Source: Methylococcales bacterium (lineage in GTDB: Bacteria; Pseudomonadota; Gammaproteobacteria; Methylococcales; Methylomonadaceae). Taken from it: a stretch of DNA of 64,000 bases. Location: contig JAURYI010000058.1 of NCBI GenBank assembly GCA_030654015.1, positions 1 to 64,000 on the forward strand, in the 5' to 3' direction. The translations under genes and the position numbers were made by a program. The notes under the pieces are model-generated. The model was not told the origin of the DNA and did not search any database. It saw only the letters and a program-made list of their open reading frames with translations. Position 1 is the stretch's first letter, and every line of letters starts with the position of its first letter. Positions 1-64,000 of the stretch are shown in pieces.

Positions 1-740
1 CTACCGCCGCGACTGCGCTAATCGGTGGCTTACTGCTGGGCGATGCGGCATTCATAGGGTTGATGGTCGTGTCCTGCTTAACCATGTGGCTGCCCGTGTG
101 GCTGGTTGCAGTGGTGTTAAGAGAAACACGGAATTTGGCACTGGCGGTTGAACTGGCTATGTTCATTGGTGTGCTGGGTGTGGCAGGTTTTTATGCCTAC
201 ACAGGCGATCCTGCAACAACGTGGCAGGCGGCATTTGCACCTTTATTGGAAATGCTGCCAGAAGACGCGCCTGTTCAGGGAATGCGTGACTGGATAACCA
301 TGTTCTCGCATTACATGACGGGCGTATTTGCTGCAAGTAGCCTGTGTGCTGTGCTGTTCGGCTTGTTTTTAGCGCGTTGGTGGCAGTCGGTACTGTACAA
401 CCCTGAAGGTTTTAAACGTGAATTTTTGTCTTTACGGACAGGCGCGCGTTTAGCCATCGGCAGTATTATCGTGATTATTGTGGCAGAAACGACTTCGGGA
501 CTGCTTGCCGAAATGGCATGGAATATCACGATATTATTGTTCGTGTTGTATTTGTTTATCGGCACGTCGGTACTGCACACGCAGCTTGCCGCGATGAAGC
601 AAAGCAAATATTTAGTACCGATGCTCTACATAACACTGTTTTTAATTCCTCATGTCGCGTTTCCTGTCGCTTTAGTCGGGCTATGTGATGCGTGGCTTAA
701 CTTACGAAAAATACCATCGGCACCCTCCTCTAAGGGATAG
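1..740 (+). CDS. DUF2232-like polytopic membrane protein (5' end outside window)
   Basis: The reading frame is open from the first bases of the window with no stop upstream of the listed start, so the gene begins outside and only its C-terminal part is seen. The visible protein is strongly hydrophobic with about five membrane segments and ends in a short basic tail. It lies 37 bases before rplI. In many gammaproteobacteria a DUF2232 (YybS-like) membrane protein sits between rpsR and rplI, and the size and hydrophobicity fit. The family call rests mainly on this context and on the general look of the protein. Its function is not established. Confidence 0.7.
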   Translation, partial: TAATALIGGLLLGDAAFIGLMVVSCLTMWLPVWLVAVVLRETRNLALAVELAMFIGVLGVAGFYAYTGDPATTWQAAFAPLLEMLPEDAPVQGMRDWITMFSHYMTGVFAASSLCAVLFGLFLARWWQSVLYNPEGFKREFLSLRTGARLAIGSIIVIIVAETTSGLLAEMAWNITILLFVLYLFIGTSVLHTQLAAMKQSKYLVPMLYITLFLIPHVAFPVALVGLCDAWLNLRKIPSAPSSKG

Positions 741-777
741 TTGCCGATCATTAACCGAAAACTGAGGTATTACAACG

Positions 778-1227
778 ATGGAAGTCATTCTTCTTGAAAA
801 GATAGCAAACTTGGGTAATCTGGGCGATAGAGTCTCTATCAAAAAAGGTTACGGTAGAAACTATCTCGTTCCACAAGGTAAAGCTGTTCCTGCAACAGCA
901 AGCAAAATCGCTGAATTTGAAGTACGTCGCGCTGAACTTGAAAAAGCCGCTACTGAAAAATTATTAGCTGCACAAGCACGCGCGGCTAATTTAGCTAAAT
1001 TAGCGGTTGTCATCACGCACAAAGCAGGCGACGAAGGTCGTTTGTTCGGTTCTGTTGGCACACAAGCGATTGCCGAAGCGATTACCGCAGCTGGCGAAGC
1101 CATACAAAAACACGAAGTGCGTTTACCGCACGGCACGATTCGCCACATCGGCGATTACGAAGTTGTTGTTCATTTACACAGCGATGTTAATGCAACCATT
1201 TCCGTAAAAATCGCGGCTGAAGCTTAA
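778..1227 (+). CDS. rplI: 50S ribosomal protein L9
   Basis: The protein binds domain V/III regions of 23S rRNA at the base of the L1 stalk and helps maintain translational fidelity. The sequence opens with [17 protein letters not shown] and continues with a [13 protein letters not shown] stretch, the classic N-terminal signature of L9. A long central helix and the C-terminal domain containing [10 protein letters not shown] follow. Its 149 residues match the usual length. It follows a DUF2232-like gene as in other gammaproteobacteria and is followed by a strong hairpin, so it is probably the last gene of the rpsF-rpsR operon. Confidence 0.98.
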
Positions 1228-1250
1228 TTTTTAAGCCGAACTCCGCATGA

Positions 1251-1283
1251 AGACCTTTCAGGTTTTAAAAACCTGAAAGGTCT
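1251..1283 (+). terminator. Hairpin after rplI, probable terminator; variant of an intergenic palindrome family
   Basis: A near-perfect inverted repeat (arms agacctttcaggtttt and its complement, one central base) followed by a weak T-rich run (ctcttta). The position 24 bases after the rplI stop fits a terminator. The layout resembles the acctgcgaggt...acctcgcaggt palindromes elsewhere in the window, so it may be a family member recruited as a terminator. Confidence 0.6.
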
Positions 1284-1309
1284 CTTTATATCCAGCCCCG
1301 CCTTTTATT

Positions 1310-2572
1310 ATGCGCGTTCTTTATTCCGCTGTTTTTTATCTGATTATTCCTTTCGTTTTGTTTCGCCTCTATTGGCGCGGCTTCAAAACGCCGCATCATC
1401 GTCTGCGCTGGAATGAGCGTTTGGCACTTTATAATCAACAATATCCCCAAGGCGTTATCTGGTTTCATGCCGTTTCCGTCGGCGAAGTTGAAGCCTTATT
1501 CCCCTTAGTCAAACAGATGCAAGCTCTGCATCCAGACAGCCCGATACTCATCACTACCATGACACCGACAGGTTCGGCGCGTGTTAAAGCCGTACTGGGT
1601 GAATCGGTTGCGCACGTTTATGTGCCTTACGATATACCCGATGCTGTGTATCGCTTCATGCGCTGTTTTAAGCCTAAAATCGCGGTGATGATAGAAACGG
1701 AAATCTGGCCCAATTTATTTATCTATTGCGGCAAACATAATATTCCGCTGTACATTGTCAATGCGCGTATTGCGGCAAAATCAGTGGCTAATTATCAAAA
1801 AATGTCCGCCCTGATTCATCCTGCACTGGCGCACGTTGATATGATTGCCACGCAAACCCAAGCCGATGCCGAACACTTTATTGCCATTGGCGGCAGTAAA
1901 GACAAAGTGAAAAATCTGGGCAATATCAAATTTGATGTGGAAATTTCCCAAGACACCATTGACCAAGGCTTACAACTAAAAGCCGAGTTATTCAAAGACC
2001 GTTTTGTGTGGCTGATTGCCAGCACCCATAAAGACGAAGAAGCGATTTTTTTAGAGCTTTATCCGCAGCTTAAAGCCAAAATCCCCGAATTATTATTGGT
2101 TATCGTGCCGCGTCATCAACAGCGTTTTGCCGAAGTGAAAAAAATCTGTGAAGCAGAATTGACGACCGTGATGCGCAGTTCCAATGCCCGCGTTAATGCC
2201 CAGACTGATTTATATGTCGTCGATAGCATCGGCGAATTAAAAATGTTTTATGCAGCCGCTGATATTGCCTTTGTCGGTGGCAGTATGGTGTCCGCAGGTG
2301 GACATAATATCCTTGAAGCCGCCGCTGTCGGTGTGCCTGTCCTGTTTGGCCCTTACATGACCAACTTCAAAGAAATAGCTGATGGTGTGTTAAAACAACA
2401 AGCGGCTATTCAGTGTCAAACGACAGACGATGTGGTGCAAGCGGTGTTTGAATTGTATCAACAACCTGATTATCGAGCGGCACTGTGTGCCAGAGGAAAA
2501 ACCTTTATTCACGATAATCAAGGCACAGTTATTCGCATTTGTGATTTGCTGGAATCCGCTTTTAACCCTTAG
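1310..2572 (+). CDS. waaA: 3-deoxy-D-manno-octulosonic acid (Kdo) transferase
   Basis: WaaA (KdtA) is the inner-membrane GT-B glycosyltransferase that adds Kdo from CMP-Kdo to lipid IVA during LPS core synthesis. The 420-residue length is normal. The N-terminus has the membrane-associated hydrophobic segment. HAVSVGEVEA carries the conserved acidic residue of the family, and VMIETEIWPNLF and GGHNILEAAAVGVPVLFGP are signature stretches of the acceptor and donor domains. The gene stands alone between the rplI hairpin and a small hairpin at about 2.59 kb. The start ATG gives the expected N-terminus. Confidence 0.97.
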   Translation: MRVLYSAVFYLIIPFVLFRLYWRGFKTPHHRLRWNERLALYNQQYPQGVIWFHAVSVGEVEALFPLVKQMQALHPDSPILITTMTPTGSARVKAVLGESVAHVYVPYDIPDAVYRFMRCFKPKIAVMIETEIWPNLFIYCGKHNIPLYIVNARIAAKSVANYQKMSALIHPALAHVDMIATQTQADAEHFIAIGGSKDKVKNLGNIKFDVEISQDTIDQGLQLKAELFKDRFVWLIASTHKDEEAIFLELYPQLKAKIPELLLVIVPRHQQRFAEVKKICEAELTTVMRSSNARVNAQTDLYVVDSIGELKMFYAAADIAFVGGSMVSAGGHNILEAAAVGVPVLFGPYMTNFKEIADGVLKQQAAIQCQTTDDVVQAVFELYQQPDYRAALCARGKTFIHDNQGTVIRICDLLESAFNP

Positions 2573-2586
2573 CAAATAGCCTGTCC

Positions 2587-2607
2587 AGCGGATATTTTTT
2601 ATCCGCT
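2587..2607 (+). terminator. Possible hairpin after waaA
   Basis: Arms agcggata and tatccgct are separated by five T. It lies 15 bases past the waaA stop. There is no clear U-tract after the second arm, so a terminator role is uncertain. Confidence 0.35.
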
Positions 2608-2777
2608 TCATCCGTTCCCCGCGTTTCCAATGCTATGCCTACAGATAAAATGTGTGTTTGCATTAAATTCTTGTTAAGATATTGTCCAAGTTTAGTAGGT
2701 ATGTTTTTAAGCTAAGTTTAAAAACAATCAATGAAATAAACAAAGTTGAGCAATTTACTCGACTACTAGGAGATTAT

Positions 2778-3263
2778 ATGCAAATCAAGTTTCCATTTGA
2801 TTCATCCAAACCCGTGGTGGGTGAGGCAAGCATCGACATTGATAAGTCAACGCATGATGTTTTTTCTTACATCGGGGAACACTTTTTTTATAATTACCCT
2901 AAATGGGCGGTAGAAGTCATTGAGTTCGAGCCGCTGGATGGTAAAGACGTTTTTGTCGGTGCGACAGCAAAACAGATTCGTAAAGATGGCGGGGCAGCAG
3001 CAGAGTCCATTTTTAAAATCACTGATTATCAACCCGATTTTAAACTGATTTTTGAAGGGCTGACCGCCCCTTATAAACACAGTTACTTATTAGAAAGTAA
3101 CAAACAGGAACAACTAACACGCCTGACTTTTCGTTTTGAATTATTAGAACTTGAGGTTTTTATGCGTCCGTTTGAAAAAATGATACGTTACGCCATCGAA
3201 GACGGCACTGAAGCTACCGTTGAAAATATTAAAAACTTAATCACTGTTGAATCTGGCAATTAA
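2778..3263 (+). CDS. SRPBCC (START/polyketide-cyclase-like) family protein
   Basis: I place the start at the ATG preceded by a good AGGAGA ribosome site, giving 161 residues beginning MQIKFPFDSSKPVV. The ORF track begins 32 codons earlier at a TTG without support. The protein has the SRPBCC pattern: an early strand with IDIDKSTHDVFSYI, then WAVEVIEFEPLDG, a run of beta strands, and a long C-terminal helix (MRPFEKMIRYAIEDGTEATVENIKNLI). Members bind hydrophobic ligands or act as cyclases or chaperones; the ligand here is unknown. It is the first gene of a close-set operon with a LOV photosensor, a desaturase-like enzyme and MsrPQ. Confidence 0.75.
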   Translation: MQIKFPFDSSKPVVGEASIDIDKSTHDVFSYIGEHFFYNYPKWAVEVIEFEPLDGKDVFVGATAKQIRKDGGAAAESIFKITDYQPDFKLIFEGLTAPYKHSYLLESNKQEQLTRLTFRFELLELEVFMRPFEKMIRYAIEDGTEATVENIKNLITVESGN

Positions 3264-3295
3264 ACAGATTTAACCTGCAATTTTTGGAGATTATC

Positions 3296-3742
3296 ATGAC
3301 TTTTGTTGTTGAAAAAGATAGCGGTCTTATTCCGCAAGTGCTGTCCGCCATTTTGGATGAATGCGTTAATGGGGTTACTTTATCCGACCCTGATTTGGAG
3401 GATTCGCCGATTATCTATGCCAACAAAGCCTTTGAAAATCTAACAGGTTATAGCCAAGAGGAAATCATCGGCTACAACTGCCGTTTTTTACAGGGTGAAG
3501 ACCGAGAACAAGCCGAACGTTACCAGATTGCCGAGGCATTGAAAAAACATGAAGCAATCGAAGTTACCCTGCGCAATTATAGAAAAGACGGCACTTTATT
3601 TTACAATCACTTAAAAATAGTCCCGTTGTTCGATAGAAAACAGCGCGTTCTCTATTATCTGGGTGTGCAGTACGATATAACCAAACAGGTAGATGCCAGC
3701 AATCAGATTAAGTCATTGACTGAGTTGTTAAATAACCGATAA
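3296..3742 (+). CDS. Short LOV blue-light photoreceptor (PAS/LOV domain)
   Basis: This protein of about 148 residues is essentially a single LOV domain. GYNCRFLQG contains the cysteine that forms the flavin adduct in blue light. The FMN-contacting residues expected in LOV domains are present: NKAFENLTGY, the asparagines in LRNYRKDG and FYNHLKI, and the glutamine in YLGVQYDIT. A short C-terminal helix (NQIKSLTELL) could mediate dimerisation or signalling, and there is no attached effector domain. I start at the ATG after GGAGATTATC; the ORF-track TTG is that ribosome site itself. Short LOV proteins signal by protein contact, so one of the operon partners is the likely output (inference). Confidence 0.9.
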   Translation: MTFVVEKDSGLIPQVLSAILDECVNGVTLSDPDLEDSPIIYANKAFENLTGYSQEEIIGYNCRFLQGEDREQAERYQIAEALKKHEAIEVTLRNYRKDGTLFYNHLKIVPLFDRKQRVLYYLGVQYDITKQVDASNQIKSLTELLNNR

Positions 3743-3773
3743 CACTGTTTTTACAATACCGAGGTAAGCTGTT

Positions 3774-4595
3774 ATGAATCCGATAGAAAATGCTAATAAT
3801 AGTGACAGTCTGGCTTTTTTATTTGGTCTGGCTATGGTCGCTTTTGTTTTGTTGCTGATTATAGAAAAACGCAGACCGTATCTACGCTTTCCTCAAAAAA
3901 CCTACAAAGAATCGTTCGTGACCAATACCACGGCATTCCTGTTTAATAACGTCATTTTAACCGCCTTAAAAGCATCATCATTATTTTTGGTGGCGCAGCA
4001 ATTTGCCACTCATGGCATATTAAGCAGTTTGCAAGAGGGGCCTATTAAATGGTTATTGGCGTTCCTGCTGTTTGATTTAGCCATTTATGCGTGGCATTTT
4101 GCCAGTCATAAATACGAATGGCTATGGCGGTTTCATAAAATACATCATAGTGATAAATGCTTTAACGTGTCTACAGGGTTTCGTTTTCACGTTTTCGACA
4201 TCATGCTGGAAATTGCTTACAAATGTATCTTTGTTGTTGTTATCGGTGTTGATGCGTATGTTGTCCTGTCGATTGAAATTATTGAATTATTTTTCATCTT
4301 TTTTCATCATGCCAATATTCGCGTCCCCTTTGAAACCTTTGTTTCACAACTGATTATCACGCCATCGCTACACCGAACCCATCATTCGACCTCACGCAAA
4401 GAACACGATAGCAATTACGGTATTGTGCTGTCATTTTGGGACAGGATGTTCAATACTCGCAACGAACTGGCTCCTCAGAATATCGGTCTGGATTTAATTG
4501 AAGCAGACAATTTTATTCAATTATTTTCGCTGGCATTTATTACCGAGCGCAAAATCATGAGGCTATTTGGCTGGATTCCTAAAGGTAAAAAATAG
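3774..4595 (+). CDS. Sterol desaturase / fatty acid hydroxylase superfamily membrane enzyme
   Basis: The 273-residue membrane protein has four or more hydrophobic segments. It carries the histidine clusters of the di-iron fatty-acid hydroxylase family: HFASH, HKIHH, FFHHAN and HRTHHS. Family members use O2 and a di-iron centre to hydroxylate or desaturate lipids, sterols or carotenoids. The substrate cannot be read from sequence. It lies 31 bases after the LOV gene and 11 bases before msrP on the same strand, so co-transcription is likely. A light-regulated lipid or carotenoid modification is an attractive but unproven reading. Confidence 0.88.
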   Translation: MNPIENANNSDSLAFLFGLAMVAFVLLLIIEKRRPYLRFPQKTYKESFVTNTTAFLFNNVILTALKASSLFLVAQQFATHGILSSLQEGPIKWLLAFLLFDLAIYAWHFASHKYEWLWRFHKIHHSDKCFNVSTGFRFHVFDIMLEIAYKCIFVVVIGVDAYVVLSIEIIELFFIFFHHANIRVPFETFVSQLIITPSLHRTHHSTSRKEHDSNYGIVLSFWDRMFNTRNELAPQNIGLDLIEADNFIQLFSLAFITERKIMRLFGWIPKGKK

Positions 4596-4606
4596 CGACC
4601 ATTGCC

Positions 4607-5557
4607 ATGATAATTAAAACCCAAAAAGCCATTGCTACCAGTGAAATAACCGATCCTCTGATATTTAAACAGCGGCGTAAAATCATTAAATCCCTGTTGG
4701 CGATAACAGGCGCAAGTATTGCGCCCGCGTGGGCAAATGATAATAAATCGGCGTGGCTGAATTTACCTGAAAGTCAGTTTTCAGAAAAATTACTGACACC
4801 AACGCCTGCCGAACTGATTAAAAATTATACTAATTATTATGAATTTGCTTTTAACAAGGAAGACTCCACCGAGTTGGCGCAAAGTCTTAGCGTTGACCCT
4901 TGGTCGGTAGAAATAAGCGGTGCGGTAGAAAAACCGGGTAATTATCATCTGGAAGATATTTTGCGTCAGCAAACAATGGAAGAGCGCGTTTACCGGTTTC
5001 GGTGTGTTGAAGCGTGGTCTATGGTTGTCCCGTGGATTGGTTTTTCGCTGGGTAATTTAATTAAAAGCGTTAAACCCTTGTCAACGGCGCGGTTTGTGAA
5101 ATTTACCACTATTGAACAACCTGATGTTATGCGCAATCAACGCAGTAATGCCATGCTCACATGGCCTTATAGTGAAGGATTGCGTATAGACGAAGCCATG
5201 CACCCGTTGACTATTCTGGCAGTGGGGATGTATGGCGATGTATTGCCGAAACAAAACGGCGCACCATTACGTCTGATTGTGCCTTGGAAATACGGTTTTA
5301 AAAGTATCAAAGCCATTGTAAAAATTGAATTGCTGGAAAAACCGCCACTGACAACGTGGAATCAAGCCGCCCCCAGTGAATATGGCTTTTACGCCAATGT
5401 CAATCCAGACGTACCGCATCCGCGCTGGAGTCAAAACAGTGAGCGGCAATTGGGCAGTCGATTTTTTTCACCACGCCGTCAAACAGAATTATTTAACGGC
5501 TATGGCGAACAAGTCGCTGCATTGTATCGTGACATGGACTTACGGCATTTTTTCTGA
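4607..5557 (+). CDS. msrP: Periplasmic methionine-sulfoxide reductase, molybdopterin catalytic subunit
   Basis: MsrP (YedY) reduces methionine sulfoxide in oxidised envelope proteins using a molybdenum cofactor. The sequence matches the family along its length. An N-terminal twin-arginine type signal is seen (RRKIIKSLLAITGASIAPAWA region). YRFRCVEAWSMVVPWIGF includes the cysteine that ligates Mo, and there are GLRIDEAMHPLTIL and GYGEQVAALYRDMDLRHFF stretches. At 316 residues it is normal length. The stop codon overlaps the msrQ start by one base (TGATG), as expected for an obligate pair. Its location behind a LOV sensor gene is unusual. Confidence 0.96.
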   Translation: MIIKTQKAIATSEITDPLIFKQRRKIIKSLLAITGASIAPAWANDNKSAWLNLPESQFSEKLLTPTPAELIKNYTNYYEFAFNKEDSTELAQSLSVDPWSVEISGAVEKPGNYHLEDILRQQTMEERVYRFRCVEAWSMVVPWIGFSLGNLIKSVKPLSTARFVKFTTIEQPDVMRNQRSNAMLTWPYSEGLRIDEAMHPLTILAVGMYGDVLPKQNGAPLRLIVPWKYGFKSIKAIVKIELLEKPPLTTWNQAAPSEYGFYANVNPDVPHPRWSQNSERQLGSRFFSPRRQTELFNGYGEQVAALYRDMDLRHFF

Positions 5558-6177
5558 TGTTTGCACGCATAGATAAATTATGGCTCACAACATTGCTGGC
5601 GTGTTTAATTCCGCTGCTCTGGTTGTTTTTAGATATTGCTTTTGACCAATTAGGGTCAAATCCGATTCAGGCATTGCACATTCGCTTGGGTGACTGGACA
5701 TTGCGGTTTCTCTGTTTGACACTGGCGATTACCCCCATTCAAACGGTTACCAGATGGCGCGGTATGACAGTGTATCGCCAGTTATTCGGTTTATACACTT
5801 TCTTTTATGCCAGCCTGCATTTGCTGGCGTATTTGCTGGTGGATCACGTTCTGCAATGGCGACTTATCGGTATTGATATTATCGAAAGCTCTTATATCTG
5901 GTTTGGTGTAGTGGCGTATATCATTATTTTGTTATTAGCCATGACTTCATCCAAATGGAGTAAAAAACTGCTCGGTAAAAACTGGAAAAAACTGCATCGG
6001 TATATTTATTATGCCGCAGGTGCTGCCATTCTTCATTATTTCTGGCAACTGAAAGGCAATCTGGTTGAGCCGTTGTTTTATTTAATTATCATCGCCTTAT
6101 TGCTGGGGTTTCGGGTCTTGGTCTGGCTGACCAATCGGCAGTTAAGCAAAATGATGATTCCCAAAAGTCGCGAGTAA
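5557..6177 (+). CDS. msrQ: Heme-binding membrane subunit of the MsrPQ system
   Basis: MsrQ (YedZ) is a b-type heme membrane protein that passes electrons from the respiratory chain to MsrP. The 206-residue protein has about six membrane segments with histidines positioned for heme binding in FYASLHLLAYL, WKKLHRYIYYAAGAAILHYFW and neighbours. The LGDWTLRFLCLTLAITP and RLFGLYTF-like segments are typical of the ferric-reductase-like family. Translation is coupled to msrP through a TGATG overlap. Confidence 0.95.
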   Translation: MFARIDKLWLTTLLACLIPLLWLFLDIAFDQLGSNPIQALHIRLGDWTLRFLCLTLAITPIQTVTRWRGMTVYRQLFGLYTFFYASLHLLAYLLVDHVLQWRLIGIDIIESSYIWFGVVAYIIILLLAMTSSKWSKKLLGKNWKKLHRYIYYAAGAAILHYFWQLKGNLVEPLFYLIIIALLLGFRVLVWLTNRQLSKMMIPKSRE

Positions 6178-6194
6178 TTTGCTTGCGCACCCAC

Positions 6195-6893
6195 TCAAGC
6201 CCGCGCACAGACCCATACATCCACACGCTCCACGCCCGCTTTTTTCAAGACATTCGCCAATTCCTGCACTGTTGATCCTGTGGTCATCACATCATCAACA
6301 ATGGCGATATGTCGCGCCTGCATCGGTTTAATCACGGAAAACGCATTTTTCACATTAGTGCGCCGTTGTTTAGAGGTTAGTGTTGTTTGATGCGGCGTAT
6401 CACGATGCCGTATACAGGACTGCACATCAACGGGAATCTGTAATATTTTGCCCGCCGCGTTGGCAATTTCAATAGATTGATTAAAACCGCGCTCCCGATA
6501 ACGGGCTTTGTGCAGCGGCACGGGTAACAGGCAGTCGGGCAGGGGCGCGTGGTGTTTAACACTGTCGGCTAACAACGCACCCAATAAGCGGGCATTTTTA
6601 TACTGGGTATTGAATTTTAAGCCTGCAATTAAATGACGTGTTGCACCGTGATGCAGTAACGGCGCGTAAGTCACATCGTAAGCAGGCGGATGGCTTAAAC
6701 AGTGACCACACAGCGGCGCGTCCATCGGCAACGCCCCTGCGCAGTGGTAACAGCATTGGGTGTTTTTTGCCAGTTGCGTATAACACGGATAACACAGGTC
6801 TAAACCCTGCCATCCCTGATGATTACAGAGAATGCAGGTAGGCGGTAATAAGGATTGCTGTATAATGTTAAGCCAGTTGTACACGTTATTCAT
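6195..6893 (-). CDS. comF: ComF family phosphoribosyltransferase-like protein
   Basis: ComF-type proteins are needed for DNA uptake by transformation in several bacteria and carry a type I phosphoribosyltransferase fold. Here an N-terminal zinc-finger region (CILC, CYPC, CYHC, CGHC pairs) is followed by the PRTase motif IAIVDDVMTTGST near the C-terminus. I choose the internal start MNNVYNWLN because the longer ORF reads into a repeat element and adds a non-homologous leader. The result is 232 residues, the normal size. It is convergent with msrQ and divergent from bioB, as commonly seen next to biotin genes. Confidence 0.93.
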   Translation of the reverse strand: MNNVYNWLNIIQQSLLPPTCILCNHQGWQGLDLCYPCYTQLAKNTQCCYHCAGALPMDAPLCGHCLSHPPAYDVTYAPLLHHGATRHLIAGLKFNTQYKNARLLGALLADSVKHHAPLPDCLLPVPLHKARYRERGFNQSIEIANAAGKILQIPVDVQSCIRHRDTPHQTTLTSKQRRTNVKNAFSVIKPMQARHIAIVDDVMTTGSTVQELANVLKKAGVERVDVWVCARA

Positions 6894-6921
6894 TGATAAT
6901 GGTTGATAACAGATAATAATC

Positions 6922-6990
6922 TCCACGAAAAACACAAAAAACACGAAAAAATCTCTTTGGATATTTTCGTGCCTTTCGTGTTTTTCGTGG
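6922..6990. repeat. Inverted repeat of cacgaaaa units between comF and bioB
   Basis: Left arm starts tccacgaaaaacacaaaaaa and the right arm ends tttcgtgtttttcgtgga; the arms are imperfect complements around a short loop. Related arms occur at 21.92 kb, 22.1 kb and 54.02 kb, so this is one member of a dispersed family. It lies in the divergent comF/bioB intergenic region and could influence either promoter. Confidence 0.75.
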
Positions 6991-7029
6991 ACAGTTTTTT
7001 GTGCTTTTTAAAGTTGGAGATTAACACAG

Positions 7030-8001
7030 ATGTCGCAAAACCCCGTATTACGCCACGATTGGCAACTCGATGAAGTGCAAGCCCTGTATGCACTGCCGTT
7101 TAATGATTTGATTTTTAACGCGCAAGTGGTGCATCGCGCTCATTTTGATGCCAATGAAATCCAAATCAGCAGCTTATTGAGCATTAAAACGGGTTCATGT
7201 TCAGAAGATTGCGGTTATTGTCCGCAAAGTGCGCGTTATGACAGCGATATAACGCCCGAAGCCCTAATGCCGATTGATAAAGTATTAGAAGCAGCACAAG
7301 CGGCTAAAAATCAAGGCGCGTCACGGTTTTGCATGGGTGCGGCGTGGCGTAAACCTAAAGACAAAGACATCGAGCGCGTGGTGGAAATGGTGCAGGGTGT
7401 GAAAGCAATGGGACTGGAAACCTGTGTGACTTTAGGTATGTTGACCGATGAACAAACCCTACGTTTAAAAGACGGCGGTCTGGATTATTACAATCACAAT
7501 CTGGATACCTCGGAAGATTATTATTCCGAAGTTATCACCACGCGCACTTATCAAGACCGTCTGGATACGCTGGCACGGGTGCGGGATGCGGGTATTAATG
7601 TCTGTTGCGGCGGTATTGTCGGCATGGGCGAGACCGATGTTGATCGCGCTAAATTACTGCAAGAACTGGCTAACTTACCGAAACATCCTGAAAGCGTACC
7701 GATTAATATGCTGGTGCAAGTGGAAGGTACGCCACTCATGGGGACAGAAGCCCTAGACCCGATTATTTTTATTCGCACCGTAGCCGTTGCCAGAATCATG
7801 ATGCCAGAATCGCGGGTTCGTCTGTCGGCAGGTCGTAACAATATGAGCGATGAAATGCAGGCGTTATGCTTTTTAGCGGGAGCAAATTCTATTTTTTATG
7901 GCGATAAATTATTAACCACTGATAATCCGATGACCAATCAGGATTTAGCGTTGTTTGCCCGTTTGGGTGTGCGTACTGGCGGATCCAGTTACGCCGCGTA
8001 A
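7030..8001 (+). CDS. bioB: Biotin synthase (radical SAM)
   Basis: BioB inserts sulfur into dethiobiotin to make biotin, using one [4Fe-4S] cluster with SAM and a second [2Fe-2S] cluster as sulfur donor. The CxxxCxxC radical-SAM motif is seen in [22 protein letters not shown] and [11 protein letters not shown] are conserved stretches, and [18 protein letters not shown] carries the arginine of the [2Fe-2S] site. The 323-residue length is normal. It is the first gene of a five-gene biotin operon; its stop overlaps the bioF start (TAATG). Confidence 0.98.
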
Positions 8002-9152
8002 TGCACACGTTAAGCAATCATCTGGCAGAGCTGGCAAAACAAGGCTTGTATCGTTCTCGCAAGGTTGTCGAGTCACCGCAAAGTATTTTGCTGCAAATTG
8101 ATGGTAAGCAGTATATCAATTTTTGCAGCAATGATTATTTAGGCTTGGCGAATCATCCCGACGTGATTAAAGCCTTTAAAACAGCGGTGGATACCTATGG
8201 AGTCGGTAGCGGTTCAGCGCATTTAATTTGCGGGCATACTTCGGCGCATCATGCGCTGGAAGAAGATCTGGCGGCTTTTACGGGGCGCGATAGAGCCTTA
8301 TTATTTTCCACAGGTTATATGGCAAATATGGGCGTTATTGCCGCATTAGTCGGTCGTCACGATACCGTCTTTCAAGACCGTTTGAATCATGCCTCGTTAT
8401 TGGATGGTGCGTTATTATCGGGCGCACGCTTTAAACGATATAGCCATAATGATACGGCGCATCTGAGCGAGCTGATGAGCTATACCCCTGCAAAAAAACT
8501 GATTGTCACTGATGGCGTGTTTAGTATGGATGGTGATTTCGCGCCAATACCTGCGTTAGTCGCCATAGCCAAAGCGCGTAAAGCGTGGTTAATGATCGAT
8601 GATGCGCATGGTTTAGGCGTGTTAGGTCAGCACGGTGGCGGCATATTGGAACATTATGGCTTGGATCAAAATGATGCTGACATTCTGATGGGGACATTGG
8701 GTAAAAGTTTCGGTACGTTTGGCGCGTTTGTAGCGGGTTCTGAAGAATTGATTGAAACGCTGATTCAAAAAGCCAGAACCTATATTTATACCACTGCGTT
8801 ACCTGCCGCTGTTGCCGAAGCCACCCGCGTGAGTTTAAAACGGCTCATTGCCGATGATTGGCGCAGAGAAAAACTAAAACACTTGACTGAACGTTTTAAA
8901 TCAGGCGCAAAGCAATTGAATTTACCCTTAATGCCTTCTGACAGTGCCATTCAGCCGCTGCTGGTCAACGATAGCCATCAGGCAGTTACCATTAGCGATT
9001 TTTTGTTTGATAAAGGGTTTTTAGTCAGTGCGATTCGTCCGCCTACCGTTCCTAGAGGTAGTGCGCGATTGCGCGTGACGCTGTCTGCGTCGCACGAAGA
9101 AGAACACATCGACCGCTTGCTGGATGTGTTTTCTCAAATTCACACCTCATGA
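8001..9152 (+). CDS. bioF: 8-amino-7-oxononanoate synthase
   Basis: BioF is a PLP enzyme that condenses pimeloyl-ACP with alanine in the first step of ring assembly. Typical features are the substrate region NFCSNDYLGLANHP, the DDAHGLGVLG stretch with the PLP-contacting aspartate and histidine, and the Schiff-base lysine in GTLGKSFGTFGAF. The C-terminus has RPPTVPRGSARLRVTLSA. At 383 residues it is full length. It overlaps bioB by one base and bioH by four bases, indicating translational coupling through the operon. Confidence 0.98.
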   Translation: MHTLSNHLAELAKQGLYRSRKVVESPQSILLQIDGKQYINFCSNDYLGLANHPDVIKAFKTAVDTYGVGSGSAHLICGHTSAHHALEEDLAAFTGRDRALLFSTGYMANMGVIAALVGRHDTVFQDRLNHASLLDGALLSGARFKRYSHNDTAHLSELMSYTPAKKLIVTDGVFSMDGDFAPIPALVAIAKARKAWLMIDDAHGLGVLGQHGGGILEHYGLDQNDADILMGTLGKSFGTFGAFVAGSEELIETLIQKARTYIYTTALPAAVAEATRVSLKRLIADDWRREKLKHLTERFKSGAKQLNLPLMPSDSAIQPLLVNDSHQAVTISDFLFDKGFLVSAIRPPTVPRGSARLRVTLSASHEEEHIDRLLDVFSQIHTS

Positions 9153-9952
9153 ATGAACACCTTATGCCTAAGCTCTATTTTGAAACAGTCGGCACGGGCA
9201 AACCCATTACCCTTGTACACGGTTGGGCAATGCACAGCGGTATCTGGAGCGGTTTTGCCCAGCAGTTGGCAGAGCATTATCAAGTCACCTGCATAGATTT
9301 ACCGTCGCATGGGCGTAGTAGAGACGCGATTAATCGCGTCTCTACACCATTCACCTTGGAAGCGGTCGGTGACGCGCTGGTCAACGCATTGCCTGAAACG
9401 CCCAGTTGCTGGTTGGGTTGGTCATTAGGCGCGACGGTCGTCTTGGATATAGCCCGCCGTTATCCTGAGTGCGTCAACGCGCTGATTTTATTGGCGGGTA
9501 ATCCGTTGTTTGTCGGCACGGACGATTGGGCAGGTGTGAAGCCTACGGTATTGGATGCGTTTGCCGAAAATTTAACGCTGAATTGCCAAGCTACGTTACT
9601 GCGGTTTCTTGCTTTGCAAGTCAACGGCTTGTCTGATGGTAAAGTGCTGTTAAAAGACCTGAAAGCGGCGATTATGGACTGCCCAGCACCCGATAATGCC
9701 AGTTTGCAAGGCGGTCTGGAGATACTCAAACACAGTGATTTACGCGCCGCTTTAGCTGAACTTAACATCCCTGTGTCGGTAATTTTAGGTGATAAAGATA
9801 CTCTCGTGCCTGTTGCTGTTGCTGAACACCTGCGCAGTTTGGGTATTGCGTACCCAAGTATTATCAACGGCGCAGGTCATGTGCCGTTTCTCTCCCACCC
9901 GCAACAACTACTTGCCCTGATTAACCGTTTCATGGATGACTCATGCCCTTAG
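9149..9952 (+). CDS. bioH: Pimeloyl-ACP methyl ester carboxylesterase, carrying an in-frame palindromic repeat
   Basis: BioH removes the methyl group from pimeloyl-ACP methyl ester, ending the BioC/BioH route to pimelate. The alpha/beta-hydrolase triad is visible: serine in GWSLGA, aspartate in LGDKDTLVP, histidine in NGAGHVPFLSHP. The gene overlaps bioF and bioC. Residues about 57-66 (SRDAINRVST) are encoded by a perfect 28-bp palindrome that belongs to an intergenic repeat family. This sits just after HGR, in a loop region of the fold where extra residues should be tolerated, and the frame stays open. An alternative start a few codons later (MPKLYFETVG) is possible. Confidence 0.95.
   Translation: MNEHLMPKLYFETVGTGKPITLVHGWAMHSGIWSGFAQQLAEHYQVTCIDLPSHGRSRDAINRVSTPFTLEAVGDALVNALPETPSCWLGWSLGATVVLDIARRYPECVNALILLAGNPLFVGTDDWAGVKPTVLDAFAENLTLNCQATLLRFLALQVNGLSDGKVLLKDLKAAIMDCPAPDNASLQGGLEILKHSDLRAALAELNIPVSVILGDKDTLVPVAVAEHLRSLGIAYPSIINGAGHVPFLSHPQQLLALINRFMDDSCP
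9318..9345. repeat. Perfect 28-bp palindrome inside bioH
   Basis: The half site gtagagacgcgatt is followed directly by its exact reverse complement. The coding frame runs through it. A shorter, imperfect relative (gagacgc...gcgtctc) lies after the TonB receptor gene at 18.2 kb. I recall very similar gtagagacgcg palindromes being common in some cyanobacterial genomes, but cannot check this here. Confidence 0.9.
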
Positions 9953-10716
9953 ATAAAGCCAAAATTCGCCAGTCTTTTTCTGCCGCTTCCACGACGTATG
10001 ACGGTGTTGCGCAATTACAAAGAGCCATCGGTTACGCACTGTTAGCGTCGGTTGACCGTGACATCACAGGAACATTATTAGACATCGGTTGCGGGACGGG
10101 GTTTTTAACCGCTGAATTATTACGTTTTCATCCAGAACAACTTATCGCACTGGATATTGCCTTGCCGATGTTGCAGACTACGCGGAGCAGACAGTGGGAA
10201 CACACGCCCAGCTTATTATGCGCCGATGCCGAATATTTACCGCTCATCAATAACAGCGTTCATCACGTCTTTTCTAATCTCGCTTTGCAATGGTGCAGTA
10301 ATCTGGTCGCAGTGTTCACCGATATAAAACGCCTGCTTAAACCTGAAGGACAGTTCATTTTTTCTACGTTTGCGCCGCACACTTTACAGGAACTCAAAGC
10401 CGCGTGGCAGAGCGTTGATGACTACGCGCACGTTAATGATTTTTATAATGCCGAACAACTGCACGCCTTTTTACAGCAAGCAGGTTTTACGGATATTCAC
10501 ATCACCAGCACACTGTATACACCGCATTATGAGTCGGTTTTAACCTTGATGCGCGAGTTAAAGCATATCGGCGCACACAACGTGCAGGTAAACCGTAACA
10601 AACATTGCACCACAAAAACCGCTATGCGGCGCATGATTGCCGCATACCAAATCGCACATGAGCTGAATGGCAAAATCCCTGCCAGTTTTGAAGTATTTAT
10701 AGTGAGGGCAAGTTGA
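9943..10716 (+). CDS. bioC: Malonyl-ACP O-methyltransferase
   Basis: BioC methylates malonyl-ACP with SAM, disguising it as a fatty-acid primer for pimelate synthesis. The N-terminus KAKIRQSFSAASTTYDGVAQLQ is the usual BioC opening. The SAM-binding motif LLDIGCGTGFLTAELL is clear, followed by NLALQWCSNL and FIFSTFAPHTLQEL. The length of 257 residues is normal. It overlaps bioH by ten bases and bioD by four, so it is an internal gene of the operon. Confidence 0.97.
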   Translation: MPLDKAKIRQSFSAASTTYDGVAQLQRAIGYALLASVDRDITGTLLDIGCGTGFLTAELLRFHPEQLIALDIALPMLQTTRSRQWEHTPSLLCADAEYLPLINNSVHHVFSNLALQWCSNLVAVFTDIKRLLKPEGQFIFSTFAPHTLQELKAAWQSVDDYAHVNDFYNAEQLHAFLQQAGFTDIHITSTLYTPHYESVLTLMRELKHIGAHNVQVNRNKHCTTKTAMRRMIAAYQIAHELNGKIPASFEVFIVRAS

Positions 10717-11378
10717 TGAAGAACGCTTATTTTATTACAGGCACGGATACCGAGGTCGGCAAAACCTATGCAACAGTGGCATTTATGCACTACGTCAAAC
10801 AGCAAGGCAAAACTGTTATCGGCATGAAACCTGTCGCCGCTGGGTGTACGCTACACGATGGAAAATTGAAAAATGACGATGCGTTAGCATTACAAAAACA
10901 CGCTTCAATACAGGTCGATTATGACTTGATTAACCCTTACGCCTACTTAAAACCCGTGTCGCCGCATATTGCAGGTGCGGATAATCCTGTCAATGTTGCC
11001 AGAGTAGGGCAGGTATTTCATAGCTTGCAGAGCTTGGCGGATGTGGTGTTAGTGGAAGGTGCAGGCGGTTGGTACGCGCCTATCAACAACCAGCAAGCAA
11101 TCAGCGATTTGGCACACGCCTTGGCGTTGCCTGTCATCATCGTCGTCGCCATTCGTTTAGGCTGTATCAACCACACCTGTTTAACGTATCAGGCGATTCG
11201 CGCCTCTGGTTTACCGTGTGCGGGTTGGGTTGCCAACTGCACCGACCCCGCTATGCTCAACCGTGATGACAATATCGCCACCATCGCCAGACTGATAGAC
11301 GCGCCGTTGCTGGGTGTATTGCCCTATCAACCACAAGCAGATTTTGATTTTTTAGCGCGGCAATTGCTGTTAAGTTAA
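10713..11378 (+). CDS. bioD: ATP-dependent dethiobiotin synthetase
   Basis: BioD carboxylates 7,8-diaminopelargonate to close the ureido ring using ATP and CO2. FITGTDTEVGKTYATVAF contains the P-loop, KPVAAGC is the conserved substrate-site segment, and VLVEGAGGWYAPIN carries the catalytic glutamate region. At 221 residues it is full length. It closes the bioBFHCD operon. The bioA aminotransferase that would supply its substrate is not in this window, so it must be encoded elsewhere. Confidence 0.97.
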   Translation: MMKNAYFITGTDTEVGKTYATVAFMHYVKQQGKTVIGMKPVAAGCTLHDGKLKNDDALALQKHASIQVDYDLINPYAYLKPVSPHIAGADNPVNVARVGQVFHSLQSLADVVLVEGAGGWYAPINNQQAISDLAHALALPVIIVVAIRLGCINHTCLTYQAIRASGLPCAGWVANCTDPAMLNRDDNIATIARLIDAPLLGVLPYQPQADFDFLARQLLLS

Positions 11379-11400
11379 TGCTAGTAGTCAGTCCATTTTA

Positions 11401-11455
11401 TTATGACGGTGCGATAGACCTGCGATGTTTTTAAAACCTCGCAGGTTTGTCATAA
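11401..11455. repeat. Nested palindrome after bioD (acctgcga...tcgcaggt family)
   Basis: The core acctgcgatgttttt is answered by aaaacctcgcaggt with one mismatch. An outer pair ttatgac/gtcataa encloses it. Copies with the same core lie at 22.0 kb and 40.4 kb. It follows the bioD stop by about 20 bases and could also work as a terminator. Confidence 0.8.
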
Positions 11456-11637
11456 CTAAACTGACGGTGTATTAGGGTGCTGGCTTAAATAGCTGATTTT
11501 ACCGTTGACCATGACTGCCAGTCCTCCGAAGGACTGGCAGTCATTCATGCCGTGTAACCTACTACCACAGGCTGGACAAGTAATTTCTTGATTATTAGCA
11601 AATTGACCACTACCGATTTCTGAACTGCTTATAGTTC
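11456..11637 (-). pseudogene. Possible remnant with a zinc-ribbon-like segment
   Basis: This lies in the 331-base gap between bioD and the M18 peptidase. On the minus strand a frame reads ...GQFANNQEITCPACGSRLHGM and then runs through the palindrome at 11511 to a TAG stop. The CPACG..LHG piece resembles half of a zinc ribbon. There is no start codon with a ribosome site and no complete domain. It is either a decayed gene fragment or a chance reading. The rest of the gap is repeats. Confidence 0.25.
11511..11544. repeat. gactgccagtc palindrome, intact copy
   Basis: Arms atgactgccagtcct and aggactggcagtcat are exact complements around the loop ccga. The copy is followed by tcatg. Other copies: 58811 (same orientation) and 25723-25880 (opposite orientation, split by an insertion). 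Confidence 0.92.
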
Positions 11638-11693
11638 GGAGTCCAAGGCATGACTTGGATTTTTAAAAACGTCCAAAACGTGTTTTGGACTCC
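11638..11693. repeat. Inverted repeat upstream of the M18 aminopeptidase start
   Basis: Arms ggagtccaa and ttggactcc enclose a second, imperfect palindrome (gtccaaaacgtgttttggac). It ends 16 bases before the chosen start codon of the aminopeptidase gene, so it will lie in the 5' untranslated region if transcription starts further upstream. Confidence 0.7.
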
Positions 11694-11709
11694 TACACAA
11701 GGAAAAATA

Positions 11710-13011
11710 ATGACTGCAACTCAACAAGCCCAACAACTCCTCGATTTTATTGATGCCAGTCCCAGCCCCAGTCATGCGGTCAATACCATTGAAACGCAAC
11801 TGGCGGCATTTGATTTCAGCAAACTCGATGAAACGGAAAAATGGACGTTGTACGCGCGCGGACGTTATTACGTTGTCCGTGATGATTCGTCTATTATCGT
11901 GTTTGTCTGTGGACAAAAACCAATCGTTGATACAGGTTTTAAACTCATCGGTGCGCATACCGATTCTCCTGGGTTACGCATTAAACCCAATCCTGCCACC
12001 GCAATGGATGGTTTATTGCGCTTGGGTGTGGAAGTTTATGGCGGCCCGATACTGGCAACTTTTGCCGATAGGGATTTAAGTCTGGCAGGGCGGGTCAGTT
12101 ATAAAAATGAGCAGGGCAAAGTCGCCAGTCAATTGGTGAAATGTGATAAGCCGTTGTTGCGCTTGCCTAATCTGGCGATACACATGAACCGCACGGTGAA
12201 TGAAGACGGTTTAAAACTGCATAAACAACTGGAATTGCCGCTCATTTTAACGCGCTTAACCGAAGAACAATTACCGACGGCGTATTTTTCCAACTGGTTG
12301 CAACAGCAGTTAAGCATCGAAGCCGAGCGTATTTTATCGTGGGATTTGGCGGTTTATGATACCCAAAAAGGCGTATTGTGGGGCGCGGATAATGAGTTTT
12401 ATGCCGACAGCCAACTGGATAATTTAGCTTCCTGTCATGCGGCGTTATTAGCATTATTGGATGACACCGTGTTGCAAACCGACAGCACTTTGGTGTGCGC
12501 GTTTTTTGACCACGAAGAAATCGGCAGTGAAAGTCATAAAGGCGCGGATGGCAGTTTTCTTGCTGATGTGCTGGGACGTATTGCCTTGGCAACGCAAACC
12601 GATAGCGAGGATTTTTGTCGGGCATTGGCAAAAAGTACCATGATTAGCGCGGATATGGCGCACGCTTATCAACCCAGTTTTCCAATGGCGTATGATCCAG
12701 ACCATAAAGTGCTGGTGAATCAAGGGCCAGTGATTAAAGTCAACGCAAACCAGCGGTACAGTACCACCAGCGGTTCAGACGCACTGTTTGCCGAGTGTTG
12801 TGAGTTGGCTGGTGTACCGTATCAAAAATATTCTCATCGTAATGATCTAGGCTGTGGCAGTACCATCGGGCCTATGGCTTCCAGCCGCTTGGGTATTCAT
12901 TGCGTCGATGTCGGCAATCCATTGTGGGCAATGCACAGTATTCGCGAAAGTGCGGGCGTGTGGGATCATCATTATTTAATCAGTGCGCTGCGGCAATTTT
13001 TTATAAGGTAG
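11710..13011 (+). CDS. apeB: M18 family aminopeptidase
   Basis: This is a cytosolic di-zinc aminopeptidase of the M18 family (aspartyl/aminopeptidase I type), used in peptide turnover. Metal-ligand and catalytic stretches are all visible: GAHTDSPGLRIKP, DNLASCHAALLALLDD, CAFFDHEEIGSESHKGA, ADMAHAYQP and AMHSIRESAG. I take the start at ATGACTGCAACTCAACAAGCC, which follows AAGGAAAAATA. The ORF-track start 60 bases earlier reads through an inverted repeat. The product is 433 residues, normal for the family. The symbol follows the Pseudomonas name and is by family only. Confidence 0.93.
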   Translation: MTATQQAQQLLDFIDASPSPSHAVNTIETQLAAFDFSKLDETEKWTLYARGRYYVVRDDSSIIVFVCGQKPIVDTGFKLIGAHTDSPGLRIKPNPATAMDGLLRLGVEVYGGPILATFADRDLSLAGRVSYKNEQGKVASQLVKCDKPLLRLPNLAIHMNRTVNEDGLKLHKQLELPLILTRLTEEQLPTAYFSNWLQQQLSIEAERILSWDLAVYDTQKGVLWGADNEFYADSQLDNLASCHAALLALLDDTVLQTDSTLVCAFFDHEEIGSESHKGADGSFLADVLGRIALATQTDSEDFCRALAKSTMISADMAHAYQPSFPMAYDPDHKVLVNQGPVIKVNANQRYSTTSGSDALFAECCELAGVPYQKYSHRNDLGCGSTIGPMASSRLGIHCVDVGNPLWAMHSIRESAGVWDHHYLISALRQFFIR

Positions 13012-13116
13012 TCAACTACACACTCTTAAGTTAGACTTAAAACATTTTTAGTTATTTTATACGGCGGCACTTTGCAGTCTTTACTGTTTTTCTATTTATT
13101 GCGGCATTATCAAAAA

Positions 13117-13641
13117 ATGAAAAGTCTCCGTTTGTTCGGTGTTTTTTTATGCGGTTTGCTGTGTTTGGCATCCGCTCATGCCGATACCTCGCCTGTTGAG
13201 GAATATAAAATAAAAGCGGGGTATATCTTCAATTTCACCAAATTTATTACTTGGTCTGAAGAAGCCAATACTGAGACCTTTAATATCTGCATTGTCGGCA
13301 CTGATCCGTTTGGTGAGGTCATTAATGGCATTGAACAGCATTCAGCGTTTAATCACCCTATCAAAGTATTCAGATTGTCAGCGGTTAATCAAGAGCCGCA
13401 TTGTCATATTGTTTATATCGGAGCAGGCGGCAATGTTAAAGCAGCGACGCTGGGTAAGAATATATTGACGGTCGGTGAAGAAGCTCCCTTTATCAAACAA
13501 TGCGGCATGATTGCGTTTGTTAAACAGCAGGACAAAATAAAACTGCAAATCAATTTAAAACAGCTGCAACAAAGCGGTTTGAAAGTCAGCGCGAAATTAT
13601 TGGAAGTTTCTGAGCTTGTCGAAGGATGCGGACATGATTAA
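13117..13641 (+). CDS. YfiR/DUF4154-family periplasmic protein
   Basis: The 174-residue protein starts MKSLRLFGVFLCGLLCLASAHAD, a clear Sec signal peptide, so the mature part is periplasmic. The body has the DUF4154 pattern: VEEYKIKAGYIFNFTKFITW at the mature N-terminus, a FNICIVGTDPFGEVI segment and a C-terminal GLKVSAKLLEVSELV. In Pseudomonas, YfiR restrains the diguanylate cyclase YfiN and responds to envelope redox stress. Here it overlaps, by eight bases, a membrane GGDEF-EAL gene, which supports the same kind of control. I use the internal ATG; the upstream TTG of the ORF track adds a non-signal leader. Confidence 0.88.
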   Translation: MKSLRLFGVFLCGLLCLASAHADTSPVEEYKIKAGYIFNFTKFITWSEEANTETFNICIVGTDPFGEVINGIEQHSAFNHPIKVFRLSAVNQEPHCHIVYIGAGGNVKAATLGKNILTVGEEAPFIKQCGMIAFVKQQDKIKLQINLKQLQQSGLKVSAKLLEVSELVEGCGHD

Positions 13642-16045
13642 ACACATTGCTGATTTATCCATTAAGAATAAATTGCTGTTGATTGTTATCTTTCCCAGTT
13701 TGCTGTCGTTGATGGCGGTAGCGGTATTTTTAATGGTACTTGAAATCAGCGAGTTTCAAAAAAATACCCGTGATGATTTATCAGCGATAGCCACCATTAT
13801 CGGTAATCGCAGTACAGCGGCATTATTGTTTCATGATCAAAAACTGGCGCGGGAAAATCTTGCCGTCATCAACACCTTACCTGAAGTACGCGCTGCCTGT
13901 CTTTATGATGCCGCAGGCGATATCTTTGCGGAGCTACTGAAAGATGAAGCGACTGATACCGCAGAATGGAATTGCCCCGTCTCTGTCGAGGGCTGGACAA
14001 CCAAATTTACCGATACTAAATTGTGTGTGGTGCAAGCGATTATCGACAATACGGAAAAGCAGGGAACGGTGTACATTCATGCCGATTTTGAGGCAGCGTA
14101 CTGGCGCAAAATACAATTTGTCGGCCTTTTGTTTCTGGTATTGATGAGCGTATCCATACTGACCTTCTTGTTATCTGCGCCGTTGTTAAAACTTATTTCA
14201 GCACCTATCAGTAAATTGGTGAAGGCGGCTAAAGCAATCAGTGCCAGCCACGATTATTCGTTACGCGCTATTAAAGTCAATGAGGACGAATTGGGTGTAT
14301 TGGTAGATGCCTTCAACGGCTTGATTGAGACGGTGGAAACGCAGAATTTGGCGGTGCTGGAGGCAAAAAATCGTTATCTTTTATTGTATGACGATAATCT
14401 GTCAATGATGATTAGTATCAATGCCTTGGGTAATATATTGTCGGTCAATCAGACCTGTGCGGATCAGCTGGGTTTAGACAGTGAAGATTTTAAAAGTCAC
14501 TCCATTTATGATTTTATCTACACGGCTGATATACCCACTATGAGTGCTTTTATTGAACAGTGTCTGCTCAATCCTACACGGGTACATAAGCAAGAATTCA
14601 GACAAATCGGCAGTCAGGGACAAATTGCTTGGTTGCGAGTGACTGCTAAATCGCTGGATCACGAACATCATCTCGAGAATTTATTGTTAGTGTGCGAAGA
14701 CGTAACCGACGCGCGTGACCTGAGTGAAAAAATCGCCTATCAAGCCAGTCATGATGCACTGACAGGGCTTGCCAATAGAAGTGAATTTGACCGCCATGTT
14801 AAAGAGACAATAGAGCAGGTTGCCATAGAAAATGCTGAACACGTTTTATGTTATCTGGATCTGGATCAATTTAAAGTCATTAATGATACCTGCGGACACC
14901 TTGCAGGAGATGAACTGTTGAGACAATTGGGTGAGTTATTAAAAATACATATTCGCACACAGGATTTTATTGCCCGTCTCGGCGGTGATGAATTTGGCGT
15001 ATTAATGTACTATTGCTCGTTAGCCGATGCCTATGCGCTGTGTGAAAACCTGCGTGATGTTATCAAAGATTTTCGCTTTGGCTGGGAAGGGAAAAGTTTT
15101 TCTATCGGCGTGAGTATTGGACTGGCGGTGATTAATAAAGCCAGTCCGAGTGCCGTTAATTTGTTTAAAGAGGCGGATTCGGCGTGTTATGCGGCAAAAG
15201 ATAAAGGGCGTAATCGCATTCATGTCTATAGTCCTGATGATGAAGAACTGGCTTTAAGACAAGGGGAAATGCAGTGGGTGGAAAAAATTCAACGCGGCAT
15301 AGAAAATAATAGTTTCTGTCTTTATGGACAACCTATTGTTCCCATTGCCAAACACGATGAAGGTTTGCATTTTGAAACTCTGATACGTTATCGTGAGGAA
15401 TCAGGACATATTATTGCCCCTTACGCTTTTTTACCAGCAGCAGAACGCTACGGCTTAGCACCCTTACTGGATAAATGGGTGATTAGTTCCTTATTTGAAT
15501 TTATTGCCACCACGCCGCAATTTTTAGAAAACTTATCCTTGTGTTCGGTCAATTTATCGGGCTTATCCTTTTGCGATGAAACCATGCTGGCATTTATTTA
15601 TGAACAATTTGAGACGTGGAAAATACCTACGCATAAAATATGTTTTGAAATAACGGAAACGGCGGCGATTGGTAATTTATCGTACGCCATAAAATTTATA
15701 AATTCTTTAAAAGAGCGCGGCTGTTTATTTTCATTAGATGATTTTGGCAGCGGTTTATCGTCTTTCGGCTATTTAAAAAATCTGCCTGTCGATTTTCTTA
15801 AAATTGATGGGTTATTTGTTAAAGATATGCTGGATGATAAAGTAGACCTTGCTATGGTAAAGTCAATTAACGAAGTCGGACACGTTATGGGTAAAAAAAC
15901 CATCGCTGAATTTGTAGAAAATGAAGCCATATTTAACCTGCTCAATGTATTGGGCGTAGATTATGCACAAGGCTATGGTATTGGAAAGCCCGTCTTATTA
16001 AATGAACTTAAACTCATAAAACCTTTTATGGCACCGTCAAAATGA
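13634..16045 (+). CDS. Membrane-bound sensor with CHASE8-like, HAMP, PAS, GGDEF and EAL domains
   Basis: The protein is about 803 residues. A first membrane segment (residues about 17-37), a periplasmic region of about 120 residues and a second membrane segment (about 160-180) lead into HAMP, then PAS (YDDNLSMMISINALG), GGDEF and EAL. The cyclase motif RLGGDEFGVL is intact. The phosphodiesterase half has ETL in place of EAL but keeps NLSG, FEITETAA, DDFGSG, LKID and the C-terminal QGYGIGKP. Both making and breaking of cyclic di-GMP are therefore possible. The layout with YfiR in front matches YfiN-type control, with an added EAL domain. I use the ATG after GAAGGATGCGGAC. Confidence 0.92.
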   Translation: MIKHIADLSIKNKLLLIVIFPSLLSLMAVAVFLMVLEISEFQKNTRDDLSAIATIIGNRSTAALLFHDQKLARENLAVINTLPEVRAACLYDAAGDIFAELLKDEATDTAEWNCPVSVEGWTTKFTDTKLCVVQAIIDNTEKQGTVYIHADFEAAYWRKIQFVGLLFLVLMSVSILTFLLSAPLLKLISAPISKLVKAAKAISASHDYSLRAIKVNEDELGVLVDAFNGLIETVETQNLAVLEAKNRYLLLYDDNLSMMISINALGNILSVNQTCADQLGLDSEDFKSHSIYDFIYTADIPTMSAFIEQCLLNPTRVHKQEFRQIGSQGQIAWLRVTAKSLDHEHHLENLLLVCEDVTDARDLSEKIAYQASHDALTGLANRSEFDRHVKETIEQVAIENAEHVLCYLDLDQFKVINDTCGHLAGDELLRQLGELLKIHIRTQDFIARLGGDEFGVLMYYCSLADAYALCENLRDVIKDFRFGWEGKSFSIGVSIGLAVINKASPSAVNLFKEADSACYAAKDKGRNRIHVYSPDDEELALRQGEMQWVEKIQRGIENNSFCLYGQPIVPIAKHDEGLHFETLIRYREESGHIIAPYAFLPAAERYGLAPLLDKWVISSLFEFIATTPQFLENLSLCSVNLSGLSFCDETMLAFIYEQFETWKIPTHKICFEITETAAIGNLSYAIKFINSLKERGCLFSLDDFGSGLSSFGYLKNLPVDFLKIDGLFVKDMLDDKVDLAMVKSINEVGHVMGKKTIAEFVENEAIFNLLNVLGVDYAQGYGIGKPVLLNELKLIKPFMAPSK

Positions 16046-18171
16046 AACGACCCCCTCTCATAGCTGCACTTGTTTACTGCTCTATCAGTCAGGCAATGGC
16101 TGAAGTTGATTATTTCTCCATGTCACCCGCTGAACTAGCAGCAACGACCGTTACTATTGCTACGGGTACACCTAAAGCCGTGTTTCAATCTGCCGCTGTG
16201 ACCAGTGTGGTGACCGCCGAGCAGATTAAATCAATGGGCGCGACGGAATTGCATGAAGTATTGGAAACCGTTCCCGGTGTTCATGCCAGTTTACAAAGCA
16301 GCACTTATGATTATAGTTACAGTTTGCGCGGCATCCGCAATGCGACCAATTCAGAATTGCTGATGATGGTGAACGGGACGCGGATTAATACGCCGTTTCG
16401 TGGTTCTACCATGACACATTTTGAACTGCCGCTGGAAGCGGTTGAGCGTGTGGAAGTCATTCGCGGCCCTGGCTCTGCGCTCTATGGTGCTGATGCGTTT
16501 GCGGGGGTTATTAATATCATTACCAAAAAAGCCAAAGACATTAACGGCACAAAAATGGGTGTACGCGCAGGTAATGCCAACACCGAAAGTGCATGGGGAC
16601 AACACAGCGCACAATGGGCAGGCTGGGATATTGCCGCCAGTTTACAATATCAGCACACCACGGGTGATCCTGACAGAACGATTGTTACTGACTTTCAAAC
16701 CACCAAAGATAAAGCCTTTGGCACTAATGCTTCCAACGCGCCTGGTGCGTATCAGGGGCGATATGAAACCTTGGATGCACATCTTAATTTACAGCGTAAA
16801 CATTGGGATATTGATTTCTGGTCATTTACCTCAATGAATGGTGGTTCGCGACTGGGTGTTGGGGCAGTATTGGATCCTAACGGAGAATCCAACGGGCAAC
16901 AATATGTCGGGGATGTGCATTTTTCTACCGAAGACTGGCTGGATGATTGGGAGCTAACCGCGCATCTCAGTTATTTACAGGCTAATTTTAGCGGAGATTT
17001 TCAGTTATTTGCCAATAATGCCCAGTTACCCATAGCAGCTGATGGCAATATCAGCAACAGTCTGAATCCTGCATTGAAAAGGACGTTATTTCCTGATGGT
17101 GCTAATGACGATTTAGGACGAATAGAGAATATTCCAGCCATTGAGCTGAGTTCGATTTATAAAGGCTTTGATAATCATTTATTACGTTTTGGTACTGGGT
17201 TTCGTTATGAACAAATCAGCACCAGACACGCCAGAAATTACGGTGCGGGTGTTATTAACGGTACACAACCGCCTGCGGTGATTAGTGGAGCATTAACGGA
17301 TGTATCTAATACACCTTACAGTTATTTAGCCGGTATCGGTCGTTCTATCTGGTCGGGAGTATTGCAGGATGAATGGCAATTTGCGGATAATTGGCAATTA
17401 ACAGCAGGCTTGCGTTACGATAATTATTCAGATTTTGGCAGCACTTTCAATCCGCGTGCCGCGTTAGTGTGGGATGTTAATAAACAAGTCACCACTAAAC
17501 TGCTGTACGGTAAAGCCTTTCGTGCGCCCAGTTTTTCAGAACAGGGTAATCAGAATAATCCAGTGCTGTTGGGCAATAAAGATTTAAAACCTGAAACCAT
17601 CAACACCTTTGAATGGGCAATCGACTACCGTCCTGTGAGTTCACTGAGAACCGCGCTCAACGTGTATTATTATGAAATTAAAGACTTGATTGCCGCCGTT
17701 CCTGATGTCGGCAAACCATCGGCTACCTTTCGTAACAGCGGCAATCAGCATGGTTATGGCAGTGAGTTTGAATGGAACTGGCAGGCAAGTGAACAATGGA
17801 GCGTATCGGGTAATTATGCGTGGCAACGTGCCATCAGTCAGCAAACGCATGATCGGGTCACTTATGTACCCGAGCATCATATTTATGCGGCTGTTGACTG
17901 GCAGTTTTTACCGCAATGGCAATTACAGCCGCAAATTAACTGGATTGGTGGGCGCGTGCGTACCGCGACAGATAATAGGCAATTACAAGATTATCAAACT
18001 ATTGATTTAACCTTACGCGGTAAAAAACTGTTTAATCATTTGAATGTAACCGCCTCGGTACGCAATCTATTGGATGCTGAAAATAACCTTGAACCTGCAC
18101 CGACCGCATTACCCCAAAATATTCCGATGTCAGGCAGATTGTTTTATTTGGAAGCGGCGGTAAACTTTTAG
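16042..18171 (+). CDS. TonB-dependent outer-membrane receptor
   Basis: The 709-residue protein has a signal peptide (to about residue 20), a TonB-box-like TTVTIAT, the plug domain (LHEVLETVPGVH, SLRGIRN, VEVIRGPGSALYGADAFAGVINIITK) and a 22-strand barrel with the usual C-terminal aromatic ending (LEAAVNF). It imports a siderophore, heme, vitamin or similar ligand; the ligand is not readable. It overlaps the GGDEF-EAL gene by four bases (ATGA), so the YfiR-cyclase-receptor trio is one operon. That suggests the receptor and c-di-GMP signalling are linked. Confidence 0.95.
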   Translation: MKRPPLIAALVYCSISQAMAEVDYFSMSPAELAATTVTIATGTPKAVFQSAAVTSVVTAEQIKSMGATELHEVLETVPGVHASLQSSTYDYSYSLRGIRNATNSELLMMVNGTRINTPFRGSTMTHFELPLEAVERVEVIRGPGSALYGADAFAGVINIITKKAKDINGTKMGVRAGNANTESAWGQHSAQWAGWDIAASLQYQHTTGDPDRTIVTDFQTTKDKAFGTNASNAPGAYQGRYETLDAHLNLQRKHWDIDFWSFTSMNGGSRLGVGAVLDPNGESNGQQYVGDVHFSTEDWLDDWELTAHLSYLQANFSGDFQLFANNAQLPIAADGNISNSLNPALKRTLFPDGANDDLGRIENIPAIELSSIYKGFDNHLLRFGTGFRYEQISTRHARNYGAGVINGTQPPAVISGALTDVSNTPYSYLAGIGRSIWSGVLQDEWQFADNWQLTAGLRYDNYSDFGSTFNPRAALVWDVNKQVTTKLLYGKAFRAPSFSEQGNQNNPVLLGNKDLKPETINTFEWAIDYRPVSSLRTALNVYYYEIKDLIAAVPDVGKPSATFRNSGNQHGYGSEFEWNWQASEQWSVSGNYAWQRAISQQTHDRVTYVPEHHIYAAVDWQFLPQWQLQPQINWIGGRVRTATDNRQLQDYQTIDLTLRGKKLFNHLNVTASVRNLLDAENNLEPAPTALPQNIPMSGRLFYLEAAVNF

Positions 18172-18194
18172 GTTTTGGTTAAAATGCAAATGCA

Positions 18195-18215
18195 GAGACG
18201 CGCTGTGTGCGTCTC
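18195..18215. repeat. Short hairpin between convergent genes (gagacgc family)
   Basis: Arms gagacgc and gcgtctc around a seven-base loop, 24 bases after the TonB receptor stop and just before the convergent acyltransferase stop. It shares the gagacgcg core with the palindrome inside bioH and may terminate transcription from both sides. Confidence 0.55.
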
Positions 18216-18224
18216 CATTCAACT

Positions 18225-18929
18225 TCAAAACAGCCCTTTATTCGTCAGCATCTGCAAATAATCACTGTTTTTTTCAGCGGCACTAGTCAACAGATCATCG
18301 ACTTTAATCACGCAAGGTACACGCATTCCGTGATAATCAACTAATGGACCCACTTCAATAAACCGTATGCCTAATGCTGAACTGATTCGTTTTGCCGTCG
18401 GTTCCATAATAGCGTACCAGTAATCAATATTATGCTCTGCACTCATTCTAACCGCACAGGCAAATAATGCCAGTGTCAGATGAGCCGAACTCTTGCGCTC
18501 ATCGAGAGAACGTGATTCATCAGTATCATTGGTGACGATTAAATCCTGCTCATTTTTTCGTCGTCTAAAGGTTTTTGAAACACAAAACCGCGATAATTCA
18601 GCTAAATTAGTACGCGGCATGGTGTCGAGCAATGCTTTATTTTCAATGTAACTATTTTCTTCGATGGGAAATAATTTTTGTGGATTTTGCTTGTCGGGCA
18701 ATACAAGACGGGTAGTTGCCATATAACAGTTAGTTTCACGGTGGCGAATCAAATAATGACTGGAATTATGATCATAATCGTCAAACTCCACACCATCTTC
18801 TTCGGGGTCGAGAAAGCCTCTTTCAAGGCAATACACCTGATAACGTAACTTATAAACTTCTTGTTTAAGGTCATACGAATCCGCAGGTATCATCTCAAAA
18901 TACTGATTAAACGCATCAAGAATACTCAT
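18225..18929 (-). CDS. PEP-CTERM/exosortase-associated acyltransferase (N-acyl amino acid synthase-like)
   Basis: The 234-residue protein matches the exosortase-associated acyltransferase family, related to autoinducer synthases and FeeM. The N-terminal YKLRYQVYCLERGFLDPEEDG is the typical GNAT-like opening. YMATTRLVLPD and the RTNLAELSRFCVSK region are also characteristic. Such enzymes occur in bacteria with an exosortase system and may make N-acyl amino acids. No exosortase or PEP-CTERM protein is in the window. It lies 11 bases downstream of purD on the same strand, so it may be the tail of the pur operon. Confidence 0.85.
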   Translation of the reverse strand: MSILDAFNQYFEMIPADSYDLKQEVYKLRYQVYCLERGFLDPEEDGVEFDDYDHNSSHYLIRHRETNCYMATTRLVLPDKQNPQKLFPIEENSYIENKALLDTMPRTNLAELSRFCVSKTFRRRKNEQDLIVTNDTDESRSLDERKSSAHLTLALFACAVRMSAEHNIDYWYAIMEPTAKRISSALGIRFIEVGPLVDYHGMRVPCVIKVDDLLTSAAEKNSDYLQMLTNKGLF

Positions 18930-18940
18930 TGTTATCTCAG

Positions 18941-20215
18941 CTAATTAATGGCTTTAAAACCAATATCTGTGCGGTAATAAATGCCATTCCACTGAATGGG
19001 TTTGGCAAGTATATAGGCATTGGTTTGCGCTTCTTTAATATCGCTACCTAAGGCACAGGCACATAACACTCTGCCACCTGCGGTGACAATATCATCACCG
19101 ACTTGTTTAGTGCCTGCGTGAAACACTTTGCTATTGTCATTATCGACAACAGGCAGACCTGAAATAATCGCGCCGCTGGCATAATTATCAGGGTAGCCGC
19201 CTGCCGCTAACACCACACCTAAGGCAACGCGCTCATCCCATTCACTGCTGACTTTATCAAGATTGCCCGCCAGAGCCGCTTCGCACAGTTCCACTAAATC
19301 GCTTTTCAAACGCATCATAATGGGCTGGGTTTCAGGGTCGCCGAAGCGGCAGTTATATTCCAGCACTTTAATCACGCCATCGGGGGTAATCATTAAACCC
19401 GCGTATAAAAACCCCGTGTAAGGCAAACCATCTTCCGCCATACCTTTCAACGTAGGTGCAATGACTTCATTCATAACGCGCTGATGAATGTCAGGCGTAA
19501 CAATCGGGGCAGGGGAGTACGCACCCATACCGCCCGTATTCGGGCCTTTATCGCCATTATCGCGGGCTTTATGGTCTTGTGAAGTTGCCATTGCTAAAGC
19601 GTGTTGACCATCCGCCATGACGATAAAACTGGCTTCTTCACCCTGTAAAAATTCTTCGATAACGACTCTATGACCTGCTTCACCAAAACTATTGCCCGAT
19701 AACATATCTTCAACAGCGGCAATGGCTTCGGCTTCGCTTTGGGCAACAATAACACCTTTACCTGCGGCTAAACCATCGGCTTTGACCACGATAGGTGCGC
19801 CGTGTTGTTGAATGTAGGCAATAGCCTGTTGCTGGTCGGTAAAACTTTGATAGCTCGCGGTGGGAATGTTGTAGCGAATCATAAAATCTTTGCAAAAGGT
19901 TTTTGAGCCTTCCAGTTGTGCAGCTTTTGCACTAGGGCCAAAACACGCCAGACCTGCTTGTTGAAAGCTGTCAACAACGCCTAAAACTAACGGAACTTCA
20001 GGGCCGATGATGGTGAGACCGATGTTTTCTTGTTGGGCAAATACCAATAAGCCTGCAATATCATCCACTGCAATAGCGACATTTTCTACGCCAGATTCCA
20101 GTGCCGTACCTGCATTACCCGGTGCGACAAATACTTTATCGACTTTGGTCGATTGTTTAACTTTCCATGCGAGGGCGTGTTCACGTCCACCGTTACCGAC
20201 GATGAGGATTTTCAT
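18941..20215 (-). CDS. purD: Phosphoribosylamine-glycine ligase (GAR synthetase)
   Basis: PurD joins glycine to phosphoribosylamine with ATP in purine synthesis. The ATP-grasp enzyme begins MKILIVGNGGREHALAWK. It has the nucleotide-binding stretch GAPIVVKADGLAAGKGVIVA, GPNTGGMGAYSPAP, and VLEYNCRFGDPETQ with the metal ligands. At 424 residues it is complete. It follows purH across a repeat-filled gap, as in the purH-purD operons of many gammaproteobacteria. Confidence 0.98.
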   Translation of the reverse strand: MKILIVGNGGREHALAWKVKQSTKVDKVFVAPGNAGTALESGVENVAIAVDDIAGLLVFAQQENIGLTIIGPEVPLVLGVVDSFQQAGLACFGPSAKAAQLEGSKTFCKDFMIRYNIPTASYQSFTDQQQAIAYIQQHGAPIVVKADGLAAGKGVIVAQSEAEAIAAVEDMLSGNSFGEAGHRVVIEEFLQGEEASFIVMADGQHALAMATSQDHKARDNGDKGPNTGGMGAYSPAPIVTPDIHQRVMNEVIAPTLKGMAEDGLPYTGFLYAGLMITPDGVIKVLEYNCRFGDPETQPIMMRLKSDLVELCEAALAGNLDKVSSEWDERVALGVVLAAGGYPDNYASGAIISGLPVVDNDNSKVFHAGTKQVGDDIVTAGGRVLCACALGSDIKEAQTNAYILAKPIQWNGIYYRTDIGFKAIN

Positions 20216-20240
20216 AAGCGAGTCTCGTAAATAGAGTCAT

Positions 20241-20316
20241 GTAGGTTGGGGTGAGGTACGAACCCCAACATTTAAACAGTTTATTGTTGGGGTTCAGAAA
20301 GCTCACCCCAACCTAC
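20241..20316. repeat. Inverted repeat between purH and purD (gtaggttggggtgag)
   Basis: Left arm gtaggttggggtgag pairs with ctcaccccaacctac, and an inner pair aaccccaaca/tgttggggtt makes a second hairpin. The whole forms a long stem in the purH-purD spacer, where it could stabilise or attenuate the transcript. It resembles the gtaggtcgggttag elements near 54 and 55 kb. Confidence 0.85.
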
Positions 20317-20323
20317 ACAGTGA

Positions 20324-21883
20324 TTAATGTCTAAAATGGCGCATACCCGTAAACACCATGGCGATATTGTGTTCATCAGCGGCAGCAATTACTTCGTTAT
20401 CACGCATTGAACCACCTGGTTGAATCACAGCGGTAATGCCTGCTTCTGCGGCGGCATCAATGCCATCTCTAAACGGAAAAAACGCATCGGAAGCCATCGC
20501 TGAACCTTCAACCACTAAACCACCATCAGCGGCTTTAATACCTGCGATTTTAGCGGAATAGACACGGCTCATTTGTCCTGCACCAACCCCAATCGTTTGT
20601 CCGTTTTTGCAATAGACAATCGCATTGGATTTAACAAATTTAGCAACTTTCCACGCAAATAATAAATCGGCGAGTTCTTGTTCGGTAGGAGCGCGTTTGC
20701 TGACGACTTTAATATCGGAGGCAGTGATTTTACCAAAATCTTTATCCTGCACTAACAAGCCACTCGCGACTTTTTTGAAATCCAGACACGCGGCTTCTGT
20801 GCTTGTCCACGCGCCGCATTCTAAAGCGCGAATATTGGCTTTAGCGGCTAGAGCGGCTTTTGCACCCGCGCTGATAGTAGGGGCAATAATGACTTCGACA
20901 AATTGACGGTTGATAATTTCAGTGGCAGTGGCTTCGTCTAATTCTTGGTTGAAGGCGATAATGCCGCCAAATGCAGACGTTGGGTCAGTTTCGTAGGCTA
21001 AATTGTATGCGGTCAATAAATCGTCGGCTTCGGCAACGCCGCACGGATTGGCGTGTTTTACAATCACGCAGGTGGGTTTGTCGGTGAAGGCTTTGACGCA
21101 TTCTAAGGCAGCATCGGCATCGGCGATGTTGTTGTAGGATAATTCTTTGCCTTGAATTTGTTGAGCGGCGGCAATTGTGCCAGAGACAGGTGATTTTTCG
21201 GCATAAAACGCGGCATTTTGGTGCGGATTTTCGCCATAACGCAGCGTTTGGCTTTGATAAAATTGTAAATTCAGCACTTCAGGTAATACTTTGTTGTTCA
21301 AACCACCCAGATACGCGGCAATTGCGGTGTCATAGCTTGCGGTGTGTTCAAAACTTTTTAACGCCAAGTTGAAGCGGGTTGTTTGGCTGAGGCTAGTTGC
21401 ATTAGCGTTAAGTTCGGCAATAATCGCTGCGTAATCAGTTGGGTCAACCACAACCGCCACATCATGGTGATTTTTAGCCGCCGCACGAATCATGGTCGGA
21501 CCGCCAATATCAATATTTTCAATCGCGGTTTCAAAATCACAATCAGGTTTAGCGATGGTTTCTGCAAACGGGTACAGATTAACAACCACTAAATCAATCG
21601 GATTGATGCCGTTAGCTGCCATCACTGCATCGTCTATACCACGTCGCGCCAAGATACCGCCATGCACTTTGGGGTGCAGGGTTTTTACTCTGCCATCCAT
21701 CATTTCGGGAAAACCTGTGTAATCAGAGACTTCAGTGGCGGCAATATGTTGTTCAGACAGCAGTTTAAACGTACCGCCTGTGGATAGAATTTCTATGTCC
21801 AGTTGGTTGAGTTGTTGGCAAAAATCAACGATTCCCGTTTTATCGGAGACACTAATCAGAGCGCGGGTGATTTTTTTGTTCAT
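20324..21883 (-). CDS. purH: Bifunctional AICAR transformylase / IMP cyclohydrolase
   Basis: PurH performs the last two steps of IMP synthesis. The N-terminal cyclohydrolase domain begins with [19 protein letters not shown] and includes [13 protein letters not shown]. The C-terminal transformylase domain contains [13 protein letters not shown], with the catalytic Lys-His, and [12 protein letters not shown]. It is 519 residues, full length. It lies downstream of fis across a composite repeat and upstream of purD, preserving the dusB-fis-purH-purD order. Confidence 0.98.
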
Positions 21884-21923
21884 ACAGACCTTTGAATGAG
21901 AGTAAATGTAAACTTAATTTATT

Positions 21924-22119
21924 GTCCACGAAAAGCACGAAAGCCACGAAAAATACTTGTAGCATGAAGCGGCTATAAGTTCATACACCGTTCGACTGTA
22001 TAAATAAACCTGCGAGGTCTTAAAGACCTCGCAGGTTTGAGTGATTTGTACGCGCTGACTTTTTGCAAACCACTTGGCTGCTTTATGTCTTTTCGTGCTT
22101 TTTGTGTGTTTCGTGGACA
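21924..22119. repeat. Composite repeat: cacgaaaa arms enclosing an acctgcgaggt palindrome
   Basis: The left arm (gtccacgaaaagcacgaaag) and the right arm (cttttcgtgctttttgtgtg then tttcgtggaca) are imperfect complements about 130 bases apart. Between them at 22006-22038 is a separate palindrome with arms aaacctgcgaggtct and agacctcgcaggttt. This suggests one element inserted into another. It fills the spacer between fis and purH. Confidence 0.8.
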
Positions 22120-22128
22120 TTGATGCTG

Positions 22129-22416
22129 TTAGCTAATACCGTATTGATCCATTTTTTTACGCAAGGTACTACGACTTAAGCCCAGTGCTTTAGCCGCTTT
22201 GGTTTGATTGTAGCCTGTGTGTTCCAGTGTGGCTTCCAGTAGCGGTTTTTCAACTTCACTGAGTACCATCGCATATAAATCGACTGCATCATGACCGTTT
22301 AACTGTGCAAAATACTGTCCTACGGTTTGTTTGACATAGACCGACAAAGGCACAATATCTGCCGTTTTTTTACGATCAATGCTGATGATTTCAGCTGTTT
22401 TTTGAGAGGCTTCCAT
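22129..22416 (-). CDS. fis: Nucleoid-associated DNA-binding protein Fis
   Basis: Fis bends DNA and regulates rRNA and many other promoters as well as site-specific recombination. The C-terminal helix-turn-helix is unmistakable: LLEATLEHTGYNQTKAAKALG then LSRSTLRKKMDQYGIS. The 95-residue length is typical. The start overlaps the dusB stop by one base (TAATG). The dusB-fis pair is the standard arrangement in gammaproteobacteria and the two are co-expressed. Confidence 0.97.
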   Translation of the reverse strand: MEASQKTAEIISIDRKKTADIVPLSVYVKQTVGQYFAQLNGHDAVDLYAMVLSEVEKPLLEATLEHTGYNQTKAAKALGLSRSTLRKKMDQYGIS

Positions 22417-23402
22417 TATGATGTCGCGTTATCGGTGGTTAAAGAGTTGAATACAGAATTAATCAGTTTACGTTGTTCGTCGGGTGTTTGTGCTTGATTA
22501 ATAATTGCTTTAGTGTCGGTGTCTATGGAGTCAAAATGCTTAAAATACCAACCGATATGTTTTCGTGCCATTCTAACACCCAGCGTGTTGCCATAGAAGC
22601 TATATAAGCTGTCCAAGTGGGTCAAAATTGTCTGGTGAATGTCGGTAACGGTTGGTTTATTAATGGTTTTTCCTGTGTTAAGAAAGTGATTTATTTGCGT
22701 AAACAGCCACGGATTTCCTTGTGCCGCACGCCCTATCATAATGGCATCAGCCCCTGTGCTGCTCAGTACGAAGTGGGCTTTTTCAGCCGAATCAATATCA
22801 CCGTTGGCAATCACAGGAATGGTGACCGCCTGCTTGACGTGTTTGATGGTGTCGTATTCTGCTTCACCTGTAAATTTACAGGCGCGAGTGCGTCCGTGTA
22901 CTGTCAGTGCGGCAATGCCAGATTGTTCGGCAATGTGTGCGATAGAGACCGCATTACGGTTATCGGTATCCCAGCCAGTACGAATTTTTAACGTAACGGG
23001 GACATCAACGGCATTTACTACGGCAGTCAGGATTTTTCTGACCAAGGCTTCATCTTTTAATAATGCCGACCCTGCGGCAACCGAGCAGACTTTTTTAGCA
23101 GGGCAACCCATATTTATGTCAATAATGCGTGCGCCACGGTCAGCATTAAACTGCGCGGCTTCTGCCATAAACTCAGGATTCGTACCTAAAATCTGTACTG
23201 ACCCCAGACCTGATTCATTGCTTATATCGGCTTTTAATACCGTTTTTTGATGATGACGCAAAGCAGGATTTGAGGCGACCATTTCCGATACCGCAAACCC
23301 CGCACCTTTTTGGCGGCATAATTCTCTGAATGGACGGTCGCTGATACCTGCCATCGGTGCGAGAATGAGCTTGTTATCCAGTAAGTAAGAGCCTATTTGC
23401 AT
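22416..23402 (-). CDS. dusB: tRNA-dihydrouridine synthase B
   Basis: DusB reduces uridine 17-type positions in the tRNA D-loop using FMN and NADPH. LAPMAGISDRPFRELCRQKGAG is the family N-terminus, DINMGCPAKKVC carries the catalytic cysteine, and VHGRTRACKFTGEAEY and IANGDIDS are conserved FMN-site segments. I use the start MQIGSYLLDN, giving 328 residues; the ORF-track start adds 11 unsupported residues. It is coupled to fis by a TAATG overlap. Confidence 0.96.
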   Translation of the reverse strand: MQIGSYLLDNKLILAPMAGISDRPFRELCRQKGAGFAVSEMVASNPALRHHQKTVLKADISNESGLGSVQILGTNPEFMAEAAQFNADRGARIIDINMGCPAKKVCSVAAGSALLKDEALVRKILTAVVNAVDVPVTLKIRTGWDTDNRNAVSIAHIAEQSGIAALTVHGRTRACKFTGEAEYDTIKHVKQAVTIPVIANGDIDSAEKAHFVLSSTGADAIMIGRAAQGNPWLFTQINHFLNTGKTINKPTVTDIHQTILTHLDSLYSFYGNTLGVRMARKHIGWYFKHFDSIDTDTKAIINQAQTPDEQRKLINSVFNSLTTDNATS

Positions 23403-23480
23403 GAGTGTTATGAAATCGAAAAAGGCGCGTATCATAACCTGAAAACAGGTTTAATGGGGGAATCATTTAGTGATACAGGT

Positions 23481-23508
23481 CAGGTCGGCATGAGCCTATC
23501 CCGACCTG
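23481..23508. repeat. Short inverted repeat upstream of dusB
   Basis: Arms caggtcgg and ccgacctg around a 12-base loop between the membrane-protein gene and dusB. It resembles the gtaggtcggg repeats near 54 kb and could be a terminator for the upstream genes. Confidence 0.6.
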
Positions 23509-23515
23509 CACATAA

Positions 23516-24043
23516 TCAATCGTTAGTATCATTCCAGATAGGATTGTCTAAATCTTCTTGTTCCAGTTTGACAATATCTTCAGGGTAGATGTGCCAGAAA
23601 GATTTATCAATGGTCGCATTTTTATAGGTTTCTTTCTTTTCGTGGGTGAACGGACACCACCAGTTTTCGACCAGTTTGACCATGTAAGCGTGCCATTCAA
23701 ACAAGGCGACGCTGTAAGGACAGTACCATGTGCAGTTTAAAATCCAGAACAGTTTGGATTGCGACAGACTGGCTTTGAATGAACCGTTCATCGTAATCTG
23801 GTTTTTTAAGGTGTAACGATGAGTAGCACGGTCTGGAATAAAATCTCCCCATTTTTTGACGTTGGTCGCGCCCATCATGCGCAGATGGTAGTAGGTTAAA
23901 TAGGCACTAAGTACAACGAATGGGAAGGTGATGATGGGTAAATAAACAAATACCATGCCGATAGCGCGTACTATCACGGGTTGTTTTTGATGGTTTTTAC
24001 CGATGTCAACGCGGCTGGCAGAACAGGAGTCGCACGCTTTCAT
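23516..24043 (-). CDS. Uncharacterised membrane protein with cysteine pairs
   Basis: I do not recognise this 175-residue protein. It begins MKACDSCSASRVD with a CxxC pair, has one or two membrane segments (about residues 26-50, VIVRAIGMVFVYLPIITFPF), and then a region rich in cysteine and tryptophan (LNCTWYCPYSV, ENWWCPFTHEK). The cysteines and histidines could bind metal or heme. The start overlaps the stop of the small metal-binding-domain gene by four bases, so the two are coupled and may act together, perhaps in metal handling (inference). The pair sits inside the otherwise conserved prmA-dusB interval. Confidence 0.6.
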   Translation of the reverse strand: MKACDSCSASRVDIGKNHQKQPVIVRAIGMVFVYLPIITFPFVVLSAYLTYYHLRMMGATNVKKWGDFIPDRATHRYTLKNQITMNGSFKASLSQSKLFWILNCTWYCPYSVALFEWHAYMVKLVENWWCPFTHEKKETYKNATIDKSFWHIYPEDIVKLEQEDLDNPIWNDTND

Positions 24044-24243
24044 TTTTTATTATCCTCATGATTAAGTGGTTGAGTAATTAAAGGGGGTTCAATGTTGTCA
24101 TCATTCAATAATTGATAAATGCTCAGGCATCCTGAACAACAAAATTTCTGAATACTGTTGGGTGCAGTAAGAAAAAATCCGTCAATTTCTACTGGCAGCC
24201 CACAAAGTGTACAGCGTTCTTGCTGTTGTTCAGTATTGTTCAT
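24040..24243 (-). CDS. Small protein resembling the metal-binding domain of heavy-metal P-type ATPases
   Basis: The product of about 67 residues contains CTLCGLPVEIDGFF and FCCSGCLSIYQLL. That is the CxxCGLP...FCCxGCxxVYxxL pattern of the cysteine-rich domain normally found at the N-terminus of copper-exporting ATPases of the FixI/CcoI type. Here it stands alone with no ATPase attached. A copper or zinc chaperone role is an inference. I start at the ATG (MNNTEQQQ); a TTG two codons earlier is also possible. It is nine bases after tag and overlaps the next membrane-protein gene. Confidence 0.72.
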   Translation of the reverse strand: MNNTEQQQERCTLCGLPVEIDGFFLTAPNSIQKFCCSGCLSIYQLLNDDNIEPPLITQPLNHEDNKK

Positions 24244-24252
24244 AGCCAATGT

Positions 24253-24780
24253 CTACAGCCTTACAATGTTTCTATAGAGTGGACAGGTTTCTTCATGCGC
24301 ACCCGATAAATAAGCAGTGGACATTAAAAACTCATTGACGATTTCACCGCCTGTAAACAAAAACGTTTTTTTAAACAGTTTCGTCCATTGTTCTTTAGTA
24401 AGCGAACGATGGTTATCCAGCCACAGATTAAAAGAACCGAACTCTTGTTGTATGACTAACAGGCGTTGCGCATTGACGATGGCGGCATTAATTTTCAAGC
24501 GGTTGCGAATAATACCTGCATCTGCCATTAAACGCAGACGGTCTGCTTCGGTATAATTTGCGACCGTTGCAATGTCAAAATTATCGTAGGCAGCATGAAA
24601 ATGGGCGGCTTTTTTCAAAATCGTTGTCCACGACAAACCTGCCTGATTGATTTCCAGCACTAAACGACCAAACAGCTGATTATCATCAGTCAACGGAAAG
24701 CCGTATTCGGTATCGTGATAGCGTTTATGAACCGAATCTTCAGGTTCATTCAGCGCGTACTGGCAATAACTTTGTACCAT
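24253..24780 (-). CDS. tag: DNA-3-methyladenine glycosylase I
   Basis: Tag removes 3-methyladenine from alkylated DNA. Family features are an early cysteine (SYCQYALN), YHDTEYGFPLTDDNQLF, LEINQAGLSWTTILKKA with the key glutamate, and a C-terminal HEETCPLY. The early Cys, the YHD His and the final His and Cys form the zinc snap. At 175 residues it is slightly shorter than the E. coli enzyme. The 5' end overlaps the prmA 3' end by 35 bases. I keep this start because the early zinc-ligand cysteine requires it. Confidence 0.94.
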   Translation of the reverse strand: MVQSYCQYALNEPEDSVHKRYHDTEYGFPLTDDNQLFGRLVLEINQAGLSWTTILKKAAHFHAAYDNFDIATVANYTEADRLRLMADAGIIRNRLKINAAIVNAQRLLVIQQEFGSFNLWLDNHRSLTKEQWTKLFKKTFLFTGGEIVNEFLMSTAYLSGAHEETCPLYRNIVRL

Positions 24781-25642
24781 TTAATCTTATCCAGTCTTCT
24801 TGTTGGTCGAGCGGCTCAAAGGCGATGTAGGGTTGATAAGCATCAATAACCGATTGTGCTTGTTCTGCTAAGATGCCCGACAAAACCAGCGACCCGTTAG
24901 GCGCGACCAAGGCACTGATGTCTTGTGCCATTTCAATCAACGGTTTCGCCAGAATATTGGCTAACACCACATCGGCTTGCAGCGGTGCAAATTGCTCAGG
25001 CAGATAAGAGATGATTTTATCGGCAACGTTATTTTTTAAGGCATTACTTATCGTCGCGGTAATGGCTTGCGGATCAATATCCACCGCATGAGCGATTTTT
25101 GCATCGAGCAACACGGCGGCAACCGCTAAAATGCCAGAGCCACAGCCATAATCAATGATCACTTTATCGGTTAAATCGTGGCTCGCCAACCATTCCAAGC
25201 ATAGTGCCGTTGTAGGGTGTGTGCCTGTACCAAACGCTAAACCTGGATCTAATGTTAAACATACCGTCCCTGCTTCGCGTTGTTCTTGATCGGTAGGGCA
25301 GACCCATAACCTGTCAGCAAATTTCATGGGCTTATAAAATTCCATCCACGCCCGTTCCCATTCCTGATCGTCAATATGTTCTTCCAGCCAGTCCTGCAAT
25401 TCATCGGCTTTAAACTGGGCGAAAACGGCAGTTTTGATACCGCTAATATCGGTATCGAGTTCATACAAAGCGATAACCTGAGTATTGCTCCAGATTTTGG
25501 TTTCACCAATGGCAGGCTCATAGACAGGTTCGTCTTCCGCATCCATATAAGTGACGGATACCGCGCCGAGCTGGTCAAAAAAATCCGCCAGTTGGGGTGC
25601 AGTGTTTTCGTTGGTTGTAACGGTGATTTGATGCCAAGCCAT
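24746..25642 (-). CDS. prmA: Ribosomal protein L11 methyltransferase
   Basis: PrmA trimethylates ribosomal protein L11 with SAM. The N-terminal substrate-recognition domain (MAWHQITVTT...) is followed by RLWVCPTDQ and LDPGLAFGTGTHPTTALCLEWL. The SAM motif VIDYGCGSGILAVAAVLL and VVLANILAKPLIEMA come next. The length, 298 residues, is normal. It is downstream of accC on the same strand, matching the accB-accC-prmA order of gammaproteobacteria, with a repeat-filled gap between. Confidence 0.97.
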   Translation of the reverse strand: MAWHQITVTTNENTAPQLADFFDQLGAVSVTYMDAEDEPVYEPAIGETKIWSNTQVIALYELDTDISGIKTAVFAQFKADELQDWLEEHIDDQEWERAWMEFYKPMKFADRLWVCPTDQEQREAGTVCLTLDPGLAFGTGTHPTTALCLEWLASHDLTDKVIIDYGCGSGILAVAAVLLDAKIAHAVDIDPQAITATISNALKNNVADKIISYLPEQFAPLQADVVLANILAKPLIEMAQDISALVAPNGSLVLSGILAEQAQSVIDAYQPYIAFEPLDQQEDWIRLNGTKLLPVRAE

Positions 25643-25722
25643 AGGTTAATTAATGTGTGGGTGTTCGACAGACGCGCGGAGTTCAAACCTAGGTTTGTCC
25701 AGAGTGCAGTAGTGTTTGTTGA

Positions 25723-25880
25723 ATGACTGCCAGTCCTTGAAAGCATTAGTATCTACACAAGTTTCATAAGCATTTGATTTTTAAAGAAATCATTGTTTTG
25801 AAAAAATCTTATAACCCATTGTTTTACAAAGAGTTATCAAAGATGTGTAGATACCTTTGCCTTGAAAGACTGGCAGTCAT
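25723..25880. repeat. gactgccagtc palindrome split by an insertion
   Basis: The outer arms atgactgccagtc (25723-25735) and gactggcagtcat (25868-25880) match the intact palindromes at 11511 and 58811, in reverse orientation. In those copies the arms are 8 or fewer bases apart; here they are 132 apart because a 116-base element plus a duplicated 9-mer sits in the loop. Confidence 0.9.
25744..25859. mobile_element. 116-bp MITE-like insertion with 9-bp target duplication
   Basis: The element is bounded on both sides by the identical 9-mer ccttgaaag (25735-25743 and 25860-25868), the mark of a target-site duplication. Its ends are inverted repeats: cattagtatctacaca at the left and the complement of caaaggtatctacaca at the right (13 of 16 positions match). 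It is too short to encode a transposase, so it must have been mobilised in trans. Removing it with one 9-mer restores an intact palindrome. Confidence 0.85.
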
Positions 25881-25885
25881 AAAGC

Positions 25886-27229
25886 CTAATGAATCCCCAG
25901 CTTTTTTTCCAGATAATGAATATTCTGCCCACCTGCGGCAAAACCACTGTCATTCATAATGTCTTGCTGTAATGGAATATTTGTTTTAATGCCGTCAATA
26001 ATCAGTTCACTTAAGGCGGTATTCATCCGTGCAATCGCACTGTCACGGGTTTCGCCGTGCGCAATCAGTTTGCCTATCATGGAATCATAATACGGCGGCA
26101 CTTTGTAGCCGTTGTAAATATGGGTTTCACAACGAATGCCAGGACCACCCGGCATATGGAATTGGTCTATCGTTCCAGGGCAGGGCATAAAGGTTTTTGG
26201 ATCTTCGGCATTCAAGCGGCATTCAATCGCATGACCTGTGATTTTAACTTGGTCTTGCGTAATAGATAAACGCTCCCCAGAGGCAATGCGCAGTTGTTCT
26301 TTAACGATGTCAAAGCCTGTGACCATTTCCGTGACAGGATGCTCAACTTGCACACGGGTGTTCATTTCGATGAAATAAAACTCGCCTTTTTCATACAAAA
26401 ATTCAAACGTACCCGCGCCTAAATAACCAATATCGACACAGGCTTGAGCGCAACGCTCGCCGATGAATTTACGCTGGGCTTCGGTAATAAACGGGGCAGG
26501 GGCTTCTTCAACCACTTTTTGATGACGACGCTGCATAGAGCAGTCACGTTCGCCTAAATGAATGGCGTTGCCGTGTGAATCCGCCATGACCTGAAATTCA
26601 ATATGGCGCGGGTCTTCAAGAAATTTTTCCATGTACACGGTCGGATTGCCGAACGCACTGCCTGCTTCGGCTTTGGTCATCGCAATCGCGCCAATCAACG
26701 CGGCTTCGGTGTGTACGGTACGCATACCGCGTCCACCACCGCCACCTGCGGCTTTAATAATCACAGGGTAGCCTATGTACTGTGCCAGTTTTAAATTTTC
26801 GGCATCATTATCGGATAACGGTGAGTTATCACCTGGAACACAGGGTACACCTGCGGCAATCATGGCTTTTTTAGCCGATATTTTATCGCCCATGATACGG
26901 ATGGTTTCGGCATTCGGGCCGATAAATACAAAGCCGCTTTTCTTTACTTTTTCAGCAAAATCAGCATTTTCAGACAGAAAACCATATCCGGGATGAATGG
27001 CTTCGGCATCGGTGACTTCCGCCGCACTGATAATAGCGGGAATATTCAAATAACTGTCGGTAGACGACGCAGGGCCGATACACACGGATTCATCGGCTAA
27101 ACGAACGTGTTTTAAATCACGGTCGGCTTCTGAATGCACGGCAACCACTTTAACGCCCAATTCTCGACAGGCGCGTAAAATACGCAGGGCAATTTCGCCG
27201 CGATTGGCGATAACGATTTTAGAAAACAT
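25886..27229 (-). CDS. accC: Acetyl-CoA carboxylase, biotin carboxylase subunit
   Basis: AccC carboxylates the biotin on AccB using ATP and bicarbonate, the first step of fatty-acid synthesis. The sequence opens [25 protein letters not shown]. It has the ATP-grasp glycine loop [32 protein letters not shown] and [20 protein letters not shown]. At 447 residues it is full length. It lies 14 bases after accB in the conserved aroQ-accB-accC unit. Confidence 0.98.
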
Positions 27230-27243
27230 ACATTATCCCCTGA

Positions 27244-27678
27244 TTATTCAATGATGAATAACGGTTGACCATATTCGACAGGTTCGGAGTTGTCCACCAG
27301 AATTTTGGTGACAGTACCGCTTTTATCGGACTCAATTTGATTAAGAATTTTCATGGCTTCAATGATACATAAGGTATCGCCGACCATGACAGATTGACCG
27401 ATTTCAACAAATACTTTCGTGCCAGGGGAGGCGGAGCGGTAGAACGTGCCGACCATCGGTGATTTAACGATGTGACCGCTAATTTTTTCTTCTACAGGTG
27501 CTTGCGCGACAGCGGCTGCGGCGGGTGCGCCAACAGGTGCAGGTGCGTAAGCGACGGGTGCAGGTGCGGAAGAATAGCGATTAATGCGAATAAATTCTTC
27601 GCCCTCTTTAATTTCCAGCTCGGCAATGCCTGATTCCTCGATAATTTCGATGAGTTTTTTAATTTTTCTAATATCCAT
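27244..27678 (-). CDS. accB: Biotin carboxyl carrier protein of acetyl-CoA carboxylase
   Basis: AccB carries the biotin that shuttles carboxyl groups to the transferase. The N-terminal [23 protein letters not shown] helix is typical. A Pro/Ala-rich linker (about residues 35-65) follows, then the biotinyl domain with [18 protein letters not shown] and the target lysine in [13 protein letters not shown]. At 144 residues it is normal. Notably, the window also holds the whole bioBFHCD pathway that supplies its cofactor. Confidence 0.98.
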
Positions 27679-27683
27679 GATGA

Positions 27684-28127
27684 TTACTTCTCGGCTAATA
27701 ATTGATGGGCGGCTTGTAAAGCCAGTTCATATCCTGTTGCTCCCAATCCACAGATAACGCCTTTGGCAATATCGGAAAAATAAGAGTGTTTTCTAAAAGG
27801 TTCGCGTGCGTGGACGTTGGATAAATGAACCTCTATAAAAGGGATTTGGGTGGCTGACAATGCGTCACGAATGGCGACACTGGTATGAGTAAAGGCGGCA
27901 GGGTTGATGATAATAAAATCAACGTTATCGTAATAAGCCTGATGTATCAATTCAACGATCTGGTGTTCTGCGTTGTGTTGATGAAAACTTAACTGGTGAT
28001 TCAATACCGCTGCCTGTTGTTCCAGTGTGTGCTGAATATCCGCGAGGGTTTTGTTACCGTAATGATTAGGTTCGCGTACCCCTAGCAAGTTTAAATTGGG
28101 GCCATTTAAGACGGTAATGTGTGCCAT
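27684..28127 (-). CDS. aroQ: 3-dehydroquinate dehydratase, type II
   Basis: AroQ converts 3-dehydroquinate to 3-dehydroshikimate in the shikimate pathway. The family signature [21 protein letters not shown] includes the catalytic arginine and tyrosine region. [18 protein letters not shown] and [19 protein letters not shown] follow. The 147 residues match the small dodecameric enzyme. It sits five bases before accB, the standard aroQ-accB-accC arrangement. Confidence 0.97.
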
Positions 28128-28306
28128 TTAGTATTTTTTTAGTAGGGGTTTATGCGACGGCGGCTACTATGCCGAATTTACTCAAGATTGTCCAGATATT
28201 ATACATTTAGCTACAGATAGCGACAATAAGGATATTGTTTGCGTTTGTTAATCACACAATGCTTATTTTTATCGTGGACAATTTCTCGTGCATAACATCA
28301 TCTTTT

Positions 28307-28813
28307 TTACAGCAACGGCGTAATGACCTGCACCAACTGCTCAGTAGAAAATTCTCCCGCCTGCTGATGAATAATTTTGCCTTGTGCGTCAACCACCACC
28401 GTATACGGTAACGCGCCGATACGATTACCCAACTGACGCGCCATGACCATTGCTGCATCGCCGCCCATTAAGATTGGATAATTGATATTGATGGTTTTCA
28501 GGTAATCAATAACCGCTGTTTTATCATCCACCGCAATGCCGATAAACTGCACATTTTTCGTGGCGTATTTTTCTTGTAAGGCGATAAATTCGGGTATTTC
28601 TTTACGGCACGGCGCACACCATGTTGCCCAGAAATTGATAATGCGGATTTTGCCCTGCCATTCGCTGCTGTTGTGCGGCTTGTCGGTGGTATCGGGCAAG
28701 CTGAATTCAGTGAACGGCGGCGGTGGTTGTGCAGGTGACATCACAAACCGTGCGGTGAGTCCTACGCCTAAGGCGAGAACGGCAACAATAATAATCAGTT
28801 CGGAGGGTTTCAT
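28307..28813 (-). CDS. TlpA/ResA-type membrane-anchored thioredoxin
   Basis: The 168-residue protein has an N-terminal membrane anchor (LIIIVAVLALGVGLTARFV) and a periplasmic thioredoxin fold with the active site FWATWCAPCRKEIPEF. IGIAVDD and the cis-proline segment GALPYTVVVD are also typical. Such proteins deliver reducing power to cytochrome c maturation or other envelope targets. The start overlaps the dsbD stop by four bases, so DsbD is its likely electron donor. Confidence 0.92.
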   Translation of the reverse strand: MKPSELIIIVAVLALGVGLTARFVMSPAQPPPPFTEFSLPDTTDKPHNSSEWQGKIRIINFWATWCAPCRKEIPEFIALQEKYATKNVQFIGIAVDDKTAVIDYLKTININYPILMGGDAAMVMARQLGNRIGALPYTVVVDAQGKIIHQQAGEFSTEQLVQVITPLL

Positions 28814-31005
28814 TGTTGTACCCGTTGTAAAGATTGTAAAAAAGTATCGGTATTCTGATAGCCGATGACGCGGTTTTCTGGGTGTTCTTTTTGATCAACA
28901 CTAAAAAATAAAATAGCAGGTGGGCCGATTAACTGGAATTTTTCCAGCAGGGCTTTATCAGCATCGGAATTGGCGGTGACATCGGCTTGTAACAGCACAA
29001 AATTGCTGAGAGCTTGTTTTACTTTGGCATCGGTGAATGTATAGGCTTCCATTTCTTTACACGACACGCACCAATCAGCATAAAAATCCAGCATCACGCT
29101 TTTACCTTCTGCGCTGGCTTGTTTTATTTTTGCTTCTAATTCGGCAACTGAATGGATACGTTGAAATACTAAACCTTGTTCGGCGGATTGTGCGTTACCG
29201 CCGACAGCAAAACCGTGTAAGGGCTTTAACGGATTGCTGTTGCCCATGCTCAAACCAATCAGTAACAACACGCCATAAACCAGCATCATCACACCCACGC
29301 CTTTCCATAATTTACGCCAGCCTGAGGCGTTTTCGGGTAAGGGGTCTACGGCACTTAAATAAATCGCGGGTAACACTAACAGCATCGCCCATAACAGCAT
29401 CGTCACGGTAGGTGGGATAACGCGGCTGAGCATCCACACGGCAACAGCGAGCATTACCACACCGAACACCGCTTTAGTGACATTCATCCAATCGCCCGCT
29501 TTGGGCAATAATTTACCAGCAGACGCACCCAGTAATAACAACGGCATTCCCATACCTAAACCCAAGGCAAATAATGCACTACCACCTAACACGGCATCGC
29601 CTGTCTGCCCGATAAAAATTAATGCACCTGCTAACGGCGCGGCAACACAGGGGCCGACAATCAGCGAAGACAATGCGCCCATAATCGCCGCGCCCCATAA
29701 TGAGCCGTCTTGATGCCTGACGCTGGAGTTGTGCAGTTTGGTTTGAATGGAGGCGGGCAGTTGCAGATTATAAAAGCCGAACATGGATAACGATAACAGC
29801 ACGAACACCGCGCTGAATAAGCCCACTATCCACGGCTGTTGAAACAGCGTTTGTAAGTTTTCACCAAACAGTGCGGCAAGTATGCCAAATAAAGTGTAGG
29901 TGAGCGCGGAAGCCACCACATAACTCAGCGACAGAAAAAATGCGCGGCGGGTGGTGATGTGATTGCCATGTCCAACAATAATGCCCGATAAAATCGGAAT
30001 CATCGGAAAAATACACGGAGTCAGTGACAGCAATAAACCGAAGCCGAAAAAGCTCAACAAGGTCATGGCAAAACTATCGTGTTTTAAAGAATCGACAATT
30101 TGATCCTGTTCCGATAACACAGGTGCGGCTGTAGCGGTGGCGGTGCTGGCATTAGCCGCTGGTAAAGCTAATTCAACCGTTTGCGTCATCGGCGGATAAC
30201 ACACGCCGCGTTCAGCGCACCCTTGAAAACTGGCTTTCAGGGTAATGGTTCGCGCTTCTGTTGTGGTGCGGATTAACGGCACGGCAAACTTGAGTTCATC
30301 ATAAAAAATTTCTACTTTGCCGAAGGCTTCCTCTTCTTTGTGGATGCCGTTGGGGATGGTGAAATTCCCCAGTTGAGCATTTGGCGCGTTGACTAATTCC
30401 AAATGAATTTTGTCGCGGTACAGATAATAACCTTTAGCAATCTGCCAACTGACCGCGACCGTATTGTCATTATTCACATTGGCAAAAAATTGAAATGCCT
30501 GTTCGGGTGGCAATAAATCATCTTTCTTTTTAGAGCCTTGCAACAATGCCGCCAGTGGATTAGCTTGTGCAACTGGCGCGGCAGCAATAGTAGGTAATGC
30601 CACCTCCACGCTGGTTTTTTGCGGCGGATAACAGATGCCTTTCTCCGCACAGCCTTGATAACGTAACAGCAAGGTCACGCTGGTTGCACCATCGGCTTTA
30701 ATGGGTTGTATGACTTTCAGCGTGTTATGGTAGATTTCCATATTGCCGAAATACTCATCATGTTTGATTTCGCCTTTGGGAAATGCAGCATCACCTAAGG
30801 AAACCTGTGGCGTTTTGGATTCAATACGGGTTTTATCACGGTATAAATAATAACCGTCCATAATCTGCCAAGTGACTTCGATTTGTTCAGCATTGAGTGC
30901 GGTTGCCGAGACTTTAAACACTTGGTCGGGCGGTAAAGTGTCAGCGGCGAACGCGCTTTGCAGGCACAATAGCAGGAGTAAGAAAAACGTATTAATCAGT
31001 GGCAT
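28810..31005 (-). CDS. dsbD: Thiol:disulfide interchange protein DsbD with duplicated N-terminal domain
   Basis: DsbD moves electrons from cytosolic thioredoxin to periplasmic oxidoreductases. After the signal peptide there are two consecutive copies of the N-terminal immunoglobulin-like domain (about residues 22-140 and 160-295). Each ends in a redox cysteine pair: GCAEKGICYPP and GCAERGVCYPP. Each also has a WQI...GYYLYRDK motif. The eight-helix membrane core follows with SLTPCIFPMIPI and GPCVAAPLAGAL, then a C-terminal thioredoxin domain with DWCVSCKEMEAYTF. The duplication raises the length to 731 from the usual 570-600. It overlaps cutA upstream and the TlpA-like gene downstream. Confidence 0.95.
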   Translation of the reverse strand: MPLINTFFLLLLLCLQSAFAADTLPPDQVFKVSATALNAEQIEVTWQIMDGYYLYRDKTRIESKTPQVSLGDAAFPKGEIKHDEYFGNMEIYHNTLKVIQPIKADGATSVTLLLRYQGCAEKGICYPPQKTSVEVALPTIAAAPVAQANPLAALLQGSKKKDDLLPPEQAFQFFANVNNDNTVAVSWQIAKGYYLYRDKIHLELVNAPNAQLGNFTIPNGIHKEEEAFGKVEIFYDELKFAVPLIRTTTEARTITLKASFQGCAERGVCYPPMTQTVELALPAANASTATATAAPVLSEQDQIVDSLKHDSFAMTLLSFFGFGLLLSLTPCIFPMIPILSGIIVGHGNHITTRRAFFLSLSYVVASALTYTLFGILAALFGENLQTLFQQPWIVGLFSAVFVLLSLSMFGFYNLQLPASIQTKLHNSSVRHQDGSLWGAAIMGALSSLIVGPCVAAPLAGALIFIGQTGDAVLGGSALFALGLGMGMPLLLLGASAGKLLPKAGDWMNVTKAVFGVVMLAVAVWMLSRVIPPTVTMLLWAMLLVLPAIYLSAVDPLPENASGWRKLWKGVGVMMLVYGVLLLIGLSMGNSNPLKPLHGFAVGGNAQSAEQGLVFQRIHSVAELEAKIKQASAEGKSVMLDFYADWCVSCKEMEAYTFTDAKVKQALSNFVLLQADVTANSDADKALLEKFQLIGPPAILFFSVDQKEHPENRVIGYQNTDTFLQSLQRVQQ

Positions 31006-31313
31006 GACGCTATCCAGTTGAGGTAATCGGGCAAACCGCGTTCGATTGCAATGGCAATAATTTCAGGCAGTTGATAAGGGTGGTGAGTTTTTATCATGGT
31101 TTCCAGTAACGGATAGGCATCTTGTCGGGCTTTAATGAGCAATAAAACTTCGTCCGCCGTTTCAATCTGTTCCTGCCAACGATACACCGACGTGATATTC
31201 GGCACGATGTTGACACACGCGGCGAGATTATTTTCAACTAATAAACGGGCAATTTTTTCTGCCGTGTCTTTATCAGGACAGGTGCAGAAGATAATTTGAT
31301 ACTCAGTGGACAT
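30996..31313 (-). CDS. cutA: Divalent cation tolerance protein CutA
   Basis: CutA is a small trimeric ferredoxin-like protein linked to copper tolerance; its exact function is unsettled. The sequence shows CTCPDKDTAEKIARLLVENNLAACVNI, ITSVYRWQEQIETADEVLLLIK and HPYQLPEIIAIAI, all family signatures. At 105 residues it is complete. Its 3' end overlaps the dsbD start by ten bases, the usual cutA-dsbD arrangement. Confidence 0.97.
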   Translation of the reverse strand: MSTEYQIIFCTCPDKDTAEKIARLLVENNLAACVNIVPNITSVYRWQEQIETADEVLLLIKARQDAYPLLETMIKTHHPYQLPEIIAIAIERGLPDYLNWIASCH

Positions 31314-31428
31314 TTTTATCGACGGTCAAGGTTAAACAATGGATATTATCCTAGAAATTCATAACAATTGTCTTTATATTGTCGTAAAACGCAACATATC
31401 TCTACACTACTGCTTGGAGTGATGAACA

Positions 31429-31794
31429 ATGGATATAAACGAAAAAATTACCATGTTAAAAAATGCCTACGCCCAAGGGTTTGTTTCCAAGGAGGATTTT
31501 GAAAGTCGCTTGGCTGCTTTATCCACCGCCACCAAGGAAGTGGTCAATACCACCACAATGGATAAAGCGGGGCAGTTTGTTGAGCGGGTAATGGACTCCA
31601 ATACGCTGAATGAAGCCGCTGGTGAAGCCAGAAAAATGGTGAAACGCGCGTTACAGACCGACATGGCGGCCGATGTGGCTACGGGTGCGGCAGGCGGTGC
31701 TATTATTGCCTCAGTCGTGCCTATTATCGGTACAGGTGCGGGTGCTGTGGTCGGGGCGGCGTTTGGTGCTTATAAACACCTGACTAAAAAATAA
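31429..31794 (+). CDS. SHOCT-like / glycine-zipper small protein
   Basis: The 121-residue protein begins with a short SHOCT-like helical pair (EKITMLKNAYAQGFVSKEDFESRLAAL), then a helical middle. It ends in a glycine-zipper membrane segment (TGAAGGAIIASVVPIIGTGAGAVVGAAFGAYKHL). Such proteins associate with membranes; no function is established. It has a good GGAG ribosome site and lies upstream of fxsA on the same strand. Confidence 0.7.
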   Translation: MDINEKITMLKNAYAQGFVSKEDFESRLAALSTATKEVVNTTTMDKAGQFVERVMDSNTLNEAAGEARKMVKRALQTDMAADVATGAAGGAIIASVVPIIGTGAGAVVGAAFGAYKHLTKK

Positions 31795-31832
31795 TGCGTT
31801 ACTGTAACGCCTTTGCTATTGAGAATATAAAC

Positions 31833-32276
31833 ATGAAAATTTTCCAAATCGTGTTGCTGGTGGTGCTGATTGTGCCGTTTGCAGAAATTTATCTGCTGTT
31901 GGGTGTCGGGAGCATTATCGGCGCGTTTCCCACTATTTTGCTGGTGGTATTTACTGCCGTATTGGGGGCTTGGTTGTTACGGCAACAAGGTTTTATGACT
32001 TTTCGCCGCTTTCAGGAAAGTCTGGCGCGTGGCGAAATACCCGCTTATGAAATGATTGAAGGGCCGTTAATTTTAGTCGGCGGGGCATTATTATTAACGC
32101 CGGGTTTTATTACCGATATATTGGGCTTAGCGTGTTTAATTCCGTCAACCCGCAAAAAAATTGCGCAGTACATCATCGAACATCATCTGGTGGTAGCCGA
32201 TGCGGCGGCAGGTTTTGGACAGAGTAAAGCGGCACAAAGTAATGTGCTGGAAGGCGAATTTCGTAAAGAAGACTAG
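31833..32276 (+). CDS. fxsA: FxsA family membrane protein
   Basis: FxsA is an inner-membrane protein whose E. coli homologue eases phage T7 exclusion by the F plasmid. The sequence MKIFQIVLLVVLIVPFAEIYLLLGVG, the GAFPTILLVVFTAVLGAWLLRQQG segment and EGPLILVGGALLLTPGFITDILG match the family closely. I start at the internal ATG, since the ORF-track start adds a non-homologous leader; the product is 147 residues. Confidence 0.92.
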   Translation: MKIFQIVLLVVLIVPFAEIYLLLGVGSIIGAFPTILLVVFTAVLGAWLLRQQGFMTFRRFQESLARGEIPAYEMIEGPLILVGGALLLTPGFITDILGLACLIPSTRKKIAQYIIEHHLVVADAAAGFGQSKAAQSNVLEGEFRKED

Positions 32277-32340
32277 CTAAGACCGCGCGGCGGGCTGTAT
32301 GAAAACCAGCACGCGGCGCGGAGGAGCGAACGACTACTAT

Positions 32341-32592
32341 TTAGTGAGTCGCTTCTGGTGTTGTTTCGGTTGCTTCACCTGCGGTATTGGTATTTTTATT
32401 CATACCCGAATACACAGGACACCAGCCAGTATAACCCGTTGCAACCAGCACCAAGCCAATTACCAACAACGCGATAGATGCGGTAAAAATAGAAATAACC
32501 AGAGCCGCAGAACCCGCATAAAGACGGTATTTCTTTTCTTGGCAACCCACGTTGTGTTCACGTTTAAGCATACGTTTAAAATCAAAACTCAT
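32341..32592 (-). CDS. DUF2892-type small inner-membrane protein
   Basis: The 83-residue protein has a cytosolic N-terminus and two membrane helices with the pattern YRLYAGSAALVISI...GLVLVATGYTGWCPVYSG. This matches the DUF2892 (YgaP transmembrane-domain-like) family, including the typical CPVY. A threonine/glutamate-rich tail follows. The AAGAGGA ribosome site supports the start. It is convergent with fxsA and divergent from uvrD. Confidence 0.85.
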   Translation of the reverse strand: MSFDFKRMLKREHNVGCQEKKYRLYAGSAALVISIFTASIALLVIGLVLVATGYTGWCPVYSGMNKNTNTAGEATETTPEATH

Positions 32593-32693
32593 TTCAAAAT
32601 CCTCTTGGTATTATTTAGGTCAGTAAGGTTTACGCACTGGCGTAAAATCTATGGCAATATACACAGCTACAAAAAATCTGCAAGCAATAAGCA

Positions 32694-34904
32694 ATGGATA
32701 TTAACAAAATTACCGACTCGTTAAATAACGCACAACATCAAGCCGTCACTGCGCCCTCTCAATCTGTACTGGTGTTAGCAGGTGCGGGCAGTGGCAAAAC
32801 GCGGGTGTTAGTTCACCGTATTGCGTGGCAAATTGAACACAATAATATTTCCCCGCACAGTATTCTAGCCGTCACCTTTACCAATAAAGCCGCTCGAGAA
32901 ATGCGCGGACGTATTGAACAGCTCATCAATATCCCTACGCAAAACTTATGGATAGGCACGTTTCACGGTATCGCGCATCGGTTATTACGCCGCCACGCGG
33001 CACAAGCTCGCTTGCCCGACGGCTTTCAAGTCATGGATTCCAGCGACCAGTTGCGCGTGGTAAAACGCCTGCTTAACTCGCTGAACATGGATGAAAAAAC
33101 GTGGGTACCGCGTGAAATACAGTGGTATATCAATGCGCAAAAAGACGAAGGCATCCGCGCCAAACATATTCCCAATACGGGCGACCCGCATGAGCAGCAA
33201 CGCATTTTGTTATACCGTGCTTATGAAGAATTATGCAACCGTTCAGGCTTGGTGGATTTTGCCGAATTATTGCTACGAGCGCATGAATTATTACGCGATA
33301 ACGACGAGTTATTAGCGCATTATCAACAGCGTTTTCGCCAAGTTCATGTCGATGAATTTCAAGACACCAACACCATACAATATGCGTGGTTACGCTTATT
33401 AACCGAGGGCAAAGATAACTTATTTATTGTCGGTGATGATGATCAATCCATCTACGGCTGGCGCGGCGCGAAAATTGCCAATATGTACCGCTTCCAAACC
33501 CATTATCCCAATCACCAAGTCATTAAACTGGAACAAAACTACCGCTCCACTGGCAATATACTTAAAGCCGCTAATCAGGTAATTGCCAAAAATCAGGGGC
33601 GCATGGACAAAGAGCTATGGACAACCGCCAGTGATGGCGAATTAATTTCTGTATACACCGCATTTAACGAACGTGATGAAGCTGATTTTGTGGTGGAAAA
33701 AATTCGCCGTACATGGATAGCACAAGGCAATAAACGCAGTGAAGCGGCGATTTTGTACCGTTCCAATGCGCAATCACGGCAGTTTGAAGAGCAACTGGTT
33801 GCCAAAGGCATACCGTACCGCGTTTATGGCGGTTTGCGCTTTTTTGATCGTGCGGAAATTAAGAATGCACTGGCGTATTTGCGGCTGTTATCCAATCGTC
33901 ATGATGATGCGTCGTTTGAGCGCGTAGTGAACACGCCCACACGCGGCATCGGCGCGAAAGCCATTGATGACTTGCGCCATCTTGCCCGCGAACACAATAT
34001 TTCCCTGTGGACAGCTGCAAGCCGACTGAACACCCGTGCCATTAACGGCTTTCTGCATTTGATTACCATGCTAAGCCAACAGGCAGAAGGTTTGGAATTG
34101 AGCGAACGGGTTGATTTAGTCATTAGAACCAGCGGGTTAGTAGAGTTGTATCAAAAAGATAAACAAGATAAAGGCGAAGAAAAACTGGAAAACTTAGCCG
34201 AATTAGTCAACGCCGCGAAGCTGTTTTATTTTGATAAAGACAACGAAGAAGGCATGACCGAGCTGGAATTATTTTTAACTCATGCCGCGCTGGAATCGGG
34301 CGAACAGCAAGCTGAGGGTGACGATGATTGCGTCCAGCTGATGACCTTGCACAGTGCCAAAGGTCTGGAATTTAACTTAGTATTTTTAGTCGGCATGGAA
34401 GAAGGTTTATTTCCCTCCGCACAATCAGTCGATGACACGGCGCGTTTAGAAGAAGAACGCCGCTTGTGCTATGTCGGCATCACCCGTGCCAGACAGCAGC
34501 TATACATGACTTACGCCGAATCCAGACGCTTATACGGACGGGAAACCTACCCCAGACCCTCGCGGTTTTTGCGTGATATTCCCGAAGCATTACTGCACGA
34601 CATCAGAATGCAGGCAAGTGTCAGCTATCCAGTGACAGCAACAAAATCAACATCCAGTTCTGGCGAATTCAACAAGCCGCGCCCCGCCTATCCACCACCC
34701 AGTCCCACTAAACCCGCCACCCCGCGTACTTCCGTCACCACAGGTCGTTATAAAACAGGGCAAAAAGTCAGCCACGCTAAATTCGGTGTCGGCATAGTGA
34801 TAGCCAGCGCAGGCGAAGGCGCGAAAGAAAGCGTAATGGTTAATTTTAAACAAGTAGGCGTAAAGCAGTTAATGCTGGCTTATGCGCAGTTGGATATATT
34901 GTGA
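32694..34904 (+). CDS. uvrD: DNA helicase II, UvrD family
   Basis: UvrD is a 3'-5' superfamily 1 helicase in nucleotide-excision and mismatch repair. Walker A AGAGSGKTRVLVHR, AVTFTNKAAREM, VDEFQDTN, GDDDQSIYGWRGA, LEQNYRS, LMTLHSAKGLEF and the late YVGITRARQQLYM are all present. The C-terminus has a proline-rich linker and a Tudor-like end (GQKVSHAKFGVGIVI). At 736 residues it is full length. Confidence 0.98.
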   Translation: MDINKITDSLNNAQHQAVTAPSQSVLVLAGAGSGKTRVLVHRIAWQIEHNNISPHSILAVTFTNKAAREMRGRIEQLINIPTQNLWIGTFHGIAHRLLRRHAAQARLPDGFQVMDSSDQLRVVKRLLNSLNMDEKTWVPREIQWYINAQKDEGIRAKHIPNTGDPHEQQRILLYRAYEELCNRSGLVDFAELLLRAHELLRDNDELLAHYQQRFRQVHVDEFQDTNTIQYAWLRLLTEGKDNLFIVGDDDQSIYGWRGAKIANMYRFQTHYPNHQVIKLEQNYRSTGNILKAANQVIAKNQGRMDKELWTTASDGELISVYTAFNERDEADFVVEKIRRTWIAQGNKRSEAAILYRSNAQSRQFEEQLVAKGIPYRVYGGLRFFDRAEIKNALAYLRLLSNRHDDASFERVVNTPTRGIGAKAIDDLRHLAREHNISLWTAASRLNTRAINGFLHLITMLSQQAEGLELSERVDLVIRTSGLVELYQKDKQDKGEEKLENLAELVNAAKLFYFDKDNEEGMTELELFLTHAALESGEQQAEGDDDCVQLMTLHSAKGLEFNLVFLVGMEEGLFPSAQSVDDTARLEEERRLCYVGITRARQQLYMTYAESRRLYGRETYPRPSRFLRDIPEALLHDIRMQASVSYPVTATKSTSSSGEFNKPRPAYPPPSPTKPATPRTSVTTGRYKTGQKVSHAKFGVGIVIASAGEGAKESVMVNFKQVGVKQLMLAYAQLDIL

Positions 34905-35046
34905 GGTGTTTTTCATAGCATGAATGGCGATTTGTCGCTTGCGGAATAAGCAAAAAAGCAAAAAACCTGCTACGATATGAACTATATTTTATTTAGAGCT
35001 ATTTGTTTTCTCACGCAAACAATACTTCTCCTACAGGATACTGGAA

Positions 35047-36075
35047 ATGGCGGCAAGCGATTCACTATACGACGACGATACAAAATCTAAAGGCATACTC
35101 TGGGGCTTTGGTGTATTTGCACTCATTGTCGTTTTCGTTCTGGTTGTATTGGGTGCGTGGTGGGGACGAGAACCGGATCAGTTCAATATTCTGGATGCTG
35201 CACAGGAACGGGCAAAAGAAACCGATACCACTAATATGCCTGTCGGCTATGTGTACAGCAACACGCTGGCGCATATTGCGGAATTGTTATTGCATAAAAG
35301 CGGCGGCTATATCACTAATGACGTTGCGCCTCCAGGTGTATTATTGGATAACATTTCCAACTGGGAATACGGCGCGCTGGTAATGTTGCGTGATGCGACT
35401 TCGGCATTAAGAAACCATTTTGCCAGAGATCAGTCGCAATCAGCAGAAGACCCCGATTTAGCGATTGCCGAGCCTTATTTTTACTACGAAAACGATTCAT
35501 GGGCGTTGCCATCAACGGAAGCCGAGTATGAAAAAGGCATTGAAGCTCTGCATAAGTACATGACACGCCTACAAAAATACGGTGGTAATGTCAAACAAGC
35601 GCAATTTTATTCGCGTGCTGATAACTTATGGCAATACACCGAGGTGGTTATCAAGCGTTTGGGCGGTTTGTCTACCCGTTTAGCCGCTAATAGTTCAGGT
35701 GCGAATTACGGGCCGGGTTTGACGGAACTGGAAAGAAAAGAAGCCGATAAACAAGGTACGCCGTTAGCCAAAGTGTCATGGCTGGAAATCGACGACGTGT
35801 TTTATGAAGCGCGTGGTGCAAGCTGGGCGTTATTACATATCCTCAGAGCCATTAAACATGACTTTAAAGATATTCTGCTTGATAAACGGGCGATGCGTAC
35901 GGTCGATATTATGATTAAAGCCTTGGAAAATGCGTTGACTCCGATTTTAAGTCCGATGGTATTAAACGGTGATGGTTACGGCTTGTTTGCCAACTATTCA
36001 CTATCAATGGCAAATTACATAGCGCGAGCCAATGCAGCAGCACTGGATTTACGCGATATTATGAACAGAGGTTAA
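35047..36075 (+). CDS. DUF2333 family protein
   Basis: The 342-residue protein has one N-terminal membrane helix (GILWGFGVFALIVVFVLVVLGAWW) and a large, probably periplasmic, helical domain. LPSTEAEYEKGIEALHKYMTRL and the REGASWAL-like region (YEARGASWALLHILRAIKHDF) match DUF2333 as found in gammaproteobacteria. Function is unknown. Spacing of five bases to the DUF4389 gene indicates an operon, and the two often occur together. Confidence 0.88.
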   Translation: MAASDSLYDDDTKSKGILWGFGVFALIVVFVLVVLGAWWGREPDQFNILDAAQERAKETDTTNMPVGYVYSNTLAHIAELLLHKSGGYITNDVAPPGVLLDNISNWEYGALVMLRDATSALRNHFARDQSQSAEDPDLAIAEPYFYYENDSWALPSTEAEYEKGIEALHKYMTRLQKYGGNVKQAQFYSRADNLWQYTEVVIKRLGGLSTRLAANSSGANYGPGLTELERKEADKQGTPLAKVSWLEIDDVFYEARGASWALLHILRAIKHDFKDILLDKRAMRTVDIMIKALENALTPILSPMVLNGDGYGLFANYSLSMANYIARANAAALDLRDIMNRG

Positions 36076-36080
36076 TCATT

Positions 36081-36380
36081 ATGAAAGAATCCGTTTCTTA
36101 TAATTTAGCTGAATTCGATATTTGGAAGCGGTTTTTCTTTATGTTGGTATTTGCGGCGATTGCCAGTCTGGTGCGCTTGCTGATATGGGCAGTGACAGCT
36201 TTTCAAGTGGTATTCGCCCTGCTCACAGGTAGAGCGAATCAACACATACTCAGCTTCGGACGTAGTTTGTCCGTGTACACTTATCACATCATGCTGTATT
36301 TAACATTTTGTACGGAAACTTTGCCGTTTCCGTTCACGGCTTGGAATATAAGTGCGGATTTACAATTGCCTGACGAATAA
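36081..36380 (+). CDS. DUF4389 domain membrane protein
   Basis: The 99-residue protein has two membrane helices (FFFMLVFAAIASLVRLLIW and the following AFQVVFALLTG) and the SLSVYTYHIMLYLTF segment typical of DUF4389. It ends FPFTAWNISADLQLPDE. Function is unknown. It is co-oriented and close to the DUF2333 gene and is followed by a strong hairpin. Confidence 0.87.
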   Translation: MKESVSYNLAEFDIWKRFFFMLVFAAIASLVRLLIWAVTAFQVVFALLTGRANQHILSFGRSLSVYTYHIMLYLTFCTETLPFPFTAWNISADLQLPDE

Positions 36381-36391
36381 AGTATATTCCC

Positions 36392-36420
36392 GTACAGACG
36401 TTGCATTGCAGCGTCTGTAC
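36392..36420. terminator. Hairpin between convergent DUF4389 and darP genes
   Basis: Arms gtacagacg and cgtctgtac around a nearly symmetrical loop, between two convergent stop codons. Probably a bidirectional terminator, or a member of the palindrome families of this genome; it lacks a T run. Confidence 0.6.
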
Positions 36421-36430
36421 AGTGTTTGAC

Positions 36431-37102
36431 TTAATCGTCGTCTTCATCCTCATCAAATTCGTCGAATTCGTCTTCATCATCAAATTCGTCAAACTCGTCG
36501 TCAAATTCTTGTTCGTCATCTTCTTGGTCATCATCGGCTGATAATGCCAATGTTTCTTCGGTTTCAGCTTGTAATAACTCTTTAAGATAACGGTATAACA
36601 GCCGTGAGGATTTTGGCGGTTTGGCTAATTCGGCTTCTTTTTGCGCATTACGCATAAGCTGTCTGAGTTGCTGTCTATCCGCATGATCGTATTCATACAG
36701 AAACTCAGTTAATGCGTCATTGCCTTTGGCAATCAGTTTGTCGCGCCAATGTTCGGCAAGATGATGTTCCCTGACGGCGTGCGCACTGGTATTGTTTATC
36801 CGTGCCACTTTTGCTATAAACGGTTCAGTTTCAATTTTGTGCAACTGTCCTGCAATATATTTCAACAAGCGTTTTCTCGCGCCTGTGTGTGGCATTCGTG
36901 ACACTTCAAGCACTGCTTTATTAATGTTTTCAGGCAGTTCAAGGCTTTTTATGTGGGTTAGCGACAATGCTGCCATTTCTTCACCTAAGGTAAAAAGCGT
37001 CGCTATCTCTTTTTTTATTTTTGTTTTATTCGGACGCACGGCGTAATAGACAATTTCGCCGTGTTCATCATATTCATATTCGTAATCTAATTCTTCGTTC
37101 AT
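36431..37102 (-). CDS. darP: Ribosome-associated protein DarP (YjgA/DUF615) with acidic tail
   Basis: DarP assists late assembly of the 50S subunit. The family core is seen in RMPHTGARKRLLKYIAGQL, WRDKLIAKGNDALTEFL, ADRQQLRQLMRNAQKEAELAKPPKSSRLLYRYLKELL. The core ends near residue 180. It is followed by an unusual tail of about 40 residues made almost only of Asp, Glu and Phe (repeated DEFDE units), which makes this protein longer (223) than the E. coli one. The tail DNA is a degenerate repeat that may vary in length by slippage. Confidence 0.93.
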   Translation of the reverse strand: MNEELDYEYEYDEHGEIVYYAVRPNKTKIKKEIATLFTLGEEMAALSLTHIKSLELPENINKAVLEVSRMPHTGARKRLLKYIAGQLHKIETEPFIAKVARINNTSAHAVREHHLAEHWRDKLIAKGNDALTEFLYEYDHADRQQLRQLMRNAQKEAELAKPPKSSRLLYRYLKELLQAETEETLALSADDDQEDDEQEFDDEFDEFDDEDEFDEFDEDEDDD

Positions 37103-37331
37103 TATTTAAACCATTACCATTAAAAAACTGCTGCAAAATGCCAGCAACAAACGCTACTTTACCATGAAACATAATGTTGTTTAGCACTGACAAGAAAAGG
37201 CAGGCATATAAAGAATATATCGCACCTTGTGGTAATATCAGCAGTAGAAAAATGCAGAACAACATTACACTCAAAAACCGTTAAGTTTAACGGACTTAAT
37301 CTTATTAGCAGCTATAAAAAATGGTAACTAC

Positions 37332-37805
37332 ATGACAGAACTCAAAATCCCCACCCTGCGCACCATCGCCGCACTTTTTTTCGTCGCTCTGAGCTATTCA
37401 GCGCAAGCCCGTACTGTGATGACTATCACTTGTAATGAACCGAATGGGACGCGCACTGATTTCTATCAAGGCAAGTTTCAGGAAGAGCAAGATGGTTTTG
37501 CGGGTGTCACCCCTAAATTTATTTTTGATGATACAAAACCGCAGTTAGCAACTGCCCTTTATCAACCTGCTGCCGCTGCAAAGGAGATGGGTTTTAGAGA
37601 GTCCGTTGTCTTCAAAATCATTGTGCAGACCACTGAACAAATCACCATGGTTGCTACCCCTAATGACAAGAATGTTGTACAAATGTACTCGATTTTCCCC
37701 AAGCAGGGTATTGGCTATTTTTCCATTCATAGATACATGGCTGTTAAAGATGGCGAGGCAAGTACCGCAACGTTACTTGCAAAATGCAATATAGTGAAAA
37801 ATTAA
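37332..37805 (+). CDS. Hypothetical secreted protein
   Basis: I do not recognise a family. The 157-residue protein has a signal peptide (TIAALFFVALSYSAQARTV) with probable cleavage after the Ala-Gln-Ala region. The mature part of about 130 residues contains two cysteines (ITCNEPNG and LLAKCNIVKN at the end) that could form a disulfide. It is a single gene with repeat elements after it. Confidence 0.6.
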   Translation: MTELKIPTLRTIAALFFVALSYSAQARTVMTITCNEPNGTRTDFYQGKFQEEQDGFAGVTPKFIFDDTKPQLATALYQPAAAAKEMGFRESVVFKIIVQTTEQITMVATPNDKNVVQMYSIFPKQGIGYFSIHRYMAVKDGEASTATLLAKCNIVKN

Positions 37806-37826
37806 ACAATGCCCCGTTCGAAAAGA

Positions 37827-37963
37827 GACTGTGAAAGTATTTATGTGGGAGAGGCTTTAGCCTCGAATGCGAGGCGAAAAGCCTCGCCCACATTATATAA
37901 AAACGATGACTTACAAAATTCAAAAATTGTTTTGTGAGTTATTTTTATAATATTTTCACAGCC
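37827..37963. repeat. Nested inverted repeats, MITE-like (ctgtgaaa ends)
   Basis: The outer ends gactgtgaaagtattta and aatattttcacagcc are imperfect complements. Inside are two more hairpins: tgtggg...gaggctttagcctcg...cccaca (37844-37892) and acttacaaaa...ttttgtgagt (about 37908-37940). The whole 137 bp has no coding potential and looks like a small non-autonomous mobile element or a merged pair of palindromes. Confidence 0.65.
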
Positions 37964-37982
37964 TAAAAAGGAAGGAGAATTA

Positions 37983-38786
37983 TTATTTGATTACCTGTTG
38001 TCCGTCTTTAAATTCACCTGCAATTTTTTTACCATTCGCCCGCGTTAATGTGCCTTTACCTTCCGCTTTATCATTTTTAAATTCACCGATATATTGGTCG
38101 CCATTTAAAAAAGATAATGTGCCTTGTCCTTCAGATTTATCGGCTTTAAATTCGCCGACATATTTATCTCCATTGGTATAAATTAATGTGCCTTGCCCAT
38201 CACGTTGACCATTTTTAAACCCACCGTCATATTTATCCCCATTCAATATAGTTAGTGCGCCTTGCCCGTCATATTTACCATTTTTAAATGTGCCGACATA
38301 TTTATCACCATTGGCATAAGTAAGCGTGCCTTGCCCATCATAATTACCGTCTTTAAAGCTGCCTTCGTATTTTTCGCCGTTAGCTAACGTTGCGACACCT
38401 TGCCCATCATGCTTACCATCTTTAAAACCACCTTCATATTTATCGCCATTGGTTAACATAAGCAAGCCCTGCCCATCACGTTTACCGCTTTTAAACTCAC
38501 CGATATACTTATCGCCATTCGCTAATTTATGCTTGCCGTTACCATCTGGTTTACCCTCTTTAACCTCGCCTTCGTATTTATCGCCATTAGCGAGAATATA
38601 GATACCTTGTCCTTTAGGTTCACCATTTTTAAATTCACCTTCATATTTATCGCCATTGGCTAAACTCAGTATGCCTCTGCCATTAACACAATCGCCATCA
38701 CAGCCATCGCCTGCAAGCACCGCATTATTGAATAAGAGTAGAGTAATAAAAATAATTTTTGGAACGCTGTTATTTATTATAGTCAT
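37983..38786 (-). CDS. Secreted MORN-repeat protein
   Basis: The 267-residue protein has a signal peptide (IIFITLLLFNNAVLAGDG) followed by a CDGDC disulfide-like segment. About ten tandem MORN units of 23 residues follow (consensus ANGDKYEGEFKNGKxDGQGTL). MORN repeats form beta-hairpin sheets that bind lipids or proteins. The repeat array is regular throughout and the function is unknown. Units are similar at the DNA level (69-bp period), so copy number may change by recombination. Confidence 0.93.
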   Translation of the reverse strand: MTIINNSVPKIIFITLLLFNNAVLAGDGCDGDCVNGRGILSLANGDKYEGEFKNGEPKGQGIYILANGDKYEGEVKEGKPDGNGKHKLANGDKYIGEFKSGKRDGQGLLMLTNGDKYEGGFKDGKHDGQGVATLANGEKYEGSFKDGNYDGQGTLTYANGDKYVGTFKNGKYDGQGALTILNGDKYDGGFKNGQRDGQGTLIYTNGDKYVGEFKADKSEGQGTLSFLNGDQYIGEFKNDKAEGKGTLTRANGKKIAGEFKDGQQVIK

Positions 38787-38903
38787 GACAAAATACCTGA
38801 AAAATTAAACAGATTCTGTTTGCTGATGATGCAATGGAATCAAAAATCATGATTTTTGACTCCGCCTGTCAGCATTACTTTGTTTTTTACTATTATCAAT
38901 TGA

Positions 38904-39164
38904 TTAATCACAAAACTTGGGCGCATCACCGCCTTCTGTTTTTACCATCTCACAGCCCCGTTTGATTTCATCTTCAATCAGCGAACAAGCATTCTGATCG
39001 TTGCACGGTGGATGCGTCGCAGGAGAAATTTCCAAGCATTGTTTCACAAGAACCGCCGCCGCTTTTTTGCCTACTTCTTTACGGCAGGATACTGCTTCAT
39101 CGGCAGCATTCGCTACTGAATTGATACTGAACGCTATCAGTGCGGCTGTTAAATACTTGATCAT
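38904..39164 (-). CDS. Small secreted cysteine-rich protein
   Basis: I choose the internal start MIKYLTAALIAFSINSVANA, an evident signal peptide; the longer ORF-track frame runs into the repeat at 39.3 kb. The mature 65 residues contain six cysteines (SCRKE, KQCLEIS, PPCNDQNAC, RGCEMV, KFCD), likely forming three disulfides in the periplasm. The family is not recognised. It is downstream of repeat elements and co-oriented with the MORN protein gene. Confidence 0.65.
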   Translation of the reverse strand: MIKYLTAALIAFSINSVANAADEAVSCRKEVGKKAAAVLVKQCLEISPATHPPCNDQNACSLIEDEIKRGCEMVKTEGGDAPKFCD

Positions 39165-39307
39165 GGTTTTTTCCGATGGGTTAGGATATATTGAATTAAA
39201 TGGTAGTGAAATAGAGCTACTAGCTAAAACATAGAATAATTTTATTTCATTCATGCAGAAGAATTTATCACGTCCTAAGCCAAACGCAATGCCTTTCAAA
39301 AAATAGC

Positions 39308-39420
39308 AGGTCAGAATAAGCACAGCCAAGTGATAGCGCAGGGTGGGCGTTTTTGACAATTCGCGGAGTTTGTCGGAAACACCTGTTTTCACTCGCGCTC
39401 AAACAGGCATCCCCGACCTA
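39308..39420. repeat. 113-bp dispersed repeat, copy 1 (aggtcagaataa)
   Basis: Begins aggtcagaataagc and ends ccccgaccta. The interior shares agcgcagggt, gacaattc and gtttgtcggaaacacctgtt with the copy at 41647-41761. The arms are partly decayed at the right end. It lies downstream of the MutT-ThiE gene. Confidence 0.9.
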
Positions 39421-39424
39421 TAAA

Positions 39425-40348
39425 TCAATCCAAAAATGCCCTAATAGCCGCTATACCTTGCCCACCCGCGTGTTGTGCTGTTGTTAAATCAGCGAGGGTT
39501 TGACCACCTAGCGCGTACACAGGCACATTACACATACCAACCCATTCAGTGAATTGTGACCAGCCAAGCGGCGCGGTATCGGGGTGGGTTTGCGTGGCTA
39601 ATACGGGGGCGAGTACCACAAAATCTACGCCGATGTGTTGGGCGTGCTGTAATTCTTGCAGATTATGACAGGACGCAGCCAGCCATTTAATCAGGGCAGG
39701 GCGGTGCTGTGTTGCCATTAAATCACGGCTGGTTAAATGCAGACCATCTGCTAAATCAGCGGCATTATGAACGACAGAATTGATGAGCAATAACGCGCCG
39801 TGTTCTTTGCACAATGAATACGCCTGTTTAATAAACGCATGACTCTGTTGCGAGGATAAATTTTTCAAACGCGCTTGTATCAGTTTCAAGCCATTAGCCA
39901 ACAGCTTTTCCAGATTAGTGGTTAAGCGTGATGGGTCGCCGTCATCGAGAATGGCGTAATGTGGCGGCAGTTGCGCGGCGGTAATGATGGCATGATTTGC
40001 CGCTGGGAAAGCGTAATTTGTTAAATCGCTGGGATTGACCCATTGAATGGGTTGGTTTTCCGCACTGTGCGGTTCACCTGTAAAGTGGTCAACGGTGAAC
40101 ACTTGTAGCTGTACGGCTTTATCTGGGTATTGATGATTGATGGTGATTAACGGCGTGGCGTGTTGTACGTCTATGCCCAGTTCTTCCTTAAGTTCACGTT
40201 GTAACGCTTGTATGGCGGTTTCGTCAGCTTCGATTTTGCCGCCCGAAAATTCCCACAAGCCGCCTTGGTGACGCGCGTCATCACGCAAGGCGATTAAAAT
40301 TTGCCCTTGGGGGTTTTTGATTACGCCGACGGCTACGCGGGTTTGCAT
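39425..40348 (-). CDS. mutT: Nudix hydrolase fused to a thiamine-phosphate-synthase-like domain
   Basis: MutT removes 8-oxo-dGTP from the nucleotide pool. The Nudix box is intact: GGKIEADETAIQALQRELKEELG. The C-terminal half (residues about 135-307) is a ThiE-like TIM barrel (LTNLEKLLANGLKLIQARLK, DGLHLTSRDL, VDFVVLAPVLATQTHP). This two-domain fusion is common in gammaproteobacteria, usually beside argJ as here. Whether the ThiE part is active is unclear; thiamine genes are absent nearby. Confidence 0.93.
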   Translation of the reverse strand: MQTRVAVGVIKNPQGQILIALRDDARHQGGLWEFSGGKIEADETAIQALQRELKEELGIDVQHATPLITINHQYPDKAVQLQVFTVDHFTGEPHSAENQPIQWVNPSDLTNYAFPAANHAIITAAQLPPHYAILDDGDPSRLTTNLEKLLANGLKLIQARLKNLSSQQSHAFIKQAYSLCKEHGALLLINSVVHNAADLADGLHLTSRDLMATQHRPALIKWLAASCHNLQELQHAQHIGVDFVVLAPVLATQTHPDTAPLGWSQFTEWVGMCNVPVYALGGQTLADLTTAQHAGGQGIAAIRAFLD

Positions 40349-40366
40349 TATGTTCTCTCAAAATAG

Positions 40367-40395
40367 ACCTGCGAGGTTTTTAAAACCTCGCAGGT
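40367..40395. repeat. acctgcgaggtttt palindrome, intact copy
   Basis: A 29-base palindrome (acctgcgaggtttt and its complement around one T) between argJ and the mutT-like gene. The same core occurs at 11.4 kb and 22.0 kb. Confidence 0.88.
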
Positions 40396-40403
40396 TTTGG
40401 CGA

Positions 40404-41618
40404 TTACGTCCGATATTCGGCATTAATTTTTACATAGTCGTAGGAAAAATCGCAGGTCAAAACCTCTTGGCTTGCTGTGCCGCGTCCTAATTTAACCGTC
40501 ACGGTGATTTCCTGTTGATTCATCACCGCTTGTCCCGCTTCTTCGGTGTAGTCATCGGCACAACCGCCGTTTCTGACGATACACACGTCACCCAGATAAA
40601 GCTGCACGTCTTCCAGTACCATATTTTCCACGCCCGCACGTCCGACAGCGGCAAGAATCCGCCCCCAATTCGGGTCACTGGCAAAAAATGCGGTTTTTAC
40701 CAGTGGCGAATGGGCGATAGTTTTAGCAACGCGCACCGCTTCTTCATCGTTGCTGGCATCTGATACTACAATGCGGATAAGTTTGGTCGCGCCTTCGCCG
40801 TCTCTGATAATCAGTTCAGCGAGTTGTTTACACACGCTCATCAGTGCGTCGGCAAATACAGGGTAATGTTCACTGTCGGCAGTGATTTCAGGCGCGACAC
40901 TGCAACCACTCGCCATAATCACACAGGCATCATTAGTGGAGGTATCGCCATCAACAGTAATACGATTAAACGATTGTTCAACGGCTAACGCTAAACACTG
41001 TTGCAACAGCGGCTGTTGAATTTTTGCATCGGTGGCAATAAAACCGAGCATGGTCGCCATATTGGGCTGAATCATGCCCGCGCCTTTGGAGATGCCATTA
41101 AAGGTGATGGTTTCACCAGCGATAGAAATGGTTTTAGTCACGCCTTTAGGAAACGTGTCGGTAGTCATAATCGCTTTGGCGGCATTTGCCCAGTTGTCAC
41201 TGCTAAGCTGAGCAATGGCGGCAGGTAACACGGCGGTAATTTTAGCAACGGGTAATAATTGCCCGATGACACCTGTAGAAAACGGTAACACCTGATTGGG
41301 TGCGTTACCCGCTAATTTAGCTAATTCCTCACAAGAGCTTAAAGCCGCCTGCATTCCCAGTTCGCCCGTTCCTGCATTGGCATTGCCTGAGTTGATTAAA
41401 AACCAGCGCGGCGCGTGTGCCAGATTGGCTTTTGCAACATGAACAGGTGCGGCACAAAACGCATTTTGGGTGAATACCCCTGCACAGGTCGCGCCTTCGA
41501 CTGCGTGCAGCAATAAAATATCATCTCTGGCGGTTTGCTTAATACCCGCATTAGTTGTGCCTAGGGTAATGCCTGTAATACTGGGCATTATCGGGAAATC
41601 GCATTGTCCTACTGCCAT
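40404..41618 (-). CDS. argJ: Bifunctional glutamate N-acetyltransferase / amino-acid acetyltransferase
   Basis: ArgJ transfers the acetyl group from N-acetylornithine to glutamate and in its bifunctional form also uses acetyl-CoA. The self-cleavage site is in GAGMIQPNMATMLGFIATDA, where the Thr of ATML becomes the new N-terminal nucleophile. TGVIGQLLPVAKI, DGDTSTNDACVIMASG and DGEGATKLIRIVV are conserved. It is 404 residues, full length. The argJ-mutT order is shared with other gammaproteobacteria, though the usual upstream secA is not here. Confidence 0.97.
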   Translation of the reverse strand: MAVGQCDFPIMPSITGITLGTTNAGIKQTARDDILLLHAVEGATCAGVFTQNAFCAAPVHVAKANLAHAPRWFLINSGNANAGTGELGMQAALSSCEELAKLAGNAPNQVLPFSTGVIGQLLPVAKITAVLPAAIAQLSSDNWANAAKAIMTTDTFPKGVTKTISIAGETITFNGISKGAGMIQPNMATMLGFIATDAKIQQPLLQQCLALAVEQSFNRITVDGDTSTNDACVIMASGCSVAPEITADSEHYPVFADALMSVCKQLAELIIRDGEGATKLIRIVVSDASNDEEAVRVAKTIAHSPLVKTAFFASDPNWGRILAAVGRAGVENMVLEDVQLYLGDVCIVRNGGCADDYTEEAGQAVMNQQEITVTVKLGRGTASQEVLTCDFSYDYVKINAEYRT

Positions 41619-41646
41619 TCGTTAATCCTCGTTTGGTTAATTATTT

Positions 41647-41761
41647 GTAGGTCAGAATAAGTCTACCCAAGCGTAGCGCAGGGTAGGCGTTTCTGACAAT
41701 TCCGTAGTTTGTCGGAAACACCTGTTTTCGCTTGCACTCAAACAGGTTTATTCTGACCTAC
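41647..41761. repeat. 115-bp dispersed repeat, copy 2 with intact terminal inverted repeats
   Basis: Begins gtaggtcagaataag and ends ttattctgacctac, giving a 14-base terminal inverted repeat. An inner pair aacacctgttttc/aaacaggttt forms another hairpin. It is about 85% similar by eye to the copy at 39308-39420. The two copies flank the mutT-argJ pair. Confidence 0.9.
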
Positions 41762-41768
41762 AGGAGTA

Positions 41769-42911
41769 TTAAATTTTAAAAAATATCAGCACGTTATCAA
41801 TTCGTTCAACGTCTGTTTTCATGCGTTCGCATTGGCATTTAAGCCAAGCTAACTGCTCGGTTTGTTGGCTCAGGGCAAACGGAAAAATAACTTCTATTTC
41901 TATTTGCCCATCTAAATAGTGAATTTTAAAGTCTTCTATCAGCGGCTTTATATCGGCTAAATAATCATCCAGTAACAACTTTACATCACGGCGGCACAGC
42001 GGGCTTTTTTCAAACAAACCTTCGTCGTTTTCAGCATCAACATGAACCAATACATCCATCACATCATCAAAACGGCTGATTAATTCATCACGCACTGCGT
42101 CACTGATACTATGCCCTTCCGATACGGTAATGCGCGGGTCAACAATAATATGCGCATCAATCAACGCATCTTCGCCCATTTGCCGTGAGCGTAATAAATG
42201 AATACCTTCCACGCCTTCAATAGCTAAAATAACAGCCCGAATTTCAGAGAGTTTGCGGGGCGGTAAGGCGGTATCGACCAGTTCTTTGATGCCTTGCATA
42301 ATCAGATTGGCACCGATTTTAACCACCATCAACGCCACCACAATGGCGGCAATCGCATCGGCAAGCGGATAACCCAACAGCACTGCACCGATACCAAACA
42401 ACACCACCACGGAGGAAATCGCATCACTGCGTTGATGCCACGCATTGGCTAATAACAGCTTAGAGCGGGTGACTTTGGCAATACGTTTGGTGTAATGATA
42501 CAGCCATTCATTGACTAAAATGGAGACCACGACCACGCCCAAACTCATCACGTCAGGCGTTGCTAACTGTTCAGGTTGTTCCATGCGTTTCATCACTGAC
42601 CACGCAATACCGCCGCCAATCACCAATAAACTGAGTCCCAAAATAACAGTGGCAATGGTTTCAAAGCGTCGATGCCCGTAAGGATGCTCGTGATCCGCCT
42701 CCCGACTGCCTAATCGAACCGCGACAATCACCAGAAAATCGCTTAATAAATCGGATAAGGAATGCACACCATCGGCAATCAACGCCGATGACTGCCATAA
42801 CACACCAAAGCCGATTTTAAGTGCGGTTTGCGATACATTAATCGCCGCGCCGACATAACTGGCGCGGGCTTTTAATTTTCGCGCCTGCTCCATTTCACTA
42901 AGATCAGACAT
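41769..42911 (-). CDS. Cation diffusion facilitator family metal transporter
   Basis: CDF proteins export Zn, Fe, Co, Cd or Mn by proton exchange. The 380-residue protein has six membrane helices with metal-site residues in ALIADGVHSLSDLLSDF (helix 2) and NAWHQRSDAISS (helix 5). The cytosolic C-terminal domain has EGVEGIHLLRSRQMG and DAHIIVDPRITVSEGHSISD. It carries an extra C-terminal stretch of about 80 residues compared with FieF. The metal is not determinable. Its start overlaps the TusA-like stop by one base. Confidence 0.92.
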   Translation of the reverse strand: MSDLSEMEQARKLKARASYVGAAINVSQTALKIGFGVLWQSSALIADGVHSLSDLLSDFLVIVAVRLGSREADHEHPYGHRRFETIATVILGLSLLVIGGGIAWSVMKRMEQPEQLATPDVMSLGVVVVSILVNEWLYHYTKRIAKVTRSKLLLANAWHQRSDAISSVVVLFGIGAVLLGYPLADAIAAIVVALMVVKIGANLIMQGIKELVDTALPPRKLSEIRAVILAIEGVEGIHLLRSRQMGEDALIDAHIIVDPRITVSEGHSISDAVRDELISRFDDVMDVLVHVDAENDEGLFEKSPLCRRDVKLLLDDYLADIKPLIEDFKIHYLDGQIEIEVIFPFALSQQTEQLAWLKCQCERMKTDVERIDNVLIFFKI

Positions 42912-43141
42912 TACGAGCCCACTTCGATAACAATAATATATTCATAATCGTCAGTTGCCGTCGTTTCCAGCACTTTATGCCCATTAATACGACACCATGC
43001 GGGAATATCCTGCATCACGCCTGAATCAGTGCAAATGACTTCCAACTGATCACCGACTTGCAGTTGCTTGATTTTATCTTGGGTACGAATGACAGGCAGC
43101 GGACACAATAACCGCCGCGCATTGAGAGTTTCTTTCATCAT
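42911..43141 (-). CDS. TusA-family sulfurtransferase-like protein
   Basis: TusA-type proteins carry persulfide sulfur on a conserved cysteine. Here LCPLPVIRTQDKIKQLQVGDQLEV contains the CPxP motif with the active cysteine; at 76 residues it is the usual size. The later SGVMQDIPAWCRINGHKVLE segment is typical. It could serve tRNA thiolation or general sulfur relay; I cannot tell TusA from its paralogues. There are two adjacent ATG codons; the second (at 43138) may be the start. It is coupled to the downstream CDF gene. Confidence 0.88.
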   Translation of the reverse strand: MMKETLNARRLLCPLPVIRTQDKIKQLQVGDQLEVICTDSGVMQDIPAWCRINGHKVLETTATDDYEYIIVIEVGS

Positions 43142-43258
43142 AACTTATAGGGATTAGCGTGAGTGAGTCACATTTTAACGCACACGCAGGCAAAAATGTG
43201 AACACAACAACGTAATAATGACGCGCCCGACATTTTTATTCAGGCGAAAGCAGCTTTA

Positions 43259-44938
43259 TTAATCCACCTGATAAGCAACACAAAATTGAATATCGCCTTC
43301 TTTACGACGCAATAAACCTTTCAAACCCAATGCTGAAATCGCCGATTTTATCGTTGCCGACTTTTCATAATTGTCCTGAATTTTTCGCGCCTCATCATGA
43401 TCCGCACGATACATTTGTTGAGCTAATTTATGTAAGCCATGCGCCAAATTCAACGTAATAGACAAGGACACGGTGTTATCGGCAATCTCACCGAATGCCG
43501 ATGATAGTGCGGCTCTTGTGATACGGACATTAATTTTTTCCTTTGTGCCATTCAAATCCGCTTGCTGTATATAATAAGTAAATAAACAATTATCAACATA
43601 TAATATGGATGGTTCAATCGACCAGCGAAAAAATATATCCTGCTGGTTTTCAATTTTAAAATCAGTTTGTGTAAATAAAACAGCCAATGCGATTAATTCA
43701 TTTTGCAACACGCTATTGTCTTTTATTTCAATCCAGCCATAAGGATGAAAAATAATATCTTCGCTGTGAGAGCTAAATATAAAGCCGCGATTATGTGCCG
43801 CCAAACCCCATAAAATAGCCTGTTGCCTTGCTGTTAAACACAAATCAATTATTTTTTCCTTACCCAATGTCCCTGCATATAATGGTTTATCAGTATGTTG
43901 TAATAAGGTTATCCCATATTTATGCGGCTTAAATAAATAACCGCTGGTAAAACTATCGGATAACACCATCAATTCCTTTTTTAACGCAGCTCTATCCTTA
44001 TTAAAATCGTTAACCAACGCTTCGATATACGCCATTTTACCATCGGCTGTTATGCCTTTTTCTATTTCATCCAACGAAAACCAAACCAAACGATTATCGG
44101 CTGTTATTTTATCGTGTAAATGAATATAACCGGCCAGCGTCAACTTAATATGAAAAACATCCAGATAATATTCAGTAAACGCATGATTAGGCGCAGAACC
44201 CTGAACCTGCCGATACGGCTTTAAACTACGCCACAAGGTAAATGTATAATGAGTATCAAAAATTAATCCCGCTTCTTCCTTTAATTCCCGTTTTAAAGTC
44301 TCAGGCAATACGGCTTTAATATCACTATTACTGGACTGCACAGCCTGCAAACACCGATTTTTATTATCAGTAAAACCGACAATATCACGCTGATTTAACC
44401 GCCCGCCAACCAAACCATAATCCCCTGCTGTTTTATCAAAGCGTTTATGGGTATCTTCCCGTTGATAAAATAAAATCTTATCATTCAGTTTAATAATACT
44501 CCACGCCACATAAATATAACGAATCGGCGGCGCGTCACCACTCGCATGATAGTCAACCCGATTAGATTCAATATATCTTAATAAATCCCGCTGTGCATTT
44601 TTCTTATCATCCGCAATCCCTTGAGTATTCCAAAAATTATCCGCCAACAACCGAGATTCTTTATCACTCATTGCCGTTAATACCGACAACGCTAATAACT
44701 GCGCAGGAAAAGAAATAAAACACCATTCGCCTTTTTGCAAAGAATCAGTATTTAATACTGCCAAAGTATCCAGCAAGTTTTCAATTAAATTAACAGTATT
44801 TTCAGCAACAGCCTGATTAACTTGTTCTGAACACAGCACGTTAATTAAATCCTCACGTTTAACCGCGTAAAAATCGCCTTCTTCTTCGGCGTAGCGAGGT
44901 AAATAAGTAATAAGGGTTTTAATTAGCTGTGCCGACAT
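43259..44938 (-). CDS. Large Nudix-domain protein with split Nudix box
   Basis: The 559-residue protein has an N-terminal helical region (1-140), a Nudix-like domain (about 140-310) and a C-terminal region (about 320-559) that I do not recognise. The Nudix box is present but split: GLVGGRLNQRD is separated by about 30 extra residues from LPETLKRELKEEAGL, which keeps the REUxEExGU core. It could hydrolyse a nucleoside diphosphate derivative; the substrate is unknown. It follows the PIN-domain gene by 12 bases and is the last gene of the accessory operon with the kinase and REC-HEPN genes. Close members may be rare. Confidence 0.7.
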   Translation of the reverse strand: MSAQLIKTLITYLPRYAEEEGDFYAVKREDLINVLCSEQVNQAVAENTVNLIENLLDTLAVLNTDSLQKGEWCFISFPAQLLALSVLTAMSDKESRLLADNFWNTQGIADDKKNAQRDLLRYIESNRVDYHASGDAPPIRYIYVAWSIIKLNDKILFYQREDTHKRFDKTAGDYGLVGGRLNQRDIVGFTDNKNRCLQAVQSSNSDIKAVLPETLKRELKEEAGLIFDTHYTFTLWRSLKPYRQVQGSAPNHAFTEYYLDVFHIKLTLAGYIHLHDKITADNRLVWFSLDEIEKGITADGKMAYIEALVNDFNKDRAALKKELMVLSDSFTSGYLFKPHKYGITLLQHTDKPLYAGTLGKEKIIDLCLTARQQAILWGLAAHNRGFIFSSHSEDIIFHPYGWIEIKDNSVLQNELIALAVLFTQTDFKIENQQDIFFRWSIEPSILYVDNCLFTYYIQQADLNGTKEKINVRITRAALSSAFGEIADNTVSLSITLNLAHGLHKLAQQMYRADHDEARKIQDNYEKSATIKSAISALGLKGLLRRKEGDIQFCVAYQVD

Positions 44939-44950
44939 TATTTATAACCT

Positions 44951-45460
44951 TTATTTTGCATTTTTCTCTACGTCACTAATGATTTCAGCTAAAAAAGCAG
45001 CGCGAATGTGTAAACTGGTTTGAGTTGGAATAGCGCGTAATAATTCCAATACTTCCGATTTTGAACGGGTTTGTTGACGGATAGCGCGGACTAAAACACC
45101 AAGCGTACCATGCGCAGTTACACCGAGGTTTTTTGCCGCAAGTTTGGCGGCGGTATCATCCGTCAAAAACAAGCTATTTTTAAATTCTAAGCATAAATGC
45201 AACGCTTCCTGCTCACCTGCGTGTAAAGTATAAAATGGGGTTAGTGCATTGACTTGTGGAGAAAAGTATTCAGCGCGGTGACGAATTAAATTCACTTTTG
45301 TATGAAGCAAGGCTTGCGGACGATGGTGTTGCACTTCATGCCAAACTGTTTCTGGAACAATTACTATGTCAAAATCAGAAATAAGTTCAAGACTATTTAA
45401 TTCATCTAAATGAATAATGGGCCCCGCATCAGCAATAACAATTGTTTTAGTCTTTTCCAT
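44951..45460 (-). CDS. DUF3368 PIN-like toxin (VapC-type)
   Basis: The protein of about 169 residues has the DUF3368/PIN-like pattern: VIADAGPIIHLDEL with the first acidic residue, VIVPETVWHEVQ, LHAGEQEALHLCLEF and LFLTDDTAAKLAAKNLGVTAHGTLGVLVRAI. PIN toxins are Mg-dependent RNases, often cutting tRNA or rRNA. I start at MEKTKTIV; the antitoxin gene overlaps its 5' end by 14 bases. The toxin is downstream of its presumed antitoxin, the usual order. Confidence 0.85.
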   Translation of the reverse strand: MEKTKTIVIADAGPIIHLDELNSLELISDFDIVIVPETVWHEVQHHRPQALLHTKVNLIRHRAEYFSPQVNALTPFYTLHAGEQEALHLCLEFKNSLFLTDDTAAKLAAKNLGVTAHGTLGVLVRAIRQQTRSKSEVLELLRAIPTQTSLHIRAAFLAEIISDVEKNAK

Positions 45461-45644
45461 GCAAGCCCCAGTCAATATCTTCTCGAATCAACTGCTCATT
45501 AATAATTTGTTGGTGTGATTCTAAATAGCGGCGCATGGCTTCTATAATTAGCGCATCCATATTAACAATCCAACCTTGCTCAACCATATTTTGTGCTTGC
45601 TGCCAAAGTTGATCGGGTATTTCAGTTTTTACAAGTGTAGTCAT
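45447..45644 (-). CDS. CopG/ribbon-helix-helix-like antitoxin
   Basis: The 65-residue protein reads MTTLVKTEIPDQLWQQAQNMVEQGWIVNMDALIIEAMRRYLESH, a short strand plus two helices as in ribbon-helix-helix DNA binders. A charged C-terminal tail (LIREDIDWGLHGKD) follows that could occupy the toxin active site. It overlaps the PIN gene and lies 11 bases after the REC-HEPN gene, so the pair may be transcribed from the upstream kinase operon promoter as well as its own. Confidence 0.8.
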   Translation of the reverse strand: MTTLVKTEIPDQLWQQAQNMVEQGWIVNMDALIIEAMRRYLESHQQIINEQLIREDIDWGLHGKD

Positions 45645-45655
45645 GATAATTAGCC

Positions 45656-46993
45656 TTATGAAAAACTACGGCTATAAATATGCCGTGCTAATTCAAATAG
45701 ATAAGGTGCTTTTTTACGGTAATCAAACTCTTCAAACGTTATTTCTACTTTTCCCATTCTTACATCTACACGAGGATAAGAGTTAATTAGCCAAAACATT
45801 TGATAAAGTAATTTATCCAATAATACTTTGTCTTTTCTAAGCTCTGAGTTACTTTCCTGAATATTATTGGCTAATGCAGGGAAGCGAAACGCATCTTTAA
45901 TAATTTTTTCGCTGGCTACCTTGTTTTGAAGGTTGCAATAAGCCTTTTTAATGTCCAGAGCAATTAACTTATTTTTATTTTGATTTTCAAAAGTTTCTTT
46001 TGTTAAATTCTCACCAGAAAACAGTTTAAATAGTATTTCTTCGTAAGTTTTCTTTACCTCGTAAAAATTAAACATAATTCGCATATTAATCATAAATAAA
46101 TAAGCGATTATTTGTTCATCAACGGCATTAAATACGGTTGAATTATGGGTTATCCAGTTACGAGTGCTTTTCATAATCCACGCTAAACCTCTTATTTTTT
46201 TCGGTTCTGTTGCTTCCCATTCGTGCGTTAATGTTCTGATAAAGAGTTTGTACAAGGTCGATTTATCAACTGGTTCACGCAAGGGTAAAAAATTGGCTAA
46301 CACGTCTAAATAATTATGGCTATCTTCAAGGCTAATTTTCTTTTCAGATTCTTCAATAAAGCTATTAAATAACAGTTTATTTTCAGCATTAATGAAGTTT
46401 TTTAAACTGTGACAAGCTTCAATAATTCCACGCCTTAATATTGCATAAGAGGATTGTTGTGCTGTTAGCCAATCTCTTAATTTTATATAATCTGCATCTA
46501 TTTTTTCAAAAACAGTGACTTTCGGCATATAAATTTCAGTACACTTATTTTCAAATCCTTTTACTGTGCTAGTTTCCGCAGTCATAAAGCACATTATCTC
46601 GGCAGGTATACCTAAATGAATTAAATCATTAAAAATATAAAATCCTCCATTTTCGTGAAATTTTCTTTTATCGGTGTAATATTCTGGAATATCTTTGTCT
46701 AAATCAACGTGTTCGCCATTGTCTAAACGAACGTCAATAATAATGGCATCAATTTCATTGAGAATGGCATGATTTTCTTTAAATTCTTCATAATCAAAAT
46801 AATTACGGCATAAATAAATGGTATGCAGACTTTTTTGTTGTGTGCAAAATTCATTTAAATCAGATGGCTTCGTTTTCAGGCTAAATAAGTCATTATCCCA
46901 CGCATCAAAACTTAATAAATTACCAAACATTTGATTTAAAATATTTTTTCCTGCTTGCAAACCGCCAAAGTCTTCAATCCAAAGTATATTCAT
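45656..46993 (-). CDS. Response-regulator-like protein: receiver domain fused to a HEPN-motif region
   Basis: The 445-residue protein begins with a receiver-like domain. ILWIEDFGG supplies the acidic pair, D87 in AIIIDVRLDNG is the likely phospho-acceptor, T138 is in MCFMTAET and K164 in VTVFEK, so the catalytic set is complete. Residues 45-80 and 100-120 hold extra insertions. The rest (about 175-445) is helical and carries R278-N279-xxx-H283 in KSTRNWITHNS, the HEPN RNxxxH motif of many RNases. No DNA-binding output domain is seen. It lies three bases from a soluble TPR histidine kinase gene. A phosphorylation-controlled RNase is the simplest reading (inference). The DNA is visibly A+T-rich. 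Confidence 0.72.
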   Translation of the reverse strand: MNILWIEDFGGLQAGKNILNQMFGNLLSFDAWDNDLFSLKTKPSDLNEFCTQQKSLHTIYLCRNYFDYEEFKENHAILNEIDAIIIDVRLDNGEHVDLDKDIPEYYTDKRKFHENGGFYIFNDLIHLGIPAEIMCFMTAETSTVKGFENKCTEIYMPKVTVFEKIDADYIKLRDWLTAQQSSYAILRRGIIEACHSLKNFINAENKLLFNSFIEESEKKISLEDSHNYLDVLANFLPLREPVDKSTLYKLFIRTLTHEWEATEPKKIRGLAWIMKSTRNWITHNSTVFNAVDEQIIAYLFMINMRIMFNFYEVKKTYEEILFKLFSGENLTKETFENQNKNKLIALDIKKAYCNLQNKVASEKIIKDAFRFPALANNIQESNSELRKDKVLLDKLLYQMFWLINSYPRVDVRMGKVEITFEEFDYRKKAPYLFELARHIYSRSFS

Positions 46994-46996
46994 ATT

Positions 46997-48406
46997 TTAG
47001 CCTTCTAATAAGTTTTTATGGAGTTTTAATTCTGCGCTAAACAGTTGTTCATTTGCAGTGCAATTAAATTGAGCGTGTTCGCCTAATAATTCAATCAGGC
47101 GATTAATAAAAGCAAGTCCTTTATGTGTGCCAGCTAGTTGGCTGTTAGCATTAGCTTTGCAAGCATTGCTGACGCTGAAAATGTAATATTCTGCATCTAT
47201 ATACCAATTAATTTGAATTTTTCCTGTGCCGCCCCAGTATTTTAAAGCATTAAGGATTAATTCTGAGCTGATAGCAAACATCAGTGAGAATTTAATTTGA
47301 TTTGCGCCAAATTGCGCGGTACTTTTTTCAATATTGACTTCAAGCGCGGTTATGGATTGAAGCCAATGATAGAACTTTTCTACATCTTTTTGATTTACGT
47401 CCAACGGTAAAACCTGTTCAATAAAGGCTTTGCGGGTGGGTTTAATTAATTCGCCTTGATTGTTTATCAGTTTGCGTAAACCTGTGGCATCCTCCATAAA
47501 GATGATACGGTTGAGTGATTGGCGCAAAGCTGAGGCAATAAACCATTCAGGCGTTGCATCACCTGCGTTGTCTTGTTGCCAAGCGCGTTTAAATTCTTCG
47601 GTATCGTAAATGGATTGTTTAAAGGTATCTATTAAACAATCGGTTAAGGTGATGGTTGAGAATAAAGCGGCAATTTCGTTAATCGCTTCATAATGTTTTT
47701 GATTTTTTTCGTAGTCTTCGCTACCTAATAAACGAATGGCTTGTCTGAGAGATTCGGGGGCGGTTGCGAGGGCATTACGCATGGTGTGGGTGAAGAAAGA
47801 GAGCATTTCTTTTTCTTTTTCGTGTGCTATTTTATTAGCTTTTTTTGTTTCTTCTATTTGTAACTCAATCTTTTCTGCATTATAAATTGATTTTAAATAA
47901 TCTTTTTTATACTCTATTTCTATAGTGTCTTCCATGCTATCATCATTATAAATATAAAATGCTTTATTAATATATTCTTCTGCTTTTTCATATTTGTTAT
48001 TTGAAACAGAGACGTTACTTGCCAAAATATAAAATAGCTTTTTATGCTCTTCTGAATCAGAAAACTTAGCAAGAAGATAGTATTCGTTATTTTCGGATTC
48101 TTCACAATCATTGTTACTTAATTTATTAGCTATATTAAAATCTTCGTTAGCTTTTGTAAAGTCACGCAGATTTAGATAACAGTTTCCACGCTTTATATAA
48201 GCTTCGCAATTATTAGGCTCTTGTTCAATAGCCTTATTAAAGCAATACAAAGCAGTTTTCCACTCTTCTTGCTCATAAAAATTTAATCCAAGCTCATAAT
48301 TATCAAAATCACAATTTGTTTCGATACTTTTTACTTTCCCTTTTTCATCCAAATTAACCTGTATATAAGGTTTTGTCGCTGTTTTTTCTTTTTCATGATT
48401 TTTCAT
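46997..48406 (-). CDS. Soluble TPR-containing histidine kinase-like protein
   Basis: The 469-residue protein has no membrane segment. TPR-like repeats cover residues about 35-155 (YELGLNFYEQEEWKTALYCF, AYIKRGNCYLNLRDFTKANE). A coiled segment follows, then a phospho-acceptor-like helix with H207 in LSFFTHTMRNALA. The GHKL ATPase region has an N-box (SSELILNALKYWG, N386) and a G2-like loop (GTHKGLAFINRLIELLGE). The G1 box is odd: YIFSVSNACKAN in place of the usual DxGxG. It may be an active kinase of a divergent class or a degenerate one. The start follows an AGGAAC site. It is the partner of the REC-HEPN gene three bases away. Confidence 0.75.
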   Translation of the reverse strand: MKNHEKEKTATKPYIQVNLDEKGKVKSIETNCDFDNYELGLNFYEQEEWKTALYCFNKAIEQEPNNCEAYIKRGNCYLNLRDFTKANEDFNIANKLSNNDCEESENNEYYLLAKFSDSEEHKKLFYILASNVSVSNNKYEKAEEYINKAFYIYNDDSMEDTIEIEYKKDYLKSIYNAEKIELQIEETKKANKIAHEKEKEMLSFFTHTMRNALATAPESLRQAIRLLGSEDYEKNQKHYEAINEIAALFSTITLTDCLIDTFKQSIYDTEEFKRAWQQDNAGDATPEWFIASALRQSLNRIIFMEDATGLRKLINNQGELIKPTRKAFIEQVLPLDVNQKDVEKFYHWLQSITALEVNIEKSTAQFGANQIKFSLMFAISSELILNALKYWGGTGKIQINWYIDAEYYIFSVSNACKANANSQLAGTHKGLAFINRLIELLGEHAQFNCTANEQLFSAELKLHKNLLEG

Positions 48407-48459
48407 GATTTTGTTCCTATTTTATAAAAACGCTAAAAACATTATAACACCGCATAATA

Positions 48460-48933
48460 TTAGAACCGATGCCATCCAGAACCACCGCATTTACGACAAT
48501 CAACTTCAAAATCTCCGCTGCCGTCACATTTACTGCATGGCACAGTAAATGTTCCTTTACCACTGCATCTTCGGCATTCAACTTCTTTGATGTAATTTCC
48601 TGTCCCATTGCAACGATTACATGATTTTGAATTGCGCGTTCCAGTACTCTGACAGGATAAACAAGGCTTTGCTGGTAATTTGAAAATTCCAGTCCCCTCA
48701 CAATTTCGACACGTCCCCGTAAAAGTACCCGTACTATCGCATTTTTTGCAATCAAACGTCTTTTTTCCTGAGCCATTACAACTAAAGCACGTTCCATAGC
48801 TGTTAATTGGGCTAATGCAGTTTTTGAACGTAGTTCTGACACGATTTTGGTCACGTTTAGCGCGGTGGCTGTAATTGTTTCTTTCAAATAACGCGCCAAG
48901 TAACGTAAAAAAAAGTCCCATAAAAAGCCTCAT
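48460..48933 (-). CDS. Small protein with eight DnaJ-type CxxCxxxG motifs
   Basis: After a short hydrophobic N-terminus (MRLFMGLFFTLLGALF, possibly a membrane anchor), the 157-residue protein consists of eight CxxCxxxG motifs: CFSCNGSG, CKKCDSTG, CRNCEGTG, CLSCQSTG, CNRCNGTG, CRRCSGKG, CSKCDGSG and CRKCGGSG. DnaJ has four such motifs binding two zincs, so this is a doubled zinc-finger array without a J domain or substrate-binding domain. It may act as a zinc-dependent chaperone or binding module. It lies 53 bases upstream of the TPR kinase gene on the same strand, so it may belong to that operon. Confidence 0.8.
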   Translation of the reverse strand: MRLFMGLFFTLLGALFERNNYSHRAKRDQNRVRTTFKNCISPINSYGTCFSCNGSGKKTFDCKKCDSTGTFTGTCRNCEGTGIFKLPAKPCLSCQSTGTRNSKSCNRCNGTGNYIKEVECRRCSGKGTFTVPCSKCDGSGDFEVDCRKCGGSGWHRF

Positions 48934-49048
48934 GATTGATTGCGGATGTTACGCACCGATTTTTTAAAATCAGTGGGTTACAATTTTATTCAGTTTTAAT
49001 CCCTTCGGCACAGGAAAATGTTTCAGAGGGATTACTGCCGTTACCACT

Positions 49049-49162
49049 TTATAGAATAGAAAGTGCCACCCAAATTCCAATAAAAATATATAAAGGTGCG
49101 CCAATGTCGGCTATAACGTTTGCTACCGTAAAAACTGCTAGTACGCCTACTACGATTTTCAT
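49049..49162 (-). CDS. Small membrane peptide, translationally coupled (37 residues)
   Basis: Too short for the ORF track. It begins ATG at 49160-49162 overlapping the TGA of the ParB-like gene (TGATG), with AAGGAAAC just upstream. The peptide MKIVVGVLAVFTVANVIADI... is a membrane-type sequence with one or two hydrophobic stretches and ends TAA at 49049-49051. The overlap and ribosome site support translation. It has no known family, and could be a toxin-like or regulatory peptide. Confidence 0.5.
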   Translation of the reverse strand: MKIVVGVLAVFTVANVIADIGAPLYIFIGIWVALSIL

Positions 49163-49680
49163 CAATGTTTCCTTGTTTGTTTTGAAGTTGGGTATAGCTT
49201 AGCCCTTTGTGTTTCGAGTCTAAACAGAGTGAATCGGTTGCGCTGGTCTTCGTCGGTTTCCAGCCACGCTTTATGCTGTTTGGCTATCGCTGAAAATAGC
49301 GGGGCTTTGGGTAAGCCTTGCAGACTCATTAGGTCGGTGACGCTGCGGGGTTTGCCTGTGTCTATTTTGCCGAATGCGGCTTCGTCTTCTATGCCTTTGA
49401 TGATGACGGTTTGAAAGGCTTTGCCTGTGTTGACACACGCGGTTAGGCGGTGTTGTCCATCGAGTAAGCGTCCCGATTTTGAAAAGGCGATGGTTTCGCC
49501 ATTGAGCATCCATTCATCATTTTTTAGTGCGGTGCTGAGCATTTTGACGTGCGCGGGTTTTAACGGGCGGTTGTCGTGGTTGGTGGTGGCTAGCAGATGT
49601 TTTGCCAGTTCGGGGGTGATTTGTGCCACGCCTGTTTGTATGCTGGTTGTTATGAATTCGATTGTGTCCATTTTCATCAC
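49162..49680 (-). CDS. ParB/Srx-fold-like phage-type protein, possibly truncated
   Basis: The 172-residue protein contains LNGETIAFSKSGRLLDGQHRLTACVNTGK and VIIKGIEDEAAFGKIDTGKPRSVTDLMSLQG, the ParB-N-terminal-like fold seen in many phage and island proteins. The nearest such proteins as I recall them are longer. The C-terminus here (RFTLFRLETQRAKLYPTSKQTRKH) does not look like a finished domain, so a truncation or frameshift is possible. It may be a mobile-element remnant beside the accessory operon. Confidence 0.7.
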   Translation of the reverse strand: MMKMDTIEFITTSIQTGVAQITPELAKHLLATTNHDNRPLKPAHVKMLSTALKNDEWMLNGETIAFSKSGRLLDGQHRLTACVNTGKAFQTVIIKGIEDEAAFGKIDTGKPRSVTDLMSLQGLPKAPLFSAIAKQHKAWLETDEDQRNRFTLFRLETQRAKLYPTSKQTRKH

Positions 49681-49957
49681 CCTGTGTTATTTGTTGTTTT
49701 CTCTGTTGTTGGCGATATTATAGGGCTGGCGTTATGGCTTGTAATGTGAGGGCTGTAGGAGATTTTTAGGGGTTTTCGGTGTTTGTGGTTGTGTTGTAAG
49801 TGGCTTTTGGTCTGGGCTTTAAGCGGGTTAATGGCTTTAAAATCAGTGCGTTGTTTGTGGGAAGGTTGTGGGAGGAATTTAAATCGTCTGCGGCTTTCTG
49901 TGTGTTGGTACGTTATGGTGCGATAATACGCGACCATTATTTTTATAGGATTACAGT

Positions 49958-50863
49958 ATGTGGTTTAAAAATCTGAGTATTTTTCGCTTAACGGAGGCGT
50001 TTACTTTATCGGCTGAGGAGTTGGAGGAAAAGCTGGAGGTGGTGGCGTTTCGTCCTTGTGGGTCGCATGAGGATTTTTCCTTGGGCTGGGTGTCGCCTGT
50101 CGGTAAGACTGCGCCGCTGGTGCATAGTGCGAACGGTTTTATGATGATTTGCACTAAGAAAGAGGAGCGGGTATTACCTGCATCGGTTTTAAATGAAATG
50201 ATGCTGGAAAAAATTGCTGAAACGGAAGAGGCAGAAGGGCGTAAATTATCCAAAAAAGAACGCACGGCGATTAAAGATGAGCTGATTTTTGAGTTGTTGC
50301 CGCGTGCGTTTACTTTTTCGCGCAAACTTTATGCGTATATTGATGTGCAGGGTGGTTTTTTGGTGGTGGATTCTGCGTCTGCCAATAAAGCAGAAGATTT
50401 GCTGAGTTTATTGCGTAAATGTTTGGGTTCGTTGCCCGCTGTGCCGCTGAATACCGTGGATAAACCGATTGCGACCATGACAGAGTGGTTGTTAACGCAA
50501 GAAACACCTAAGGATGTGACGATTGAGGATGAATGCGAGTTACGCTCTCCTGAGGAAGCGGGCGGGGTGATTCGTTGTAAACGTCATGATTTGTCGTTGC
50601 CTGAAATTAAAAATCATCTGGATATTGGCAAGCAGGTGATTAAACTGGCAATCAATTGGGAGGATCGCTTGAGCTTTATACTGGATGAGAATTTATCGGT
50701 TAAGCGTTTGAAATTTTTGGATTTGGTACAGGATCAGGTGACTGATACTAATGCAGATGATGAAGCGGCGCGATTTGATGTGAATTTTTCGATTATGTCG
50801 TTGGAATTGGCGAATTTTATTCCGCGTCTTTTAGAGATATTCGGTGGGGAACTGAAAGCATAA
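49958..50863 (+). CDS. rdgC: Recombination-associated protein RdgC
   Basis: RdgC is a ring-shaped DNA-binding protein that limits RecA activity. MWFKNLSIFRLTEAFTLSAEELEEKL, the FRPCGSHEDFSLGWVSPVG segment, ASANKAEDLLSLLRKCLGSLPAVPL, and GGVIRCKRHDLSLPEIKNHLDIGKQV match the family throughout. The length is 301 residues, complete. It is followed directly by a strong terminator and is convergent with the Lpp-like gene. Confidence 0.97.
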   Translation: MWFKNLSIFRLTEAFTLSAEELEEKLEVVAFRPCGSHEDFSLGWVSPVGKTAPLVHSANGFMMICTKKEERVLPASVLNEMMLEKIAETEEAEGRKLSKKERTAIKDELIFELLPRAFTFSRKLYAYIDVQGGFLVVDSASANKAEDLLSLLRKCLGSLPAVPLNTVDKPIATMTEWLLTQETPKDVTIEDECELRSPEEAGGVIRCKRHDLSLPEIKNHLDIGKQVIKLAINWEDRLSFILDENLSVKRLKFLDLVQDQVTDTNADDEAARFDVNFSIMSLELANFIPRLLEIFGGELKA

Positions 50864-50898
50864 AAAAAGCCCAGTGACTTTCGTCACTGGGCTTTTTC
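50863..50898 (+). terminator. Bidirectional terminator between rdgC and the Lpp-like gene
   Basis: Arms aaaagcccagtga and tcactgggctttt around a short loop, with an A run on one side and a T run on the other. It lies between convergent stop codons, so it can serve both genes. This is the clearest intrinsic terminator in the window. Confidence 0.92.
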
Positions 50899-50919
50899 AT
50901 GCCGTTAAGCAATGAGAAA

Positions 50920-51198
50920 TTATTTTCTCATTGTTTTTGCGAACATTGCATCCAATTTGCTGTTAGTTTCTTGAGCATATTGAGCCGCACGGTTAGCAGC
51001 AGCTTCAGCAGAAGCAGCTTGAGCAGAAGCTGAATCAGCAGCTGATTTAGCAGATGCAGCGTCAGAAGAAGCTTGTGAAACTGAAGATTTCAAACCATCA
51101 ATTTGTGATTGTAAGTTAGCGATGTCGTCGTTAGTAGCACAACCAACAACTAAGCTAGCAACCATAGCGATCATAGTTAATTTTACGATTTTTTTCAT
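50920..51198 (-). CDS. lpp: Lpp/OprI-type murein lipoprotein
   Basis: The 92-residue protein has a lipoprotein signal ending in the lipobox LVVGC. An Ala/Ser-rich heptad-repeat coiled coil follows, continuing through SAKSAADSASAQAASAEAAANRAAQYAQ. It ends in a lysine (TMRK). Lpp attaches to peptidoglycan through its terminal lysine by L,D-transpeptidases. A gene for such an enzyme lies immediately upstream on the same strand, strongly supporting the pairing. The protein is longer than E. coli Lpp (58 mature residues), more like OprI. Confidence 0.88.
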   Translation of the reverse strand: MKKIVKLTMIAMVASLVVGCATNDDIANLQSQIDGLKSSVSQASSDAASAKSAADSASAQAASAEAAANRAAQYAQETNSKLDAMFAKTMRK

Positions 51199-51278
51199 TT
51201 TTATTTACCTTGTTTTTGAGAGTTATATGAACATAAAACTGGGATTAATTTACCACTATTTGCCGTATTTTTCCAATT

Positions 51279-52310
51279 TTATTTTATTTTTACTACTGTT
51301 CCCGTATCCAACCATTGGCTTAGATGATCGATTTGAGTGTTAGTCAAGGCGATACAACCATGCGTCCAGTCAAATGCTTGGTGAACTCTTTCGTCCCCCG
51401 CACCTATACCATGTATGCCTATTTGCCCACCTAATGGTGTATTTTGTGGCGGTATCTGGTTAGATTGATGCGCGGTAACAATGCTGTAATAGTCAGTTTG
51501 ACTAATTACACCACGCTTCAATGCGATTTCCGCATCTTGCGTAGACGGATAGGTTAAACCAAAAAATTTACGAAAATTACTTTTTTCGCCAACCCAGCCA
51601 ATTCTATAATTACCGTAGGGCGTAATATCATCACCACGATGCCCTTTTAAGCCTGCGCCTTTTCGCCCGATGGCAATGCCACTGAGCGTTTCCAGCGTCT
51701 GCTCACCTTGTTTTACTTCAATTTTATGTGCTTTGGTGTCCACTAACAACCAAATAGAGCTATCTGCATAACTCGGAACATGACTGCTTACACTCGCAGG
51801 TGTATTACTGCTCACAGTCGCAGGTTTATAAACACTCACATTCGCGGGTACATGACTGCTTACAGCCGCAGGTGCATAACTACTTACTACGCTCGCGGGT
51901 GTATGACTCATCACACTAGCAGGTTTATAAACACTTACATTCACGGGTGTATGACTGCTTACAGCCGCAGGTGCATAACTACTTACTACGCTTGCGGGTG
52001 TATTACTCATCACACTAGCAGGTTTATAACCGCTCACATTCGCGGGTACATGACTGCTTACAGCCGCAGGTGCATAACTGCTTACTACGCTCGCGGGTGT
52101 ATTACTCATCACACTAGCAGGTTTATAACCGCTCACACTCGCGGGTGCATGACTGCTTACAGTCGCAGGTTTATAACCGCTTACATTCGCAGGCGCGTAA
52201 TTACTGACACTCGCAGGTGTACGACCGAATAAATTTGCTGGAACACGGCTGTCCGCATTCACCGCAAAAGAGAAAAAACCACAACATAATAATATACAAA
52301 ATCGTAACAT
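51279..52310 (-). CDS. L,D-transpeptidase (YkuD) with a long 8-residue-repeat linker
   Basis: The 343-residue protein has a signal peptide (MLRFCILLCCGFFSFAVNADS). About 150 residues of repeats (about 31-180) of the unit S-x-[YHN]-x-P-A-x-V follow, then a YkuD catalytic domain (185-343). The active-site segment GIHGIGAGDERVHQAF then DWTHGCIALTN includes the catalytic cysteine in the HGC motif. The enzyme crosslinks peptidoglycan or attaches Lpp. The Pro/Ala/Ser-rich linker probably spans the periplasm. It faces an Lpp-like gene, its likely substrate. Confidence 0.93.
   Translation of the reverse strand: MLRFCILLCCGFFSFAVNADSRVPANLFGRTPASVSNYAPANVSGYKPATVSSHAPASVSGYKPASVMSNTPASVVSSYAPAAVSSHVPANVSGYKPASVMSNTPASVVSSYAPAAVSSHTPVNVSVYKPASVMSHTPASVVSSYAPAAVSSHVPANVSVYKPATVSSNTPASVSSHVPSYADSSIWLLVDTKAHKIEVKQGEQTLETLSGIAIGRKGAGLKGHRGDDITPYGNYRIGWVGEKSNFRKFFGLTYPSTQDAEIALKRGVISQTDYYSIVTAHQSNQIPPQNTPLGGQIGIHGIGAGDERVHQAFDWTHGCIALTNTQIDHLSQWLDTGTVVKIK
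51771..52220 (-). repeat. Tandem repeat array inside the L,D-transpeptidase gene
   Basis: The 24-base unit encodes SxYxPAxV. Four units (with one 9-residue unit) form a 33-residue higher-order repeat seen about three times (GYKPASVMSNTPASVVSSYA as its start). The copies are nearly identical in DNA, so recent expansion or gene-conversion-like exchange is likely. Confidence 0.93.
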
Positions 52311-52375
52311 AATTAAAATCTACACTGTAAAAGAGTTTTGGTGTACTTTATCCACCACGTTAATTGTCGCACTAA

Positions 52376-54019
<1,644 letters not shown>

Positions 54020-54023
54020 TTTT

Positions 54024-54137
54024 TTCCACGAAAATCACGAAAGGCACGAAAAAAGTTCGTAGGTCGGGTTAGCGATAGCGTAACCCGACAATCACCGTAG
54101 ATTAATGTCGGGTTACGGCAAGCCTAACCCGACCTAC
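54024..54137. repeat. Compound repeat before the putative nuclease gene (cacgaaaa arm plus gtaggtcgggttag palindrome)
   Basis: First a cacgaaaa-family arm (54024-54055), then a palindrome with outer arms gtaggtcgggttag (54059-) and ctaacccgacctac (-54137) and inner cgtaacccgaca/tgtcgggttacg. It ends 15 bases before the next start codon. A related half-copy lies just after the same gene at 55270-55300. Confidence 0.88.
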
Positions 54138-54152
54138 TCACTCATTTAAACC

Positions 54153-55247
54153 ATGACAGACTCTGAAAAGTTACTCAATCTTGAAAGCATAAAGAATGAA
54201 ATTAATAAAGCTCAAGAACATTATCCTACTTGCGACTGCGAAAATGTTGAAATTCGAGCAAGACACTTTGGAACAGGTGTTCATTATGTAAATCAATGTC
54301 TTCAGTGTGGCGAGCAACGAGGTAGTTCAATTAAGCGTGAGGTCGCCCTATCAAACCAAAGCATCTCAAAAATACTTCCATTCGACCCTCAGATAAAAGA
54401 AGCATGGAACGCAAGAAAACAGTCATATACGGAAACCATTAGGGCAATGCAAGCGAGGTACAATCAACTTCACACAGATATATTTGGAGAAAATACTGAT
54501 ATTGTATTCTTTCAGAAACAACAAGAACTACGCGAAATTGCAAAAATCAATTTAAAAGAAGCCATCAAATCAGTAGTAGAATCACAAGGAGCCGAGCGGG
54601 CAATAATATTACTCACAGCTGAATTGTCATCCATAAAACGAGAAAAAATTTCTATTCTTCGTCAAACTACAGATAGATTCCAGAGCGAAGATGAATTAAA
54701 AGAATGGTTTATTTCAAATTTTTCTCAAGATTTTTTTATTAAGTCAGAAGTTAAAGGAATTCATTTAGCAGAACAAATTAATGTTCGGATTGATTTTTTA
54801 TTACAAGCAAAACAGCACTTAATCAAAAATGGGTTTACATCTGAATTATTCGGTATTGAGGTAAAATATTTATCACAAGAAAATAGTTTTACAAGAAAAG
54901 CATCACGAAGTCTATGGCAAACAATAAGCTATAATGATTCACAATTTGACACAAAAATTGGATATTGTAAGCCGAAATTTTGTTTGCTTTTTTCTAATTT
55001 GTCATTAGAGAACGAAGTTAAGTTGTTAAATGAATACGATCACGATATTTGGCGTGCAATGATTCATGTGGCTAATCATGCAAGAGTGGGTCAACTCAAA
55101 ATTAGAGGTACAAAAAATAATTTCCTCGGCTGGAATATTGTATTCAGTGACACGACATATTTTTCTTGTCGAAAAGTTAATAGTGACTTTGAATACAGAA
55201 AATCAAAAGAGGATTTAATTCACAAAGTTCGAGTTGGTAGCTTTTAA
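54153..55247 (+). CDS. Putative PD-(D/E)XK nuclease with N-terminal cysteine cluster
   Basis: I do not recognise the family. The 364-residue protein has an N-terminal CDCENVEIRAR...NQCLQCGEQRG with CxC and CxxC, a likely zinc finger. A helical coiled segment follows (about 70-165). The C-terminal region has VRIDFLLQAKQHLIKNG and FGIEVKYLSQE. The D...ExK spacing fits a PD-(D/E)XK nuclease core, and KASRSLWQTISYNDSQ could be a further helix. The gene is visibly A+T-richer than pgm and is bracketed by gtaggtcggg repeats, as for a transferred gene. Anti-phage or plasmid-processing roles are possible. Confidence 0.6.
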   Translation: MTDSEKLLNLESIKNEINKAQEHYPTCDCENVEIRARHFGTGVHYVNQCLQCGEQRGSSIKREVALSNQSISKILPFDPQIKEAWNARKQSYTETIRAMQARYNQLHTDIFGENTDIVFFQKQQELREIAKINLKEAIKSVVESQGAERAIILLTAELSSIKREKISILRQTTDRFQSEDELKEWFISNFSQDFFIKSEVKGIHLAEQINVRIDFLLQAKQHLIKNGFTSELFGIEVKYLSQENSFTRKASRSLWQTISYNDSQFDTKIGYCKPKFCLLFSNLSLENEVKLLNEYDHDIWRAMIHVANHARVGQLKIRGTKNNFLGWNIVFSDTTYFSCRKVNSDFEYRKSKEDLIHKVRVGSF

Positions 55248-55269
55248 AAACTGCTTACTTTCAAAGTGA

Positions 55270-55300
55270 GTAGGTCGGGTTAGACTTGCCGTAACCCGAC
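55270..55300. repeat. gtaggtcgggttag repeat after the putative nuclease gene
   Basis: Arms gtcgggtta and taacccgac around acttgccg, with a leading gtag. It lies 22 bases after the nuclease stop and 10 bases before the convergent ZIP gene stop, so it can also act as a terminator. Confidence 0.82.
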
Positions 55301-55310
55301 CATTTCAAAC

Positions 55311-56135
55311 TTAAAGCTCTACATGATGCGCAATATCATGCAGCGTACAAATCAACAACACCCCCGCCGTAATCAACGCAATCTGCTGTAATGAAGTTTT
55401 AGTATCGGTTTTTTTGTGCAGAGACGGAATTAAATCGGCAACGGCGATATAGATAAAACTCGATGCGGCTAATGCCAGAAAATACGGCAAGCTGTCGTGC
55501 AAATCTGCCAAACTGAAATACGCTAATACGCCGCCGATGACGGTGGTTAAACTTGCTAGTACGTTATAAAACAACGCCTTGCCTTTGCCGTAGCCGCTTT
55601 CTAATAAAATGGCAAAATCGCCCACTTCTTGCGGAATTTCATGCGCGGCAACGGCTAAGCTGGTGACGATACCTAGCTGCACATCGGTTAAAAATGCCGC
55701 GCCAATCAGTACGCCATCGACAAAATTGTGAATGCTGTCGCCGATAATAATTAACGCGCCAGCGGATTTACTGACTCCGTGATGATGCCCATGTTCGTGT
55801 TCGTGACTATGGTCGTGTTCATCGTCGTAAGCCGCGCAATCGCCAAAATGGCAATGTCGCCACACCAATAATTTTTCCAGTACGAAAAATCCCAGTATGC
55901 CGACTAAAATCGTGCCTGACAGTGTTTGAAACTGTTCAGGTTTCACGGCTTCAAAGGCTTCGGGAATCAAGCCCCAAAAGGCAACAGCCAATAACGCACC
56001 AATCGCAAAACTAATGCCGTGCGGTAACACGGCGTTGCGTTGCGCATCGGGCAATAATAAGAAAATACCAGCCGCCAGTACGCTTAATACACCACCGACA
56101 GCGGTAAAAATAATAATATAGATCAGTAAATGCAC
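55311..56135 (-). CDS. ZIP family metal transporter
   Basis: ZIP proteins import zinc, iron or manganese into the cytosol. The 274-residue protein has eight hydrophobic segments. The His-rich loop between helices 3 and 4 (DEHDHSHEHEHGHHHG) is typical. Metal-site helices are DSIHNFVDGVLIGAAF and AVAAHEIPQEVGDFAIL. It resembles the ZIP branch with HEIPQE. No metal specificity can be read. It is six bases downstream of pgeF on the same strand. Confidence 0.93.
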   Translation of the reverse strand: MHLLIYIIIFTAVGGVLSVLAAGIFLLLPDAQRNAVLPHGISFAIGALLAVAFWGLIPEAFEAVKPEQFQTLSGTILVGILGFFVLEKLLVWRHCHFGDCAAYDDEHDHSHEHEHGHHHGVSKSAGALIIIGDSIHNFVDGVLIGAAFLTDVQLGIVTSLAVAAHEIPQEVGDFAILLESGYGKGKALFYNVLASLTTVIGGVLAYFSLADLHDSLPYFLALAASSFIYIAVADLIPSLHKKTDTKTSLQQIALITAGVLLICTLHDIAHHVEL

Positions 56136-56140
56136 AGTCC

Positions 56141-56875
56141 TTATGTTCTCCAGATAAGTGTTGCCATACGTCCTGTTTGGGTGTCGCGACGATAGGAATA
56201 AAAACGTTCTTGTTCAGTGACGGTGCAAAAATCACCGCCATACACGGCATGAATACCCAGTGCCGCTAATTCAATTCGCGCCAGTTGGTAAATATCGGCT
56301 AAGTATTTGTTATCGCTGGTGTGCGTAAAGGCAGGGGCAAAGGCGGCAGATTTTGCCAGAAATGCCTCGCGTACTTCCGCGCCCACTTCAAAACACGCCG
56401 CGCCAATGGCGGGCCCTAGCCAGACTAACACCTCAGTGGTCGCTAAGGCGTTGACAGTATTGGTGATAATACCTGCTAATAAACCGCGCCACCCTGCATG
56501 AATGGCGGCGATTTGTTTGCCGTCAGTGGAGCAGATTAATAGCGGCAAACAATCGGCGGTCATAATCGCACACACTACGCCTGCTACATTGCTATAACTG
56601 GCATCGGCTTGTTGTAGCGTGTTGTTTTGCGCGGCATTGATAACAATATCGCTGTGTGTTTGTTCCAGCCACACGGGATCGCTGGGTAACGCCAACATGG
56701 TTTTTATGCACTGCCGATTTTCACTGACACACGCCGCCTCATCGCCGACGTGGGTCGCAGGATTCAGGCTGGTGTATGGCGCGACACTCACGCCGCCCGT
56801 GCGTAGTGTCGTAGCGGCGTGAATGTTGGCAGGTGCAGGCCAATCAGGAGTGATCCAGTGTTTATTCTTGTTCAT
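56141..56875 (-). CDS. pgeF: Peptidoglycan editing factor / polyphenol oxidase-family protein
   Basis: PgeF (YfiH) removes wrongly incorporated L-serine from UDP-MurNAc and has a laccase-like fold. LEQTHSDIVINAAQ, IMTADCLPLLICSTDG and AIHAGWRGLLAGIITNTV carry the conserved His/Cys metal-site residues, and YSYRRDTQTGRMATLIWR is the normal C-terminus. I use the start MNKNKHWITPDWPAPANIHA; the ORF-track start 51 codons earlier reads antisense to the end of rluD. The true start overlaps rluD by 14 bases, the usual arrangement. Confidence 0.95.
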   Translation of the reverse strand: MNKNKHWITPDWPAPANIHAATTLRTGGVSVAPYTSLNPATHVGDEAACVSENRQCIKTMLALPSDPVWLEQTHSDIVINAAQNNTLQQADASYSNVAGVVCAIMTADCLPLLICSTDGKQIAAIHAGWRGLLAGIITNTVNALATTEVLVWLGPAIGAACFEVGAEVREAFLAKSAAFAPAFTHTSDNKYLADIYQLARIELAALGIHAVYGGDFCTVTEQERFYSYRRDTQTGRMATLIWRT

Positions 56876-57806
56876 TTTCAGCGAGGGCGGCAAGTAAACG
56901 CACCATATCATCAGGCATGGGTTGTACCCATTCCATGTATTCATCGGTGACGGGATGTTGTAAACCGAGCTTTTCGGCGTGTAAGGCTTGGCGTTTAAAA
57001 CTGCGCAGTTCTTTTTCCAGTTGTTCACTGCAATTAGCGGGCATTTGAAAGCGTCCGCCGTACATCGGATCGCCTAATAAGGGGAAGCGAATATGCGTCA
57101 TGTGGACACGGATTTGATGGGTGCGTCCTGTTTCCAATTTGACGCGAATCAGGGTATGACGGGTAAAGCGATGCACCACACGGTAGTGAGTAATGGCTTC
57201 TTTGCCCGCATCACGCACCACATAACGTAAACGGTCTTGCGGGTGTCTGCCGATAGGCTCATCAATCGTACCGCCTGCGGTCATGCGCCCACGGCAAATC
57301 GCCAAGTATTCACGGGTGATGGTGCGTTCTTGTAGTTGTTGGGTCAGGCTATGATGCGCTTGCAAAGTTTTGGAAATCATCAACAAGCCGCTGGTGTCTT
57401 TGTCTAGGCGGTGAATAATACCGCCTCTGGGCAAAGTTTCCAGACTGGCATCATGATTGAGCAGGGCATTTAATAATGTACCGTTCCAGTTACCTACCGC
57501 AGGGTGTACCACCAAGCCCGCAGGTTTATTGACGATGAGTATGCTGTCATCCTCAAATACGATGTCCAAAGGGATAGGCTCAGGTTCAGCATGAATCACC
57601 ACTTCGGGTTCAGCATCGAGGGTAATCACTTCACCACCGTCTATTTTATCTTTCACTTTCAGCGGTACACCATTCACCTGCACACGCCCAGCTTTCACCC
57701 ATGTTTGTAATTTACTGCGCGAATAATCGGGAAATAGTTCCGCAAGCACCTGATCCAAACGCATTCCTGCCATTTCGTAAGGTACTTCTTCCATTAATTT
57801 TGTCAT
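56862..57806 (-). CDS. rluD: 23S rRNA pseudouridine(1911/1915/1917) synthase
   Basis: RluD makes three pseudouridines in helix 69 of 23S rRNA. It has the S4-like N-terminal domain (MRLDQVLAELFPDYSRSKLQTWVKAG) and the catalytic motif GGIIHRLDKDTSGLLMIS with the active aspartate. KLETGRTHQIRVHMTHIRFPLLGDPMYGG follows. At 314 residues it is normal. It is divergent from bamD and upstream of pgeF, the classic gammaproteobacterial arrangement. Confidence 0.97.
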   Translation of the reverse strand: MTKLMEEVPYEMAGMRLDQVLAELFPDYSRSKLQTWVKAGRVQVNGVPLKVKDKIDGGEVITLDAEPEVVIHAEPEPIPLDIVFEDDSILIVNKPAGLVVHPAVGNWNGTLLNALLNHDASLETLPRGGIIHRLDKDTSGLLMISKTLQAHHSLTQQLQERTITREYLAICRGRMTAGGTIDEPIGRHPQDRLRYVVRDAGKEAITHYRVVHRFTRHTLIRVKLETGRTHQIRVHMTHIRFPLLGDPMYGGRFQMPANCSEQLEKELRSFKRQALHAEKLGLQHPVTDEYMEWVQPMPDDMVRLLAALAENEQE

Positions 57807-57883
57807 AACAAGTCTTCTGAATAACCCATAGTTAAGTTATACTCACACGATAAACAGCCATTTATTCGGCGAGAAAACTTCTA

Positions 57884-58759
57884 ATGTTACAACGTGTCAT
57901 GAGCATCATGCGATTAATTTTAATAAAATTTTTATTTATTGGCTGTTTAAGCCTTGCACTTTCAGGCTGTGGAACGCTGGATACTTTAGGCAATATGTTT
58001 TCAGGCGGCTCTGATTCCAGTGAGGATGAGTACGTTGGTTGGGATGTGCAGAAGTTCCGTAGCGAAGCCAAAGCCGCTGTCGATGCGGGCAGTTACGACA
58101 AGGCGGTTAAACTCTACGAAGCCATTCAAACACGTTATCCTTTCGGTGACACTGCCGCACAAACCGAACTGGATTTAGCCTACGCTTATTACAAAGCAGG
58201 TAAGCATGAAGAAGCCGTCGCCACCGCCGATCGGTTTATCAAAATGAATCCGCGCAGTGCAGGGGTTGATTATGCCCTCTACTTAAAAGGGCTGGCAAAT
58301 TACAATCGCGACATCGGTTTTATTGACCGCTTTTTGCCTACAGATACCTCACAACGGGATCAAAATAAAGCACAAACTGCTTACAATAATTTTAAAGAAC
58401 TCATTACGCGCTTTCCTAACAGTCGATACGTTGCGGATGCCAAACTGCGGATGATAGCTCTTAATAATAATTTAGCCATGCACGAAGTGCATATTGCCCG
58501 TTATTATATGAAGCGCAAAGCCTTCGTCGCCGCAGCAAGCCGTGCATCGGATGTGGTTGAACGCTATCAAGGTACACCTGCTGTTCCTTATGCCCTGCAA
58601 GTTATGCAGGAAGCCTATACTGAGCTGGGTATGGCGGATTTAGCAAAGGATGCAGCACGGGTTTATGATCTTAATTATCCCAATGGCCCGCCTGTTACCG
58701 AACATAAAGATGCCACGGCTTCACATCAAGTGTGGGATTTTATTGGACTGGAAAAATAA
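57884..58759 (+). CDS. bamD: Outer-membrane protein assembly factor BamD
   Basis: BamD is the essential lipoprotein of the BAM complex that folds outer-membrane beta-barrel proteins. It has a lipobox (LSLALSGC) after the signal peptide. Five TPR units follow (YDKAVKLYEAIQTRYPFGDTA, AYAYYKAGKHEEAVATADRF, YALYLKGLANYNRDIGF and others). The start is uncertain among three nearby ATGs; MSIMRLILIKFLFIG or MRLILIK would give the tidiest signal peptide. It is divergent from rluD. Confidence 0.95.
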   Translation: MLQRVMSIMRLILIKFLFIGCLSLALSGCGTLDTLGNMFSGGSDSSEDEYVGWDVQKFRSEAKAAVDAGSYDKAVKLYEAIQTRYPFGDTAAQTELDLAYAYYKAGKHEEAVATADRFIKMNPRSAGVDYALYLKGLANYNRDIGFIDRFLPTDTSQRDQNKAQTAYNNFKELITRFPNSRYVADAKLRMIALNNNLAMHEVHIARYYMKRKAFVAAASRASDVVERYQGTPAVPYALQVMQEAYTELGMADLAKDAARVYDLNYPNGPPVTEHKDATASHQVWDFIGLEK

Positions 58760-58810
58760 TTAGCTGTTACCGATCAGAACTATCAGCATTAAAATAAATC
58801 TGTTATTTTT

Positions 58811-58844
58811 ATGACTGCCAGTCCTTTAAAAGACTGGCAGTCAT
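58811..58844. repeat. gactgccagtc palindrome between convergent bamD and glyS
   Basis: Arms atgactgccagtc and gactggcagtcat around ctttaaaa, followed by tcatg as in the copy at 11511. Lying between two convergent stop codons, it may terminate transcription from both sides. Confidence 0.92.
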
Positions 58845-58888
58845 TCATGTGGCTGTAACAGGTTTAACCCATTACCAAATGACGATAC

Positions 58889-60955
58889 TTAAGATTGTAA
58901 TTTAGAAATATCCGCACAAGTTAAAAACTGCTCAGACAACAGATTGAGCAATGCCAAACGATTGGCGCGTAATTCCACATCATCACACATCACCATCACG
59001 CTATCAAAAAACGCATCAACATCATTACGCAACGCCGCTAAGCGGGCTAACGTCGCGCTGTAATCGTGTTGCGCAAGCAGTGGCGCAATATCAACAGCAG
59101 ATTGCTTCGCACTGCTTAATAATTGCACTTCAGCGGCTTCGACTAACGCGCCGATAGTTGCAGCGGCAGGTGATTCGGATTTTTTCAGGATATTGCGGAT
59201 GCGTTTATTGGCGGCGGCTAGGCTTTCAGCTTCGGGTAATTGGCGGAAGGCTTTTACAGCGGCTAGGCGTTGCATGAAGTCTAAGGGATCAGCGGGTTTA
59301 ACGGTCATCACTGCATCAAACTCATCGGCACTGTAGCCTTTATCTAAGCAATAGCCTTTTAAACGGTCAAACACGAAATCAACTACCGCTGTTTCGGTAT
59401 TTTCCACGTCAAAGCTGTGCGTGAATAGCGACAATGAAAATTCGATAACCTTGCGAATATCCAGCGTTAAATCATTTTCAATCAGTGTGCGTAATGAACC
59501 CAACGCGGCACGGCGTAAGGCATAGGGGTCTTTATCGCCCGTGGGAATCAAACCTGCACTAAAAATACCTGTCAGCGTGTCGATTTTTTCGGCAATCGCT
59601 AGAATTTGTCCTGTGGTACTGCTCGCCGTTGGACTGCCTGATTGTTTAGGAAAATACTGTTCTTCCAATGCCCACGCCACTTCGCTGGCTTCACCTTCTG
59701 CTAAGGCATAATAACGCCCCATGATGCCCTGTAAATTGCCAAATTCACCGACCATTGAAGTCAATAAATCGGCTTTCGCTAATAACGCGGCACGTTTTGC
59801 CAGTTCTACATCGGCATTTAAATGCTGAGCAATAAATTCAGCCAGTTTAATCACGCGGTGGGTTTTATCTGCCACTGTGCCGAGTTTTTCTTGAAACACG
59901 ATGTTCGATAAACTCAACACCCGTTCAGCTAACGTTTGCTTGCGGTCTTGATTCCAGAAAAATTCGGCATCCGCTAAACGCGGTGTTACCACGCGCTCAT
60001 TGCCTTGTTGTATGGATTCAGGGCGCGTGCTTTCGATATTACTAAAGGTAATAAAATGCGCCAACAAACCGCCGTCGGCATTTTTCACAGGAAAATATTT
60101 TTGATTAGTCTGCATGGTGGTAATCAACACTTCCGCAGGCAATGCCAAAAAGCGGTCATGAAAACCGCCTGTAATCGGCACAGGAAATTCATTCAGCGCG
60201 GCGATTTCTTCTAATAAATCGGCTTCAATATGCGCGATACCGCCGACATTTGCCGCAGCAGATGTTGCCGCGTCTTTAATAATGGCTTTACGTTGTTCAA
60301 TATCAGCAATGACTTTGCCTTGCGTGTACAAAATATCCGCGTAATTTTCAGGCTTATCAATGCTGACAGAATGCGGCGCGTGAAAACGATGTCCTTGTGT
60401 AGTCGCGCCCGTTTGCAAGCCTAAAATTTCCGTTTCAATGACTTTATCGCCATACAGTAACACCGCCCAATGCACAGGACGGACAAATTCAGTGGTAAAA
60501 CTACCCCAACGCATCCGTTTAGCAATCGGCAGATTGGCAATACTGGTGCGAATAATATCGGCAATCAGCTCTTCAGTATTCTGCCCTTTAACGGCTTGCG
60601 TATAAGACAGCCATTCGCCTTTATCGGTTTTCAAGCGTTCCAATTGGTCAAATGTCGTACCGCAACTGGTCGCAAAGCCTAACGCCGCTTTACTTGGGCT
60701 TCCGTCTGGTGCAAATGCCGCTTGTATCGCAGGGCCACGTTTTTCAACCGTTTTATCAGGTTGTGAACTGGCAAGGTTTTCAATAAACACCGCTAAACGT
60801 CTGGGGGTGCAGTAGGCTTTACTGGCAGTAAAACCCAATTCAGCGGCGTTTAAACCCTGCACGATGCCATCTAATAAGGCATTGCTGAGTTTTAATAAAG
60901 TTTTAGGGGGAAGTTCTTCTGAACCTAATTCAAAAAGTAAATGTTGTTGGGTCAC
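58889..60955 (-). CDS. glyS: Glycyl-tRNA synthetase beta subunit
   Basis: GlyS is the large tRNA-binding subunit of the alpha2beta2 bacterial GlyRS. MTQQHLLFELGSEELPPKTL is the usual N-terminus; RMRWGSFTTEFVRPVHWAV and GMGRYYALAEGE-type segments follow, and the C-terminus is the DALR-like anticodon domain. At 688 residues it is full length. The start is GTG and overlaps the stop of the inserted TOPRIM-like gene (GTGA), so its translation is probably coupled to the foreign cassette rather than to glyQ. Confidence 0.97.
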   Translation of the reverse strand: MTQQHLLFELGSEELPPKTLLKLSNALLDGIVQGLNAAELGFTASKAYCTPRRLAVFIENLASSQPDKTVEKRGPAIQAAFAPDGSPSKAALGFATSCGTTFDQLERLKTDKGEWLSYTQAVKGQNTEELIADIIRTSIANLPIAKRMRWGSFTTEFVRPVHWAVLLYGDKVIETEILGLQTGATTQGHRFHAPHSVSIDKPENYADILYTQGKVIADIEQRKAIIKDAATSAAANVGGIAHIEADLLEEIAALNEFPVPITGGFHDRFLALPAEVLITTMQTNQKYFPVKNADGGLLAHFITFSNIESTRPESIQQGNERVVTPRLADAEFFWNQDRKQTLAERVLSLSNIVFQEKLGTVADKTHRVIKLAEFIAQHLNADVELAKRAALLAKADLLTSMVGEFGNLQGIMGRYYALAEGEASEVAWALEEQYFPKQSGSPTASSTTGQILAIAEKIDTLTGIFSAGLIPTGDKDPYALRRAALGSLRTLIENDLTLDIRKVIEFSLSLFTHSFDVENTETAVVDFVFDRLKGYCLDKGYSADEFDAVMTVKPADPLDFMQRLAAVKAFRQLPEAESLAAANKRIRNILKKSESPAAATIGALVEAAEVQLLSSAKQSAVDIAPLLAQHDYSATLARLAALRNDVDAFFDSVMVMCDDVELRANRLALLNLLSEQFLTCADISKLQS

Positions 60956-61503
60956 GATGCGTTGCCTATATTTATTAATATTGTTTTGTCTGCTTTGTAA
61001 GGATTCTTAATTAAATAATCTGTCCATGCAAATAACAGTGTTATACCTTGAGCGTTATTTTCCTTTAAAGCTCTAAATAAGGATTTAAATCTGTAATCAT
61101 CTTTGCTAGTAGCGGGTTTTGACTGTTTTTTAAGTTCTTCGATATTATTTGAAAGATTATAATCTTCCAGAGATAAATTAACTTGTAGACATTCAGCTAG
61201 TAACCATTTTTCAAGCACTGGATGTAGTATTAGATAATGATGTTTTTTTGGATGTAGTTTATGTCTATATAGCTCTACATTATATTTAACGGTTACTAAT
61301 TCAAATTCATTTAAATAAGGTGGAGCTTTTTTATCTTTGTCTAAAATACCTACAGCGAAATCATCAATCAATTTTTTACTTTGCATTGCCTTTGTTACAG
61401 ACGTACAGCATTTTTGATGGTTGTAACCTATTTTTGTTGGCAACAAAGTTTCCATTAAATTCGTATCGAGAAAACACTCAGGAAGAATATGATTATCCAT
61501 CAT
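60952..61503 (-). CDS. Small TOPRIM-like protein, partner of the AAA ATPase
   Basis: The product of about 183 residues starts MMDNHILPECFLDTNLMETLLPT (the longer ORF-track start adds 11 residues). E9 in the first strand, followed by DTxLxE, and the DKDK in FAVGILDKDKK (D55, D57) fit a TOPRIM metal-binding layout, with no other domain recognised. TOPRIM proteins nick or cleave nucleic acid and often pair with ABC-type ATPases in OLD or PARIS systems. Here it overlaps the ATPase gene by 11 bases and the glyS start by four. The assignment is motif-based inference, not a family match. Confidence 0.55.
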   Translation of the reverse strand: MMDNHILPECFLDTNLMETLLPTKIGYNHQKCCTSVTKAMQSKKLIDDFAVGILDKDKKAPPYLNEFELVTVKYNVELYRHKLHPKKHHYLILHPVLEKWLLAECLQVNLSLEDYNLSNNIEELKKQSKPATSKDDYRFKSLFRALKENNAQGITLLFAWTDYLIKNPYKADKTILINIGNAS

Positions 61504-62527
61504 GACGCGTAAATCGCTCATAATTAAAAAACACATCTATACCATAATCATATACTTCATTCACTTCATCATCCGTTAAACGATTAATAACCGTTTGCCC
61601 GTCTTTAAAATCAGCGATAAAAATCGCTAATTCTTTGCGTGTCTCTTCTGTTTCTAAAAAATCATTCAATACATAAGGACTATGCGTAGCAATGAAAAAC
61701 TGATTGCTAGTTGAATTAATGACATCTTGAGTGAAGTGGGCAATGTAGGGCGGAAAACAATGCGCTTCGGGTTCTTCAAATAGAAGAATTGAATCTTTAT
61801 TTGAAGCGATAGCTGTTTTGAAAAAAATTACTCTTTGTAAAGTATCTGCTATTGAATGGTAGGGTAATAAAAAAACAGCTCCGCCACTTATTTCTTTCAT
61901 TACTTTTAAAGAGTCGCTGGTTTTATCAAAAACAAGCTTTAATCCGTAATCTGAAAACAAATTTGAAATTTCTTTTTTTAAGTTTGGAAGCGTTTGAATT
62001 ATATTAAATAAATTTCCTCCAAATGGAGAAATTAAATTTGTAATATTTTGTGAATGATAATCAAAGTTTGAAATAAATTTATATTGTTTGACATTGTCTT
62101 CAAATAACTCATCATTATAATACATACTTATATATAATTTATCATCTACCTCTATATCCACAATGGTATAATCGCCTAAAAGAGGATTATCTAAATTTTG
62201 TTTGCTTATTAAGCAATGGAGATCTTGAGAAAGTTCTTTAATATTTTTTTTTAGACTTAGGTAGATTGAATAATCATTTGTTTTTATGCCAATTTCTTCT
62301 TTTGTGTTTCCTTCAAAAAATAACTCTACAAGAGAATCTACACGAATAAAGTCATTCAATTTAAAATCATCATTTAAACCAAATAACCCAATCGCCTCCA
62401 AAATATTAGATTTTCCAACATTCGGCTTACCAATTAACAAATTAATCCGTTTACAATCGCTTAAAGTGACATCTTTAAGCGATTTAAAATTGGTAATTTG
62501 TACGGATTTAAAAAAGTGATTATTCAC
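61493..62527 (-). CDS. AAA15/AAA21-type ABC-like ATPase inserted in the glyQS operon
   Basis: The 344-residue protein begins with FKSVQITNFKSLKDVTLSD then the Walker A LLIGKPNVGKSNILEAIGLF. Later come SGGAVFLLPYH, the Walker B region SILLFEEPEAHCFPPYIAHF, and FFIATHSPYVLNDFL with the H-loop His. These are features of the OLD-like AAA15/AAA21 family. There is no C-terminal TOPRIM in this chain; the next gene may supply it. The start is GTG (62525-62527), 12 bases after glyQ. The DNA is clearly A+T-richer than glyQ and glyS. A defence role is inferred from family and partner. Confidence 0.85.
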   Translation of the reverse strand: MNNHFFKSVQITNFKSLKDVTLSDCKRINLLIGKPNVGKSNILEAIGLFGLNDDFKLNDFIRVDSLVELFFEGNTKEEIGIKTNDYSIYLSLKKNIKELSQDLHCLISKQNLDNPLLGDYTIVDIEVDDKLYISMYYNDELFEDNVKQYKFISNFDYHSQNITNLISPFGGNLFNIIQTLPNLKKEISNLFSDYGLKLVFDKTSDSLKVMKEISGGAVFLLPYHSIADTLQRVIFFKTAIASNKDSILLFEEPEAHCFPPYIAHFTQDVINSTSNQFFIATHSPYVLNDFLETEETRKELAIFIADFKDGQTVINRLTDDEVNEVYDYGIDVFFNYERFTRHDG

Positions 62528-62539
62528 GAAATAAACCGT

Positions 62540-63445
62540 TTAATTTTGACACATCGGAAAACCCAGCGATTCGCGGCGGGCGTAGTAGGCTTCGGCGACG
62601 GCTCTTGATAGGGTTCTGACTCTTAGAATGTAACGCTGGCGTTCGGTGACGGAGATGGCGTTGCGGGCATCTAATAGGTTGAAGGTGTGCGAGGCTTTTA
62701 GCACCATTTCATACGCGGGTAGCGGTAGGTCTGAGGCGATGAGTTTTTGGCATTCGGCTTCGTAGGTGTTGAAACACTCGAATAGGAAGTCTACGTTGGC
62801 GTGGTCGAAGTTGAAATGCGACATTTCGACTTCGTTTTGGTGGAATACGTCGCCATAGGTGACGATGCCGTGCGGGGTGCGTGTCCACACTAAGTCATAG
62901 ACGCTGCTGACACCCTGCATATACATGGCTAGGCGTTCTAAGCCGTAGGTGATTTCGCCTGTGATGGGACGGCATTCTAAGCCGCCAACTTGTTGAAAGT
63001 AGGTGAATTGGGTGACTTCCATGCCGTTGAGCCAGACTTCCCAGCCTAAACCCCACGCGCCTAGTGTGGGCGATTCCCAGTTGTCTTCAACAAAACGAAT
63101 GTCATGTTCCAGTAGGTCAAAACCCAAGACGCGCAATGAACCTAAATACAATTCCTGAATGTTGTCAGGTGAGGGTTTTAACATCACTTGGTATTGGTAG
63201 TAATGTTGTAGGCGGTTAGGGTTTTCACCAAAACGCCCATCGGTTGGACGGCGTGAGGGTTGGACGTAAGCGGCGTTCCAAGGCTCAGGGCCTATCGCAC
63301 GCAGGAAGGTGGCAGGGTGAAATGTACCTGCGCCGACTTCTTGATCCAGTGGTTGTAAAAGTACACAGCCTTGTTCTGCCCAGTAGGCTTGCAGGGCGAG
63401 GATAAGACCTTGAAAGGTGGTTAAATCATAGAGAGTATTGGACAC
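62540..63445 (-). CDS. glyQ: Glycyl-tRNA synthetase alpha subunit
   Basis: GlyQ is the catalytic subunit activating glycine. The N-terminal [22 protein letters not shown], the [30 protein letters not shown] stretch, and [24 protein letters not shown] match the class II alpha-subunit family. At 301 residues it is complete. It is normally next to glyS; here they are separated by a two-gene cassette in the same orientation. Confidence 0.97.
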
Positions 63446-63477
63446 GGCGGCTTGTTCAGTAGATAAAAAGTGGGCAA

Positions 63478-64000
63478 TTATAGCGTAGAACGGGCGGTAG
63501 TATTCACGGCTTTGTGAAAAGTCGGTTGTTTTTGTTCTGTGCCGTTTCGGTGTTGTTCCAGCAGACGGCGAAAAAACAGCGGGTCTTTCTGTTGGGTAAT
63601 TTCGCCCTCACGCGGGTAAAGCTGGTGTGTGAGTCGTGACAGCCAAAAGCGCAACGCGGCTATCCTTAGCAGGGTTTGCCAGTGCTGTTTTTCCTCATTG
63701 TGTAACGGTCTTAAGGTTTCATAAGCAGACAATAATGCGCTCACTTTACTGGCATTCGGTTTGCCGTTATCACAACACCAGTCATTGGCGGTGATGGCTA
63801 AATCCAGCAGTAAATCGCCTGTTCCTGCACTGTAAAAATCCAGTATGCCGCTGAGTTTGTTGCCAGCAAATAAGACGTTATCCCTGAATAAGTCGGCGTG
63901 TATGACACCGCGCGGTAAGTTATTCGGATAATGTCGGGTTTGAAAATCCAGCTCATCGGTGATTAATTCACGGTCGGTTTCCGTTAGCTGGGTATCCAGT
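63478..64000 (-). CDS. thrB: Homoserine kinase, APH-fold type (5' end outside window)
   Basis: This is missed by the ORF track except for its last 88 codons, because its start is beyond the window. Reading the minus strand upward from 63744 the frame stays open to the edge and gives [16 protein letters not shown] then ILDFYSAG and [14 protein letters not shown]. That is the brenner-type HxDxxxxN kinase motif and DFG-like DFY of aminoglycoside-phosphotransferase-fold homoserine kinases. The C-terminus [16 protein letters not shown]...ALRFWLSRL agrees. It phosphorylates homoserine for threonine synthesis. Confidence 0.93.

Follow-up and report, generated by a model that had tools for sequence, protein, structure and literature searches.

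Detocs systems employ a separate receiver-type protein, DtcB. The Detocs family comprises three-gene systems, and its best-studied form has an ATP-degrading PNP effector (PMC11249213). Metal-independent RNase activity is one mark of the HEPN superfamily. HEPN domains are four-helix bundles in which an Rx4-6H motif lies at the end of helix-3 or the start of the next loop (PMC3710099), and the CBS-HEPN system DS-11 is an example in which a HEPN RNase serves as the effector (PMC13092281). In addition, the legend to Fig. 6F of the DefensePredictor study names TPR, HATPase and REC among predicted, unvalidated defence systems (PMC13092281).

The locus described here lies in a 64,000-nucleotide stretch of a Methylococcales contig (the window). 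An earlier note, made from its sequence alone, proposed that a soluble TPR histidine kinase is paired with a receiver–HEPN protein; both open reading frames were found on the minus strand at 45656–48406, three bases apart (Table 1). The pair is probably an undescribed immune-type switch of methane-eating and sulphur bacteria, as judged from sequence. An immune two-component system in which exchangeable sensors gate a HEPN RNase, most likely directed against phages or other mobile elements, is the favoured reading, held with somewhat better than even confidence.

Table 1. Features of the kinase–receiver locus in the window.
Feature	Position	Strand	Basis or remark
Soluble TPR histidine kinase, 469 aa	46997..48406	-	ORF; 3 bases upstream of receiver protein gene
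Kinase, sensor part, residues ~1-195	48406-47822	-	
Kinase, core, residues ~196-469	47821-46997	-	
Predicted phospho-acceptor H207	47786..47788	-	Invariant in 51/51 homologous kinases
Receiver protein, 445 aa	45656..46993	-	ORF, alignment and predicted structure
Receiver protein, REC, residues 1-177			
Receiver protein, helical HEPN-like part, residues 178-330			
Receiver protein, variable C-terminal part, residues 331-445			
Predicted phospho-site D87	46733..46735	-	Kept in 59/60 homologues
RNWITH, R278-H283, HEPN-type Rx4H motif	46145..46162	-	C-terminal end of predicted helix 271-283
Ribbon-helix-helix antitoxin-like gene, 65 aa	45447..45644	-	RHH_8, E 0.008, under Pfam cut-off
PIN/DUF3368 toxin-like gene	44951..45475	-	PADLOC PDC-S70, 4e-23; PIN_4 and DUF3368 weak
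NUDIX-domain protein, 559 aa	43259..44938	-	NUDIX at 8e-5; downstream of pair
Block replaced as a unit between sister genomes	44933..49644	.	Flanks align to L156/L032; inside essentially unalignable (DNA)

A profile scan of genome contigs recovered 61 loci, mostly from Methylococcales and Beggiatoaceae/Thiotrichales, with a few labelled as cyanobacteria, Cloacimonadota or Lentisphaerae/Victivallales, these being MAG labels. Two of the entries, L033 and L157, duplicate each other, both being one stretch of a genome (G925) of the window's genus. Class-wide, the receiver protein is carried by 4 of 369 genomes, the window's own included; several genomes hold more than one copy, and that of the window holds one. 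A search of phage records and viral contigs found no relatives. In support of the pairing proposed in the earlier note, the two genes are conserved together: the kinase family is present in 56 of 60 receiver protein loci, nearly always directly upstream and in the same orientation. Of 54 pairs analysed, 15 share a 4-base overlap, and in most others the genes are no more than 12 bases apart. Furthermore, identities of the kinase core and of the effector correlate (r 0.75; 0 of 999 permutations).

The receiver half can be assigned with confidence. Residues E7, D8, D82 and K164 are invariant in 60 homologues, D87 is kept in all but one, and position 138 is Ser or Thr throughout, so that the acidic pair, phospho-Asp, Thr/Ser and Lys of a receiver site are all present. 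Identities in a 54-sequence alignment range from 21 to 85%, and by alignment the conservation of the receiver and HEPN-motif residues across homologues far exceeds chance. AlphaFold2 predicts a receiver fold followed by a helical bundle (pTM 0.89), and the only Foldseek matches of meaningful probability were to receivers (RssB REC, TM-score 0.65 by target length). The Pfam Response_reg model is matched by 5 of 54 relatives, at best at 1e-5, and the window protein has no credible match in Pfam or NCBIfam. The receiver identity of this half is thus confirmed by the predicted fold, in agreement with the full D8/D87/T138/K164 site described in the earlier note.

The partner is, as first described, a membrane-free kinase with TPRs (Pfam TPR_2 at 5e-11), in which the HATPase match is weak (0.06). 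Its predicted structure is TPR–DHp–HATPase (pTM 0.60), and Foldseek returned histidine kinase matches at E 3e-4. The motif residues H207 (in FFTHTMRN), E382, N386 and Y390 (in ELILNALKYW), G430 (in GTHKGLAF) and N414 are invariant in 50–51 homologous kinases, K389, also in ELILNALKYW, is nearly so, and the whole G426-x2-K-G430 of GTHKGLAF is invariant or nearly so; a phospho-acceptor His, an N-box and a G2-type box thus accompany the DHp and HATPase folds. The G1 box DxGxG, already noted to be degenerate, has Asn (N414) in place of Asp in 51 of 51 kinases and is therefore a fixed trait of the family. The residue following the phospho-acceptor is mostly non-acidic (Thr, Lys, Asn or Ser). Because of these two features autokinase activity is uncertain; it is plausible for the family, though atypical. 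The same two features would suit a kinase-like protein that acts as an ATP-dependent switch or scaffold and holds or releases the effector by binding, with no phosphorelay. That reading is unlikely, as H207 and the receiver residues E7, D8 and K164 are invariant and D87 is nearly so, a pattern most simply explained by phosphotransfer.

An ordinary two-component system with DNA-binding output was also considered and rejected. Neither window protein has a DNA-binding or other known output domain by Pfam, the lack of DNA-binding output agreeing with the earlier note, and no DNA-binding output stands among the Pfam families listed for 54 receiver protein relatives except in isolated weak matches.

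After the receiver domain, helices are predicted at residues 182–204, 222–233, 244–261, 271–283 and 293–307 (AlphaFold2). The segment R278–H283 terminates the helix 271–283, a position that fits the description of HEPN domains in PMC3710099. In 60 homologues, R278, W280 and H283 are invariant and N279 is found in 58, giving an Rx4-6H motif with a polar residue after the Arg; the DNA scan patterns used for relatives included RNW and RRGII and excluded D8, D87, K164 and H283. Foldseek with the whole receiver protein gave no significant HEPN match (Cas13a and Csm6 only at E 1–3), a search in which the dominance of the receiver domain kept the helical half from being judged. When its profile is aligned with that of Swt1-type HEPN (E 0.007), W259 falls on the W of the Swt1 family and RNWxxH on its RNKWAH. 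Across comparisons, profile similarity of the helical half to Swt1-HEPN lies at E 0.005–0.018. Pairs of accepted HEPN families, scored in the same way, give 1e-4 to 0.023, but the kinase core, taken as an unrelated helical control, reached 0.009. None of 300 column shuffles reached the Swt1-HEPN score, and 2 of 200 did so with a larger Swt1 set. HEPN_Apea (PF18739) yielded no sequences for these comparisons, and HEPN_MAE_28990 only two. No model of Pfam, NCBIfam or PADLOC recognises the HEPN-like part.

From the motif position and the Swt1 profile alignment, HEPN is the best assignment for the helical half and a likely one, though the control also scored 0.009. Of the HEPN claim in the earlier note, the motif stands, invariant and at a helix end, whereas the fold does not have the backing of a significant structural match and the profile similarity is weak.

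It has to be weighed whether the pair is instead a two-component system of regulatory kind, with an ANTAR-like or inactive HEPN output that binds RNA but leaves it uncut and so controls gene expression. The unproven HEPN fold leaves room for this, and two of the Foldseek matches are to Rv1626, a receiver protein with a helical output of RNA-binding type; these matches, however, are due to the receiver domain. A domain that only binds RNA would not need the invariant R278, W280 and H283, and the part after the receiver domain is approximately 270 residues long. No ANTAR match was found by Pfam in the window proteins or in 54 relatives, and swapping of sensors and loci, as set out below, is unusual for housekeeping regulation. 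Binding without cleavage is accordingly considered improbable, and a HEPN RNase output is preferred.

The sensor is swapped between kinases. There are 36 kinase pairs whose core identity is 80% or higher; in 31 of them the sensors are less than 45% identical and usually differ in length. For example, L036 and L041 share 96% identity in the core and 95% in the effector but only 28% in the sensor; a 4.2-kb stretch that starts within the kinase gene and takes in the NUDIX gene is 92% identical in DNA between them, and their sensors are unrelated. Similarly, the DNA similarity of the window to five other loci (L013, L014, L017, L158 and L180) ends at 47821–47868, 10–27 codons upstream of H207. The near-complete genomes that contain L189 and L191 show the same pattern (core 95%, sensor 34%), so sensor swapping is not only a MAG artefact.

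Pfam matches in 61 kinases are to Sel1 (36), TPR_2 (15) and, in the sensor, N6_Mtase (5) and Methylase_S (3). The TPR sensing put forward in the earlier note is incomplete: TPRs, present in the window kinase, are one of several sensor types. Five kinases (L022, L033, L037, L039 and L047) have methyltransferase-type sensors. Between L032 and L033, cores are 92% and effectors 94% identical, whereas one sensor is TPR-like by sequence and the other N6-methyltransferase-like. The methyltransferase sensors retain motif I (DICCGxG) and have a changed motif IV (NLPF, EPPF, QPPF or SLPF), which suggests that they probably serve recognition rather than methylation.

Parts of the effector are exchanged as well. 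The window and L013 proteins are 68% identical in the receiver domain, 96% in the HEPN part and 97% at the C-terminus; between L014 and L017 the corresponding values are 94, 57 and 40%. By these alignments, the kinase core stays conserved while the sensor and the HEPN part recombine around it, each independently of the other.

At one site a whole block is replaced as well. The window is 93.6–93.7% identical to L156/L032 in the flanks at 40545–44932 and 49645–53665, and the 4.7 kb between them, which holds the kinase, the receiver protein and the toxin–antitoxin (TA) genes, aligns only in short stretches (236 bases at 71%; 55 bases at 89%). One edge of the block is the start of the NUDIX gene. 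At an edge of the block, 49162–49680 encodes a shortened copy (172 aa) of a protein of approximately 298 aa in a relative. Together, the swapping of sensors, effectors and loci supports a conflict-system pattern of evolution.

Two further genes of the window may be mentioned. Directly upstream of the kinase, 48460–48933 encodes a 157-aa protein with a DnaJ-type CXXCXGXG zinc finger, in which no J-domain match was found, and 51279–52310 encodes a protein with many PASVMSNTPASVV-like repeats followed by an apparent L,D-transpeptidase domain.

In 29 loci, the window included, the pair is followed by the NUDIX gene at a distance of 197 to 4338 bases, and in most of these the intervening space contains TA-like genes on the same strand. 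The types in this slot, mostly named by sequence inspection, are RHH/PIN, several VapBC, Phd, ParE-like, HigA-like and Uma2; the RHH antitoxin-like family of the window fills the same slot in L008, L015, L025, L041, L044 and L062. The NUDIX protein is present in 57 of 311 Methylococcales genomes, and the pair is upstream of it in 32 of 35 NUDIX loci that have at least 4 kb of upstream sequence. In the three exceptions, an N6-methylase/HsdS system occupies the slot (L164), TA-like genes stand beside housekeeping genes (L166), or the upstream 190-aa gene described below is present with a VapBC-like pair and a broken NUDIX gene (L190). The tight linkage of this protein of about 560 aa (window and L126–L155) is thus an observed one, and the protein may be a partner of the pair or just a fixed neighbour; Beggiatoaceae loci have the pair without it.

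Upstream of the kinase, 14 loci encode a conserved protein of approximately 190 aa (e.g. L027:5166-5804 and L008:7596-8159), for which Pfam gave no credible match and which is also found upstream of the restriction–modification (R-M) variant of the slot (L164:2865-3281). In L018, L041, L043, L062 and L064 the kinase is immediately preceded by E1/JAB genes, with Prok-E2_E or NYN genes in some. Three of these loci (L018, L043 and L064) have kinase N-termini with a different sensor, e.g. FHTVNNCLGVVDQYKTG, seemingly where an E1/JAB-type gene neighbours upstream, and a link between this type of sensor and that gene is possible. A PADLOC scan of 126 neighbour genes gave E1-E2 matches and one match each for RT and Cas1. 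As for the defence-gene neighbourhood that the earlier note wished to have checked, ubiquitin-like E1-E2-JAB, R-M and RT/Cas1 genes are nearby in some loci, which is not put forward as enrichment, and variable TA genes and the conserved NUDIX gene accompany it in Methylococcales.

Given that TA genes share the slot, that Methylomonas plasmid pUP202 (one plasmid) carries a copy and that the loci are exchanged between strains, the pair might not be a defence system but a selfish addiction or toxin–antitoxin-type element that persists on mobile loci and has the kinase for its antitoxin. Large, fast-diversifying sensors that include DNA-recognition modules would be unneeded for addiction, and this reading is given the lowest probability of the alternatives.

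With the composition, conservation, pairing, swapping and linkage observed at these loci, we infer intracellular sensing, a phosphorelay, an RNase output and a role in defence. In the preferred immune reading, the swappable N-terminal part of the soluble kinase would detect an intracellular sign of invasion. The conserved residues suggest that the ATPase core would then phosphorylate H207 and that the phosphoryl group would pass to D87 of the receiver. The receiver in turn may release or dimerise the HEPN-like domain, whose R278/H283 site would cut RNA and bring about cell arrest or death. In Methylococcales, the pair lies in a slot with varying toxin–antitoxin genes and the NUDIX gene last.

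A wider proposal, advanced tentatively and at slightly less than even confidence, is that these loci constitute an undescribed modular family of immune receptors. Unrelated sensors would be swapped onto a conserved kinase-core transmitter: arrays of TPR or Sel1 repeats in some cases, in others a DNA methyltransferase that is probably inactive and carries a target-recognition domain. Phosphorelay would couple this transmitter to HEPN RNase effectors, and recognition of invader proteins or foreign DNA marks would thereby lead to RNA cleavage. If true, two-component signalling, which is normally tied to transcription, would extend to the direct control of an RNase toxin. NLR-type immunity diversifies its sensors, and the exchange seen here would be a receptor-like analogue. 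Natural swaps, in which nearly the same core and effector carry a TPR or a methyltransferase sensor, offer ready-made pairs for identifying triggers.

Several described systems share parts with this one. The domain names TPR, HATPase and REC in the DefensePredictor legend are common to the pair, and as far as that legend goes the prediction or predictions may overlap with it or may be of another kind. Like HEPN RNase effectors of the Swt1/Abi2 and RiboL-PSP types, the receiver protein has an Rx4-6H motif with Asn after Arg at a helix end; unlike them, its HEPN-like part is fused to a phospho-receiver. Such a fusion was not found in PMC3710099, nor a receiver–HEPN pair in the literature searched, from which most subscription papers were absent. 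The methylase and specificity subunits of Type I and IIG R-M systems have domains similar to those that form the sensor of five kinases, but in the latter motif IV, (N/D)PP(Y/F), is altered and the output is a kinase core.

The closest likeness is to Detocs. Neither protein matched PADLOC 2023, a library that may not include Detocs, and the comparison is one of description rather than of DtcA, DtcB and DtcC sequences; by analogy the pair would work like Detocs, and identity with it is not claimed. Both have a receiver-fused effector partnered with a kinase, and both would deploy a receiver-linked killing effector in an immune role, the role of the present pair being the one proposed above. In contrast with the three genes of Detocs, there are two signalling genes here: the pair has no third partner in Beggiatoaceae and L028 loci, and in Methylococcales the gene conserved as a third member encodes the NUDIX protein. 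The pair further differs from Detocs in its HEPN-type effector and its interchangeable sensors.
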